Origin: an uncultured Ruminococcus sp.
Lineage (GTDB): Bacteria; Bacillota; Clostridia; Oscillospirales; CAG-272
Reading direction: 5' to 3'
DNA: 48,477 nt
NCBI GenBank assembly: GCA_902778725.1
Contig: CACYYS010000019.1
Coordinates: forward strand, 1 to 48,477
Under the pieces are notes generated by a model that saw nothing but the letters and a program-made list of their open reading frames with translations, was not told where the DNA came from and did not search any database. This document shows positions 1 to 48,477 of the stretch, piece by piece. Numbering within the stretch: position 1 is the first letter of the stretch; every line of letters starts with the position of its first letter. The position numbers were made by a program, and so were the translations under genes.

Positions 1-1
1 C

Positions 2-181
2 GGCGACGCGCTTGTCGAAGCATTCCTTGCCGCGCATCCGGAGGTAAGCGATACCGAACTGCGCAATGGGACTTACGTCTCCCCCCAAACGGGCGACAGC
101 GCGGTCTTCCTCCTCCCCGCGGCGGCTCTCGTCCTCTCCGTGATCCTCCTCGCCGCGGGAAAGAGAAAACGGAAAAGCTGA
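2..181 (+). CDS. C-terminal end of a secreted, cell-wall-sorted protein (partial)
   Basis: Only the last 59 codons are in the window; the start lies to the left. The visible end reads SPQTGDS, then a hydrophobic stretch (AVFLLPAAALVLSVILLAA) and a GKRKRKS tail. That is the layout of a Gram-positive cell-wall sorting signal, with SPQTG in place of LPXTG, similar to the (S/P)PXTG motifs accepted by some clostridial sortases. It is the first of four neighbouring genes with nearly the same tail, so it probably belongs to the same surface-protein family. The next gene follows 14 bp downstream, which suggests co-transcription. Its function cannot be judged from the tail alone. Confidence 0.8.
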   Translation, partial: GDALVEAFLAAHPEVSDTELRNGTYVSPQTGDSAVFLLPAAALVLSVILLAAGKRKRKS

Positions 182-195
182 AAAGGAGGTCTCTT

Positions 196-1044
196 ATGTA
201 CCGTCCCATTCTTTTTTCAAAACAAAAAATCGCCGTTTTCCTTGCTTTGGTTTGCGCGGCATTCCTTTTGCTAAATCCTGTTTTTCCCTCCGCCGCCGCT
301 TCTTCGGAAACCTTCGTCATAGATTCCGCCGGAGGTGAACTCCTCTCCGGCTTGACGAACGACGCCGCGCTCGAGCTGTTCGCAAAGGCGGAAGAGTACG
401 CGCAGTATTTCACGCAGACCCGCAGCTATTACGCGGAGTCGGGCAGCGCCGCAAAAACGATCGCCCTCCCCGACGGACTCCCGAACACGGTCACCCGTTC
501 ATTCGAGAACCTCGCCGCGCACAAAACGGTTTCATATACCTACGGTGTTTCGGACAGAAAGACGGAAGATGAATGGCTGACCGTCCTTCAAACGGTTTTC
601 TCCGAAGACGCGGCCCGGGCGGTCATGGCGGAAAAAGCGGACGGCGTTCCGCTCTGTCTGGTGGAAAACGGATACCTCTATGAAATGATCTCCCACAAAG
701 TAGAGCAGGGCCCTTATCACCTCATCAAAGCCGGACTGACACGGACGCAGGATGAAGCGGAAACGGTCGTTTTTCACGCGGAGATCTATCCGGAACAAGT
801 CGGAGATTTTGCTTTCTGGGCAAACGATATGCAGCGTACCTCTTATGAATACGTTTTGAAAAAGCAGAACGGAGCGTGGATCTTCTCTTCCTTTCGTCTC
901 CCGTACTGGATCGCCAGAGACACGCTCGCCCTGAATGTATCTTCCCCTGCGACGGGCGACAGCGCGGTCTTCCTCCTCCCCGCGGCGGCTCTTTCCCTCG
1001 GCGGGCTCCTCCTCGCCGCGAAAAAGAGAAAACGGGCCGACTGA
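196..1044 (+). CDS. Secreted, sortase-type anchored protein of tandem family (copy 2)
   Basis: 282 residues. A signal peptide (hydrophobic residues about 12-35, ending near SAAA) leads into a ~215-residue extracellular domain, then PATGDS, a membrane segment and a KKRKRAD tail. The domain has an N-terminal helix-like part (ALELFAKAEEYAQYF) and a C-terminal strand-rich part ending KKQNGAWIFSSFRLPYW. This resembles the copy at 2095-2889 (ENGNWRFTSFRLPYQ). The layout is loosely like the IseA family of DL-endopeptidase inhibitors (secreted proteins that restrain cell-wall hydrolases), but that is a weak resemblance from memory. The start is supported by AAGGAGG 8 bp upstream. Likely co-transcribed with its neighbours. 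The surface location is well supported; the function is unknown. Confidence 0.85.
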   Translation: MYRPILFSKQKIAVFLALVCAAFLLLNPVFPSAAASSETFVIDSAGGELLSGLTNDAALELFAKAEEYAQYFTQTRSYYAESGSAAKTIALPDGLPNTVTRSFENLAAHKTVSYTYGVSDRKTEDEWLTVLQTVFSEDAARAVMAEKADGVPLCLVENGYLYEMISHKVEQGPYHLIKAGLTRTQDEAETVVFHAEIYPEQVGDFAFWANDMQRTSYEYVLKKQNGAWIFSSFRLPYWIARDTLALNVSSPATGDSAVFLLPAAALSLGGLLLAAKKRKRAD

Positions 1045-1072
1045 TCGGATATTACGAAAAAGGAGTACAACA

Positions 1073-1885
1073 ATGAAAAAAGCGTTCGCAATTCTTTCTT
1101 TTGCCCTGTCTTTTCTGCTCCTCTTCCCCTTTTCCGCGCAGGCGTATTCCCTCGATAATCAAAAACACAGAAACGGGGAAATTGACAGAGACGGCAGCAA
1201 ATTTGCATCCGGAGTATCCGACGATTCTTTGTGGGCGGCTTTTTGGGAATTGGATTTGATGACGGCAGAATATACTCCGTTTTTCAGAGCGAAAAGCAAC
1301 ATTCAGACTGAACTGCTTCCCGAAGGGGTTTCCGAGGAAATCTGGGAGAACGGGATCCGCTACGAGCTCTCGTCGAGTTTTCCTGCCAATACTCCCTCCG
1401 GGTGGGGCCCGGACGGGTTGTTGTCCAAGAGCGAAATAGAAAGGCTATCCCAACCGATCACCCTCGGAGGCAAAACCTTTTATAACGTGATCGAACGGAA
1501 CGGTTATCGCTATTTTGCCGCGTTCCCGTCGCTCTATTACTACAAACAGAATAACATTATCGAAGAGATTTCCATTGAACGGATCGAAGATACCGCAGAC
1601 AGGATCGTGGTCAACGTGACCGTCACGGGGCTCGGGGTAAGCGTAACGTATCCGGTGACTTATTCCGTTGTCAAAACAGGATCGCAAAACACTCCGAAGC
1701 CTTTTGCGGTCGAATGGACAAGTTCCTCTTTCGCTCTGCTTGACGCCTATCTCACCCAAAACGGACTGTCCCCCTTTGACATCTCTCCCCAAACAGGCGA
1801 CAGCGCGGTCTTCCTCCTCCCTGCGGCGGCTCTTTCCCTCGGCGGGATCCTCCTCGCCGCGAAAAAGAGAAAACGGACAAGTTGA
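1073..1885 (+). CDS. Secreted, sortase-type anchored protein of tandem family (copy 3)
   Basis: 270 residues from the ATG at 1073, chosen because AAGGAG precedes it by 7 bp and a clear signal peptide follows (MKKAFAILSFALSFLLLF, cleavage near AQA). An in-frame upstream extension overlaps the previous gene and lacks this signal. The extracellular part is only distantly like copies 2 and 4, so the family diverges in the exposed domain. It ends SPQTGDS, hydrophobic segment, KKRKRTS. The DNA of this tail is nearly identical to that of copies 2 and 4. Function unknown; a surface protein covalently attached by sortase is the likely fate. No sortase gene lies in the window. Confidence 0.82.
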   Translation: MKKAFAILSFALSFLLLFPFSAQAYSLDNQKHRNGEIDRDGSKFASGVSDDSLWAAFWELDLMTAEYTPFFRAKSNIQTELLPEGVSEEIWENGIRYELSSSFPANTPSGWGPDGLLSKSEIERLSQPITLGGKTFYNVIERNGYRYFAAFPSLYYYKQNNIIEEISIERIEDTADRIVVNVTVTGLGVSVTYPVTYSVVKTGSQNTPKPFAVEWTSSSFALLDAYLTQNGLSPFDISPQTGDSAVFLLPAAALSLGGILLAAKKRKRTS

Positions 1886-1908
1886 CCGAAAAGAGAAAAC
1901 GGTTCCGC

Positions 1909-2062
1909 ATTGCTGGTATTGATATAGGAAACAATAATAGTATTCTTTTGAACGATTGTTGATCATCCTGATTTGACCGCCGCATTTAACGGTGTTCATA
2001 TCGCACCGATCGGTGAAGTTTATGATGCGTGTAAAGATATATATCTAGCATTTGCGGAATAG
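1909..2062 (+). pseudogene. Possible frameshifted gene remnant
   Basis: Between copies 3 and 4 of the surface-protein family lies an AT-richer stretch with two protein-like reading frames and no start. One frame (1909-1962) reads IAGIDIGNNNSILLND and stops. The frame one base back (1958-2062) continues VDHPDLTAAFNGVHIAPIG, EVYDACKDIYLAFAE and a stop. Joined by one base, they look like the tail of a single decayed protein. I cannot name the parent family. The stretch may simply be the leader of the next gene. Confidence 0.25.
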
Positions 2063-2094
2063 GAAGAATTGTTTTTTTGAAAGGAGAAAAAGTA

Positions 2095-2889
2095 ATGAAA
2101 AAAGCAGCCGTTCTTTTCATTTCGTTTATTCTTTTGTTGGCCTTTGCTGTTTCTGCGTTTGCGGAAGGAGAGGCTATCGTCAAAAATGAAAAGCTGATCC
2201 CTTCTGAATCGACGGAGAAATCCGGTTTTTCCGACGCGGACTTCAAAGAACTGTATACCAAAGCGTATTATATCGGAAGGATGTTCACGCTTCTGTCCGG
2301 AACGCCCGATATGTTGACGCCGGGATACACAAAAGGCGAGACGGCAAAAACGGCAACGGTCCCCGAAAACGAAAAAACGCTGGAGTTGACTTCGGAGAAA
2401 ACGGGGAAAAGTTTTCGTTATACCGCGGCGGGGATCGAGGGTTTATCCGAAGAGTCGATCCGTGCGTATATGAACACGGTTTTTTCCGAAAATCTGACAA
2501 ATTGGTTTTTTGCTTTGGAGACGCCGCAGGGACTTCCGTTTGTCGTAGAAAAAAACGGACGGATCTATTATGCGTCGTACGGTGCGGCAAATGAGGGGAC
2601 TGCCGAGATAACAAGAACATCGGATGAAGAAAGCAAGGTCGTATTCCGTGTGACCGTTACCGCAAGCAAGGGCGCGTATTCCTCGGAATATGTTCTGGAA
2701 AAAGAGAACGGAAACTGGAGATTCACATCTTTCCGTCTCCCCTATCAGATTCTGGAAGAGAATAATGCACTCAGCGGAGCGGCAGGCGCTCCCCAAACGG
2801 GCGACAGTACGGTCTTCCTTCTCCCCGCGGCGGCGCTTTCCCTCGGCGGCGTCCTCCTCGCCGCGAAAAAGAGAAGACGGACCAGCTGA
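2095..2889 (+). CDS. Secreted, sortase-type anchored protein of tandem family (copy 4)
   Basis: 264 residues from the ATG at 2095; AAAGGAG sits 8 bp upstream, and a TTG further up (2077) would read through this ribosome site. A signal peptide (residues 1-23, ending AFAE) is followed by a domain like copy 2: a helix (DFKELYTKAYYIGRMF), a middle (ESIRAYMNTVFSENL) and the ending ENGNWRFTSFRLPYQ. These features recall IseA-like inhibitors of peptidoglycan DL-endopeptidases, a tentative match. It ends APQTGDS, a membrane segment and KKRRRTS. A strong hairpin terminator follows at 2912-2944, closing the tandem cluster. Confidence 0.85.
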   Translation: MKKAAVLFISFILLLAFAVSAFAEGEAIVKNEKLIPSESTEKSGFSDADFKELYTKAYYIGRMFTLLSGTPDMLTPGYTKGETAKTATVPENEKTLELTSEKTGKSFRYTAAGIEGLSEESIRAYMNTVFSENLTNWFFALETPQGLPFVVEKNGRIYYASYGAANEGTAEITRTSDEESKVVFRVTVTASKGAYSSEYVLEKENGNWRFTSFRLPYQILEENNALSGAAGAPQTGDSTVFLLPAAALSLGGVLLAAKKRRRTS

Positions 2890-2911
2890 CCGAAAAGAAA
2901 AACGGTCCCGC

Positions 2912-2944
2912 AAAACGGGCAGGCGCCGCGCGCCTGCCCGTTTT
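2912..2944 (+). terminator. Rho-independent terminator after the surface-protein cluster
   Basis: A perfect 14-bp stem (2912-2925 with 2931-2944) around a 5-base loop, beginning with AAAA and ending with TTTT, lies 23 bp after the stop of copy 4. It is nearly symmetric, so it could act on either strand. Confidence 0.8.
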
Positions 2945-3428
2945 CGTTCGGGGAGCGGGAAGCTAACGAAAACTCCTTCCGTCTCGCTTCGCGCGACACC
3001 GGCCCGGCGGGGTCCCCGGAAAAATCCGTAAGGATTTTTGGGGGATCGGGCCACGGGGAGGGAGCCTTTTCCCGCTTTGCAGGCGCGGAGGTGGCCTGTC
3101 ACCCGGCGCGCCGGATCGCGCTTTTGTTTTGTTCCCGCGCCGGTTTTTGCGTGTGGGGGATTAGATCCGCTATGTTTGCGCTTTCCCGCGCACAACAAAA
3201 AGCCGGTCCATTCCGTAACGGACCGGCTTTTGGGGAAGGAGCTTCTGTGAATACACGTTCTCTGCTCCCTGCGTCTTTTGAAAAGTCTTTTGCCTACTTT
3301 TCTTCAGAAAAGTACGGCGGCTTTTGGGGAAGGAGCTTCTTTGAATACGCTTTTTCCTTTCCCTGCCCCTTCAAAAAGTCTTTTGCCTACTTTTCTTCAG
3401 AAAAGTAGGTTTCTTCAGAAAAGTACGG
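2945..3428. repeat. Gene-free mosaic of dispersed intergenic repeats
   Basis: No credible gene lies between the surface-protein cluster and the acyl-CoA synthetase; open frames here have no ribosome site or protein-like composition. The stretch is built of modules that recur at 40110-41050. These are: (i) 2962-3027, a direct match to 40668-40735; (ii) a hairpin at 3020-3039; (iii) about 3056-3195, matching 40250-40380 in the opposite direction; (iv) a terminator-like hairpin (3198-3231, GCCGGTCC arms); and (v) two tandem ~95-bp units ending in the palindrome CTACTTTTCTTCAGAAAAGTAG (3291-3312 and 3387-3408), plus a fragment. It has the look of a miniature repeat family that collects at gene ends. 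Confidence 0.7.
3020..3039 (+). repeat. Covarying hairpin repeat, copy A
   Basis: The hairpin AAAAATCC-GTAA-GGATTTTT is flanked by conserved GGTCCCCGG on the left and GGGGATCGGGCC on the right. Two further copies (40474-40493 inverted, 40720-40738 direct) keep the flanks but change both arms in a matching way. Confidence 0.6.
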
Positions 3429-5087
3429 TCAGTTTTTCCGGATCTCGTCCCGTTTGATCTTGTTGGAGGTGGTTTTGGGGAAGGGCTCGTCCCGCACGGT
3501 GATTTTCTTGATGCGCTTATAGGAGGGGAGGTCTTCGAACTCGCGGCCGATCTTTTTACGGAGCTCGCTTTCCTCGACGGGGGTGTTGAGGTAGACCTCG
3601 GCCGCGAGGGCGCTTTCGTCTCCGCGCTCGTCGCGCAGGCCGCGGACGACGGCTTCCTCGATCTCCTCGACCCGCAGCAGGCGGCCTTCGATCTCCTCGG
3701 GATAGATATTTTTGCCGTTGGAGAGGACGATGATGTTTTTCTTGCGGCCGGTGATGACGACCTGATCGTCCGGGGTGAGGTAGCCGTAGTCGCCGGTATA
3801 GAACCATCCGTCGCGGATGGCTTCGGCGGTCGCCTCGGGGTTTTTGTAATAGCCGAGCATGACGACGTCGCCCTTGACGCAGATCTCGCCGATCCCTTCC
3901 TCGTTCGGCTCGTCGATCCGCCACTCGAGGCATGCGAGCCGGTGCCCGGCGGTGTGGAAGTCGAGCGAGCCCTCGTCGTTGACCGAGATCAGCGGCGAGC
4001 ACTCGGTGATGCCGTAGCCGCCGGTCAGGGCGATGCCGAGATCGTCGTAGAACTCGCCGATCTCCGGCCGGATGGGCGCGCCGCCGCAGACGATCTTTCG
4101 CAGCCGCCCGCCGAAGGCGCCGAGGATCTGGGAAAAGAGCTTCGGCCGCAGGTCGATGCCGATCTTCAGCATCGCGCGGGAGAGCTTGACCGCGCGCTCA
4201 AAGGTCGCTTTTTTTCCGCGTTTTTCGAGGTTGCGGAGGATCCCGCGGCGGATGAACTCCGCGACCGCCGGCACCATATAGATGTTCGAGGGGCGGAAGA
4301 GCTTCATATCGCCGACGATGTCCTTGATCGAGCGGCTGATGCAGAAGGTGCCGTGCGACTGGATGTTCACCAGGATGTCGCAGACCGACTCGTAGGTGTG
4401 GTTATAGGGGAGGATCGAGAGCGCCGTGTCAAAGATCCCGGAGACCTGGACCCCGTAGTAGACGCTGGAGACGAGGTTGTGCTCGGTCAGCATCACGCCC
4501 TTCGCCTTGCCCGTCGTGCCGGAGGTGTAGACGAGCATTTTCAGGGCGTGCTCGTCGCTTTTCTGCGCGTCGTAGGCGGCGCGGTCGAGTTTTGCTCCGT
4601 CGGCGAGCAGGGAGGCGAGCGTGCGGCAGTCGGCGCTCTCCTCGCCGTCAAAGCAGACAAAGAGCTTCACGCGCGGGAGCTTGCCGCGGTTTTCGAGGAT
4701 CCGGTCCCGGTATTTTTCGGAGAAGAAGACCACCTCGCTCTCGCTGTCGGCGAGCAGGTAGAGCATATCGGAGAGGGGGAGCTCCCGGTCGATCGGGACA
4801 AAGACTCCCTCGCTTTGCAGTACGGTCAGGTAGACGTTGATCCACTCAAAGCGGTTTTCGCTCACGCAGGCGACGGCGGATCCGCCGAAGCCGAGCGCCG
4901 TCAGCGCCGCGCCGAGCGACTCCGTCCTCTCGTAAAACTCCGCGTAGGTCACCTCCGCGATGCTGTCGTCCTCGCGCTTGAATTTGTAGGCGACGGTGTC
5001 GCCGTACCCGGCGACCGTCCGCTCGAGCATCTCCCGGATCGAGAAAAAAGGCTCGGGCTTTGTCGCGCTTGATTTCTTTTTCGGCAT
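3429..5087 (-). CDS. AMP-dependent long-chain acyl-CoA synthetase (FadD-like)
   Basis: 552 residues, the usual size for the ANL superfamily. It should activate a fatty acid to acyl-AMP and then acyl-CoA. Visible motifs in order are the P-loop-like YTSGTTGKAKGV (about residue 190), YGITECSPL in the middle, TGDYGYL with the adenylate-binding Asp, the hinge motif GRKKNIIVLSNGKNIYPEEIE, and a C-terminal catalytic Lys in TTSNKIKRDE. The substrate cannot be read from sequence. The start is supported by GTGAGG upstream. It stands alone, divergent from the XRE regulator at 5291, which may control it. A stand-alone FadD-like enzyme in an anaerobe more likely serves lipid recycling or exogenous fatty acid use than beta-oxidation; that is inference. 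Confidence 0.9.
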   Translation of the reverse strand: MPKKKSSATKPEPFFSIREMLERTVAGYGDTVAYKFKREDDSIAEVTYAEFYERTESLGAALTALGFGGSAVACVSENRFEWINVYLTVLQSEGVFVPIDRELPLSDMLYLLADSESEVVFFSEKYRDRILENRGKLPRVKLFVCFDGEESADCRTLASLLADGAKLDRAAYDAQKSDEHALKMLVYTSGTTGKAKGVMLTEHNLVSSVYYGVQVSGIFDTALSILPYNHTYESVCDILVNIQSHGTFCISRSIKDIVGDMKLFRPSNIYMVPAVAEFIRRGILRNLEKRGKKATFERAVKLSRAMLKIGIDLRPKLFSQILGAFGGRLRKIVCGGAPIRPEIGEFYDDLGIALTGGYGITECSPLISVNDEGSLDFHTAGHRLACLEWRIDEPNEEGIGEICVKGDVVMLGYYKNPEATAEAIRDGWFYTGDYGYLTPDDQVVITGRKKNIIVLSNGKNIYPEEIEGRLLRVEEIEEAVVRGLRDERGDESALAAEVYLNTPVEESELRKKIGREFEDLPSYKRIKKITVRDEPFPKTTSNKIKRDEIRKN

Positions 5088-5127
5088 GGAAAAACCTCAC
5101 TTTGCGAAATTCGGACCGCCCAAACGG

Positions 5128-5156
5128 TTGCAAAACGGAAAAGGGTATGGTAAAAT
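5128..5156 (+). promoter_or_regulatory. Sigma-A-type promoter for the XRE membrane regulator
   Basis: TTGCAA (5128-5133), a 17-bp spacer and TAAAAT (5151-5156), 134 bp before the start codon at 5291. GGACCG and CGGTCC half-sites flank it (5113 and 5162 areas), a possible operator. Confidence 0.5.
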
Positions 5157-5265
5157 AGATACGGTCCGTCTATAGTGTAAACCATCTCCGTAGAAAAGGA
5201 CAACCTACTTCCGCGCGCCCGGACTATACCGTTCCCGCCCCGCAAAGTAGAGAAAAAACGGCCGG

Positions 5266-5282
5266 CTCTACCGCCGGTAGAG
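5266..5282 (+). promoter_or_regulatory. Palindrome next to the ribosome site of the XRE gene
   Basis: A perfect 17-bp palindrome, CTCTACCG-C-CGGTAGAG, whose right arm overlaps the AGAGG ribosome site 5-10 bp before the ATG at 5291. A related GTAGAG lies at about 5247. It could be an operator for the HTH protein it precedes, or an RNA hairpin that hides the ribosome site. Confidence 0.4.
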
Positions 5283-5290
5283 AGGAAAAA

Positions 5291-5935
5291 ATGCAGGAAG
5301 AAAAGGACCTCCGCCGCCTGATCGGCGAGAACATCGTCCGCCTCCGGCTCGCCGCCCCCCTCACGCAGGCGGAGTTCGCCGAGCGGCTCAATTATACCGA
5401 CAAGGCCGTCTCCAAGTGGGAGCGCGGCGACTCCGTCCCCGATATCACCGTCCTCAAGCAGATCGCCGACCTCTTCGGCGTGACCGTCGACTACCTCCTC
5501 AGCGAGCATCTCCCCGAGGAAAAACCGCAGTCCCCCGAGCGGATCCGCCTCCGCAACCGCAATCACCTGATCATCACCGTGATGTCCGTCCTGATCGTCT
5601 GGTTCCTCGCCCTGTTCGCTTACTTTGTCGGGGATTCCGTCTTCAGGACTCACCTCTGGCAGGCTTTTCTCATCGCCGTTCCCGTCTCCTGCATCGTCGT
5701 CCTCGTCCTCAATTCCGTCTGGGGCAACCGCTCCTGGAATTTCATCATCATCTCCGTCCTGATCTGGTCCACCCTCGCCACCGTCTACCTCCTCGCCATC
5801 CGCTATAACCTCTGGACGATCTTCCTCCTCGGGATCCCCGGTCAAGCCTCCGTCATCCTCTGGTCCCGTCTCCGCTTCACCGATAAGCCCGCAAAGAAAA
5901 ACCGGAAAAAAGAAAAAAGCCCCGGCCGTTTCTGA
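5291..5935 (+). CDS. XRE-family HTH regulator with four membrane segments
   Basis: 214 residues. Residues 1-75 are a classic Cro/C1-type DNA-binding domain (LTQAEFAERLNYTDKAVSKW, then ITVLKQIADLFGVTVDYLL). The rest holds about four hydrophobic segments (roughly 92-115, 122-142, 148-168, 174-190) and a basic Lys-rich tail. HTH-plus-membrane proteins of this kind are common in Firmicutes and probably sense membrane or envelope state, but the signal is unknown. It diverges from the acyl-CoA synthetase gene, so regulation of that gene, perhaps in response to lipids, is a reasonable guess. A terminator follows at 6061. Confidence 0.85.
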   Translation: MQEEKDLRRLIGENIVRLRLAAPLTQAEFAERLNYTDKAVSKWERGDSVPDITVLKQIADLFGVTVDYLLSEHLPEEKPQSPERIRLRNRNHLIITVMSVLIVWFLALFAYFVGDSVFRTHLWQAFLIAVPVSCIVVLVLNSVWGNRSWNFIIISVLIWSTLATVYLLAIRYNLWTIFLLGIPGQASVILWSRLRFTDKPAKKNRKKEKSPGRF

Positions 5936-6060
5936 AAAGCCGGAGCGACGGGCGGCATCCGCGGCCGCGCGGGGAGACCGTTTTGCGGGAGGTCAGCGTA
6001 CGGCCCCGCCCGCGCAAACCTCCGGCGCGGAGCGGGACTCGCAAAATCCGAATAACACAC

Positions 6061-6084
6061 AGCGGCGGGATCGCTCCCGCCGCT
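6061..6084 (+). terminator. Rho-independent terminator after the XRE gene
   Basis: AGCGGCGGGA and TCCCGCCGCT arms around a TCGC loop, followed by CTGCTTTCTTTT. It lies between two convergent genes and may serve both, though the T-run favours the + strand. Confidence 0.7.
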
Positions 6085-6165
6085 CTGCTTTCTTTTGAGG
6101 GGATCCGACGGCCGCGCGCGTTTCGGATCCTTTCCCGGGCGCCGCCGGGGGCCCGGCAGGCCGGA

Positions 6166-7680
6166 TCAGGAAACGGTCACGTCGGCGCTGACTGCGCCGC
6201 TTTCGGCGTCCCAGGAGTCGACCGCTCCGACCAGGATCCGGTAGGACCCCGCTTTGTCCAGCTTGATCGAATAGGTAAAGGTCTTCTGCATCTCCGCCGC
6301 GGTCGCGCGCGCGTAGAAATCGCTGAGGGCGAGGACGGTCTTCACGGTTTTGCCCGTGGCGGCGTCCTCGACCGTGATCTTATAGTGATGGACAAAGTCG
6401 TCGTCCGTGCCCGCCGGGAGGGAGAGGGAGACGGTACGGTCCTCGCCGACCGTCAGCGTCAGCGGACCCGGGAGAGAGGGGGCGGCGTTCGCTGCTTCCC
6501 GGGCGGCTCTCGTGTAGAGGGTGAGGTGCGAGCCGTCCGCCTGCGGAGCGGGGAGCTCCCACGCCGTTTTGATCTCCTTCTTTTCGGAGAAGAGAAGACG
6601 GGTGATCCGGACGTTCCCGCTCCCGTCGATCTGGACGAGCAGCCCGGTCGAAACGTCTCCGTTGGAGACGGGCAGCTGCGTCTTGTCGTTTACCATATTG
6701 TCGTACTTCTCGAGCTCAAAGGCGGTGTCCGCGGTGGACCCGCAGTTGACCGCGGTAAAGGAGGTCTGCATGATGGAGCGCTCGTCGAAGACCGGCGTGT
6801 GGGTGTGCCCGGTGAAGACGATGACCTGCGGGTACTTTGCGAGGACCGCGCCGAGGTTTTCGGTACGCCAGCGGCTGTGCCCCTTTTCAAAATCCGCCTC
6901 GCTGCCGTAGGTCGTGTCCGCGACCGTCGGATGCGTTACCACAAAGACGTAGGAGGAGGGATCCTTTGCCGTGAGATCGGCGAGCGTCTTGTCGAGCCAG
7001 GCGAGGACGTCCGCGGCAAAGGGCGTGCCGTAGCCGTAGCTTTCCGGCTCCACGATGAGGAAATGATACCCGGAGAGGACGCTGTGCCGGTATCCTTTTT
7101 CCAGATTTGAGTCGACGTCCATCGCGTAGTACTCCGCTCCGAGATACGTTTCCTTTAAAGCGGGCTGGCGGGTGAGGGCGGAGCGGGTGTCGTGATTGCC
7201 GACGGCGACCAGCACGTTCGTCCCGAGCGGTTTTGTTTTGTAATCGGAGAGGATCGCCGCAAAGCGCGAGATCTCCAGGTTCGCCGATTTGTCGCCCTTT
7301 GAGGTGTTGGAGACCATATCGCCCGCGACGACAAGACCGCGCAGACCGTTGGGGTCTTTCTCGGCGGCTTCGGCCAGCAGCCGGTTCAGCGCGTTGGTGA
7401 ACATCCCCTTGTTTTTGGTCGCGCTGACGCTGATATGCACGTCGGAGACCGCGCCGAAGGAGAAGGCGATCTTCGTTTCGTCAAACCGCGGCAGGGGCGC
7501 GGGCTCCGTCGCGGGGACGGTCTCCGGCGCCGTTTCGGCGGGGACGGAGGCGGTCGGCGCCGCTTCCGTGAGCGCGCCGGTCCCTTCCGGCGGGAGAGCC
7601 GGCCCGGCGGCGCAGCCGCAGCAGCCGAGCGCGGCGGCAAAGGACAGCAGGATAAAGAGAAGCGGGCGTTTGGATCTCAT
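6166..7680 (-). CDS. Secreted metallophosphoesterase lipoprotein (calcineurin-like)
   Basis: 504 residues. The N-terminus has a basic start, a hydrophobic core and cysteines in LGCCGCAAG that fit a lipobox, so it should be tethered outside the membrane. A Pro/Glu/Thr-rich linker runs to about residue 65. The catalytic domain shows the full two-metal set: DVHIS, AGDMVSN, GNHDT, VTHPT and GHTHTP. The last ~130 residues (after RITRLLFSEKK) look like a beta-sandwich appended domain. The substrate is unknown; relatives act on nucleotides, phospholipid heads or teichoic acid. It is transcribed alone and divergently from the ribokinase operon. Confidence 0.88.
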   Translation of the reverse strand: MRSKRPLLFILLSFAAALGCCGCAAGPALPPEGTGALTEAAPTASVPAETAPETVPATEPAPLPRFDETKIAFSFGAVSDVHISVSATKNKGMFTNALNRLLAEAAEKDPNGLRGLVVAGDMVSNTSKGDKSANLEISRFAAILSDYKTKPLGTNVLVAVGNHDTRSALTRQPALKETYLGAEYYAMDVDSNLEKGYRHSVLSGYHFLIVEPESYGYGTPFAADVLAWLDKTLADLTAKDPSSYVFVVTHPTVADTTYGSEADFEKGHSRWRTENLGAVLAKYPQVIVFTGHTHTPVFDERSIMQTSFTAVNCGSTADTAFELEKYDNMVNDKTQLPVSNGDVSTGLLVQIDGSGNVRITRLLFSEKKEIKTAWELPAPQADGSHLTLYTRAAREAANAAPSLPGPLTLTVGEDRTVSLSLPAGTDDDFVHHYKITVEDAATGKTVKTVLALSDFYARATAAEMQKTFTYSIKLDKAGSYRILVGAVDSWDAESGAVSADVTVS

Positions 7681-7841
7681 GGTTTCTCCCTTTTTAACCG
7701 TCCGGGCGGTTTCATCCGGCGGATCTTCTATTCTATCGTATCACAAATCGGGCGGAAAAGCAATTTTCTTCTTTCCCCTCGGGCAAAAAACGGCAAAAAG
7801 ACGCCAAGAATCCGCAAAAAAAAGACGCCGCCCTTCCCGCT

Positions 7842-7902
7842 TTGGCATATCTTGCGAAACTGCGGGAAGACTCTTGCTTTCCCCGCTTTGCGGTGGTATA
7901 CT
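7842..7902 (+). promoter_or_regulatory. Promoter of the ribokinase operon with upstream TTGGCATATC element
   Basis: TTGCTT (7874-7879), 17-bp spacer, TATACT (7897-7902), 38 bp before the start codon of the kinase. An element TTGGCATATC lies at 7842-7851, 32 bp before the -35. The same ten bases occur at 18241-18250 before the second PfkB kinase gene. The rest of the 260-bp divergent gap (7681-7841) is AT-richer and shows nothing else I can name. Confidence 0.5.
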
Positions 7903-7940
7903 GAAAAAAACGAAACTACGACCGAAAAGAGGAAAACGAT

Positions 7941-8909
7941 ATGGCAAAACAGAGACCCCGGATCCTCGTTGCGGGGAGCCTTGTGATGGACCTGATCTGC
8001 TCCGCGCCGCGCTTCCCGCAGAGCGGGGAGACGGTGATCGGCACGGACTTTTCCACCGCGCCGGGCGGGAAGGGAGCGAACCAGGCGGTGCAGGCCGCCC
8101 GCCTCGGCGCCGAGGTCGCGATGGTCGGCAAGATCGGGCGTGACGACTTCGGCCGCCGGATCCTTGACTCGCTTGCGGCGTCCGGCGTGGACACGGAGGG
8201 GGTGACCCTCTCGGAGCGTCCCACCGCGATCGGCAACATCCAGCTCGAGGTGACGGAGGCGGGCACCGCCAACCGCATCCTCGTCGTCCCCGGAGCGAAC
8301 ATGGACTGGACGGAGCGCGATATCGCGGGGCTGGAGGCGCGGATCCCCTCCGCCGATATGCTGATCCTGCAGCTGGAGATCCCCACGGAGGTCGATCTCG
8401 CCGCCGCGCGGATCGCCCGCCGTCACGGCGTCCCCGTGATGCTCAATTCGGCGCCCTCCGCGCCGGTCCCGGAGGAGCTTCTCGACGGGCTCACCTACAT
8501 TTCGCCGAACGAGCACGAGGCGTTCGATCTCACCGGCGTTCGCGTGACCGATCTCGCCACCGCCCGCGAGGCGGCGGAGCGGCTCCGCGCGCGGGGGGTA
8601 AGGAACGTGATCATCACCCTCGGCAGCCGGGGCGCGGTCTTCTTTGACGGGGAGCGTTTTCTGCACGGACCGTGCGTGGACTACGCGCCCACCGTCGACC
8701 CCACCGCGGCGGGGGACAGCTTTGTCGGAGCCTTCTGCACGGCCGTCTGCCTCGGCGCGGAGCCGGAGGAGGCGCTCACCTTTGCCAACCACACGGCGGC
8801 GATCACCGTCTCCCGGATGGGGGCGCAGCCGAGCCTCCCCTCGCTTGCCGAGGTCGCCGCGTTCCTTGAAAAAAACGGGCGGGACGTTTCCCGCTATACG
8901 GAGGGATAA
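7941..8909 (+). CDS. rbsK: Ribokinase-type PfkB sugar kinase
   Basis: 322 residues, full family length. It should phosphorylate a pentose on O5 with ATP. Motifs are the N-terminal substrate signature PGGKGANQA (residues 41-49) and the C-terminal DPTAAGDSFVGAF with the catalytic base Asp259, plus SPNEHEA and ITLGSRGA before it. The likely substrate is D-ribose or D-arabinose. Ribokinases are reported to use D-arabinose weakly, and the next gene, an arabinose-5-phosphate-isomerase-like SIS protein one base downstream, makes D-arabinose worth considering. No ribose transporter or pyranase is adjacent. The enzyme class is secure; the substrate is inferred. Confidence 0.88.
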   Translation: MAKQRPRILVAGSLVMDLICSAPRFPQSGETVIGTDFSTAPGGKGANQAVQAARLGAEVAMVGKIGRDDFGRRILDSLAASGVDTEGVTLSERPTAIGNIQLEVTEAGTANRILVVPGANMDWTERDIAGLEARIPSADMLILQLEIPTEVDLAAARIARRHGVPVMLNSAPSAPVPEELLDGLTYISPNEHEAFDLTGVRVTDLATAREAAERLRARGVRNVIITLGSRGAVFFDGERFLHGPCVDYAPTVDPTAAGDSFVGAFCTAVCLGAEPEEALTFANHTAAITVSRMGAQPSLPSLAEVAAFLEKNGRDVSRYTEG

Positions 8910-8910
8910 G

Positions 8911-9507
8911 ATGGACGCGATCGAAAAACTGAAGGGGACCGTCCGCCGCGAGCTGGACGCCGCCCTTGAACGGATGAAGACGGAGGATTTCCTCCCCGCC
9001 GCCCGCATGATCCGCGAGTCCGGGGCCGCCGGCGGGCGCCTGCACGTTACGGGGATCGGCAAGCCGGCGCATATCGCCGCCTACGCCGCCTCGCTCTTTT
9101 CCTCCACCGGCACGCCCGCGTACTTTCTGCACGGGACGGAGGCGGTCCACGGCTCCTGCGGGCAGCTCGTCCCCGGGGACGTGGTGATCTGCATCTCCAA
9201 CAGCGGGGAGACGGCGGAGCTGAAGGCGACCGCCGCGGCGATCCGCCGCAACGGCTGCAAGGTGATCGCCGTTACGGGCAATCCGGACTCCTGGCTCGCC
9301 CGCTTCGCCGATCTCACGCTGCTTGCCTCCGTCGGGGAGGAGGGCGGACCGCTCGACCGCGCGCCGCGCGCCTCGGTCCTTGTGGAGACGCTCGTTTTGC
9401 AGGGGCTCTCGGTCGTTTTGCAGGAAATGCGGGGCCTGACCCCGCAGGAGTACGTCCTGCGCCATCCGGGCGGCGCGCTCGGGCAGCTCCGGGAAAACGA
9501 AAAATAA
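8911..9507 (+). CDS. SIS-domain sugar-phosphate isomerase (KpsF/GutQ-like, no CBS domains)
   Basis: 198 residues from the ATG at 8911, one base after the ribokinase stop; the longer in-frame extension runs through the kinase gene and is rejected. The single SIS fold shows TGIGKPAHIA, the phosphate-binding loop ISNSGETAEL, AVTGNPDSWLA and the C-terminal HPGGALGQ, which is typical of D-arabinose-5-phosphate isomerases (ribulose 5-P to arabinose 5-P). Full KdsD/KpsF proteins carry two CBS domains that are missing here, so this is a short form. With the kinase it could form a two-step route from a free pentose into the pentose phosphate pathway. The last 42 bp of the gene recur at 11115-11156. 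Confidence 0.83.
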   Translation: MDAIEKLKGTVRRELDAALERMKTEDFLPAARMIRESGAAGGRLHVTGIGKPAHIAAYAASLFSSTGTPAYFLHGTEAVHGSCGQLVPGDVVICISNSGETAELKATAAAIRRNGCKVIAVTGNPDSWLARFADLTLLASVGEEGGPLDRAPRASVLVETLVLQGLSVVLQEMRGLTPQEYVLRHPGGALGQLRENEK

Positions 9508-9508
9508 A
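9467..9508 (+). repeat. 42-bp direct repeat, left copy (3' end of SIS gene)
   Basis: The end of the SIS gene, from CGGGCGGCGCG to AAAAATAAA including the stop, matches 11115-11156 at 41 of 42 positions in the same orientation. The two copies bracket the AlbA_2-type gene, as an integration or duplication event would leave them. Confidence 0.85.
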
Positions 9509-9542
9509 GCGCTTGTTTCCGGCGGGAACGCGCCGTTTCAAC

Positions 9543-9586
9543 AAAGATCGCGGGCGGGTCGGCTCTTCGACCCGCCCGCGATCTTT
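9543..9586 (+). terminator. Strong terminator hairpin after the SIS gene
   Basis: A 19-bp perfect stem (9543-9561 with 9568-9586) around GCTCTT, ending in TTT. It closes the kinase-isomerase operon and insulates the following gene. It lies inside the segment bracketed by the 42-bp repeats. Confidence 0.8.
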
Positions 9587-9680
9587 CGCTGCCGGTTTTC
9601 TGACGGCAAGTTTGTTGTGAGCAGGAAACGGACATTAAAAAGCTCCTTTTTTACAGAAAAATCAAATCGCTTCAAACGGC

Positions 9681-9709
9681 TTGGCAAATCAAATCAAATC
9701 CTATATAAT
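9681..9709 (+). promoter_or_regulatory. Near-consensus sigma-A promoter of the AlbA_2 gene
   Basis: TTGGCA (9681-9686), 17-bp spacer and a perfect TATAAT (9704-9709), about 45 bp before the start codon. It sits in an AT-rich stretch with CAAAT repeats, unlike the GC-rich neighbourhood, and would make the gene independently transcribed. Confidence 0.75.
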
Positions 9710-9755
9710 CTAATCACAATCGTTTTTGATCAGATAAGAAAGACCGGAGAGCATG

Positions 9756-11039
9756 ATGAAAGAAACCGAACGGATCCAATTCAAGAGACAGTTTGTAAAT
9801 GATCTGAATAAGGAAGTGATCGCGTTTGCAAACACAAACGGCGGCGAGATCTTTATCGGCATAGAAGATAACGGCGCGGTTGCGGGACTTTCCGATCCGG
9901 AGGCCGTTGAGCTTCAGTGCGTCAACCACATTTCAAGCACGGTAAAACCCGATATTTCGATGTTTGTAAAATACGAACGCATCCTGCTCGAAAAGAAAGA
10001 GGTATTAAAGATCACGGTAAACAAAGGCAGTATGTCCCCCTATTATCTTTCTTCAAAAGGAATAAGGCCGGAAGGCGTTTACGTCAGGCTCGGGACCGCG
10101 TCGGTCCCCGCAACGGAAACCGCGATCCTTTCCATGATCAAAGAGACGACGGGAGATTCTTTTGAAGAGACCCGCTCGTTGAATCAAAAGTTGACTTTCG
10201 TTCAGGCGGAGCAGGAGTTTTTTGCTGCCGGACTTCCTTTTGCGGAAGCGCAGAAACGTTCGCTCGGTCTGATCTGCAGAGACGGTTGTTATACCAATCT
10301 CGGGTTGCTTTTGTCGGATCAATGCGAACATAAGATCAAATTCGCCGTCTTTGAAGGGACGGAGAAAGAAGTGTTCAAAGACAGACACGAGTTTTCCGGC
10401 TCTTTGTTCCGCCAGTTAGACGATTTAATGAAGATGCTCGATCATTACAATAAGCTGAGCAGTCCCAGAATAGAAAAAATAAAACGGACGGATATCAGAG
10501 ACTATCCCGCGGAAGCGATCAGAGAAGCCGTGTTGAACGCTTTTATTCACAGGGATTACGGTTTGTACGGTTATACGCTCGTCAGCGTGTTTGACGACCG
10601 TATCGAGATCGTATCGCTCGGCGGGCTGATGCGCGGCGTGGAAATGAGCGATATCATGCTCGGGATCTCCTACCTTCGCAACAAACGCCTTGCCGAGATC
10701 TTCTATCGCCTGCATTTCATCGAAGCATACGGAACAGGGATCTCTAAAATCAAAAAAGCTTATACAAAGTGCAAGAAAGCGCCTGTTTTTGAGTGTTCGG
10801 CAAATGCTTTCAAGGTAACGCTGCCGAAAATGACCGCCGCGCCTCTTCCGGCCGGACAAACAGACAGAGAAACTCTCGTTTTGGATCTGATCCGTCAGAG
10901 GGGAGAGATCGGAAGATCCGATGCAGAAAAGATCCTGAACGTTTCTACCCCTACCGCGACCAGGATATTGACCGGTATGGCGCAAAAGGGCCTGATCAAG
11001 CGGATCGGTTCCGCAAGGAATACAAGATATACGCTGTAA
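9756..11039 (+). CDS. AlbA_2 (Schlafen-like) domain protein with C-terminal winged helix
   Basis: About 427 residues; the ATG at 9756 is better spaced from GGAG than the ATG at 9753. The N-terminal ~130 residues are an AlbA_2 domain (E-RIQFKRQF, IAFANTNGGEIFIGIEDNG, PEGVYVRLG). The middle (EAIREAVLNAFIHRDY, to GTGISKI) matches the GHKL-like ATPase region often joined to it. The end (GEIGRSDAEKILNVSTPTA) is a winged-helix DNA-binding domain. Such proteins are annotated as transcriptional regulators or ATP-dependent helicase-like proteins; several occur in defence or mobile contexts. GC content is visibly lower than in neighbours, and direct 42-bp repeats flank the unit, so acquisition by transfer is likely. 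The biochemical role is unknown. Confidence 0.85.
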   Translation: MKETERIQFKRQFVNDLNKEVIAFANTNGGEIFIGIEDNGAVAGLSDPEAVELQCVNHISSTVKPDISMFVKYERILLEKKEVLKITVNKGSMSPYYLSSKGIRPEGVYVRLGTASVPATETAILSMIKETTGDSFEETRSLNQKLTFVQAEQEFFAAGLPFAEAQKRSLGLICRDGCYTNLGLLLSDQCEHKIKFAVFEGTEKEVFKDRHEFSGSLFRQLDDLMKMLDHYNKLSSPRIEKIKRTDIRDYPAEAIREAVLNAFIHRDYGLYGYTLVSVFDDRIEIVSLGGLMRGVEMSDIMLGISYLRNKRLAEIFYRLHFIEAYGTGISKIKKAYTKCKKAPVFECSANAFKVTLPKMTAAPLPAGQTDRETLVLDLIRQRGEIGRSDAEKILNVSTPTATRILTGMAQKGLIKRIGSARNTRYTL

Positions 11040-11114
11040 GAGAAAGGGTTTGAGCGATACGCCGGGAGGGGATCCTTTGCCGTTTGTCGGTGCCGGTGAG
11101 AGCGCTGCTTCGGT

Positions 11115-11156
11115 CGGGCGGCGCGCTCGGGCAGCTCCGGGGAAACGAAAAATAAA
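11115..11156 (+). repeat. 42-bp direct repeat, right copy
   Basis: Second copy of the SIS gene 3' end, one mismatch (A to G at the 28th base). Directly after it comes a terminator hairpin that would suit the original SIS gene, as if the segment 9509-11156 had been inserted between gene end and terminator. Confidence 0.85.
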
Positions 11157-11178
11157 AACGCCGCTTGCGCGGCAAAAG

Positions 11179-11210
11179 AAGCGGTCCCCGCCGTGCGGCG
11201 GGGACCGCTT
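11179..11210. terminator. Bidirectional terminator between convergent genes
   Basis: A 14-bp stem (AAGCGGTCCCCGCC with GGCGGGGACCGCTT) and GTGC loop, with TTTCTT on the + side. It lies three bases beyond the stop of the DUF4185 gene on the - strand and serves the AlbA_2 side on the + strand. Confidence 0.75.
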
Positions 11211-11213
11211 TTC

Positions 11214-12848
11214 TTATTGATTGAGCGTGATCTCGAGCAAGAACGTATTGTAGCAGGGGTCCCAGGTCGACATCACAAAGGCGAGCTTCCGGCCGCCGTC
11301 CCGCGAGAGGGCGGGGCAGCTGAAGCCGCCGTACACGCCCGCGCCGACCGAGGGGAAGGTGAGGTCGGCGGTGAGGGTATAGGGTCCCTCCGGCTTTTTG
11401 GCGGTGTAGAGGTGGAGGACGCTGTCCTTTTTGAAGGAGACGACCCACTCCCCGAGATATTCGTTATAGAAGACCGTGTTCTCGGAGACGCGGGCGTCGA
11501 TCAGCGGGAATTCGCTCCGGATCCCCGCCTCGCCCGCCGTCCAGACGGCGCCGCCGTCCGGACCGTAGCCGGTAAGATATTCATAGGCGGAGAGCGTTTC
11601 GATCTTGTCCGCGTCCACCCGCATCATCCGGGCAAAGCCGAGCCGTCCGCCGGTGATCCCGGTCAGATAGACCTTGCCGTCCGCGGGGTTGTAGGCGGGC
11701 GAGATCTGGCAGAACTTCGTATCCCCGTCCCAGCGGAGCCCGTCGACGATCTTCCAGGTCCTTCCGTCGTCCTCCGACTTGGCGAGCCCGCCGTAGTTGC
11801 AGTCCCAGCCGCTCGCGGTGCTCCATTCGCGCACCGACATAAAGTAGAAGTAGAGGGTATCGCCGAGGGAGAGGGCGCCCGTCGGGATCTTCGAGTACTC
11901 GGTCTTCGGCTTCTTCATCCCGGGGATCAGCTCGGTCGCAAAGTCCCCGGAGGAGGCGTACATCCCGTCAAAGACGACGCCGTCCGTGTAATCGAGGTCG
12001 GTCGTGTAGGCGGCGCTGTTGGTGCGCCAGCCGTCCTTGCGCTCCCCGCCCGAGAAGGTGTCGCCGAAGAAGAACCAGAGCTTGTCCTTGTGCAGGACGG
12101 GGAAGCCGAGGTCGGTCCCGCAGACGTTGTAGAGGGAATGGGTGCGGTTGACGGAGTATTCCCCCGTCAGCATGGCGACGGTACGCACGCCGGTCACGGC
12201 GCGCAGGGGAGAGGCGGCGTTGCCGCAAAGGGAGGCGGAGACGAAGAGCCCGTGCAGCCGTTCGACGACGGCGGTCCCTTTTTGTTCATAGTCGTTGTAG
12301 ACGGAGAAGAGGCTGACCGAGAGGTCGGAGGAAAAGGAGAGGGTCCGCCCGTCCCGGTCGAGGCACCGGGCGAGGAACCAGTCGAGGGCGTTCAGGATCT
12401 CAACGTCGCTGCCGCCGAGCAGGTAGAGGGCGGCGCGCCCGTCCGTCCGCTCGGCAAAGACGCGGAATTCCGTCTCCCGCAGACGGATCGACCCCTTCTC
12501 CTTGCGGGAGGAGAAGCCGACGACGATCTCCGCCGCGCCCGGCTCGGGGATCTCCCGGTCGGTCGAAGCGGCGAGGCGTACCCCGGTCGCGTCCCGGACG
12601 TACTCCCGGAGACGGGAGACGGCGTTTTTGACGGCGTCGGAGGCGTTGTCCGCCCGGATCACGGTAAAGGCGGAGGCTCCGTCCGCGACGAGCCGGATCC
12701 GCCCGTCCTCCGGCGGGGAGGGAGAGGCGGTCTCGGGGGTCTCTTCGGTCTCCGGCGCCGGCGCGGGAGCCGCGCAGGCGGAGAGGATCCCCGCGGGGAG
12801 GAGGAGGAGCAGGAGAAGGGAGAGCATGTGACAAAAGCGTTTTTTCAT
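11214..12848 (-). CDS. DUF4185 (GH183-like) lipoprotein, possible glycan hydrolase
   Basis: 544 residues. A lipobox (ILSACAAP) marks an anchored extracellular protein, then an acidic/Pro linker. Residues about 55-190 resemble the small alpha/beta domain at the N-terminus of alpha-glucuronidases and similar hydrolases (IRADNASDAVKNAVSRLREY, AEIVVGFSSRKE). The rest is DUF4185: LLTGEYS-like VAMLTGEYSVNRT, FFFGDTFSG, WRTNSAAYTTDLDYTDG, KIPTGALSLGDTLYFYF, and YNEYLGEWVV near the end. As I recall, characterised DUF4185 proteins are GH183 endo-D-arabinanases with acidic catalytic residues; the GD and TDLD motifs are present. It is last in a four-gene operon. Its substrate is inferred, not shown. Confidence 0.85.
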   Translation of the reverse strand: MKKRFCHMLSLLLLLLLPAGILSACAAPAPAPETEETPETASPSPPEDGRIRLVADGASAFTVIRADNASDAVKNAVSRLREYVRDATGVRLAASTDREIPEPGAAEIVVGFSSRKEKGSIRLRETEFRVFAERTDGRAALYLLGGSDVEILNALDWFLARCLDRDGRTLSFSSDLSVSLFSVYNDYEQKGTAVVERLHGLFVSASLCGNAASPLRAVTGVRTVAMLTGEYSVNRTHSLYNVCGTDLGFPVLHKDKLWFFFGDTFSGGERKDGWRTNSAAYTTDLDYTDGVVFDGMYASSGDFATELIPGMKKPKTEYSKIPTGALSLGDTLYFYFMSVREWSTASGWDCNYGGLAKSEDDGRTWKIVDGLRWDGDTKFCQISPAYNPADGKVYLTGITGGRLGFARMMRVDADKIETLSAYEYLTGYGPDGGAVWTAGEAGIRSEFPLIDARVSENTVFYNEYLGEWVVSFKKDSVLHLYTAKKPEGPYTLTADLTFPSVGAGVYGGFSCPALSRDGGRKLAFVMSTWDPCYNTFLLEITLNQ

Positions 12849-12886
12849 AAAGCCTCACAGGGGAGCGAGTCCCGGGATCGGACGGC

Positions 12887-12918
12887 AAACAGGATCGCGG
12901 TTTCCCGCGATCCTGTTT
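12887..12918 (-). terminator. Intercistronic hairpin before the DUF4185 gene
   Basis: AAACAGGATCGCGG and CCGCGATCCTGTTT form a 14-bp stem in the 78-bp gap between the beta-helix gene and the DUF4185 gene. On the - strand it is followed by only three T, so it may attenuate transcription or protect the upstream message rather than end it. Confidence 0.5.
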
Positions 12919-12926
12919 TTGTCCGG

Positions 12927-14264
12927 TCAGTTTTCTTTCTTAGCGCGGCTGCGGAAGAAGAGCAGCGCGCTGATCACGCATCCGCAGAGGGAGGCGATCA
13001 GGATCGCCACGGCGTAGACGGGGACGCCGGAGCCGCCGGGGGCGGCGGTCTCGCCCGTTTCGGGGGCGGACGTGACCGGCGCGGTCTTTGCCGGAGCCTT
13101 CGTCTCGGGCGCCCCGGTCACGGGCGCCTGCGTCTCCTTCGGCGGTTCGGTCACGGGGGCCTGGGTCACGGGCGGTTCGGTCACGGACGGCTCGGTCTCC
13201 GCCGGGACCTTTGACTTGTCGTAAAGGACCTGACTGAAGCCCTCGGCTTTTTCGAGGAGGCTGCCCATGGGCGTCTCCCAGCCGGAAGCGTCGAGGATCA
13301 CGCCCTGGGCGGCTTTGGAGTGGTCTTCAGACCTGTCGCCGAAGAGATCCATGCCTTTGTGGAAGGTGCCGCCGTTGATTTTCAGCGTGCAGAGACCGTC
13401 GGCGGAGCCGGTGGCGGAGGCAAAGAAGTTCAGCGTGGTCACGTCGAGGAAGTCGCCGCCGTTGATCGTGAGGGTGACGCTCCCCTCCACCTTTCCGGTG
13501 CCGAGAGGATTCAGCGCTCCGTGGAAGGTCCCGCCGTTGATCGTCGTCGCGGCGTTGCCTTTGATCGTGCCGTCGCCGCCGGTGAAGATCACACCGTAGA
13601 AGTCGCCGCCGTTGATGGTCACAACGGGGCCTCCCTCGTTGATGCAGTTGAGTTTCGCGTTGTTGCGGGTGCCGCCGCGGATCATCTGCCAGGTGCCGCC
13701 GTTGACGGTCAGGTCGCCGCCGTGCGCGGCGTCCTGCGCCGCGTCGTCGTTACGGCCGGCGGTGATGCCGATATAGTTGGAGCTTCCGTCCTTGACGCAT
13801 TCCACGTCCTCGCCGATCACGACCTTGTTGCCGTTGCAGCAGTAGAGCGAGGTGCTCTTCTGGACGCGGATGGTCAGATGGTCGAGGGTGTGCTCGCTGT
13901 TGAAGTAGAGCCACATATCGGAGAGCAGCGCGGCGCTCGCCGTCGTGCGGTAGTCGGTCCCGTTCCAGACGCTCGTGAGCGTGTAGGCGCCCGTGGCGGT
14001 CTCCGGCGTGCGGTAGTCGCCGCCGTCGGCGGAGCGGGAGAGGGTCAGCGGTCCGCAGAGGACGATCGTACCGCCCTGCGGGAGCGCGGCGTAGGCGGCG
14101 TTGAGCGACGCCTTCGCCTTATCGGGCGCGGAGCCGTCCGCGAGATCGCTGCCGTCGTCGCTGATGAAGCAGACCCCGTCCGCCGCGGAGGCGGACGCCG
14201 CGCCGAGCGGCACGAGAAGGGTCAGAACGAGGAGAAGAGAGAGAAGGAAGGAAATCTTTTTCAT
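12927..14264 (-). CDS. Beta-helix surface protein with Thr/Pro stalk and membrane anchor
   Basis: 445 residues from the ATG at 14264, preceded by AAAGGAG and beginning a clear signal peptide (MKKISFLLSLLLVLTLLVPL, ending ASA). The body, about residues 30-345, has repeated INGG-type turns (VTINGGDFYGVIF, TTINGGTFHGAL, LKINGGTFHKG), the pattern of a right-handed parallel beta-helix. A repetitive stalk (TEPPVTQAPVTEPPKETQ, APETG) leads to a membrane segment and RAKKEN tail. GGTIVLCGPLTL and TLTSVWNGTDYRT match the N-terminal halves of the lipoproteins at 28537 and 31236. In those proteins this domain is fused to DUF4185; here DUF4185 is the next gene. A glycan-binding or glycan-cleaving surface protein is likely. 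Confidence 0.83.
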   Translation of the reverse strand: MKKISFLLSLLLVLTLLVPLGAASASAADGVCFISDDGSDLADGSAPDKAKASLNAAYAALPQGGTIVLCGPLTLSRSADGGDYRTPETATGAYTLTSVWNGTDYRTTASAALLSDMWLYFNSEHTLDHLTIRVQKSTSLYCCNGNKVVIGEDVECVKDGSSNYIGITAGRNDDAAQDAAHGGDLTVNGGTWQMIRGGTRNNAKLNCINEGGPVVTINGGDFYGVIFTGGDGTIKGNAATTINGGTFHGALNPLGTGKVEGSVTLTINGGDFLDVTTLNFFASATGSADGLCTLKINGGTFHKGMDLFGDRSEDHSKAAQGVILDASGWETPMGSLLEKAEGFSQVLYDKSKVPAETEPSVTEPPVTQAPVTEPPKETQAPVTGAPETKAPAKTAPVTSAPETGETAAPGGSGVPVYAVAILIASLCGCVISALLFFRSRAKKEN

Positions 14265-14292
14265 AACGTACTCCTTTCGTTGTGTCCCGGCG

Positions 14293-15801
14293 TCAGTCGC
14301 CGAGGGTCGCGCGGAGCTTGACGTATTCGGCCTTGGCGGCGTCGACGTTCGACTCGTAGACGGAGGCGAAGGAATTGGTCCCTCTGATGGCCTCGTTGCG
14401 CAGGCTGGTGATGATGCTCGCGGGGTTGAGGGTGACGCCGAGGTCAAAGGTGCGGTCCTGGAGGATCAGGCTCAGCATATCGACGTTGAGGTCGTGGTCG
14501 CGCACGCTGCGGGTACCGAAGACGTGATCGAAGAACACGGTTTTGATGTCCCGCTGGTTGAGATAGCCCATCGCGTTGATCACGGCGGTCGTTTCATTGA
14601 GGTGGGCGTCGGCGCCGTAGGGGATCGTGACGATCGACATCTGCGGGCTCTGGATCAGGGAGTTGTAGCCTTCCTGCTTTTCGTCAAACTTGGGGAAGGG
14701 CAGGAAGCCGTAGTCGTCCTCCATATCCCAGAGCTGGAAGGAGCCGCAGATCGTCTCGGCGAAGAAGAGGAAGCGGCCGGTGGAGAAGTAGATGCCGGAT
14801 TTGCCGGCGAGGCTCGTGCCGCCGGAGTAGGAGGCGTCGTGGACGTTCAGGGTCGTGTCGTGGGAGAAGATCTTGGTCAGCTGCTCGAGAGCGGCGACCT
14901 TCCGGTCGGTCAGATCGAAGAGCAGCGGCCAGTTGTCGGCGTCCGCCGCGGCGCAGCCCTCGCCCATGCCGTTGAGGGTGTACTCGAAGACCTGGTTGCC
15001 GCACACGAGGCCGTAGCGGTCGTGGTCGTAATCCATCTTGTCGTTGGCGTTGAGGTCTTCCGTGGCGGCGGCGATCATCTCGTTCCAGACGTCGACCGTC
15101 CACTTGCCCTCCTTGACGAGCCCGAAGGCGTCCTCGAGGCCGAGGGTCTTCGCGAGCGTGTAGTTATACATGATGCAGGCGGTGGACTTCCACGCCATGA
15201 TGTTCATGTCCCCCATCGCAAAGTAGCGGTATTTGCCGCCCCAGTTGAGGGTGTCGTTGACCGTCTTGTTCCACCAGGGATCGGTGAAGTCGAAGGCGGA
15301 GATCTCGTTGAGGTTGGCGGCGAGGGCGCCGGAGAGCAGCGTGGTCATCTGCGTCCCGTTGCAGAAGTAGGAGTCGTAGTTGTGGTCGCCGGAGTTGACG
15401 TCCCGGCGGATCGCGGCGCCCGCCTCGTTATGGGTCTTCTGGTCGTGGACGATCGTGCAGTCGAAGGTGTCCTCGATCTCGGTGTTGCGGCGGTAGAGCG
15501 CCTCGGAGAGGACTTCTCCGTCCGAGGGACCGGCGATGTCATAGTTGACCCACCAGTTCGTGTCGCCGCCGGTCAAAAAGTAGATCGTGGTGCCGTCAAA
15601 GGATTTTTTGCCGAACTTCTCCTCCAGGGAGAGCTTTTCGGTTTTCTCCGGCGCATTGGTCTCGACGGGGTCGGTGACGGAGGGACCGACCGGCGAGGGG
15701 GAACGCGCCGCTCCCGCGATGATGACCGTCATCCAGACGGCGACGGCGAGGAAGATGAAAAAGAGAACGGCGAAGACGGGGCTGCTTTTTCTGGAAAGCA
15801 T
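14293..15801 (-). CDS. Extracellular solute-binding protein, family 1 type
   Basis: 502 residues from the ATG at 15801, where GGAGG lies 7 bp upstream; an ATG five codons earlier (15816) would place that ribosome site inside the gene. The N-terminus is a single membrane segment (VFAVLFFIFLAVAVWMTVII) without lipobox Cys, so it is membrane-tethered or signal-peptide-cleaved. The mature part is a large binding protein (SLEEKFGKKSFDGTTIYFLT, ALYRRNTEIEDTFDCTI, KEGKWTVDVWNEMI, FLPFPKFDEKQEGYNS) of the ABC sugar-uptake type. No permease or ATPase is next to it, unusual for this class. It sits between the DUF6259 enzyme and the beta-helix protein, so an oligosaccharide ligand is likely. Confidence 0.85.
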   Translation of the reverse strand: MLSRKSSPVFAVLFFIFLAVAVWMTVIIAGAARSPSPVGPSVTDPVETNAPEKTEKLSLEEKFGKKSFDGTTIYFLTGGDTNWWVNYDIAGPSDGEVLSEALYRRNTEIEDTFDCTIVHDQKTHNEAGAAIRRDVNSGDHNYDSYFCNGTQMTTLLSGALAANLNEISAFDFTDPWWNKTVNDTLNWGGKYRYFAMGDMNIMAWKSTACIMYNYTLAKTLGLEDAFGLVKEGKWTVDVWNEMIAAATEDLNANDKMDYDHDRYGLVCGNQVFEYTLNGMGEGCAAADADNWPLLFDLTDRKVAALEQLTKIFSHDTTLNVHDASYSGGTSLAGKSGIYFSTGRFLFFAETICGSFQLWDMEDDYGFLPFPKFDEKQEGYNSLIQSPQMSIVTIPYGADAHLNETTAVINAMGYLNQRDIKTVFFDHVFGTRSVRDHDLNVDMLSLILQDRTFDLGVTLNPASIITSLRNEAIRGTNSFASVYESNVDAAKAEYVKLRATLGD

Positions 15802-15836
15802 CGTGGTTTCCTCCATTTTTTGATCTTGTTTCTATC

Positions 15837-17975
15837 TTACTTGCGGAAAAGAACGGCTTTCTTTTCCTTCGGGCCGAGGGTGAGGGGGAGGGAGACGGCT
15901 TTGCCCGTCTCCGCGTCGCGGGCGGAGAGCCCGGCGGGGATGCCGAGGCGCGCGGCGTCAAGGGCGGGGGAGACGGTAACGGCGCGGTAGGAGGTGTTGT
16001 AGAGGTGCAGGATCAGCGAGGCGCCGTCCTTTGCGCGCTTCGTTCCGGCGCGGACGCCCGCGGGGACGCCTGAGAGACCGACGGTGTCGGTGAAGGTCCC
16101 GTCCCGGTAGATCTCCGGGTATTTTTCCCAGAGCGCGTGCAGACGCTTCGAGGTGGGGTAGACGTAGGGGTGCTCGAGCAGGGGAGAGAAGACGGAGAAG
16201 GCGTAGCCCGCCATGTTGTCTCCGATCTCGCCGCTCGCCTGCATCCCGAGCATCGGGCGGCGCATCACGTAGGAGAGCGCCTCGGGGCGGGCGTAGGAGG
16301 CCTTCGGGTTGCCCCACTTCCGCCACCAGTGCATGCACATGATGTCGATATAGGGGTCGTAGGCGTCGCCCACGCCCTCGCAGCCGCAGACGTAATCGTC
16401 CGGACGGTATTTCCTGATCATCCGGTAGACCTTTGAGAAGAAGCGGCGGTAGCCCTCGGAGAACGCGGTCGCCGGGGTCTTGTGCCCGTGGGTGCGGTCG
16501 TAGCAGAGGTAGGCGGGCATCGTCATCAGCTCGTCAAAGTAGATGCCGTCGGCGCCGAGCTTCATCACCGTTTCCATCGCGTGCACCGCGGCTCTCGTCC
16601 AGGCGTCGGACATCGGGCACTGGGCGACGAAGTACTGGCGCGAGGTGCCGGGATAGCGCTCCACCCAAACGTCCCCGTTCGGCTTTTTGATCGCGCAGTC
16701 GACGCCGAGGCGGTCGGCGGTCCTGCCGGGATGGCGGAACCACTTCGACTCCCGGTCGGCGATATGGACGTTGACGTAGAAGATCGCCTTCATCCCCGCC
16801 TCGTGGACCTCTTTGATCGCCTCGCGCAGCCCGTTTTTGCCGCCGAGCTCCTTCACGGGCTCGTAGTCGGGATACCAGGCGTCGAGCCCGCCGACGTGCC
16901 AGCCGATGAAGAGGACGAGATCGGAGCCGCCCTCGTCCCTTGCGCGGACGGCGGCCTTGAGGAAGGTGTCAAAGTCCGGGGAGCCCATCCCGTCCGCGTT
17001 GAGGCAGCGGCAGGACATATCGGCGGGCGCCGTCACGGTCTTGGCCGGCGCGTCCTCGGTGTATTTGAGATGATAATAGGAAGGGAAGGAAACGCACTGG
17101 TAGATCGCCATCCCGCGGATGTTTTTCCCCGCCTGCGTCCTGCCGGGGCCCTTTTCCGGAGCCGACGAGCGGAAGCGGTTGTAGATATCGGCGGCGTCGT
17201 GCCAGTCGCCCTCGCCGGCGGCGAGGCAGACCGGAGCGAGCGAGGCGCCCTGACCGGGCGCGAGGAAGGGCCAGTGGCGGATGTAGAGCTTCCCGCTCTT
17301 TTCAAAGCCGAACTGCTTGTAGGAATGGTCTTTGTCGTGGTGGCCGAGGTAGAGGAACTCCTTTTCGTTATACACGGCGCAGCACTGGGCGGAGAAGGGG
17401 ACGGGGTAGTTGGTGACGATCACGTTCTCGGTGTAGACGTCGTTGTCGCCGATCGTGGAGCGGAACTGGATCCGGTTCTCGGTCGTGAAGTCGCTGCCCT
17501 CGGCGGGAGAACGGAAGGCCTTTCGGAAGAGGGAGCCGTCCTGGATCGGCCAGTAGAGGGAGTCGTCCCCTCCGCGCACGCCCGAGAGGTCGGGATAGCG
17601 GAGACTGACGAGAACGCCCTTCTCCGACCGGTTCTCGGTCCGGAGGGTGCACTTGACGCAGCGTCCCCCGTCGGTGAAGCGGAGCTTCTCCTCAAAGAGG
17701 ACGAGCATCCCCTCCTCGGCGACGGTGCGGCGGATCGTGAGGGTGTTCCCTCTCTTTTTAAAGGAGGCGGGGCGCCCCTTGACCGTGTAGGTCGCGGCGC
17801 TCTCGGCGTCCGGCCGGCTATCCCAGATGTCCGATACGCCGGAGTCGAAGACAAAGCTGATCCAGCTGTCGGCGCGCCGCAGATACTCTCTGCCGGTGGT
17901 CTTGTTCTTCAGGCCGGTGAGGCATCCGTCCGCGTCACGGAAGGATAAGCGGAGATACGGAGATTCAAAAATCAT
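15837..17975 (-). CDS. DUF6259 protein, probable TIM-barrel glycoside hydrolase
   Basis: 712 residues from the ATG at 17975 (GAGGG about 9 bp upstream). There is no signal peptide, so it should act in the cytoplasm. The N-terminal ~250 residues look like a beta-sandwich domain (MIFESPYLRLSFRDADG, GLKNKTTGREYL). A barrel-like region follows with WHVGGLDAWYPDYEP, MKAIFYVNVHIADRESKW and GADGIYFDELMTMPAYL, where Asp and Glu at strand ends are candidate catalytic residues. A small beta domain ends the protein. DUF6259 proteins resemble retaining glycoside hydrolases, but I know of no assigned reaction. It is the first gene of the operon with the solute-binding, beta-helix and DUF4185 genes, consistent with breaking down imported glycan. 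Confidence 0.8.
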   Translation of the reverse strand: MIFESPYLRLSFRDADGCLTGLKNKTTGREYLRRADSWISFVFDSGVSDIWDSRPDAESAATYTVKGRPASFKKRGNTLTIRRTVAEEGMLVLFEEKLRFTDGGRCVKCTLRTENRSEKGVLVSLRYPDLSGVRGGDDSLYWPIQDGSLFRKAFRSPAEGSDFTTENRIQFRSTIGDNDVYTENVIVTNYPVPFSAQCCAVYNEKEFLYLGHHDKDHSYKQFGFEKSGKLYIRHWPFLAPGQGASLAPVCLAAGEGDWHDAADIYNRFRSSAPEKGPGRTQAGKNIRGMAIYQCVSFPSYYHLKYTEDAPAKTVTAPADMSCRCLNADGMGSPDFDTFLKAAVRARDEGGSDLVLFIGWHVGGLDAWYPDYEPVKELGGKNGLREAIKEVHEAGMKAIFYVNVHIADRESKWFRHPGRTADRLGVDCAIKKPNGDVWVERYPGTSRQYFVAQCPMSDAWTRAAVHAMETVMKLGADGIYFDELMTMPAYLCYDRTHGHKTPATAFSEGYRRFFSKVYRMIRKYRPDDYVCGCEGVGDAYDPYIDIMCMHWWRKWGNPKASYARPEALSYVMRRPMLGMQASGEIGDNMAGYAFSVFSPLLEHPYVYPTSKRLHALWEKYPEIYRDGTFTDTVGLSGVPAGVRAGTKRAKDGASLILHLYNTSYRAVTVSPALDAARLGIPAGLSARDAETGKAVSLPLTLGPKEKKAVLFRK

Positions 17976-18323
17976 AACGCTGCCCTCTGTAAAACGTTTT
18001 TTATGATTCCATTGTAGCATCGGGAGAGGGGGAGGGGAATATCATTTCTTGTGCGATACCTTGGCATTTATTGACCTTGAGGACGCGGGGGTCTTCCTTT
18101 TTCTCCCTCTTTCCGCCTCCGGACGCCGGAAAAAGGGGAAAAGGATGTACAAATTATCTAAAGATAAAAAATGTGTAAGGGGAAAATAGGGGAAATCGGC
18201 GGGAGAAGAAAAATCATTTTTGTCTTTTTCTTTTCAATAATTGGCATATCGGGCGGAAAGGCTTGCGTTTGCCGGAGGCCGGTGCTATCCTTGTGCTGAA
18301 CAAACGACAGAGGAGGCTCCCGG
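17976..18323. promoter_or_regulatory. AT-rich divergent regulatory region between the hydrolase and kinase operons
   Basis: 348 bp without a gene. For the - strand, TACAAT (18011-18016) is a possible -10, with a poor -35, and the palindrome AAAACGTTTT (17991-18000), of the CG-centred kind used by LacI-family repressors, lies between it and the ribosome site. For the + strand, TTGCGT (18263-18268), 17 bp and TATCCT (18286-18291) precede the kinase gene, with TTGGCATATC at 18241-18250, the same ten bases as upstream of the ribokinase operon. TTGGCATTTA also occurs at 18061. The rest is A/T-rich and unassigned. Confidence 0.5.
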
Positions 18324-19271
18324 ATGGCGACGGTATACGGCTTCGGTACGGCGGCGGTGGATTTCCGCATCCGGACCGCGGATTTCGGCGATCTTTACAA
18401 GGACAAGCTGCTCGCGCAGACCATCGCGGAGATGGGCGGCGGCGCTTTGGCGAATTTCCTCTCTCAGGTCTCCCGGCTCGGCGGGAGCACGGTCTTCCTC
18501 GGCAAGCTGGGCCGCGACCCGATGGGGGAGAAGATCGTTTCTCTGCTCCGGGCGGAGGGGATCGACTGCTCGCGCATCCTCTATTCCGACACGCTCTGCT
18601 CTCCCTTCAACGTGGCGGCCTACTCCGGCGAGGGGATGCGCCGCCGCTGCGGCTTCCTGCTCCCGAACAGCCTCGCCTCGCTGACGGAGGAGGATCTTTC
18701 CGCTCTGACGGATCCGATCCGGCGGGAGGATTTTGTCATGGTCGAGATCGGGGAGATCCCGCCCGCCGCCGTGCTTTCCTTTATGCGGAAGGTGCGCGCG
18801 AAAGGGGCGAGGCTCCTGATCGACGTGGATCTCGATCCCGTCCGCCAGTGCGGCTTTACCCCGGAGGAGTTCGACGAGGTCTGCCGCCTCGCCGACGTCC
18901 TGATCCCGAACGTGGTCTCCCTCGGGGCGCTCTACCCCGATATGACGGCGCCCGCTCTGGCGGAAACGCTGTACGGGATCTATGAAAAACCCTGCGTGGT
19001 CTCCGCCGGGCGGGACGGCGCGTTCTACGCGGACCGGCCCGGTCCCGCGGAAAACGTCCCGGCATTCGAGGTCGAGGTCGTCGACACGGTCGGCGCGGGG
19101 GACGCGTTCCACGGCGGATTTGTTTACGGAATGCTTTCCGGGCTGCCGATCGGAGAGGCGGTGCGCTGCGGCTGCATCTGCGGCGCGCTCAACTGCCGGA
19201 CCTTCGGCGCGCGGGAAGGGATGGCGCGGAAGGAAGAGTTCGACCGCGCCCGGAAAGGAGAAAACGGATGA
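18324..19271 (+). CDS. PfkB-family carbohydrate kinase
   Basis: 315 residues. The N-terminal signature GGGALANFLSQVSRLGG and C-terminal DTVGAGDAFHGGF (catalytic Asp260) place it in the PfkB/ribokinase family. It lacks the GGKGANQA form of the ribokinase at 7941, so its substrate probably differs. An AGGAGG ribosome site lies 9 bp upstream. It overlaps the next gene by 4 bp (ATGA) and heads an operon with an iron alcohol dehydrogenase and an F6P-aldolase-like protein. A kinase followed by an aldolase and a dehydrogenase suggests phosphorylation of a sugar, retro-aldol cleavage and reduction of the short aldehyde. The substrate is unknown; a pentose such as D-arabinose would fit. Confidence 0.86.
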   Translation: MATVYGFGTAAVDFRIRTADFGDLYKDKLLAQTIAEMGGGALANFLSQVSRLGGSTVFLGKLGRDPMGEKIVSLLRAEGIDCSRILYSDTLCSPFNVAAYSGEGMRRRCGFLLPNSLASLTEEDLSALTDPIRREDFVMVEIGEIPPAAVLSFMRKVRAKGARLLIDVDLDPVRQCGFTPEEFDEVCRLADVLIPNVVSLGALYPDMTAPALAETLYGIYEKPCVVSAGRDGAFYADRPGPAENVPAFEVEVVDTVGAGDAFHGGFVYGMLSGLPIGEAVRCGCICGALNCRTFGAREGMARKEEFDRARKGENG

Positions 19272-20479
19272 GTTCTTATTTCAGCCTGCTTGAAGCGGCG
19301 ACCGACGCGCAGAAGCAGATCGCCGCGCTCCGGTTCCCCGGGGACGACGCCGCGGAGAAGGGGATCTTCCTCGGCTGCGGCGCCGCGCTGAAGGCCGGGG
19401 AGTTCCTCAAAAAGAGAGGAGCGGCCCGGGTGGCGGTCATCGCCGACCGGATCCTTGAAAAGGTCGGTCTGCTCGCGCCCGTCCTCGGTTCGCTCACGGA
19501 AAACGGCCTCGCGTACGGCGTTTTTTCCGACATCGCGCCGGAGCCGCATACCGAAGATCTGGCGGCGGCGGAGGCGTTTGCCCGCGCCCTGTCGGCGGAC
19601 GCGGTGCTCGGGATCGGCGGCGGCAGCTCGCTCGATACGGCAAAGGTCACGGCCTGCGCCCTGTCCGGCACGGCGTCCTCGGTCGAGCTGATCACCGGCA
19701 AGGCGCCGGTCTCCCGGACCGTCCCGCTGATCCTGCTGCCCACGACCTCCGGTACGGGGAGCGAGGTCAGCCCTTACGCCGTGGCGAGCCACGAGGGCAA
19801 AAAGGTCTTCATCTCCTCGCCCGCCGCGATCGCGGACGCCGCGCTCGTCGATCCGCTGATGACGGTCACGATGCCGCCGTCCGTCACCGCCTGCACGGGG
19901 CTCGACGCTCTGACGCACGCGGTGGAGGGGATGTGCGGCTGCCCCAACCCCTTCACGAAGGCTTTGGCGACGGAGGCGACGGAGATCGTCTTCTCCTCTC
20001 TCCCGACGGCGGTCGCGGAGCCGGAAAACCTCGACGCGCGCACGCGGATGTCCTACGCCTCGGTGCTCGGGATGATGGCGTACACGCAGGGAGGCGGGCT
20101 CTACGCGCACAGCGCTTCCTACATCATCACCCTGCAGAAGAACAAACCCCACGGGCTCGGCTGCGGACTGGCGCTGCCCTACACGCTCGCGCTCAACCTC
20201 CCGGAGATCCGGGAGCTGCTCGCGGGTCTGATCCCCGCGATCAAAGAGAGCGGCCTCGCGGCGCCCGAGAGCGCCGACGGAGTGCCCGCCGCCTTCCTCG
20301 CTCTGGTAAAAAAGGTCGGCGTCCCCGCCACGCTGGCGGAGATCGGCTATACCGAGGCGGACGTTCCCGCCTTCGGCCGCGCCCTCTTTGCCGATTACTA
20401 CCGCGCGAAAAACCCGAAAAAAGCCGACGAAGCCGACCTTGTCGCGCTGGCTCGCCGGATGCTCCGCGGGACTCTCTGA
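19268..20479 (+). CDS. Iron-containing (group III) alcohol dehydrogenase
   Basis: 403 residues. The NAD-binding loop GGGSSLDTAK (117-126) and four metal ligands are all visible: Asp213 and His217 in GLDALTHAVEG, His281 in LYAHSAS and His295 in KPHGLGCG. Their spacing matches E. coli FucO (D196, H200, H263, H277 from memory). It should interconvert a small aldehyde and alcohol, such as glycolaldehyde/ethylene glycol or lactaldehyde/propanediol. The start overlaps the kinase stop by 4 bp, so the two are translationally coupled. In this operon the simplest role is to reduce the short aldehyde released by the aldolase encoded next. Confidence 0.9.
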   Translation: MSSYFSLLEAATDAQKQIAALRFPGDDAAEKGIFLGCGAALKAGEFLKKRGAARVAVIADRILEKVGLLAPVLGSLTENGLAYGVFSDIAPEPHTEDLAAAEAFARALSADAVLGIGGGSSLDTAKVTACALSGTASSVELITGKAPVSRTVPLILLPTTSGTGSEVSPYAVASHEGKKVFISSPAAIADAALVDPLMTVTMPPSVTACTGLDALTHAVEGMCGCPNPFTKALATEATEIVFSSLPTAVAEPENLDARTRMSYASVLGMMAYTQGGGLYAHSASYIITLQKNKPHGLGCGLALPYTLALNLPEIRELLAGLIPAIKESGLAAPESADGVPAAFLALVKKVGVPATLAEIGYTEADVPAFGRALFADYYRAKNPKKADEADLVALARRMLRGTL

Positions 20480-20536
20480 TCCCGCCTTCCAACCGCTCAC
20501 AAAAAAATTGATATATTTTTCAGGAGGAAACAAGTT

Positions 20537-21250
20537 ATGGAAATTTACGGTGCCGGTTCTCTCGAGGACGTGCGGATCTGCACGGAACTGGGTGTGACGG
20601 GGATCCTCACGAACCCCCAGGGCTTCGAGCAGTACTATCAGGGCAAGATGACGCTCCGCGAGATCACGGAAGCGCTGCTCAAGGCGAGCGACGACGGCCG
20701 CGACATCCCGGTCTTCATCCAGGTCCACGGCCGTGACGCGGAGGAGATCGCCCACCGCGTGGAGGAGCTGCACGAGCTCAACCCCCGCCGCGTCTGCGGC
20801 AAGATCATCGCGGACGAAAAGGGCTTCCGCGCGATCAAAAAACTGCACGACGAGGGCATCCGCTGCGTCGCCACCTGCCTCTTCTCGCTGTCTCAGGCGG
20901 CGGTCGCCGCGATGGTCGGCGCTTACGCGATCTGCCCGTTCGTCTCCCGCGCGACCGCGATAGAGATGGATATGTTCGGCATCATCCGCAGCATCAAGGA
21001 GTGCTACCGCGACACGCCGAACGCCCCCCGCATCCTTGCCGCCAGCATCAAGAGCACCGCGGACGTCAACGGCGCCTACGCCGCCGGCACGGACGCCGTC
21101 GCGCTCCGCTATCCGATGCTCCAGCAGATGATGGAGCACGTCCTCACCACCCGCGCGGAAGCGCTCTTCGCCAAGAACTGGGCGAACGTCAAGGGCGAGG
21201 ATATGAGCTATATGAAGGACAGGATCAAGCTCGAGGGCATCGCGGAATAA
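20537..21250 (+). CDS. Transaldolase / fructose-6-phosphate aldolase-like protein
   Basis: 237 residues, the size of the short FSA/TalC family rather than full transaldolase. The Schiff-base Lys is Lys89 in RRVCGKIIADEKG, matching Lys85 of E. coli FSA. GVTGILTNP, GIRCVATCLFSLSQA, CPFVSR and ILAASIKSTADV follow the family pattern. FSA-type enzymes make or split C3-C4 bonds with dihydroxyacetone, glycolaldehyde or hydroxyacetone donors and can handle D-arabinose 5-phosphate. AGGAGG precedes the ATG by 11 bp. It is the last gene of the kinase-dehydrogenase-aldolase operon; a terminator follows at 21299. A role as a true transaldolase is the main alternative. Confidence 0.87.
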   Translation: MEIYGAGSLEDVRICTELGVTGILTNPQGFEQYYQGKMTLREITEALLKASDDGRDIPVFIQVHGRDAEEIAHRVEELHELNPRRVCGKIIADEKGFRAIKKLHDEGIRCVATCLFSLSQAAVAAMVGAYAICPFVSRATAIEMDMFGIIRSIKECYRDTPNAPRILAASIKSTADVNGAYAAGTDAVALRYPMLQQMMEHVLTTRAEALFAKNWANVKGEDMSYMKDRIKLEGIAE

Positions 21251-21298
21251 ACGCAAAGAAAAAGCGGAACAAAACGAAAAAGGACGAAAACAAAAAAA

Positions 21299-21321
21299 GA
21301 CGGGAAGCGCCGCTTCCCGTC
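21299..21321. terminator. Bidirectional terminator between the aldolase and Fic genes
   Basis: GACGGGAAGCG and CGCTTCCCGTC arms with A-run before and TTTTTT after, so both strands see a T-tract. It separates convergent genes ending at 21250 and 21334. Confidence 0.8.
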
Positions 21322-21333
21322 TTTTTTATCCTC

Positions 21334-22242
21334 TTATCCGAGTTCAAACGTCGCCAGCAGCCGCCGGAACGTGTCCTGTCCGTCGAGACAGGTGTCGGTA
21401 AGCCAGCCCTTTTCGTTGTCCCATTCGGCGAGCCCGCGATAATAAAACGCCTTTTTGCCGTCCTCGATGAGGAAGGGAACGATCCGGTACCGCAAGCACT
21501 CCTTGAGCGCGATCAGCCGCCCGACGCGGCCGTTGCCGTCCTGGAACGGATGGATCTTTTCAAACGCCGCGTGAAAGGCGATGACGTCTTCCACGGTGAT
21601 TTCCGGTTTTGCATTGTACCCGGCGAGCAGTTCTTTCATCCGCGCCGGTACGTCCTTCGGCTTTGCCGTTTCCCGGCCTCCCACAACGTTGGGGCGTTTT
21701 TTGTACTCTCCCACGGCGAACCAGTCGAGCGTGGAATCCCGGGTGTCGTGTTTCAGGATAAAGTGCAGTTTTTTGATGATCTCCTCGGAGAGGGGCTCTT
21801 CGGCGCATTCGATCACATAGTCGATGGCGCGGAAGTGATGCACCGTCTCCAGGACGTCGTCCACCGGAACGCCGTCGCCGATATTCAGCGTGTTCGTTTC
21901 GTAGATCAGCCGCGTCTGATCCTCGGTCAGGCGGCTGCCCTCGATATGGTTGGAGTTGTACGTCATGCGCACCTGCAGCTCGTGATACAGACCGCCCGAG
22001 ATCTTCGCTTCTTTTTCCTCGCGCAGGACCTGCAGGATCGGATTGTCCGAGATCTCGCGGACGAGGTCGTCCGGAGAGCAGGCAAAAAAGGCGGCGAGTT
22101 TTTCCGTCACGGCGCGGGCGAGCTTTTCGCCCTTGCCGATCTTGGCAACCGTCCGCGACGAGAGCCCGAGCAGTCGCGTCAGATCCGACCGCCCGATCCC
22201 GCGCTCCTTCAGCTTTTTTTCAAGTCCTTTGTAGGAAATCAT
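21334..22242 (-). CDS. HTH-Fic protein (class II AMP transferase)
   Basis: 302 residues. Residues about 5-60 form a XRE-type helix-turn-helix (GRSDLTRLLGLSSRTVAKIG). The inhibitory motif S97-N-H-I-E101-G102 matches (S/T)xxxE(G/N) and lies before the Fic core, as in class II. The active-site motif HPFQDGNGRVGR (His231-Arg242) is complete. It should transfer AMP from ATP to a protein hydroxyl and is kept off by its own Glu101. No separate antitoxin gene is adjacent. The promoter is embraced by an 11-bp inverted repeat, a likely site for its own HTH. A regulatory AMPylator or solitary toxin are both possible. Confidence 0.9.
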   Translation of the reverse strand: MISYKGLEKKLKERGIGRSDLTRLLGLSSRTVAKIGKGEKLARAVTEKLAAFFACSPDDLVREISDNPILQVLREEKEAKISGGLYHELQVRMTYNSNHIEGSRLTEDQTRLIYETNTLNIGDGVPVDDVLETVHHFRAIDYVIECAEEPLSEEIIKKLHFILKHDTRDSTLDWFAVGEYKKRPNVVGGRETAKPKDVPARMKELLAGYNAKPEITVEDVIAFHAAFEKIHPFQDGNGRVGRLIALKECLRYRIVPFLIEDGKKAFYYRGLAEWDNEKGWLTDTCLDGQDTFRRLLATFELG

Positions 22243-22255
22243 AGCCGTCCCCCTT

Positions 22256-22299
22256 AATCTTTACTTATTATAGCACAAAGGACGGTAAAAGTAAAGATT
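22256..22299 (-). promoter_or_regulatory. Promoter and inverted-repeat operator of the HTH-Fic gene
   Basis: On the - strand, TTTACT (22290-22295), 17-bp spacer and TATAAT (22267-22272). Perfect 11-bp arms AATCTTTACTT (22256-22266) and AAGTAAAGATT (22289-22299) flank it, one covering the -35 and the other abutting the -10. That geometry suits autorepression by the HTH domain of the encoded protein. Confidence 0.7.
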
Positions 22300-22379
22300 T
22301 TTGGCAAAAAATCCCCCAAAAAGGAAAGATTTTTTCCTCCCGGCCGCGGCGCGAAACTTTTACAGCCCCCGAAAAGGAA

Positions 22380-22405
22380 GCGCCCCCCGCGGAAGCGGGG
22401 GGCGC
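22380..22405 (-). terminator. Terminator of the glycyl radical enzyme operon
   Basis: GCGCCCCCCGC and GCGGGGGGCGC arms around a 4-base loop, followed on the - strand by TTCCTTTTC, 12 bp after the activase stop. Confidence 0.75.
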
Positions 22406-22416
22406 GGCTCGTTTTG

Positions 22417-23325
22417 TTACCGGAAGCGCACCGGTTTGTCGGTTTGCTTTTTGAGCGTTTCAAAAAAGGCGCGGTTTTCCTCGCGCGAGGCGAGGGGGGT
22501 ATCGGCGAGGGAGCAGGCTCTGCCGAGCTCGCGGTATTTGCCGAGCCCGAGGCGGTGATAGGGGAGCAGCTCGATCCCCGAGACGGGGAGAGGGGCGAGG
22601 AAAGCCGCCAGCTCCGCGGCGAACACGCCGGAGAGATTCACGCCCGGGATCAGCGGGACGCGGACGACGACTTCCGTCAGCTTGGCCGCCTCCCGGAGAT
22701 TTGCAAGGATCAGCTTGTTGCTCTGTCCGGTATAACGGATATGTTCGGCCTCGTCGAGGAGCTTTACGTCAAAGTAGACGCGCTCCGCCCGCTCCGCGAG
22801 CCGGAGGAAGGAGGAAGGCTCCGCAAAGCCGCAGGTCTCGAGCGTTACGCCGATCCCCTCCGCCCGGAGCCGGTCGGTCAGCGCGAGGGCAAAGTCCGCC
22901 TGCGCCGCGACCTCCCCGCCGGAGAGGGTGACGCCGCCGCGGGAGTCGGCGAAGTAGTCCCGGTCCCGCAGGATGATCTCCGTTACCTCGTCGACGGTAT
23001 AGGCTTTGCCCGTCGTCCGGATCCGGTCGAATCCGCAGAGGGACTCGCACCGCCCGCAGAAGGTGCAGCGGGAGAGGTCCGCCCGCACGCCTCTCTCCCC
23101 GAGGGAGAGGGCGCCTTCTCCGCAGGCGGAGAGGCAGACCCCGCAGGAGGCGCACGCCGGGGACGGCTTGATCAAAAGCTCGGGGGCGGGAGACTGCGAC
23201 TCGGGGTTGCAGCACCACGCGCAGCGCAGCGGACAGCCCTTGAAGAAGACGGTCGTCCGGATCCCCTCCCCGTCGAAGAGGCAGAAGCGCTGGACGTCGA
23301 AGATCAAAGCAGTCTTGTTTACCAT
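22417..23325 (-). CDS. Glycyl radical enzyme activating enzyme (radical SAM)
   Basis: 302 residues. The radical-SAM motif is C31-PLR-C35-AW-C38, holding the [4Fe-4S] that cleaves S-adenosylmethionine. Between it and the barrel lie two ferredoxin-type clusters (Cys58/61/64/68 and Cys87/90/93/97). This insert is typical of activases for dehydratase, lyase and decarboxylase-type glycyl radical enzymes, rather than the short PflA. Its job is to take a hydrogen from the glycine of its partner. It overlaps the end of the glycyl radical enzyme gene by 7 bp, so the pair is certain to work together. Confidence 0.92.
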   Translation of the reverse strand: MVNKTALIFDVQRFCLFDGEGIRTTVFFKGCPLRCAWCCNPESQSPAPELLIKPSPACASCGVCLSACGEGALSLGERGVRADLSRCTFCGRCESLCGFDRIRTTGKAYTVDEVTEIILRDRDYFADSRGGVTLSGGEVAAQADFALALTDRLRAEGIGVTLETCGFAEPSSFLRLAERAERVYFDVKLLDEAEHIRYTGQSNKLILANLREAAKLTEVVVRVPLIPGVNLSGVFAAELAAFLAPLPVSGIELLPYHRLGLGKYRELGRACSLADTPLASREENRAFFETLKKQTDKPVRFR

Positions 23326-25661
23326 TTTATACCGCCCGATTCCTGGCAGGTGCGGCGGATGATGTCGTCCTGCAGCGCCCGCTCGATCGTGGTAAAGAGG
23401 ACGGAGAAGCCCGCCACCCGCACCATCAGAGTGGGGTATTTTTCCGGGTGGAGCTGCGCGTCGCGCAGGACCGCCTCGTCGAATACGTTGAACTGGATAT
23501 GCTGTCCGCCGTGCCGGAAGTAGGTCCGGACGAGGTCGGCGATCTTCTCCTTGTTTTCGTCGGTGAGGAGGTTGGGGGTCAGCCGGAGGTTGAGCAGGCT
23601 GGAGCCGAGGACCTTCGTCGGGGTCAGCTTGACCACCGAGTTGAGCAGCGCCGTCGCGCCGAGCCGGTCCCTGCCGTGCCCGGCGGAGACGCCGCCGTCG
23701 GCGAGATTGTCGAACGCCTTTCTGCCGTCCGGCGTCGCGCCGGTGTGCTTTGCGAAGAGGACGTTCGACGCGATCGTGTAGAGCGCCAGCCGGTACTTGC
23801 CGCCGCGGGGAGACGTATACTTTTCCACCTCGCCGTAGAGAAAGTCGACGAGATCTCGCCCGATCAGATCGACCGAGTCGTCGTCGTTGCCGTATTTGGG
23901 CGCCTTGTACTTGAGGAGACCGCGCAGGTATTCCGCTCCCTCAAAGTCGGAGAGGAGCGCCTCCTTCAGCGTCCGGAAGGAGACCGTTTTTTCGTCGTAG
24001 ACGAATTTTTTCAGCGCGCGGAGACTGTCGATCGCGTTGGGGACGGCGACCATCTGCAGGGTGGTCGAATTGTACTTCGCGCCGCCCTCGAGATTGGTCT
24101 TGCCCGCGTCGAGGCATCCGCGGATAAAGACGGAAGCAAACGGCGTGGGGCAGAGCGAGCCGTGCAGCTCGTCGAGGACGTCGTCGCCCTTGATGTTGAG
24201 CATCAGATAGTGGGCGAGCTGCGCCTTGAAGGCGGCGTAAAACGTCTCCCAGTCCATCTCCGCGGTGTCCCCGGTGCGGAAGGAAAACTGCCGCTTCGCG
24301 ACGGGGTCGAAGCCGTCGAAGAGCGTCAGCTCGAGGACCTTCGCCACGTTGAGGAAGCCCCCGGTGAGCCAGGGCTCCACGTTCCCGTTGCCCGTCGTCT
24401 CGGAGCAGCCGACGATGGCGTAGTCGTTCGCTTCCTTTTCGTCATAGCCCATCGTCCGCATATTGGCGATCAGCGTCTTGTCGTTGAACATGGCGGGCAT
24501 CCCGCCGCCGATCCGGACGGTGTCGAGCGCCGCGAGCAAAAACCGTTTGGTCGATTTTTCCTCGTTCCAGCGGATGGAGAGGGAGGGCTGGGGCAGCGCG
24601 ATCTGCCGCGTCGCCGCGAGGCAGAGGTAGGAGAGCTCGTTTTCCGCCGGGTTCCCGTCCTCGTCGATCCCGCCGACGATCAGGTTCTGGAACATCGGGT
24701 AGCCGCCGAAGGCGATCGTGGAGACCTTGTCGCGGATCTTGTTCAGCTCAAAGAACTTCAGCCACAGAAAGTGCAGCGTTTCCTCCAGCTCCCCGAGCGG
24801 CACGCCCCGCTCGAGATCGCGCTTGAAGTAGGGATACATATACCGGTCGAAGCGCCCGGGGGACATGCTGTGGCCGCTCGACTCGAGGTGCAGGGCGAGA
24901 TGCACGAGCCAGAAGGACTGCACCGCCTCGGCAAACGTTTCGGCGGGGCGGGCGGGGACCTTCGTGAGGATCCGGGCGATCTCGCACAGCTCCGCTTTCC
25001 TTTCCGCGTCCTCCTCCGCGTCCGCCTGTTTTTTTGCCAGAGCGGCGTACCGCTGTGCGTAGGCGCAGACCGCCCGGAGGGAGATCTCCGCCGCGTCGTA
25101 GTAGGCGGCGTTCTCCTCTGTGCGCTTTTCTTTGACTTCCTCCAGCACGCCGAGGATCCCCCGCTCGAGGAAGGAGCGGTAGTCGATCACAAGATGGCCG
25201 ACCCCGGAGCGCATCGCCGTCAGGATATAGACGAGGGAGGAGGCCGCGTCCTTCTGTTCGTCGGAGAGGCGGAGGGAGGCGTGATGCGCGATCGTTTTGT
25301 CCTGCCAGTAGGGATAGATCGCGCGCAGCCGGGCCTTCGTATCCTCGGAGATGAGGAAGCGGTCGGTGTTCCGGTCCGCGAGTTCGTCCATCTCGTTGAT
25401 CAGGAAGGTCATATCGTATTCGGGGAAGACCTGGCAGCCTCTCGCCTTGCCGCTCAGCGCGCCGACGACCCGCTCCAAATCCCCGATGTGGATGTCGATC
25501 TTTTCCAGGATATCGCGGAACGCGACAGCGCGCCGAAGGACAGAGGGCAAGCCCTCTGTCCTTTTGTAGCTGTCGGTGATGATCTCCGCCCGGTCCGCAA
25601 AGACCTCGGGCGGGAAAGAGCAGATAAAATCCTTCAGATTCCGGATCCGTTCTGTCATCAT
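23319..25661 (-). CDS. Glycyl radical enzyme of unassigned reaction (PFL-like family)
   Basis: 780 residues. The radical site is Gly751 in RVAGFSVLF, 29 residues from the end. The active-site thiyl is Cys419 in VGCSETTGNGN. This single Cys with Glu two residues later (Cys419-x-Glu421) is the arrangement of eliminases and arylacetate decarboxylases, not the Cys-Cys of pyruvate formate-lyase. From memory, glycerol/propanediol dehydratases read GCVEP and have a substrate-binding Asp 14 residues after the Cys; here that place is Thr433, so it is not an ordinary diol dehydratase. The neighbours, an aldolase and acylating aldehyde dehydrogenase, suggest that it feeds a short aldehyde or 2-oxo acid to them. 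The exact substrate is unknown. It must work under anoxia. Confidence 0.9.
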   Translation of the reverse strand: MMTERIRNLKDFICSFPPEVFADRAEIITDSYKRTEGLPSVLRRAVAFRDILEKIDIHIGDLERVVGALSGKARGCQVFPEYDMTFLINEMDELADRNTDRFLISEDTKARLRAIYPYWQDKTIAHHASLRLSDEQKDAASSLVYILTAMRSGVGHLVIDYRSFLERGILGVLEEVKEKRTEENAAYYDAAEISLRAVCAYAQRYAALAKKQADAEEDAERKAELCEIARILTKVPARPAETFAEAVQSFWLVHLALHLESSGHSMSPGRFDRYMYPYFKRDLERGVPLGELEETLHFLWLKFFELNKIRDKVSTIAFGGYPMFQNLIVGGIDEDGNPAENELSYLCLAATRQIALPQPSLSIRWNEEKSTKRFLLAALDTVRIGGGMPAMFNDKTLIANMRTMGYDEKEANDYAIVGCSETTGNGNVEPWLTGGFLNVAKVLELTLFDGFDPVAKRQFSFRTGDTAEMDWETFYAAFKAQLAHYLMLNIKGDDVLDELHGSLCPTPFASVFIRGCLDAGKTNLEGGAKYNSTTLQMVAVPNAIDSLRALKKFVYDEKTVSFRTLKEALLSDFEGAEYLRGLLKYKAPKYGNDDDSVDLIGRDLVDFLYGEVEKYTSPRGGKYRLALYTIASNVLFAKHTGATPDGRKAFDNLADGGVSAGHGRDRLGATALLNSVVKLTPTKVLGSSLLNLRLTPNLLTDENKEKIADLVRTYFRHGGQHIQFNVFDEAVLRDAQLHPEKYPTLMVRVAGFSVLFTTIERALQDDIIRRTCQESGGIKW

Positions 25662-25691
25662 GGTAGTATCCGACCCTTCCGACGCGCAGGA

Positions 25692-26708
25692 TCAGGGATT
25701 CTGCGCGGCTTTTTTCTTCTGCGCGAGCTCGTAGGCGACCTGGATGCAGATCTGTTCCTGCCCCTCGGTGCAGCCGCGGAGACCGATCTCCTTGATGATG
25801 TCGCGGGTGTCGACGCCGTACTTCGCCGCCGCGCGGCGGGCGAAGAGGATAAAGCTGGAGTAAACGCCGTAGCCGAGCATGATCTGGTCGCTTGTGAGCT
25901 CCATCGGGCGCGGCATCAGCGGCTTGAGGTACTCGTCGCCCACGTCCATCGCCTTATACATATCCACGTTGGTGCGGTAGCCCTTGCGGTCGAGCGCGAG
26001 CAAAAGCGGCTCGATGGGGCAGTTGCCCGCGCCGGCGCCGAAGCCCTTGATGCAGGTGTCCACGTAGGTCGCGCCCGCGTCGATCGCCGCGAGGGTGTTC
26101 GCGACGGCGAGCTGCATATTGTTGTGCGCGTGGAAGCCGAGCGGCACGTCGATGTGCTTCTGGAGGGTGAAGATCCGCTCGTAGACCTCCTCCGGCAGGG
26201 CGGATCCGCCGCCGTCGAGCAGGTAGATCACCTCGGCGCCGAAGCGCTCGGAGGTCTGGGCGTAGCGGAGCGTCTCCTCCACCGAGAGGAATTTGGCGAG
26301 CGGGAGGACCGCCCAGGGGATCAGGCCCATTTCCTTCGCCATGCCGATATGCTGGCGCGCGATGTCGCACTCGGACATCTGGGTCGCGAACCGGGCGACG
26401 GTGATGCCGTTTTCCTTCGCCATTTTCAGATCGTAGCGGGTCCCGATGCCGGGGAGGGTGATGATCGCCAGCTTCGCGTTCTTCACGACGGGGCGTACGG
26501 CCTTCATATATTCCTCGTCCGTCGCGGCGCCGAAGCCGTACTGGATGGAGGAACCGCCGACGCCGTTGCCGTGACCGAACTCGATGAAGTCGACGCCGGT
26601 GCCGTCGATCTTTTCCGCAAGCATCGCCATCTGTTCGGTCGTGTATTTGTGACTCATCGCGTGCGAGCCGTCTCGCAGCGTGGAGTCGAGGATATGGATC
26701 TGTTTCAT
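25692..26708 (-). CDS. 4-hydroxy-2-oxovalerate aldolase (DmpG/MhpE-type)
   Basis: 338 residues, the family's normal length. It should split 4-hydroxy-2-oxovalerate (or a close 4-hydroxy-2-oxo acid) into pyruvate and acetaldehyde. The N-terminal [10 protein letters not shown] holds Asp8, Arg12, Asp13 and His16; the metal pair is His193 and His195 in [21 protein letters not shown] follows. It overlaps the acetaldehyde dehydrogenase gene by 4 bp. The two normally form a channelling complex. The pair is best known from aromatic meta-cleavage, but no aromatic gene is present here, so the 4-hydroxy-2-oxo acid must have another origin. Confidence 0.92.
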
Positions 26709-27589
26709 GCCAAAAGCCCTCCTTCTTTCAGAAGATGTTCCGCGATCCCCTCGCCGACCGCCAGCGCCGCGCTTGTCTCGATATCGAGGTTGCCGCTGTA
26801 TTTGGGGAGATAGTCGCCCGCGCCCTCGATCTCGACCATGATCGTGACCTGGTGTCCGTCGATCGTGGGCGGGAGCTTGAGGGAGTAACCGGGGACGTAA
26901 CGGCGGACCTTTTCCACCATCCGGTCCACCGACGCTTTGATCTTCTCCTCGTCCGGGTCCTCGACGAGGCAGTAGATGGTATTGCTCATCATGATCGGAG
27001 GCTTGGAGGGATTGAGGAGGATGATCGCCTTCGACTTTTCGGCGCGGCCGACGATCCGCAGCGCGCGCGCCGTCGTGATCGTGAACTCGTCGATGCTGTC
27101 GCGGGTGCCGGGGCCGGCGCTGTCGCGCGCGATGCAGGCCACGATCTCCGCGTAGTTGACCTTCGTCACCTCGCTGATCGCGTACACGATCGGGATCGTC
27201 GCCTGTCCGCCGCAGGTGATCAGGTTGAGGTTCGGCTCGTTTTTGTACCCCTCGAGGTTGACGGGAGGGCAGACGTAGGGGCCGATTGCCGCGGGGGTGA
27301 GGTCGACCGCGATCTTGCCGGCCGCCTTGAGCAGCGGCGCGTGTACCATGTGGGCGCTGGCGAGGGTCGCGTCAAAGACGATCTTTATGTCGTCGTGCTC
27401 GAGCAGTCCGTCGATCCCGCGGTCGGTGGTCGGGACGCCCGCGGCGGCGGCGACGGGGAGGTGCTTTGAGGTATCGTTGCCCACCATCAGTCTGAGGTCC
27501 ATATACTTTGAACGCTTGAGGATCTTATACATCAGGTCAAGTCCGATGTTGCCGGGTCCGATGATCGCTGCCGGGATCTTCTGTTCCAT
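26705..27589 (-). CDS. Acetaldehyde dehydrogenase, CoA-acylating (DmpF/MhpF-type)
   Basis: 294 residues. It converts acetaldehyde, NAD and CoA to acetyl-CoA. The N-terminal Rossmann motif is [11 protein letters not shown], the catalytic Cys126 sits in [12 protein letters not shown], and the C-terminal half carries the dimer and aldolase-contact region. It is stand-alone, of the short DmpF type, not the AdhE type. It precedes the aldolase gene with a 4-bp overlap and follows the AraC regulator gene by 36 bp. In this operon it would collect acetaldehyde from the aldolase, or directly from the glycyl radical enzyme, as acetyl-CoA. Confidence 0.92.
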
Positions 27590-27625
27590 TGGGTCCTCCT
27601 TGGTTTTTTGTTTATTTCGAGGCGG

Positions 27626-28510
27626 TCAGAGCGATTCCTTTTCCTGTTTTTCCTTCAGATAGGCGGAGGGGCTCTGTCCGCATTGCATCTTGAAAAAGCG
27701 GCTGAACGAATAGATATCGGGGAAGCCGAGCAGATCTCCCACGCCGGAGGGGGTGAGACCTTCCTCCAGCTTCTTTTTCGCGTATTCGGCGCGCAGGGAG
27801 TTGCGGTATTTGATCAGCGAGACGCCGTAGGTCGAGCGGAATTTTTTGACAAGGTAAAATTTGTTGTAGTGGAACTGCTCCGAGAGATCGTCGAGGCTGA
27901 AGCGGGAGCCGAGGAAGTTCGCGTCGATGAAGCTCTTGACGCTGCTGATAAAGTCCGGCTCGTCCGGCGCGTAGGCGCGCAGCTCGGAGACGTTGTCGCG
28001 GATGATCATGCGCAGGATCGCCGTCATCTGCTCCTTGCAGCAGAGCTGATAGAGGACCGGCTTGTTGTGGCAGGTGCGGATGACGTCCTCGATCAGGGAA
28101 AGGAAAGCTTTGCGGTTGCCGACGTTGAGGAAGGGGTATTCCAGCGTCCCGGCAAAAAAGTCCGGCTGGATGCTGCGCCGCTCCTCCTCGGTGAAGTCGT
28201 CGAGGTTTTTGTAGGAGACGTAGGCGAGCTCGCTCTGGGGGGTGTAGGTCACGTCAAAGTGGATGTGCGCGTGCAGAGGCGCCGTGTCCGGCGGGACGAG
28301 GATCGTGTGGTTGACGCCGGGCGGGATCAGGATCACGTCTCCCTGTTTGGTCTGATAGGTCTTCCCGCCCATCAGAAGGCAGAACCCGCCGGAGATGAAC
28401 CAGATCAGCTCGTAGTCGAACAGCGCCCGCTCCTGCAGGACGAGCCCGGGACGGAGGGTCGACGTGAGCGCGGCCCGGACGTAAGGGGATACGGCGTTGA
28501 CGTTCAGCAT
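27626..28510 (-). CDS. AraC-family regulator with cupin sensor
   Basis: 294 residues from the ATG at 28510 (AAGGAG 10 bp upstream); a longer frame runs into the preceding gene and is rejected. The N-terminal half is a cupin-type ligand domain (GGKTYQTKQGDVILIPPGV, HAHIHFDV). The C-terminal ~100 residues are two helix-turn-helices (FSLDDLSEQFHYNKFYLVKK and GDLLGFPDIYSFSRFFK). It should sense a sugar or sugar-acid and activate transcription. It lies inside the operon, 26 bp after the lipoprotein gene and 36 bp before the aldehyde dehydrogenase gene, so it probably controls this operon. Confidence 0.9.
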   Translation of the reverse strand: MLNVNAVSPYVRAALTSTLRPGLVLQERALFDYELIWFISGGFCLLMGGKTYQTKQGDVILIPPGVNHTILVPPDTAPLHAHIHFDVTYTPQSELAYVSYKNLDDFTEEERRSIQPDFFAGTLEYPFLNVGNRKAFLSLIEDVIRTCHNKPVLYQLCCKEQMTAILRMIIRDNVSELRAYAPDEPDFISSVKSFIDANFLGSRFSLDDLSEQFHYNKFYLVKKFRSTYGVSLIKYRNSLRAEYAKKKLEEGLTPSGVGDLLGFPDIYSFSRFFKMQCGQSPSAYLKEKQEKESL

Positions 28511-28536
28511 GGCAGTTTTCTCCTTCGGACAAGCGA

Positions 28537-31239
28537 TCATTTTTTCGAGAGCTCGATCTCCCATACAAGCGACTGATAGAAGGTCGCCCGGGAGGTGATG
28601 ACCATCATATACCGGCCGTTCTCCCGCGTGTAGACGGAGGAGACGCGCGGCTCGTAGACCGCGCCCATCACGCCGCCCTGCCTGATGACAAGGACGGGAT
28701 CCGACCATTTGCCGTCCAGCGTTTTCGCCGTCCGCATCACGATGCTGTTTTTCAGGCTGCCCGCGTAGGCGGTGCAGTAGAGGACGACCCATTCGCCGAG
28801 GTATTCGTTGTACATCACGCCGACGCCGCCGACCGCGGCTTCGATCGCCGCGAAGTTGGAGTTCATCGCCGCTTCGCCCCGCTCAAAGATCCCGCGGCCG
28901 TTTCCGTCCCGGCCCGTCATGTATTCGTAGGCGGAAAGATCTTCGATCCGGTCGGCCTTCACGCGCATCAGGCGGCAGGCGCCCTTGCGCCCGCCGGGAA
29001 CGCCGAAGACGTAGACCCAGTCCCCGTCGAGGACGGGATAGAGCTGGGCGAGCCCGTAGGCGGGGATCTCTTTTACGGGGTCGGAGACGTCCGTCCCCGC
29101 CGGCCAGCGCAGATCGGAGGGGATCTCCCAGCTGCGGCCCATATCGGTCGATTTGGCGAGCGCGCCGTAGTTGCAGGGCCAGCAGCCGTTGCGGCCCGTG
29201 GTGCCCCACGCGTTGACGGACATATAGTAGAAGTAAAGAGTGTCGCCGATCTTCAGACCGCCCGTCGGGATCTTGGACTCCTCCGTCCCTTTTTTGTGCA
29301 GGGAGGGGAGGAACTCTCCGGCAAAGGGCTTGCTCTGGTAGCTGTCGCCCATGTAAAAGCCGTCGATCCGGAGCCCGTCGGTGTAGTCGAAGTCGCTTGT
29401 GAACGCGAGACTGTTCGCGCGCCAGATCTTGCCGAGGCCGTCTTCGGAGTTGCTGTCCCCGAACGCCATCAGGACGGAATCTCCGCAGTCGATCATATAA
29501 CCGCCGCCGACGCGCGCGATGTCGTAGTTCGAGAGGGTGCGGTTGTCGGAGTATTCGCCGGTGAGGAGGGAGACGAAGCGCAGGCTCTCGACCCGGTGAA
29601 GGGAATAGGCGGGGTCGGAGAGGGTGCGCGACGCCGCGGAGTAAAGTCCGGCGAGCTGCGCCCGGTCGTTTTCCCGCGCCTTTTGCTCGGCGATCAGCGC
29701 TTCCGCGTCGGCGATGCGGTCCTTCGCGTCGGGCCCGAGCGCGTTCTTTTCCTCGTCGGTCAGCGGCTTCGTCGCGGAAAGCGAAACGGCGGGCGGATCG
29801 GTATAGCGGATCCCGTTTGCGGTGAGGACGGGCGCCCGGACGGCGAGGCAGGAGGCGTCGCTTTGCTCGGCGGAGGCAAAGGCGCTGCCGGAAAGCGATA
29901 CGGCGCTTCCGAGGATCAGACGGGCGCCGGGAATGCCTTTGGCGGACGTTCCGGAGGGGAAGCTCCCGCCCGTGACGCAGAGGACCGTGTCGGCGCGGGT
30001 GGAAACGGTGATCGCGTCGGAGGTCTCCTGGCGGACGGACAGGTCCTTTGAGAGGAAGGCGCCGCCGGTGATCTTCAGGGTGACGCTGCCGGTGACCGAT
30101 ACGGGATTGCGGTCCGGGTTGCTCCCGGTGCGGGAGAGAAGATAGACCGGACCCTCGAAGGTCCCGCCGCTGATCTCCATATAGACCGCGCCGGCGACGC
30201 TGTTCATCCCGGAGGCGGAGTTGAAATTCGTTCCCGAGGAGGCGGTAAAGCGCCCGCCCTTGATAAAGACGGAGAAGGAGACGCCCTCGTCGACCGTGCC
30301 GAACGCGGACTTCGCGTCCGTCCGGTTGTTGCCGCCGCGGATATACTGCCAGGTCCCGGACGTCACCGTGACGGAGGCGTCCTTGTGACAGCCGAGCTGG
30401 TAGGAGTTCATGTGGAGGGAGGAGGGAGCGTTGCAGCCGCCGAGCAGCGCGATATAGGTCGAAACGCCGCTTGCCCGGGAGCAGTCGACGTCCGCGCCGA
30501 CCGTGACGTTGTTGTACCGGAAGCAGAAGAAGAGGTCGTTCTTTCCGGCGGAGACGGCCAGCCCCTCAAGGAGGTAGTCGCCGTAGAAGTTCGCGTCGGC
30601 GGAGAAGGAGAGCTTCGCGCCCGCCGTTTTGCGGTAGTCGACGCCGTCCCGGACCGAGGTCAGGGTAACGGGCGCTTCGTTTGAGGGGAAGTAATAGGTC
30701 TCCGGGAAGGAGAGCGGACCGCAGACGACGACCGTGCCGCCCGTTTTCTTGGTCTTGCCGAGGCCGTCGGCGAGGGTGGCGGCGTTCTCCGGGGAGGAGC
30801 CGTCCTTTTGGCCGGCGCCCTTCTGCGTGACGAAGACGACCGGCGCGTCGGGATCTCCGCCTTGAGGCGGCTCGGGCGCTTCGGTCTCCTGCGCCGTTGT
30901 TTCGGGCGCCGCGGTTTCGGGCGCCGCGGTCTCGGGGACTTCGGTCTCCGGCGCTTCGGTCTGCGCGGGCTCCGTTTCGGATCCCGTGGTTTCCGGCGCG
31001 GCGGTTTCGGTCTCTCCGGTTTTTTCCGTTTCCGGCGCTTCGGTCCCGGGCGTCCCGGTCTGCGCGGGCTCCGTTCCGGGCGCCGCGGTCTCCGGCGCGG
31101 GGAGCTCCGTTTCGCCGGGTCTTTCCGTTTTTGCCGTCGCCGTACCGTCCGGGACGGCGGGCGCGCAGCCGACCGGCAGAATAGAGCAGAGAAGGATCAG
31201 GGCGATCAGAGAATAGGTGTTGCGGTTCGCTCGTCTCAC
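28537..31239 (-). CDS. Beta-helix + DUF4185 (GH183-like) lipoprotein
   Basis: 900 residues. The lipobox is LPVGC. A long Glu/Thr/Pro/Ala repeat stalk (ETAAPET, ETEAPETE) covers about residues 30-130. A beta-helix domain follows (GGTVVVCGPLSF, TLTSVRDGVDYRK, then FIKGGRF, MEISGGTFEGPVYLL, LKITGGAF). The C-terminal DUF4185 domain begins near LLTGEYSDNRT and shows FGDSNSEDG, WRANSLAFTSDFDYTDG, KIPTGGLKIGDTLYFYY and YNEYLGEWVV. Both halves occur as separate genes at 12927 and 11214. It should sit on the cell surface and bind and cut a polysaccharide, possibly D-arabinan if the GH183 link holds. Its start overlaps the end of the upstream paralogue by 4 bp. Confidence 0.87.
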   Translation of the reverse strand: MRRANRNTYSLIALILLCSILPVGCAPAVPDGTATAKTERPGETELPAPETAAPGTEPAQTGTPGTEAPETEKTGETETAAPETTGSETEPAQTEAPETEVPETAAPETAAPETTAQETEAPEPPQGGDPDAPVVFVTQKGAGQKDGSSPENAATLADGLGKTKKTGGTVVVCGPLSFPETYYFPSNEAPVTLTSVRDGVDYRKTAGAKLSFSADANFYGDYLLEGLAVSAGKNDLFFCFRYNNVTVGADVDCSRASGVSTYIALLGGCNAPSSLHMNSYQLGCHKDASVTVTSGTWQYIRGGNNRTDAKSAFGTVDEGVSFSVFIKGGRFTASSGTNFNSASGMNSVAGAVYMEISGGTFEGPVYLLSRTGSNPDRNPVSVTGSVTLKITGGAFLSKDLSVRQETSDAITVSTRADTVLCVTGGSFPSGTSAKGIPGARLILGSAVSLSGSAFASAEQSDASCLAVRAPVLTANGIRYTDPPAVSLSATKPLTDEEKNALGPDAKDRIADAEALIAEQKARENDRAQLAGLYSAASRTLSDPAYSLHRVESLRFVSLLTGEYSDNRTLSNYDIARVGGGYMIDCGDSVLMAFGDSNSEDGLGKIWRANSLAFTSDFDYTDGLRIDGFYMGDSYQSKPFAGEFLPSLHKKGTEESKIPTGGLKIGDTLYFYYMSVNAWGTTGRNGCWPCNYGALAKSTDMGRSWEIPSDLRWPAGTDVSDPVKEIPAYGLAQLYPVLDGDWVYVFGVPGGRKGACRLMRVKADRIEDLSAYEYMTGRDGNGRGIFERGEAAMNSNFAAIEAAVGGVGVMYNEYLGEWVVLYCTAYAGSLKNSIVMRTAKTLDGKWSDPVLVIRQGGVMGAVYEPRVSSVYTRENGRYMMVITSRATFYQSLVWEIELSKK

Positions 31240-33710
31240 GGCGTCCTCCTTTTTGTTCGGATCGGAAGCGGAGCTTCCGTTTTCAGCCTTTTTTGGAGAG
31301 CTCGATCTCCCAGATGATGGAATTGTAGATGTCCCAGCGCGAGGTGATGACCATCATATACCGGCCGCCCTCCCGCGTGTAGGCGGAGCAGACGCGCGGC
31401 TCGTAGACGGAGCCGAAGGTCGCCTGGCTCATCACGAGCACCGGCGCGCAGGACGATGCTGTTTTTGAGCGAGCCCGCCTGCGGCGTGCAGTAGAACATC
31501 AGCCACTCGCCGAGGTATTCGTTATACATCACGCCGAGACCGCCGACGCACTTGTCGACCGCGGCGTAGTTGGTCATCATCGCTTTTTCGCCGCGCTCGA
31601 AGATCGCGTTGCCGTTATCGTCCCGGCCGGTCATATATTCGTAAGCGGAGAAGTTTTCGATCTGGGACTGCCTGACGCGCATCAGGCGGCAGTAGCCCTT
31701 GCGTCCGCCCGGCACGCCGAAGAAATAGACCCAGTCGCCGTCGAGGACGGGATAGAGCTGGGCAAGCCCCCACTCCGGGATCTCCTCCACGGGGTCGGAG
31801 ACGTCGGTCCCCGCCGGCCAGCGCAGGTCGGAGGGCGTCTCCCAGCTGCGGCCGAAGTCGGTGGACTTGGCGAGCCCGCCGTAGTTGCAGGGCCAGCAGC
31901 CGTCCCGGTCGGTCTCCCGCCAGCTCGCGACGGACATATAGCAGAAGTAGAGGGTGTCCCCGATCTTCACGCCGCCGGTCGGGATCTTCGACTCCTCGGT
32001 CTTGTTCTTTGTGTCGTGCCCGGAGAGGAGGAACTCGCCGGAGAAGGGCGAGCGCTGGAAGGTCTCGCCCATATAAAAGCCGTCGAGGGTGATGCCGTCG
32101 GTGTAATCGTAGTCGGTCGTGAAGGCGAGAGCGTTGGCGCGCCACGGCTTGCCGAGCTCGCCCTCCGGGTTGCAGTCGCCGAAGGCGAGGAGGGCCGTGC
32201 CGCCGCAGTCGATCATATAGCCGCCGCCCGCTCCCGCGATGCCGTAGTTGGTGATCGTTTTGTTGATCGAGTATTCGCCCGTCAGCATCGAGACGAATTT
32301 CACCCCGCGCACGCCGTCAAGAGAGTAGAGCTTGTCGGGATCGCGCAGGCGCATCGAGGACGCCGGGGTGCTCTTTTCCAGCTTCCGGACCTTTGCCAGC
32401 GCGGCGGCGGTCTCGGGGATCAGGTTTTTCTCTTCCTCCGCCGTGAGGGGGCCGGTCTTCGGCTTCTCTTCGGGGAAGGGAGGGTTGGTATAGGAAGGGG
32501 CGTTTGCCTTCAGGACCGGCGCGGCGATCTGATCGGCGCTGCCGGAGAGGGTCTTCGGGAAGGACTTCGCGGTAACGCCCGTTCCGTCCGCGAGCAGCAC
32601 GCCGCTGCCCGTATCGCCCGTGGCGAGAGTCCCGGAGGGGAAGGTCCCGCCGGCGACGCAGAGGGTCGTCTCCGCAGAGGCGGCGAGGGCGATCTTGTCG
32701 GAGGTCGTCTGGCGGACGGCCAGCTCCTTCGAGCGGAATTCGCCGCCGGTGATCTTCAGGGTGACCCGGCCCGTGACCGAGACGGGGTAGTTTTCCGTAT
32801 TGCTGCCGGTGCGGGAGAGAAGATAGACCGGACCCTCGAAGGTCCCGCCGTTTATCTCCATATAGACCGCGCCGGCGACGCCGTTCATCCCCGCGGCGGA
32901 GTTGAGATCCCGCCCCGAGGCGGCGGAAAAGGTCCCGCCCTCCACAAAGATCGCAAAGGTGACGCCGTCCTCCACGGTGCCGAAGGCGGACTTCGACTGG
33001 GTGCGGCGGTTGCCGCCGCGGAGATACTGCCAGACGCCGCCCTTCACCGTGACGGCGGCGTCCCTGCGGCAGCTGACCTGTTCCGCGGTGCGGTAGGCGC
33101 TGGAGGGGACGTTATAGCCGCAGATCAGCGCGATGTCGGTCGAAACGCCGGCCGCGCGGACGCAGGCGACGTCCTTGCCGAAGGTGACGTTATGATACTG
33201 GAGGCAGAAGAGGAGATCGGCTTTTTCGGCGGAGATCGCCAGCCCGTCAAAGAGATAGTCTCCGTAAAAGAAGGCGTTGGCGGAGAAGGCGAGCTTCGCG
33301 TCCGCCGCCGTCCGGTAGTCGACGCCGTCCCAGACGGAGGTCAGGGTAACGGACGCGCCGTTTGAGGGGAAGAAATAGTCCGTGCCGAAGGAAAGCGGCC
33401 CGCAGACGACGACGGTGCCGCCCGCTTTTTTTGTTTTGCCGAGGCCGTCGGCGAGGGTGGCGGCGTTCTCCGGGGAGGAGCCGTCCTTTTGGCCGGCACC
33501 GTTCTGCGTCACGAAGACGGTCGCCGCTTCCGCGTCAAAATCGTCTTCGGGGAGGAAGGTCGTATCGGACCCGCCGGCGGTGCTGTCCTCCGGGGTCGCG
33601 GGCGTTTTCCCGCACGAGCAGAGCGGCAGGGAGAAAACGAGGAGCGCGAGAAGGAAGGAAAGGAGACGGAAGACCGCGGGGGAGGAAATAATGGTTTTTC
33701 TTTGCTTCAT
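31236..33710 (-). CDS. Beta-helix + DUF4185 lipoprotein, C-terminus frameshifted
   Basis: 824 residues from the ATG at 33710 (AAGGAG 10 bp upstream; signal peptide with LCSC lipobox). The layout matches the paralogue at 28537 but with a much shorter linker: beta-helix (GGTVVVCGPLSF, TLTSVWDGVDYRT, MEINGGTFEGPVYLL) then DUF4185 (MLTGEYSINKT, FGDCNPEGE, WRANALAFTTDYDYTDG). After SLKNSIVLR the frame breaks. Compared with the paralogue, about 36 bp are replaced by 4 bases (31442-31445), a net loss of 32. The lost frame is intact downstream (VLVMSQATFGSVYEPRV to IWEIELSKKG, stop at 31283-31285). As written, the last ~70 residues are out-of-frame Arg/Leu-rich sequence. The propeller's final strands are therefore missing and the protein may be inactive. 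Confidence 0.8.
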   Translation of the reverse strand: MKQRKTIISSPAVFRLLSFLLALLVFSLPLCSCGKTPATPEDSTAGGSDTTFLPEDDFDAEAATVFVTQNGAGQKDGSSPENAATLADGLGKTKKAGGTVVVCGPLSFGTDYFFPSNGASVTLTSVWDGVDYRTAADAKLAFSANAFFYGDYLFDGLAISAEKADLLFCLQYHNVTFGKDVACVRAAGVSTDIALICGYNVPSSAYRTAEQVSCRRDAAVTVKGGVWQYLRGGNRRTQSKSAFGTVEDGVTFAIFVEGGTFSAASGRDLNSAAGMNGVAGAVYMEINGGTFEGPVYLLSRTGSNTENYPVSVTGRVTLKITGGEFRSKELAVRQTTSDKIALAASAETTLCVAGGTFPSGTLATGDTGSGVLLADGTGVTAKSFPKTLSGSADQIAAPVLKANAPSYTNPPFPEEKPKTGPLTAEEEKNLIPETAAALAKVRKLEKSTPASSMRLRDPDKLYSLDGVRGVKFVSMLTGEYSINKTITNYGIAGAGGGYMIDCGGTALLAFGDCNPEGELGKPWRANALAFTTDYDYTDGITLDGFYMGETFQRSPFSGEFLLSGHDTKNKTEESKIPTGGVKIGDTLYFCYMSVASWRETDRDGCWPCNYGGLAKSTDFGRSWETPSDLRWPAGTDVSDPVEEIPEWGLAQLYPVLDGDWVYFFGVPGGRKGYCRLMRVRQSQIENFSAYEYMTGRDDNGNAIFERGEKAMMTNYAAVDKCVGGLGVMYNEYLGEWLMFYCTPQAGSLKNSIVLRAGARDEPGDLRLRLRAARLLRLHAGGRPVYDGHHLALGHLQFHHLGDRALQKRLKTEAPLPIRTKRRTP

Positions 33711-33785
33711 GTTCGGTTTTCTCCTTGCATTTTCCACAAAAAGAGGAGGGGTTTTTCTTGTTTCATCGTTATCTTACCATAATCT

Positions 33786-33815
33786 AATATACTTTAGGAG
33801 AACGGAAATTGTCAA
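33786..33815 (-). promoter_or_regulatory. Strong promoter ahead of the lipoprotein/glycyl radical enzyme gene run
   Basis: On the - strand, consensus TTGACA (33810-33815), 18-bp spacer and TATATT (33786-33791), about 75 bp before the ATG at 33710. No clear terminator was seen between here and 22405, so one transcript could cover seven genes. Confidence 0.7.
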
Positions 33816-33933
33816 GATATTTTGCAATTCTTGGTTTTCCCGAAAGCTGCTTCCGTGTTTTCCGGGAAAAAAGAAAAAGCGGAGGGGGAGGATTTTGTTC
33901 CTCTCCCTCCTGCGCAGGCGATCCGGCTTTCTT

Positions 33934-35628
33934 CTATTCTCCGAGTTTTGTAAAGACGGTTTTTTCTCCGAAAGGCGCCTGCTTCGGCGATCCGGACTGA
34001 GGATCCGGCGCGGCCGCCTTTTTTTCAAGCAACGTTTTCACGTCTTCTTCGGTGATCGCGGACAGCGCTTCGTCGGCGATCTGCGCAGAGGAGGCGATGC
34101 GGTTGGCCTGGATCGCGATCAGCCGTTCGAAGATGTTTCTGACCTCGCGTCCGTTCCCGAAGTTGCGGGGCTTGTGAGCAACCAGATTCCCGAAATGATT
34201 TTGCAGCAGGCGTTCCGCGGAGTCGGTGACCGTATACTGATTCTTTTTCAAAAGCAGGGCGAAGATCTGCATCAGTTCCTCCCCGGTGTAATCCGGGAAA
34301 AAGATATACTTGTTGAATCTCGATTTCAGTCCGGGATTGGAATGGATGAACCGCTCCATCAGGTCGTGATAACCGGCTACGATCACGATCAGGTCTTCCC
34401 GCTTGTCCTCCATCGCTTTCAAAAGGGTCTCGATCGCTTCCGATCCGAAGTCGTTGCCCGCATCCGGCACGGACAGGGAATATGCTTCGTCTATGAAAAG
34501 GACGCCGCCCCTGGCCTTGTCGATGACCTCCTTCGTTTTGATCGCCGTTTGTCCGACATACCCGGCGACAAGGCCGCTCCTGTCCACCTCGACATAATGT
34601 CCTTTGGAGAGCAGTCCCAGCGCGTGATACATCCGCCCCAGGATCCGTGCGATCGTTGTTTTTCCCGTGCCGGGATTTCCGGTAAAAACAAGATGCTTCG
34701 TAGTTTCCGGGACAACGAGCCCCCGCTCTTTTCTGATCTTGTTGACTTTGATCAGATTGATCAGAGTGTTCACATCCTCCTTGACCGCGGAAAGACCGAT
34801 CAGCTCGTTCAACTCTTTTTTACACGCCTCCAGCGCGCCGGGGTCCGGAGAGAGAGGCTTTTTTCCTTTTTTTTCTCCCGTTTTCCCACCGTCGGCCGGC
34901 TTTTCCGCTTTGTCCGTACCGTCGCGCTCTCCCTCTGACGAGAGAGAAAGGTCGTTCACGGACAGGGAGATCGAAAAACGGAAGAGGTCGTCTTCGTCCG
35001 TCTCTTTCCGGCCGTTCACCAGGTCGGTCGCGTGGAGGAGGAACAGTTCGATCTCGTCTTTTTGCAGCGGATTCTCCAGGCGCGGGATCCATTTGGAGAG
35101 ATAGGCGATATGATCCTCGTCAATGCTCCGGCCAGCGTCATAGGAGCGTTTCAGCAGCTCGAAAAGATTGTCCTGTCCTGAAGGATCGTTCTGTTCGTTT
35201 TGGAGCATAAGGGAGATCAGTTTGTCCGCCAGCTCAAACTGTTTCCGGAGGATCAAGCTCTTGACGAAGTTGATTTGTCCATCGTCTGCGGGATCGCGCC
35301 GGAAGACAAGATCGCACAGCGCGTCGGAGCCCAGGAAGGCTTCGGTCAGATCCTCTTCTTCCGAGTCTTTTATGATATCGTCGGAAATCCAGCGAATAGT
35401 CGATTTGTCCTCTATTTTTTTGTAATAATGCCGCAAAAGGTACAGCCACATTCTGACGCCTTCCCGCCGGTCGAGCTTGAGGACCGGCGCGATCAGCTTT
35501 TCAGTCAGGGTGGAAATCTTATCGGGATCGAGCGCCCAACTGTTGTTATACGAGAAACGGCGCGCGCAGGTATTTTTCAGTTTGTCGAATTTTTCCTTCA
35601 GAAAGTTGAGACGGTCGGTGTTTTCCAT
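33934..35628 (-). CDS. CbxX/CfxQ-type AAA+ ATPase
   Basis: 564 residues from the ATG at 35628 (AAGGAG upstream; a longer frame lacks this site). The N-terminal ~230 residues are charged, helical and unassigned. An Asp/Glu/Lys-rich linker follows, then the ATPase core: Walker A GNPGTGKT (317-324), Walker B VLFIDEAY, sensor and Arg-finger region SNPGLKSRFNKYI and a C-terminal lid. This is the family of SpoVK, CbxX and the type VII protein EccA, ring-forming remodelling machines. No partner gene lies beside it, so the target is unknown. The composition is somewhat less GC-rich than the neighbours. Confidence 0.85.
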   Translation of the reverse strand: MENTDRLNFLKEKFDKLKNTCARRFSYNNSWALDPDKISTLTEKLIAPVLKLDRREGVRMWLYLLRHYYKKIEDKSTIRWISDDIIKDSEEEDLTEAFLGSDALCDLVFRRDPADDGQINFVKSLILRKQFELADKLISLMLQNEQNDPSGQDNLFELLKRSYDAGRSIDEDHIAYLSKWIPRLENPLQKDEIELFLLHATDLVNGRKETDEDDLFRFSISLSVNDLSLSSEGERDGTDKAEKPADGGKTGEKKGKKPLSPDPGALEACKKELNELIGLSAVKEDVNTLINLIKVNKIRKERGLVVPETTKHLVFTGNPGTGKTTIARILGRMYHALGLLSKGHYVEVDRSGLVAGYVGQTAIKTKEVIDKARGGVLFIDEAYSLSVPDAGNDFGSEAIETLLKAMEDKREDLIVIVAGYHDLMERFIHSNPGLKSRFNKYIFFPDYTGEELMQIFALLLKKNQYTVTDSAERLLQNHFGNLVAHKPRNFGNGREVRNIFERLIAIQANRIASSAQIADEALSAITEEDVKTLLEKKAAAPDPQSGSPKQAPFGEKTVFTKLGE

Positions 35629-35754
35629 GCAAAACTCCTTTTCGAACTGCAGTCTTGATAACGGGATAAAACCGCGGATCGGGTCCGGAGTTATTTTATC
35701 ACCTCCGGCGCCCGAAATCAAGGAAAACAGGGAAAAAGCGCCTCCCGCGCCGTC

Positions 35755-35783
35755 TTGACTTTCCCGCTCCGGTATCTTATAAT
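35755..35783 (+). promoter_or_regulatory. Consensus promoter of the Cys-rich secreted protein gene
   Basis: TTGACT (35755-35760), 17-bp spacer and TATAAT (35778-35783), 38 bp upstream of the ATG at 35822. GGAGG lies 7-11 bp before the start. Confidence 0.8.
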
Positions 35784-35821
35784 ATCTTTATAATCAAAAT
35801 CCAGATCCGGAGGTCCGGTCC

Positions 35822-38224
35822 ATGAAGAAAAGAATCCTGTCCTTTGCCCTCGCGTTCGTTTTCGCGCTCGCGCCGGTCTTCTGCTTCCCGTTTTTCTCGG
35901 GCGCGGAAGCTCTCTCCGTTTCCAAAGGATACGGAACGGACGAGTACGTTTACGCGCCGGCCGATTACAGTCTTGTCGTTGCGACCAACCTGGAGGAGCC
36001 CGTTTACCAGTGGTTCGTCGGCGTCGGCCGGAACGTTCCGACCGACGAGCTGATCCGGCTGGACGACACCGACGGGTGGAGCGGCACGAAGACCGCGCAT
36101 CTGTCGCTGATCACCAACGACGGGCTCGCGTACACGGAAGGCGACGACGGCTGGGACGATCTCTATTTCTGCTGCCTCGTCACCGACAAAAACGGTCGCA
36201 AGCTCTGGGGACCGGATATGAATATGATCGTCTTCCCCCACGCCGCGCTCCTGGAAAAACTGGAAAAGGAAGGCGTCGGGATCTCGTCGGGCGGCGTCCG
36301 TTACCAAAACGGCTCCTCGCTCCCGCTTGAGCGCGAGGAGGACGGCGTCAAATATTATCGATCTTACGGAGATAGCGCGTTTCTTCCCTCCGTTACCTAT
36401 TCCCCGATGAGCAGCGAGCTCCGCGAGCGCTCCGACGGGGAGCTTGTCAAGGAGACCTTTATCACTTACGGAGGAAAGACCGTTCCCTTTACCGATCCCG
36501 ATCAGGGCTACCGCCCGGAGCGGTACGGAACGGCCGTCGTGTTCCGCACGGATCTTGTCCTTTACGTGGGCGGGAATCGGATGGAAACGCTCGATTCCGT
36601 CACCTCGGTCGTGAACGTGAAGGCGCCGGACGGGGTCGGCACGGCGCCGACCAAAACGAGCTGCGCCGTCCTGGCGGAGCAGTACAGCCAGGCGCGGGTC
36701 CTGAAAGAGCTCCGAAAGGGCGAGATCGTGACGCTGCTTTCCGAGGCGGGCGGCTACTGGCGCGTCGCCGCGGGCGGGTACTTCGGCTATATCCCCAAGA
36801 CCGCGCTTGACGTTTCCGACGCGATCTCCTCCGTCGCCGTGACGGTCGCGGAGCCGGCCGCCTATCAGACGCCCGCTTCGACCGCCGTCCCGGCGGAGCC
36901 GGACCGGTACGAGCTGGATCCGCAGCTGAACCAGGAGATGTGGTACGACGTAACGAAAGACAGGTTCCTCAAGCCGGGCGACGTTTTCCAGCCCGGACAC
37001 AGCTACCGGGCGGTGATCTGGGTCACCGCGAAGGCGGGGAAGCGCTTCCCCCTTGCAAACGGAAAACCCGACGTGGCGGGCTGGGTCAACGGGGTCCCGG
37101 CAAACACGGCGAAAGCGCGCGAGCAGGATCCCGAGGAGGTCGTCGAGATCACCTATACCTTCGACCACGTCCATGATCTCACAAAGGTCAACCGGGTCTA
37201 TCCGACCTGTACGGAGCCCGGGAAAGAGTATCATTATCGCTGCGCCGGCTGCGGCTGGAACTTTGAGGACGCCGGAGCGAAGGTGCGCATCACCGAAGAG
37301 GACTGGGGGATTCTCCCCGCGCTCGGGCACCGGGAGTCCGAGTGGAAGAGCAACGGAACGAACCACTACAAGGTCTGCCTGCGGCGCGAATGCGGCGAGA
37401 CGATCCCGGGGACGCTCGGCGCCCATGCCGGCGGCACGGCGACCTGCGTGCAGGAAGCGGTCTGCGAGGTGTGCGGACTCTCCTACGGCGCGCTCGCTCC
37501 CCATACCTATTCCTCCGAGTGGAATTACCGGACCGGAGAGGGACACGCGCACCGCTGCACCGAGCCTCTCTGCGGCGAGCACGACGCCGTCCTCCCGCAC
37601 CGCCCCGGCTCCGCCGCCACCGCGACGGAGCCGCAGGTCTGCCTCGACTGCGGCTACGTCCTCGAAAAGGCGCACGAGCATCGTCACACCCTCTCCCCCG
37701 TGGCGGAGCAGAAAGCCACCTGCACCGAGAGCGGCCGCGCCGCATATTATGTCTGTAACGGGTGCGGAGAATGGTTCTCCGACGCCGCGGGCTCCTCGCC
37801 CGTCAAAAACCGCGACAGTCTCGTCCTGAAGCCCCTCGGGCACCGCCCGGCGGACGTCTGGACCGCGGACGGCGCCTCCCACTGGCACGTCTGCCTCAAC
37901 TGCGGGCTCCCCGTTGAGGAAAGCAGGGGAAAACACAGCGACCTGTCCGGGGACGGCGCCTGTGATCTCTGCGGCGCGCCTGTCGACGCCGCCACTTCCG
38001 CGCCGGAAACGCAGCCCCCGGTCACCGCCGCCCCCGGGACCGACCCCGCGGGAACGACTCCCGCGGAAACGACTCCCGCGGGAACGACCCCGGGGACAAA
38101 CGCGGGCGGGGACGGCGCCCTGCCCTGGCCGGTCCTCCTCCTGATCGTCTTCTCCGCCGCCGCCGTCCTCGCCGGGACGGTCGTCTCCGTCGTTTCGGAG
38201 ATCAAACGGCGGAAAAAACGCTGA
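35822..38224 (+). CDS. Large secreted protein with SH3-like domain, CxxC repeats and membrane anchor
   Basis: 800 residues. A signal peptide (1-28) is followed by Ig-like strand-rich parts. A bacterial SH3-like segment lies at about 275-335 (TSCAVLAEQYSQARVLKEL, GGYWRVAAGGYFGYIPK). From about 445 to 730 there are about eight short units with paired Cys (CAGCGW, CEVCGL, CLDCGY, CNGCGE, CLNCGL, CDLCGA), many with a nearby His. These resemble the short CxxCG repeats common in surface proteins of gut Firmicutes. A Thr/Pro stalk, one membrane segment and an RRKKR tail end the protein. It should be surface-exposed and membrane-held; metal or ligand binding is guesswork. Confidence 0.82.
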   Translation: MKKRILSFALAFVFALAPVFCFPFFSGAEALSVSKGYGTDEYVYAPADYSLVVATNLEEPVYQWFVGVGRNVPTDELIRLDDTDGWSGTKTAHLSLITNDGLAYTEGDDGWDDLYFCCLVTDKNGRKLWGPDMNMIVFPHAALLEKLEKEGVGISSGGVRYQNGSSLPLEREEDGVKYYRSYGDSAFLPSVTYSPMSSELRERSDGELVKETFITYGGKTVPFTDPDQGYRPERYGTAVVFRTDLVLYVGGNRMETLDSVTSVVNVKAPDGVGTAPTKTSCAVLAEQYSQARVLKELRKGEIVTLLSEAGGYWRVAAGGYFGYIPKTALDVSDAISSVAVTVAEPAAYQTPASTAVPAEPDRYELDPQLNQEMWYDVTKDRFLKPGDVFQPGHSYRAVIWVTAKAGKRFPLANGKPDVAGWVNGVPANTAKAREQDPEEVVEITYTFDHVHDLTKVNRVYPTCTEPGKEYHYRCAGCGWNFEDAGAKVRITEEDWGILPALGHRESEWKSNGTNHYKVCLRRECGETIPGTLGAHAGGTATCVQEAVCEVCGLSYGALAPHTYSSEWNYRTGEGHAHRCTEPLCGEHDAVLPHRPGSAATATEPQVCLDCGYVLEKAHEHRHTLSPVAEQKATCTESGRAAYYVCNGCGEWFSDAAGSSPVKNRDSLVLKPLGHRPADVWTADGASHWHVCLNCGLPVEESRGKHSDLSGDGACDLCGAPVDAATSAPETQPPVTAAPGTDPAGTTPAETTPAGTTPGTNAGGDGALPWPVLLLIVFSAAAVLAGTVVSVVSEIKRRKKR

Positions 38225-38262
38225 AAAAGCCCCCAAAAAAGAAAAAATCTTTCCGCTCCCTC

Positions 38263-38309
38263 TTGACAAAGGCGTTTTGATTGTATACAATGTAATTGCA
38301 AACAATCAA
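38263..38309 (+). promoter_or_regulatory. Promoter and palindromic operator of glutathione peroxidase
   Basis: TTGACA (38263-38268), 17-bp spacer, TACAAT (38286-38291). The perfect palindrome ATTGTATACAAT (38280-38291) covers the -10, and outer arms TTGATTG (38277-38283) and CAATCAA (38303-38309) surround it. The sequence recalls OhrR/MarR-type operators, so repression relieved by peroxide is plausible. Confidence 0.65.
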
Positions 38310-38331
38310 AAAGAAAAGGAGAGAAAGCGAA

Positions 38332-38874
38332 ATGACGATCTACAATCACAGCGTACCGACGGCGGACGGCGGGGAGGAATCCCTGAAAAAGTATGAGGGC
38401 AAGGTCCTCCTTGTCGTGAACACCGCGACGGGCTGCGGCTTCACCCCCCAGTACAAGGAGCTGGAGTCGATGTACGAGGAGTATCACGACAGGGGGTTCG
38501 AGATCCTCGATATCCCCTGCAACCAGTTTGCCGGACAGACCCCCGGCACCGACGAGGAGATCCGCGAGTTCTGCACCCTCAAGTATAACACCCGCTTCCC
38601 GCAGATGAAAAAGTCGGACGTCAACGGGGAGAATGAGCTTCCCCTCTATACCTTCCTCAAATCGCAGAAGGGCTTTGAGGGCTTCGGCAAAGGGATCAAG
38701 GCGCTCGCCATGAGCGCCATGCTCGCCAAGATCGACCCCGATTATAAAAACAACCCCGCGATCAAGTGGAATTTCACCAAATTCCTCGTTGACCGGCAGG
38801 GGAACGTGGTCGCCCGCTTCGAGCCGACCGCGGATATGAAAAAGGTGGAGCAGGCGGTCGCCGCCCTCCTCTGA
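38332..38874 (+). CDS. Glutathione peroxidase family protein (Cys type)
   Basis: 180 residues from the ATG at 38332 (AAGGAGA upstream); an earlier in-frame codon precedes the ribosome site. The catalytic residue is Cys35 in NTATGCGFT, in place of selenocysteine. The Gln of NQFAGQ and Trp of KWNFTKF complete the triad. Such bacterial proteins reduce hydroperoxides, usually with thioredoxin rather than glutathione. In a strict anaerobe it would help survive air exposure. Its own palindrome-bearing promoter suggests redox control. Confidence 0.93.
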   Translation: MTIYNHSVPTADGGEESLKKYEGKVLLVVNTATGCGFTPQYKELESMYEEYHDRGFEILDIPCNQFAGQTPGTDEEIREFCTLKYNTRFPQMKKSDVNGENELPLYTFLKSQKGFEGFGKGIKALAMSAMLAKIDPDYKNNPAIKWNFTKFLVDRQGNVVARFEPTADMKKVEQAVAALL

Positions 38875-38895
38875 TTCGGTTTCAAACGGAAAAAC

Positions 38896-38917
38896 GCCGC
38901 CCTCCCCGGAGGGCGGC
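38896..38917 (+). terminator. Weak hairpin between glutathione peroxidase and CDF transporter
   Basis: GCCGCCCTCC and GGAGGGCGGC arms with a tight loop, preceded by AAAA but followed by few T. It lies in the 64-bp gap, so partial read-through into the transporter gene is likely. Confidence 0.5.
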
Positions 38918-38941
38918 TTCCGTCACGGAAAGGAGATCATG

Positions 38942-40093
38942 ATGAAGGAACCTGTCAAAACGCCCGGAACAGATCCCGCGCGGGAGGTCGAAACGCGGGA
39001 CCGCGTCATCATCCGCACCAGCGTCATCGGCATCGTCGCCAATCTCTTCCTCGCCGCCTTCAAGGCCGCCGTCGGGCTCCTCTCCCGCTCGATCGCCGTC
39101 GTGCTCGACGCCGTCAATAACCTCTCCGACGCGCTCTCCTCCGTCATCACCGTCGTCGGGACCCGCCTCGCCGGGAAAAAAGCGGATAAAAAACATCCCC
39201 TCGGTCACGGCCGCGTCGAGTATATCAGCGCCATGCTCGTCGCCGCCCTCGTCCTCTACGCCGGCGTCACCGCCCTCGTCGAGTCGGTCAAAAAGATCCT
39301 TGCCCCGGAGCCCGCCGATTATACCCCCGTCGGGCTCGTTATCATCGGCGTCGCCGTCCTCGTCAAGATCTTCCTCGGCGTCTACGTCAAAAAAACAGGG
39401 CAAAAGGTCAACTCCGGCGCTCTCGTTGCCTCCGGCTCCGACGCGATGGGGGACGCCGTCCTCTCCGCTTCCGTCCTCCTCTCCGCCCTCGTCTACCTCT
39501 GGACAAAAATATCGCTTGAGGCGTACGTCGGCGTCGTGATCGCCGTCTTCATCATCCGCGCCGGACTGGAGATGATCTCCGATACCGTCAGCGAGATCCT
39601 CGGCAAACGCGCCGACCCCGAGCTCTCCCGCTCCGTCAAAGCCCTCCTCTGCGAGGAGCCGGAGGTCCGCGGCGCCTACGACCTGATCCTCAATAACTAC
39701 GGACCCGACCGCAATTACGCCTCCGTCCACCTCGAGCTCCCCGATACCATGACCGTCGAGGAGGTCGACCTCCTCACCCGCCGCGTCCAGGCAAAGGTCT
39801 ACCGCGAGACCGGCGTCATCCTCACCGGCGTCGGCGTCTATTCCTATAATACCACCAATTCCGAGGCAGCCGAGATCCGCAACACCGTCCAGAAAACCGT
39901 CCTCTCCCATGAGTGGGCGCTCCAGATGCACGGCTTCCACGCCGATACCGCGAAAAAGATCATGCGCTTCGACGTCGTCGTCTCCTTCGACGAGGATCCC
40001 AAAACCGCCCACGATACCCTCCTCGCCGAGCTCTCCCCCCTCTACCCCGATTATACCGTCCAGATCGTCACCGACGCCGATATCTCGGATTGA
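38942..40093 (+). CDS. Cation diffusion facilitator transporter, possibly manganese type
   Basis: About 383 residues; the ATG at 38942 is better spaced from AGGAG than the one at 38939. Six membrane segments (about residues 25-205) precede a cytoplasmic ferredoxin-like domain. The metal site in helix 2 is DAVNNLSDALSS, and in helix 5 SDAMGDAV, giving Asp-x3-Asp rather than the His-x3-Asp of zinc transporters. As I recall, DxxxD marks the manganese-exporting branch. The C-terminal domain is extended (to 384 residues; typical about 300), with two ferredoxin-like repeats. It should export a divalent metal by proton exchange. Its place after a peroxidase fits metal and oxidative-stress control. 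Confidence 0.9.
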   Translation: MKEPVKTPGTDPAREVETRDRVIIRTSVIGIVANLFLAAFKAAVGLLSRSIAVVLDAVNNLSDALSSVITVVGTRLAGKKADKKHPLGHGRVEYISAMLVAALVLYAGVTALVESVKKILAPEPADYTPVGLVIIGVAVLVKIFLGVYVKKTGQKVNSGALVASGSDAMGDAVLSASVLLSALVYLWTKISLEAYVGVVIAVFIIRAGLEMISDTVSEILGKRADPELSRSVKALLCEEPEVRGAYDLILNNYGPDRNYASVHLELPDTMTVEEVDLLTRRVQAKVYRETGVILTGVGVYSYNTTNSEAAEIRNTVQKTVLSHEWALQMHGFHADTAKKIMRFDVVVSFDEDPKTAHDTLLAELSPLYPDYTVQIVTDADISD

Positions 40094-40205
40094 GAGGAAG
40101 GGAAAAAGAAAAAGAAAAAGAGCCTTCCTTTTCTGAAGAAAAGGAAGCGAAAAGACTTCCGAAAAGGGAAGGATTTGGGAAAGCGTATTCAAAACAGAAC
40201 AAGGC

Positions 40206-40239
40206 AAAAAGCCGCCCGATACGGACAGGGCGGCTTTTT
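40206..40239. terminator. Terminator-like hairpin after the CDF gene
   Basis: AAAAAGCCGCCC and GGGCGGCTTTTT arms around a 10-base loop; symmetric A and T runs allow action on both strands. Confidence 0.7.
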
Positions 40240-40374
40240 GTTTGGGCGTGTTTCGGAGCAGCGCGAACACGGCGGATCAAGTCCCCTGCACGCAAAAACC
40301 GGCGCGGACTCAAATCAGAACGCGATCCGGCGCGCCAGGTGACAGGCCACCTCCGCGCCTGCAAAGCGGGAAAA

Positions 40375-40472
40375 GGCTCCCTCCCGAGGGCCCGATCCCC
40401 CGTCCCGAAAGGCTCCCTCTCGAGGGCCCGATCCCCCGTCCCGAAAGGCTCCCTCTCGAGGGCCCGATCCCC
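40375..40472. repeat. 36-bp tandem repeat, about 2.7 copies
   Basis: Units begin GGCTCCCTC at 40375, 40411 and 40447, with a period of exactly 36. Each contains CTCGAGGGCCCGATCCCC (first copy CCCGAGGG). Part of the unit recurs near 40578 and, inverted, near 40748-40775. Confidence 0.8.
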
Positions 40473-40473
40473 A

Positions 40474-40493
40474 AAAAATCTTTACAGATTTTT
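40474..40493 (-). repeat. Covarying hairpin repeat, copy B (inverted)
   Basis: Read on the - strand: AAAAATCT-GTAA-AGATTTTT between GGTCCCCGG and GGGGATCGGGCC. Compared with copy A, the innermost pair is T-A instead of C-G, so pairing is kept. Confidence 0.6.
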
Positions 40494-40719
40494 CCGGGGA
40501 CCCCACCGGGCCCGCTGTCGCCGCAGGGCGGGGAGGGAGGCAACGTGGATTCCTTCTACCGCAAGCGGTCCCCCGTCCCGAAAGGCTCCCTCTTGAGGGA
40601 GCTGTCGCCGAAGGCGACTGAAGGAGTTAGGGAAGGAGGGAGAAACACGGGAGAAACGACAGAGAGGAGAAACTCCTTCCGTCTCGCTCCGCGAGCCACC
40701 GGCCCGGCGAGGTCCCCGG

Positions 40720-40738
40720 AAAGGTCCGGAGGACCTTT
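40720..40738 (+). repeat. Covarying hairpin repeat, copy C
   Basis: AAAGGTCC-GGA-GGACCTTT between GGTCCCCGG and GGGGATTCGGGCC. Two arm positions differ from copy A and the opposite arm changes to match. Confidence 0.6.
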
Positions 40739-40855
40739 TGGGGATTCGGGCCCTCGAGAGGGAGGCTAACGGGGACTCATTCCGCGGCGAGGTTTTTATG
40801 CCGCGCAGCTGACGCCCCGCGGCGTTTCCCTCCCTACACAAAAAGAGAACAATCC

Positions 40856-40887
40856 AAAAAACGCCCGGGCCGTATCGGGCGTTTTTT
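40856..40887. terminator. Terminator-like hairpin in the repeat mosaic
   Basis: AAAAAACGCCCG and CGGGCGTTTTTT arms with an 8-base loop; symmetric. No gene directly upstream on either strand needs it. Confidence 0.6.
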
Positions 40888-40929
40888 GATCCGAGGGAGG
40901 AAATGAACGCGCTCCCCCGAGCGAAAGAA

Positions 40930-40960
40930 AAAAGCCGGGCATCCGTACCGCCCGGCTTTT
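40930..40960 (-). terminator. Probable terminator of the radC-comF operon
   Basis: AAAAGCCGGGC and GCCCGGCTTTT arms; on the - strand the hairpin is followed by TTTTTTCTTTC. It lies 91 bp after the comF-like stop. The same hairpin-plus-GGAGAAGGAG arrangement occurs at 3198-3240. Confidence 0.65.
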
Positions 40961-41050
40961 GGAGAAGGAGTTGCTTTGATCGCACTTTCCCTGCTCCCTG
41001 CGTCATTTAAAAAGTCTTTTGCCTACTTTTCTTCAGAAAAGTAGGGGGGG

Positions 41051-41788
41051 TTATCCTCTTGCGGCGAAGACAGCAGCTCGGACTTCGGCGGCGCCGGCGG
41101 AGCGGAGCAGAGAGGCGAGCGCGGCGAGGGACGCGCCGGTGGTGAGGACGTCGTCGACGGCGAGGTAGCGTTTGCCTTTTGCGTCGAGGGCGGGGAGGGG
41201 GAGGAGGGAGTTTTTTGCGTTTTCGATCCGTTTTTTCCGGTCGAGGTCTTTTTGTTCTTTTGCGTCGGGGGAGCGGCGGGCGACGGGCTCCCACGGGAGG
41301 GAGAGCTCTTTTGCGAGGAGGCGGGAGACGTCCTCCATCTGGTCGTAGCCGTTGGCGCGGCGTCCTTTTCTCCCGCGCGGGACGAAGGTGACGGTAAAGC
41401 CGGAGAGGTCCTCCGGCATCCGGCGCGCGGCGCGGGCGAGTTCGCGCGCGACGAAGGCTTTTGCGTCGCGGCTGTTCTCGTGCTTGAGGGAAAAGAGGAC
41501 GGCGCGGACGGGGGAGTTTTCTTCTTCGGGGAGGTAGGGGGCGGCTTTTGCGACGCGGTAGACGCCGGCGGAGACGAGGAGGTCGGAGCAGCAGGTGCAG
41601 TCGGCGGTGTCCTTACCGCAGCGGCGGCAGGGGAGGCGTGCGGCGAGGGAGTAGGAGGCGAGGCAGATGGGGCAGAGGGCGAGGGGGTCTGCGGGGAGGA
41701 GGAGTTTGCCGCAGCAAAGGCAGCGGGGCGGGAAGAAGAAATCGACCGCCCCGTTTTTGAGGGTATTGAATTTTTCCCGGAAGGTCAT
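41051..41788 (-). CDS. comF: ComF family phosphoribosyltransferase-like protein
   Basis: 245 residues. The N-terminal Cys-rich part (CLCCGKLLLP, LCPICLASY, CRRCGKDTADCTCC) looks like zinc binding. The C-terminal half has the PRPP loop LAVDDVLTTGAS. This is the ComF/GntX family, linked to uptake of single-stranded DNA in competent bacteria but often kept in species without known competence. Its start overlaps the end of the NAD(P)HX-repair gene by 4 bp. It is the last gene of a five-gene operon. Confidence 0.9.
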   Translation of the reverse strand: MTFREKFNTLKNGAVDFFFPPRCLCCGKLLLPADPLALCPICLASYSLAARLPCRRCGKDTADCTCCSDLLVSAGVYRVAKAAPYLPEEENSPVRAVLFSLKHENSRDAKAFVARELARAARRMPEDLSGFTVTFVPRGRKGRRANGYDQMEDVSRLLAKELSLPWEPVARRSPDAKEQKDLDRKKRIENAKNSLLPLPALDAKGKRYLAVDDVLTTGASLAALASLLRSAGAAEVRAAVFAARG

Positions 41789-43326
41789 CTGAGGAGGCGC
41801 GCCAGCACGCGGCCGGCGGCGTCGGGGAGATCGGAGGGGAGGTAGGCGTACTCCGAGCGGGCGCGGGCGAGCAGGTCGCCGGCGGCGCCGTGGAGGTAGG
41901 CGGCGGCGGCAGCGGAGGCAAAGCAGGGCTTGCCCTGCGCGAGGAGCCCGGCGATCATCCCGGCGAGCACGTCGCCGGAGCCGCCTTTTGCGAGCCCGGG
42001 GTTGCCGGTGGGGTTGAGGAGGGTCTCGCCGCGGGGGGAGACGGCGACGGTATCGGTGCCTTTGAGGAGGAGGGTGACGCCGCGCTCGGTCGCGTACCGC
42101 TTGGCGGCGGCGACGCGGTCGGCGGCGATCTCCTCGCGGGAGAGGCCGGTGAGGCGGGAGAACTCCAGCGGGTGCGGGGTGAGGACGAGGGGACGGTCGC
42201 TGCGCCCGGCGGGGTATCCGCAGGCGGCGAGGGCGTTGAGGGCGTCGGCGTCAAGGACGGCGGGCGCGCCCTCGGTGGAGAGGAGGGCGGAGACGAGGAG
42301 CTTGACGTTTTCCGAGGCGCCGAGTCCGCAGCCGACGAGGACGGCGTCCGCTTTTGCCGCCTCCGAGAGGAGGGAGACGAGGACGCTTTCGGTCCAGTCC
42401 TCCGGCTCGGGGAGGGGGAAGAAGAGGGCCTCCGGATGGCGGAGAGCGGCGAGGTCGCAGACGGAGCGCGGGGCGCAGACCTCGACGAGCCCGGGGCCGA
42501 CGCGGAGCGCGCCGGCGAGGGCGAGGAGGCAGGCGCCGGGCATTTTGCCGGAGCCGCAGACGAGCAGGAGCCTGCCGTAGGTGCCTTTGTTCGAGTCGGA
42601 GGGGCGGGGGGAGAAAACGGAACGGAGGAGGGCGGGGTCGGTCGCCTGTTCGGTGAAGCGGCCGTTTTCTTCGATCGCGCGGTAGTCGACGCCGAGATCG
42701 CAGACCTCGATCCTGCCGGCAAACGCCCGTCCGGGCAGGAGCAGGAGGGAGCGCATGGGGTAGGACATCGCGGCGGTCACGTCGGCCAGAAAGGCGTGGG
42801 GATCGGCGGCGCCGGCGGCGCAGTCGACGCCGGAGGGAACGTCGATCGCAAGTTTTTTCGCGGGGGCGGCGTTCACCTCGTCGAGGAGAGCGGCGAGGGG
42901 CGCGGGGAGCGGGGCGCGGAAGCCGGTGCCGTAGAGCGCGTCGATCACGAGGTCGGCGCGGGCGAGGACGCCGGAGAAGAGAGGACCCTTTTCGAGACGG
43001 AAAAAGGTCTTCAGGCTCTTTTTGGCGCGCCCTCGGTGGAGGGCGGCGTCGGCGCTCCTCTTTTTGGAGGGCTCGTATTCAAAGACGGTGACGTCGGCGC
43101 CTCCCCCGGCGAGGACGGCGGCTGCGACGTAGCCGTCTCCGCCGTTGTTGCCGCTGCCGCAGAGGACGAGGACGGAGGGGTTTTCCCCCCGGTCCCGGAG
43201 GAGGTCGCGGGCGATCTGCGCGGCGCAGACGCCGGCGTTCTGCATCAGGAACTTGCCGGGGACCTTGAGTTTTTCGATCGCGAAGCGGTCGGCTGCTTTG
43301 CTTTGTTCAGGCGTTAAGAGATACAT
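41785..43326 (-). CDS. nnr: Bifunctional NAD(P)HX epimerase / ADP-dependent dehydratase
   Basis: 513 residues, both repair enzymes in one chain. The N-terminal half is the epimerase (YjeF-N), with GSGNNGGDGYVAA and ALYGTGFRAPL. The C-terminal half, from about residue 235, is the ribokinase-like dehydratase: NKGTYGRLLLVCGSGKMPGA, DADALNAL, LTPHPLEFSRL and the NPGLAKGGSGDVLAGM signature. It restores damaged (hydrated) NADH and NADPH. It is preceded by the NUDIX gene (12-bp gap) and overlaps comF. The family assignment is secure. Confidence 0.93.
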   Translation of the reverse strand: MYLLTPEQSKAADRFAIEKLKVPGKFLMQNAGVCAAQIARDLLRDRGENPSVLVLCGSGNNGGDGYVAAAVLAGGGADVTVFEYEPSKKRSADAALHRGRAKKSLKTFFRLEKGPLFSGVLARADLVIDALYGTGFRAPLPAPLAALLDEVNAAPAKKLAIDVPSGVDCAAGAADPHAFLADVTAAMSYPMRSLLLLPGRAFAGRIEVCDLGVDYRAIEENGRFTEQATDPALLRSVFSPRPSDSNKGTYGRLLLVCGSGKMPGACLLALAGALRVGPGLVEVCAPRSVCDLAALRHPEALFFPLPEPEDWTESVLVSLLSEAAKADAVLVGCGLGASENVKLLVSALLSTEGAPAVLDADALNALAACGYPAGRSDRPLVLTPHPLEFSRLTGLSREEIAADRVAAAKRYATERGVTLLLKGTDTVAVSPRGETLLNPTGNPGLAKGGSGDVLAGMIAGLLAQGKPCFASAAAAAYLHGAAGDLLARARSEYAYLPSDLPDAAGRVLARLLR

Positions 43327-43338
43327 GATATCCTCCGG

Positions 43339-43932
43339 TCAGAGAGTTTGGGATCCGTTTTGCAGGGTCAGATAGGCGCGCAGGATGCCCGCCTGGGTCT
43401 TCATATCCTCGATCTCCCCGTCGAGCACGAGGCGGACGGCCTCGGCGAGGGGGATGCGAACAAGGGTGAGGAATTCGTCCCGGTCGAGGCGCTGCTCGCC
43501 CTCGGTAAGACCGGTCGCGAGGTAGAGGGTGATGCGCTCGTCGGAATAGGCGGGGGTACCGTAAAAGTCGCCGAGGCAGCGGAGGGAGGCGGCGCTGACG
43601 CCGGTCTCCTCCCGCAGCTCGCGCAGGGCGGCGGCGGCGCGGTCGCCGTCCCCCTCTTCCAGCTTGCCGGCGGGGATCTCGAGCAGGACCTTGCCGATCG
43701 GGTAGCGGAACTGGCGGACGAGGAGGACGTCTCCGTTTCCGGTGACGGGGACGACGCAGACGGCGCCCCGGTGGCGGACGATCTCCCAGACGGCGCGCTC
43801 GCCGTTCGGGAGCGCGACCTCGTCGCAGGAGAGGCGGAGGAGATGCCCGCGGAAGGCGGTCCTGCTGCTGACCTTTTCCACGCGCAGTCCGGTATCGTCA
43901 TGGAGGATCGCGTCCTTTTCCTTATCTGTCAC
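43339..43932 (-). CDS. NUDIX hydrolase, ADP-ribose pyrophosphatase type
   Basis: 197 residues. The NUDIX box reads AGKLEEGDGDRAAAALREL, then REETGV, with the catalytic REEE-type acidic cluster intact; Asp replaces the first Glu of the box. VVPVTGNGDVLLVRQFRYP upstream is typical of ADP-ribose pyrophosphatases, which split ADP-ribose to AMP and ribose 5-phosphate. It lies in the operon between a membrane protein and the NAD(P)HX repair gene, a sensible nucleotide-cofactor upkeep pair. It overlaps the previous gene by 11 bp. Confidence 0.92.
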   Translation of the reverse strand: MTDKEKDAILHDDTGLRVEKVSSRTAFRGHLLRLSCDEVALPNGERAVWEIVRHRGAVCVVPVTGNGDVLLVRQFRYPIGKVLLEIPAGKLEEGDGDRAAAALRELREETGVSAASLRCLGDFYGTPAYSDERITLYLATGLTEGEQRLDRDEFLTLVRIPLAEAVRLVLDGEIEDMKTQAGILRAYLTLQNGSQTL

Positions 43933-44869
43933 GGCCGTTTTCCTCCTTTTTTTGTTTTTGTTCTTTCGCCGCCTGCTCGGCGGCGTAGCGTTCCCGGGCG
44001 GCCTGCAGGCTCTTTTTCTTTCTCATCCGCGGGACGGCGATGATCGCCGCAACGGTCAGCGCGGCGGCGCCGAAGATCAGATAGTCGACGTAGATCGGCA
44101 CGGCGGCGCCGAAGAGGAGACTGGTGGTCCTGCCGCGCTTTGCGGGCACGGCGGAGAGGACGTTCTCTCCCGCGTAGTCCGCGGCGGAGGAGATCGTTTT
44201 GCCGTCCTTTGTGAGAAGGCCCGAGAGGCTGAGGGACTTTTCCGAGACGAGGACGGGGGAGGAGGCGGAGAGCTCGAGGGCGGCGTAGGAGATCTTCAGG
44301 TCGTTTGAGGCGCGGAGGGGAGCGTTTGCGGTCAGGGAGCCGCCGAGGATCTTGACGGAGCGGCCCTCGATCGCGCTCTCGGTCGCGTCTACCGTCAGGC
44401 TGCCGCCGGTCAGGCTCCACTCCGCCCGCTCGGAGACGATCCCGCGCGGCGCGGTGATCCGGTAGGCGCCGCCGGTGAGGTTGACGCGGTGGTTTTTGGC
44501 GCCCGCGGGATTGAGGAAGCCGATCTCGCCCGCGACGAGGGTGAGGGAGCCTGTGCCCGTGAAGGTGGCGCTGCCCTCGATGTCAAGGGCGGCGTAGGAG
44601 GCTTTGATATAGTTGTCTCCCTCCAGCACGACCGTCGCGCCGTCCTTGATGCGGATGCCGTAGCGGTCGTCGGTCTCGATCCGGAGACCGCGCAGGGTGA
44701 GGGTATCGGTGCGGTTCGCCCACTCGTACCCCTCGCCGCGCTGGTTCTGGCGGACGTTCAGGAGGTCGAGCGTCTCCCCCGCCGCCTCGGCGCGCGCGGG
44801 CCGCGCGGCGAAGAGGGGCGCGAGGAGGAGCGTTAAGACAAAAAAGAGAGAGAGGATACGGCGTTTCAT
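43922..44869 (-). CDS. Secreted beta-helix-like protein with C-terminal membrane anchor
   Basis: 315 residues. A signal peptide (1-27, ending ARAEA) is followed by repeated short strands (TLTLRGLRIETDD, GIRIKDGATVVLEGDN, IEGSATFTGTGSLTLV, VNLTGGAYRI, WSLTGGSLTV, VKILGGSLTA). This pattern fits a right-handed beta-helix or carbohydrate-binding repeat. A membrane segment (about 258-280) and a long Lys/Glu-rich cytoplasmic tail end it. It looks out of place in an operon of radC, NUDIX, nnr and comF. Function unknown; a surface stalk or wall-associated protein is likely. Confidence 0.8.
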   Translation of the reverse strand: MKRRILSLFFVLTLLLAPLFAARPARAEAAGETLDLLNVRQNQRGEGYEWANRTDTLTLRGLRIETDDRYGIRIKDGATVVLEGDNYIKASYAALDIEGSATFTGTGSLTLVAGEIGFLNPAGAKNHRVNLTGGAYRITAPRGIVSERAEWSLTGGSLTVDATESAIEGRSVKILGGSLTANAPLRASNDLKISYAALELSASSPVLVSEKSLSLSGLLTKDGKTISSAADYAGENVLSAVPAKRGRTTSLLFGAAVPIYVDYLIFGAAALTVAAIIAVPRMRKKKSLQAARERYAAEQAAKEQKQKKEENGRDR

Positions 44870-44884
44870 ACTTTCCTTTCCCGA

Positions 44885-45667
44885 TCAGCCCTCAAAGCGG
44901 GGGAGATCGGCGTCCTTGATCCCGGAATAGAATTTACTTTTGTCGATCTGGGAGTAGAAGTGAGAGTCGGGGCGCTCCTGGCGGACGAGCCCCTCGGTGC
45001 GGTAGAGGAGAGGCGTGTAGGTGTTCGCCGCGACGAGAAAGTGCTCGAGCAGGGGGACGCCGACGGCGGCGAGGGTGGACTGGATCGTCTTGGTGGTGTA
45101 GAGATCGTCCCCGGAGGGGACGGCGGCGCCGGAGGGGTGGTTGTGCGCGAGGACCGCCATGGCGGCGTTCCGCCGCAGGCAGGGCTCGATGATCTTGCGC
45201 GGGGTGATGTAGGCGGAGTTGACCGATCCCTCGTAGAGCTTGACCGTCTCGATGATGCGGAGCTTGTTGTCGAGCATCGTGAGATAGACGATCTCTTTGG
45301 TCGCGCCGACGTACTGCATCACGAACATCCTGCCCAGCTTGTCGACGTTGTCGTAAGCCTCTCCGCCCGCCTCGGAATCGAGAAAATAGCGGCGCGAGAG
45401 CTGCGGGACGAGGGTGAGAAGGGCGGCGGCGTGCTCGCCTACGCCGTCGACGAGCGAGAGCTCCTCCGGCGCGGCGTTGAAGACGCCGGAGAGGGAGCCG
45501 AAGCGGTCGAGCAGGGCGTGAGCGATGGGGTTGGTATCCTTTTGCGGGATCGCAAAGAAGAGGAGCAGCTCGAGGACCTGATGGTCTTCAAAGCCGGCGA
45601 TCCCTTCGGCAAAAAAGCGTTTTTTGACGCGGGCGCGGTGCTCCGCGTGCGGATTTGTATCGGACAT
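44885..45667 (-). CDS. radC: RadC family protein (JAB/MPN domain)
   Basis: 260 residues. A helix-hairpin-helix region (LSLVDGVGEHAAALL) precedes the metalloprotease-like JAB domain with HNHPSGAAVPSGDD, the full metal motif (His-x-His and Asp). ITPRKIIEPCLRRNAAMAVLAHN is typical. The true biochemical role of RadC is unsettled despite its name. It is the first gene of the five-gene operon, behind the promoter at 45708-45736. Confidence 0.92.
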   Translation of the reverse strand: MSDTNPHAEHRARVKKRFFAEGIAGFEDHQVLELLLFFAIPQKDTNPIAHALLDRFGSLSGVFNAAPEELSLVDGVGEHAAALLTLVPQLSRRYFLDSEAGGEAYDNVDKLGRMFVMQYVGATKEIVYLTMLDNKLRIIETVKLYEGSVNSAYITPRKIIEPCLRRNAAMAVLAHNHPSGAAVPSGDDLYTTKTIQSTLAAVGVPLLEHFLVAANTYTPLLYRTEGLVRQERPDSHFYSQIDKSKFYSGIKDADLPRFEG

Positions 45668-45707
45668 GGAGACCTCCCGGAGAAAGGATCAGGGGGATGA
45701 CGCTCCT

Positions 45708-45736
45708 ATTGTAGCACAAGGAGGCGGGCTTGTCAA
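45708..45736 (-). promoter_or_regulatory. Promoter of the radC operon
   Basis: On the - strand, TTGACA (45731-45736), 17-bp spacer and TACAAT (45708-45713), 41 bp ahead of the ATG at 45667. Confidence 0.8.
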
Positions 45737-45827
45737 TTTTTTGCGGCGGATCCGATGAATAAAAGCCGCCGTACGGGCAAAAATAACCGTACAGTCAACC
45801 AAGAAGACGAAAAAGGAGAAAAAAAGA

Positions 45828-46592
45828 GTGAAACCCGAAAAGAAAACCCCGACAGCCGACACCCGCGTCGCGGGCCGGGTCCTGTACGCCGTCGTGGCGC
45901 TCACGCTGGTCGTGATGGCGGTCGTCGTCGGCGCGACCGCCGCCGCGAACAGAGCGCGGAGAGGGACCGTCTCCACGGTCGTGACCCGCGCGCCGGAGGC
46001 GGGAACGAGAAAAGCGCCCGCCGTTACCTCCCGCCCCGCCCCGCAGCGGACCGAGCCCGTGACAGAGTCCCCCGCGACCGCCCCCGCGCCGGAGACGGAG
46101 AAGCAGGCGCCGACGGTCGCGCCCGTCGCCGATACGCTGCCGACCTTCCTCTCCCCCGTCCGCGGGACGGCGGGGAAGGCGTACAGCGGGAGCGCGCTGG
46201 TCTGGTCCGATACGATGAACGACTACCGCGTGCACGGCGGACTTGACCTCTCCGCTCCCGTCGGCGAGGCGGTCACCGCCCCCGCGGACGGCGTGGTACG
46301 GGAGATCTGGAAGGATCCGATGATGGGCTGGTGCATCTCTCTCGCCCACTCCGGCGGCGCGGTCCTGACGATCAAAAACGTCGCCGCCGACTTCCCCGAG
46401 GGGATCGTCCCGGGCAGGGAAGTGAAGACCGGCGAGCTGATCGCCGCCGTCGGCGACGGCGCGCTCGCCGAGCTGGCGGAGGCGCCGCACGTCCACGTCG
46501 AGCTTGAGATCGACGGCACGCGCGTCGACCCGGCGGGGTATTTTGCCGCCTCCTCCCTCGCTCCCGCGGGCGAGGACTACGAGGACAGGTAA
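45828..46592 (+). CDS. M23 (LytM) peptidase-like membrane protein, SpoIIQ-like
   Basis: 254 residues with a GTG start (AAAAGGAG 8 bp upstream). One N-terminal membrane segment (17-40), a Thr/Pro linker to about 105, then an M23 domain with zinc ligands His136 and Asp140 (HGGLD) and His221/His223 (HVHVE). With these kept, it could cut peptidoglycan peptide bridges. The short N-anchor plus LytM layout is that of SpoIIQ, the forespore channel protein of spore formers, but a vegetative cell-wall hydrolase is equally possible. No sporulation gene lies nearby. Confidence 0.85.
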   Translation: MKPEKKTPTADTRVAGRVLYAVVALTLVVMAVVVGATAAANRARRGTVSTVVTRAPEAGTRKAPAVTSRPAPQRTEPVTESPATAPAPETEKQAPTVAPVADTLPTFLSPVRGTAGKAYSGSALVWSDTMNDYRVHGGLDLSAPVGEAVTAPADGVVREIWKDPMMGWCISLAHSGGAVLTIKNVAADFPEGIVPGREVKTGELIAAVGDGALAELAEAPHVHVELEIDGTRVDPAGYFAASSLAPAGEDYEDR

Positions 46593-46599
46593 CGCGGGC

Positions 46600-46625
46600 G
46601 ACCCGGCGGAAATTTCCGCCGGGTC
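46600..46625 (+). terminator. Terminator after the M23 gene
   Basis: GACCCGGCGGAA and TTCCGCCGGGTC arms with a 2-base centre, followed by GTTCTTTTTC. Confidence 0.8.
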
Positions 46626-46644
46626 GTTCTTTTTCAGCTTTCTC

Positions 46645-46673
46645 TTGCATTTGACGCTCCGGTGTTGTAAAAT
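46645..46673 (+). promoter_or_regulatory. Promoter of the trigger-factor-like lipoprotein gene
   Basis: TTGCAT (46645-46650), 17-bp spacer and TAAAAT (46668-46673), 38 bp before the ATG at 46711. Confidence 0.6.
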
Positions 46674-46710
46674 AAAAGAACAACGTTTGAAAAATAAAAG
46701 GAAGAAAAAG

Positions 46711-47832
46711 ATGAAAAAGCTTTCTGTCCTCCTCCTCCTTTGCGCGGCGCTCGTTTTCACGGCCTGTGCGCAGCCCGGAGGGGAGACCGATACCACGGCG
46801 CCGGAGACGGAGCCCGCCGTGACCGGCGCCGTCGCCGACCGCTCGGCGCTTTACAGCGGTCCGCTGGAGGAGAACGGCCGCTACCGGCTCCGCGCGCTCG
46901 ACTACGTGACCCTGCCCACCCTCTCCCTCACCGTGCCCGCGGAGATCCACACCGTGACGGAGGACGAGACGGCGGCTCAGATCGGCGGGATCCTGACCCG
47001 GTTCGCCGATAAGGAGATCCGTCTGGAGCGGGAGGTCCGCGTCGGCGATACCGTCAACATCAGCTACGTCGGGACGATCGACGGCGTCGCCTTCGAGGGC
47101 GGCTCGACCGGCGAGAGCGGGACCGACGTCGTGATCGGCTATACCTCCTATATCGACGACTTTCTCTATCAGCTCGTCGGCCACAGGCCGGGAGACCGGG
47201 TGGAGGTGAAGGTCACCTTCCCCGAGGACTACGGCAAGGAGGAGCTGAACGGCAAGGCGGCGGTCTTCGACACCACCGTCAACTATATCCTCTCCACGCC
47301 GGAGCTGACCGACGAGTTTGTCGGGGAGAACCTCTCCGGCTACGGCGTCTCCACGGCAAAGGAGTTTTACGATTTTATCCGGGAGGACTACGCCGACAGC
47401 AAGATCCGCACCTGGCTTGCCGGGCAGATCCGCGACGGGATCGCCGTGCGCGAGGTGCCGGAGGCCGTCGTGGACCATCAGGTCGAGCAGGCGGTGGAGT
47501 ATTACCGCAGCTACGCGGAGAGCTACGGGATGTCGTTTGAGACGTTTTTGAAGAATTACGCCGGCGTGACCGAAGAGGAATTCCGCGCCGAGAACAGAAA
47601 ACAGGGCGAGACGCAGGCGCGCTACGTCCTCGTCTGCCAGGCGATCGCCGAAAAAGGGGAGATCGTCACCGACGACGCGGCGGTCGCCGCCTACTTCAAG
47701 GCGCAGGCCGCGCATTACGGGAGCGAGGATTACAGCGGCTTTTACGCTTACTACGGCGCGCCGTTCGTGCGGCAGACGGTCATGCAGAACCAGGCGCTGG
47801 AGCTCCTGGTCGAAAAGATGATAAAGGGCTGA
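46711..47832 (+). CDS. Extracellular trigger-factor-like lipoprotein (FKBP PPIase)
   Basis: 373 residues from the ATG at 46711; an earlier in-frame start lacks the signal sequence. The lipobox is VFTAC. Residues about 95-200 are an FKBP-type prolyl isomerase domain (VRVGDTVNISYVGTIDGV, FEGGSTGES, FLYQLVGHRPGD). The rest is helical, as in the C-terminal chaperone arms of trigger factor (ELTDEFVGENLSGYGV, TEEEFRAENRK). The ribosome-binding N-domain is missing. It is thus an outward-facing folding helper for secreted proteins, comparable in role to PrsA. The cohesin-like gene starts 18 bp later, so the two are likely co-transcribed. Confidence 0.88.
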   Translation: MKKLSVLLLLCAALVFTACAQPGGETDTTAPETEPAVTGAVADRSALYSGPLEENGRYRLRALDYVTLPTLSLTVPAEIHTVTEDETAAQIGGILTRFADKEIRLEREVRVGDTVNISYVGTIDGVAFEGGSTGESGTDVVIGYTSYIDDFLYQLVGHRPGDRVEVKVTFPEDYGKEELNGKAAVFDTTVNYILSTPELTDEFVGENLSGYGVSTAKEFYDFIREDYADSKIRTWLAGQIRDGIAVREVPEAVVDHQVEQAVEYYRSYAESYGMSFETFLKNYAGVTEEEFRAENRKQGETQARYVLVCQAIAEKGEIVTDDAAVAAYFKAQAAHYGSEDYSGFYAYYGAPFVRQTVMQNQALELLVEKMIKG

Positions 47833-47850
47833 GGCTGAAAGGAGAAGGGT

Positions 47851-48477
47851 ATGAAACGGTCGTTCCGCCTCCCTGCGTTCTTTGTCGCGGCGTGGCTCTT
47901 TTTCGCCGCGTTCGCCCTCCCCGCCTTTGCGGAGGGCGGCGTGGCGCTCTCCGCCTCCTCCGCTGAGGGGACCGTCGGCGGGGAAGCGCGCGTCTCCCTG
48001 CGGGTGGAGAAAAACGCGGGCGTACGGTCTCTTTCCTTCGCGCTCGGGTATGATCCCGCCGTCCTCTCGCCCGTGCGGGCGGAGTACGGCGCGGACTTCG
48101 GCGACGATTACGCGACGCCGATCGTCCTCTCCGGCGAGGGGTCGATCCTCTTCAACCGCGTTTTTACCAAAGAGAACAAGACCGTCGGCGTCTTTGCCGA
48201 GGTGACCTTCCGGATCCTTTCCGCTCCGGCGGGGGAGACGGCGCTGACCCTCGCGCGCCGGGGGGAGAAGGGCTGGACGGTGCTCTCAAACGGCGCGGAA
48301 GCGGAGATGACCTTTAACAACGGGAAGATCACGGTCCGCCCGGCGGAAACGACGTCCGCCGCCCCGCTCGAAACGCAGAGCCCGCAGACTGCCGCGCCGG
48401 ACACCGCTGCGCCGGATACGACCGTCCCCGCGGGGACGCCCGGCGAGAGCGGGACCGCGGCCCCGGCAACGGGACCG
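47851..48477 (+). CDS. Secreted cohesin-like domain protein (truncated by window edge)
   Basis: 209 codons are visible and the frame is open at the edge. The start ATG follows AAAGGAG by 7 bp. A signal peptide (1-28, ending AFAE) leads to a ~130-residue domain (VSLRVEKNAGVRSLSFALGY, DPAVLSPV, GVFAEVTFRIL, NNGKITV). This matches the beta-sandwich of cohesin modules, which bind dockerins in cellulosome-like assemblies or act as plain adhesion domains. A Thr/Pro stalk follows (PQTAAPDTAAPDTT), ending at PATGP, possibly the beginning of a sorting signal. Whether it belongs to a scaffold cannot be told here; no dockerin is evident in the window. Confidence 0.8.
   Translation, partial: MKRSFRLPAFFVAAWLFFAAFALPAFAEGGVALSASSAEGTVGGEARVSLRVEKNAGVRSLSFALGYDPAVLSPVRAEYGADFGDDYATPIVLSGEGSILFNRVFTKENKTVGVFAEVTFRILSAPAGETALTLARRGEKGWTVLSNGAEAEMTFNNGKITVRPAETTSAAPLETQSPQTAAPDTAAPDTTVPAGTPGESGTAAPATGP

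What the first reader, a model, noticed from the sequence alone, without database searches (positions are those of the whole stretch)
9467..11156. AlbA_2 gene bracketed by 42-bp direct repeats of the SIS gene's 3' end
Positions 9467-9508 and 11115-11156 match at 41 of 42 bases, including the stop codon. The enclosed ~1.6 kb has lower GC, its own consensus promoter and a protein of a type seen in mobile or defence settings. The right copy runs directly into a terminator that would suit the SIS gene. This is what integration at a gene end, restoring the gene, would leave. No integrase is present, so the element would be carried by an outside enzyme or be a remnant.
Basis: partly seen in the sequence, partly recalled or inferred. 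Interest (0 to 1): 0.6.

Follow-up and report, generated by a model that had tools for sequence, protein, structure and literature searches.

The report
Integrase-less single-gene cassette at gene end
A 1.65-kb piece of DNA carrying one Schlafen-like gene has slipped into the very end of a sugar-isomerase gene without breaking it; two sister species still have the empty site, and relatives of the gene sit in similar repeat-bracketed packets at many different gene ends, so it looks like a minimal mobile cassette that borrows its integration enzyme.

Summary
In detail: 9467-9508 and 11115-11156 match at 41/42. So 1,648 bp were inserted, or precisely lost elsewhere, leaving SIS intact and a displaced 42-bp tail. 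The only gene inside is SLFN_AlbA_2-HATPase_c_4-wHTH, at 48% GC in 66% GC surroundings, with its own promoter. It is not a one-off. Of 120 related AlbA_2 genes, 25 are bracketed by direct repeats, against 6 of 261 other ORFs (p=5e-9; p=9e-4 after dropping the window, the sirTM group and doubtful cases). Targets differ: rpsI, sirTM, pyrE, a PHP gene, bare terminators. rpsI 3' ends are a known ICE/IME site. At sirTM, recombinase-free cassettes with other defence/toxin genes share one junction sequence. Best reading: a CIME-like, integrase-less cassette moved by a recombinase acting in trans. The enzyme is not identified, and no excision was observed. New variant of a known kind.

The parts
8911..9507 (+). 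target gene: SIS-domain sugar-phosphate isomerase (198 aa, KpsF/GutQ-like), intact; follows a PfkB kinase gene
   Evidence: Pfam SIS 1.9e-21, NCBIfam KdsD/KpsF hits below cut-off; same length in G002/G003
9467..9508 (+). left 42-bp repeat = 3' end of the SIS gene with stop codon
   Evidence: continuous with the SIS gene; identical to the congeners except 3-4 lineage-specific bases
9509..11114 (.). inserted body, absent from G002 and G003
   Evidence: alignment of both empty sites
9543..9586 (.). perfect hairpin (19-bp stem) at the left end of the insert, probable insulating terminator
9681..9709 (+). promoter TTGGCA-17-TATAAT embedded in AATCAAATCAAATC / TAATCTAATCA repeats (probable operator)
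   Evidence: block conserved upstream of the five closest AlbA_2 genes
9753..11039 (+). AlbA_2 gene, 428 aa: SLFN_AlbA_2 (4-120), HATPase_c_4 (277-357), MarR-type wHTH (370-425)
   Evidence: 74-43% identical family members; Q9 at a near-invariant E9
11115..11156 (+). right 42-bp repeat = displaced 3' end of the SIS gene with stop codon
   Evidence: continuous with the ancestral downstream terminator in G002/G003
11177..11212 (.). ancestral SIS / DUF4185 bidirectional terminator
   Evidence: conserved in the empty sites

Best explanation
The 1,648-bp unit (one 42-bp copy plus 9509-11114) is an integrated single-gene mobile cassette. It recombined with the 3' end of the SIS gene, regenerated the gene end on one side and displaced the old end to the other. 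It carries a promoter, probably autoregulated through operator repeats and the protein's wHTH domain, and a Schlafen-like AlbA_2/ATPase protein as sole cargo. It encodes no recombinase, so integration most likely used a tyrosine-type integrase acting in trans from an ICE, IME or phage, as for CIMEs. SHOWN: the repeats, the empty sites, the absence of an integrase, and the recurrence of the arrangement for AlbA_2 genes at many other gene ends including rpsI. INFERRED: the enzyme class, the circular intermediate, the transfer vehicle, and a role in defence or genome conflict.
For: Empty sites in two congeners. 25/120 AlbA_2 genes bracketed by repeats vs 6/261 other ORFs, Fisher p=5e-9; 12/109 vs 6/261, p=9e-4, after removing the window, the sirTM group and doubtful repeats. 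In L132 the repeat starts in the last codons of rpsI; rpsI is a published ICE/IME/CIME site (PMC7563491; PMC5090054). At sirTM, displaced tails in several genomes begin at the same base behind one arm, TGGTGCGCAATAAACAW; with up to 2 mismatches the arm plus core occurs 17 times in 299 family genomes, reversed control 0. Cargoes there differ (AlbA_2, AbiEi/ii, RhuM-Doc, DUF4143-like ATPases, a YoeB-like toxin) and none is a recombinase. AlbA_2 distribution is patchy, 22/345 genomes of the family; the closest relatives (69-74%) sit in unrelated contexts. The host genome has only one intact-looking tyrosine recombinase ORF and one degenerate one.
Against: No integrase using the SIS site was found, no circular or excised form is visible, and the 42-mer was not seen with other cargo. 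Both window copies carry three lineage-specific bases absent from the congeners, so the donor tail came from the same lineage; in-situ duplication would also explain this. Repeats are detectable for only about one fifth of the AlbA_2 genes. A tyrosine recombinase lies within about 6 kb of the gene in only one of about 100 loci (L121).
Confidence: 0.7

Rival explanations
1. Homologous (Campbell-type) integration: a circular DNA carrying a SIS 3' end and AlbA_2 recombined by RecA-type homology with the chromosomal gene, with no dedicated site-specific enzyme.
For: A 42-bp shared stretch is enough for low-frequency homologous recombination (general knowledge). Repeat lengths vary from 26 to 166 bp and identities from 77 to 100% among loci. 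Both window copies share lineage-specific bases.
Against: It does not explain why a circle would carry just a gene end, nor the shared junction point and arm of the displaced sirTM tails in different genomes, nor the use of the known integrase site rpsI.
Confidence: 0.15
2. Insertion by an unknown staggered-cut or template-switching mechanism that duplicated 42 bp of target DNA.
For: The copies are nearly identical and host-like. Repeats at different loci have unrelated sequences, as target duplications would.
Against: At sirTM the copies are only about 77-91% identical and carry an arm that the native gene lacks, so they came in with the element. Repeats favour gene ends and terminators, not random sites. 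No transposase and no terminal inverted repeats.
Confidence: 0.09
3. Not an insertion: AlbA_2 is an old resident and the second SIS tail is a remnant of a partial gene duplication, or the join is an assembly error.
For: The genome is a fragmented metagenome bin, 85% complete, 96 contigs.
Against: Two congeners have the uninterrupted single copy and no close AlbA_2 anywhere. Both flanks are colinear with them. The 42-bp repeat is shorter than ordinary reads. Composition is foreign.
Confidence: 0.04

Closest known systems
CIMEs (cis-mobilizable elements) of Firmicutes
   Same: Small elements (1.2-13 kb with cargo in S. salivarius) at gene 3' ends, flanked by att repeats, lacking recombination and mobilization genes; tandem arrays at one target gene; rpsI among the targets (PMC7563491)
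   Different: CIMEs are defined as decayed ICEs/IMEs moved in cis after accretion; no parent element was found here. The same single gene recurs alone at many unrelated sites, which does not look like random decay.
Integron gene cassettes
   Same: Single-gene units without recombinase; arrays of varied, often defence/toxin cargo at one site (sirTM)
   Different: No integron integrase in the host genome. The shared site is a host gene tail, not a promoterless array fed by intI. Cassettes carry their own promoters. attC features were not formally modelled.
Defence hotspots and islands (E. coli, Pseudomonas)
   Same: Variable defence cargo at fixed conserved-gene loci (PMC10121019, PMC10250203; titles and abstracts only)
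   Different: Here the units are one gene each, bounded by detectable gene-end repeats
Schlafen-family AlbA_2 nucleases (SLFN12, SLFN13)
   Same: Same AlbA_2 fold family; the two active-site glutamates of SLFN12 align with family positions E4 and E9
   Different: Bacterial ATPase + wHTH fusion; the window protein has Q at position 9, so nuclease activity is doubtful for this copy

Membership tests
CIME (cis-mobilizable element) | flanked by attachment-site repeats | tested here: met
   42-bp repeats 41/42, single copy at the empty site
CIME (cis-mobilizable element) | no recombination, mobilization or conjugation genes | tested here: met
   only one gene, AlbA_2, in 9509-11114
CIME (cis-mobilizable element) | derived from an ICE or IME by deletion | tested here: inconclusive
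   no ICE/IME or integrase found with this site
CIME (cis-mobilizable element) | moved in cis by accretion with an ICE/IME at the same site | not testable with these tools
   needs conjugation or excision experiments
Integron cassette | attC site with foldable palindrome and an integron integrase in the genome | tested here: inconclusive
   only two PF00589 matches in the genome, one degenerate; the 75 bp downstream of the gene fold no better than shuffles, z=0.23; attC not formally modelled
Transposon / insertion sequence | transposase and terminal inverted repeats | tested here: not met
   no transposase and no terminal inverted repeat pair at the ends
SLFN_AlbA_2 protein family (PF04326) | profile score above the curated cut-off | tested here: met
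   76.2 bits vs cut-off 25.3
Active Schlafen-type RNase | both active-site glutamates (SLFN12 E200, E205) | tested here: not met
   E4 kept, E9 is Q in the window protein while near-invariant in relatives (PMC8285493)

The most novel reading that the evidence does not exclude
AlbA_2 and other one-gene defence/toxin cassettes of Clostridia form a class of minimal recombinase-free mobile units that have repeatedly acquired attachment sites of different resident integrases at conserved gene ends, and stack into arrays (for example at sirTM), so working as an integron-like defence-gene exchange system built on ordinary gene ends.
Probability: 0.35. Interest if true: 0.72.

Novelty: new variant of a known kind. 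Interest (0 to 1): 0.52.

Why it matters
Defence genes are known to turn over quickly, but how single genes move without an element of their own is poorly understood. Here the unit is one gene with a promoter and a gene-end repeat, the ancestral site is preserved in sister species, and the pattern recurs at many targets. That makes the question directly testable: give such a cassette a candidate integrase in a laboratory strain and look for excision. Repeats of gene ends around lone genes could also serve to find new defence genes in gut Clostridia.

Tried and rejected
Looking for the same 42-mer elsewhere in the genome, relatives and IMG/VR: nothing. The viral scan with the single protein found no relative; the alignment scan found three short contigs, not followed. 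The closest relatives (L086-L090) have no detectable bracket repeats. L099 in a sister genome (G732) gave one terminator copy with other genes after it rather than a clean empty site. L176 relatives gave a paralogous locus without insert but no orthologous empty site. Some bracket repeats were set aside as probable operators, paralogous flanks or simple sequence (L101, L153, L074, L085, L170, L078). A match of the sirTM arm to the E. coli dif XerC arm was considered and dropped as not meaningful in Clostridia (from memory, untested).

Full report
OBSERVATION. The direct repeat is present as described: 9467-9508 and 11115-11156, 41 of 42 bases, spacing 1,648 bp. The 42-mer occurs nowhere else in the 2.1-Mb genome. 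The left copy is the 3' end of an intact SIS gene (8911-9507) with its stop codon; the right copy repeats these codons and the stop and runs into a strong hairpin terminator (11177-11212). Between them lies one gene (9753-11039), 48% GC against 66% in the flanks, encoding SLFN_AlbA_2, HATPase_c_4 and a MarR-like wHTH domain. The TTGGCA-17-TATAAT promoter sits in a block of AATCAAATC / TAATCTAATCA repeats conserved upstream of the five closest AlbA_2 relatives, which suggests autoregulation by the wHTH domain (inference).

EMPTY SITE. Two congeners, G003 (L021) and G002 (L022), align to the window on both sides (81-88% identity) but have a single copy of the SIS tail followed directly by the terminator and the convergent DUF4185 gene. 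Their SIS proteins have the same 198-aa length. The insert is therefore 1,648 bp including one repeat copy, and the gene end is preserved. Gain in the window lineage is the simpler reading, because the two congeners with the aligned site carry no close AlbA_2 anywhere and the sister SIS loci examined (L012/L059, L013/L060, L014/L061) show no such insert. Precise loss in the others would equally mean a removable unit. Both window copies carry three bases (positions 2, 9, 23 of the 42) that differ from both congeners, so the tail in the element came from the same lineage.

A RECURRING ARRANGEMENT. AlbA_2 relatives are patchily distributed (22 of 345 genomes of the family at E<=1e-40); those 69-74% identical to the window protein sit in unrelated contexts. 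I compared the 1-kb flanks of 120 unique AlbA_2 genes: 25 have a direct repeat at E<1e-4, 21 of them spaced under 2 kb, against 8 of 263 other ORFs of 300-600 aa in the same loci, two of which were AlbA_2-derived (Fisher p=5e-9 against 6/261). After removing the window, all sirTM-site loci and six doubtful repeats the contrast is 12/109 against 6/261, p=9e-4. Repeat sequences are unrelated from locus to locus. Where readable they are gene 3' ends or terminators: rpsI in L132, a PHP gene in L176, a convergent gene in L121, terminators in L099, L100, L113 and L179; in L103 a piece of pyrE; in L076 the start of a methylase-like gene. The 3' end of rpsI is a published target of ICEs, IMEs and CIMEs (PMC7563491; PMC5090054), which ties these cassettes to ordinary integrase sites. 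The null set was not restricted to accessory genes, so the enrichment may apply to mobile single genes in general.

THE sirTM SITE AS A MECHANISTIC PRECEDENT. In several Lachnospiraceae genomes the AlbA_2 cassette lies at the 3' end of a SirTM-type sirtuin gene that follows a macro-domain gene. A displaced gene tail follows the cassette. The displaced tails in different genomes begin at the same base, behind a common arm, TGGTGCGCAATAAACAW, that the native gene lacks. The arm plus core pattern (up to 2 mismatches) occurs 17 times in 12 of 299 family genomes, the reversed control never. Other cargoes at the same junction are AbiEi/AbiEii, a RhuM-Doc gene (PADLOC PDC-S23), DUF4143-like ATPases and a YoeB-like toxin, sometimes in tandem (L150, L122, L288). 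One sirTM gene (L222) has no displaced tail. None of these cassettes carries a recombinase; among about 100 AlbA_2 loci only L121 has a tyrosine recombinase nearby. A fixed crossover point with diverged gene tails is what site-specific recombination leaves and argues against simple target duplication. The step from this site to the SIS site of the window is by analogy.

WHO MOVES IT. The window's genome has two PF00589 matches, one in a 301-aa open frame and one degenerate. No ICE, IME or phage using the SIS end was found. A trans-acting tyrosine integrase is therefore inferred. Homologous recombination of a circle is the main rival.

WHAT THE CARGO DOES. The nearest solved structures are RecG-like/AlbA_2 proteins and human Schlafens. 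SLFN12's two active-site glutamates (PMC8285493) align with positions 4 and 9 of the family. Position 9 is near-invariant Glu but Gln in the window protein, so this copy may lack RNase activity. PADLOC matches are weak (pAgo-associated models, PDC-S50). A defence or genome-conflict role is likely from the neighbours' company but untested.

VERDICT. The element is best described as CIME-like: it has the repeats and lacks mobility genes, but origin from an ICE/IME and cis-mobilization could not be tested. What is new is the repeated use of one compact AlbA_2 unit at many gene ends, and the recombinase-free multi-cargo arrays at sirTM; no description of either was found in the paper searches made, which cover open-licence papers only.

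Noticed in passing
L150, L122, L161, L147, L140, L219, L220, L221, L277, L278, L284, L287, L288: The 3' end of sirTM genes in Lachnospiraceae carries arrays of recombinase-free defence/toxin cassettes, with displaced sirTM tails behind a common arm TGGTGCGCAATAAACAW.
   Followed up: partly
L132:5185-7492: AlbA_2 cassette in Faecalicoccus acidiformans at the 3' end of rpsI, a known ICE/IME site; the repeat starts in the last codons of rpsI.
   Followed up: partly
L121:3606-5770: XerC/D-like tyrosine recombinase and a Kwa-like gene directly beside a repeat-bracketed AlbA_2 cassette; candidate trans-acting enzyme.
   Followed up: no
window 9777-9779 (AlbA_2 codon 9): Q replaces a near-invariant Glu that aligns with a Schlafen active-site residue.
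   Followed up: partly
window 75-2912: Several 84-125 bp interspersed direct repeats (75-181, 952-1047, 1779-1909, 2789-2912), plus a pair of about 90 bp at 3224-3407.
   Followed up: no
window 28540-33530: A large tandem duplication, about 76-81% identical, period about 2.7 kb.
   Followed up: no
L058:1534-1583 and 2962-3011 (G010:C55): A distant AlbA_2 gene bracketed by 50-bp repeats made of TAGGTCACTTT-like motifs, possibly operators rather than attachment sites.
   Followed up: no
L065 (MT838004.1): Record named 'Bacteriophage sp.' looks like bacterial chromosome (NAD biosynthesis genes) next to an AlbA_2 gene 48% identical to the window's.
   Followed up: no
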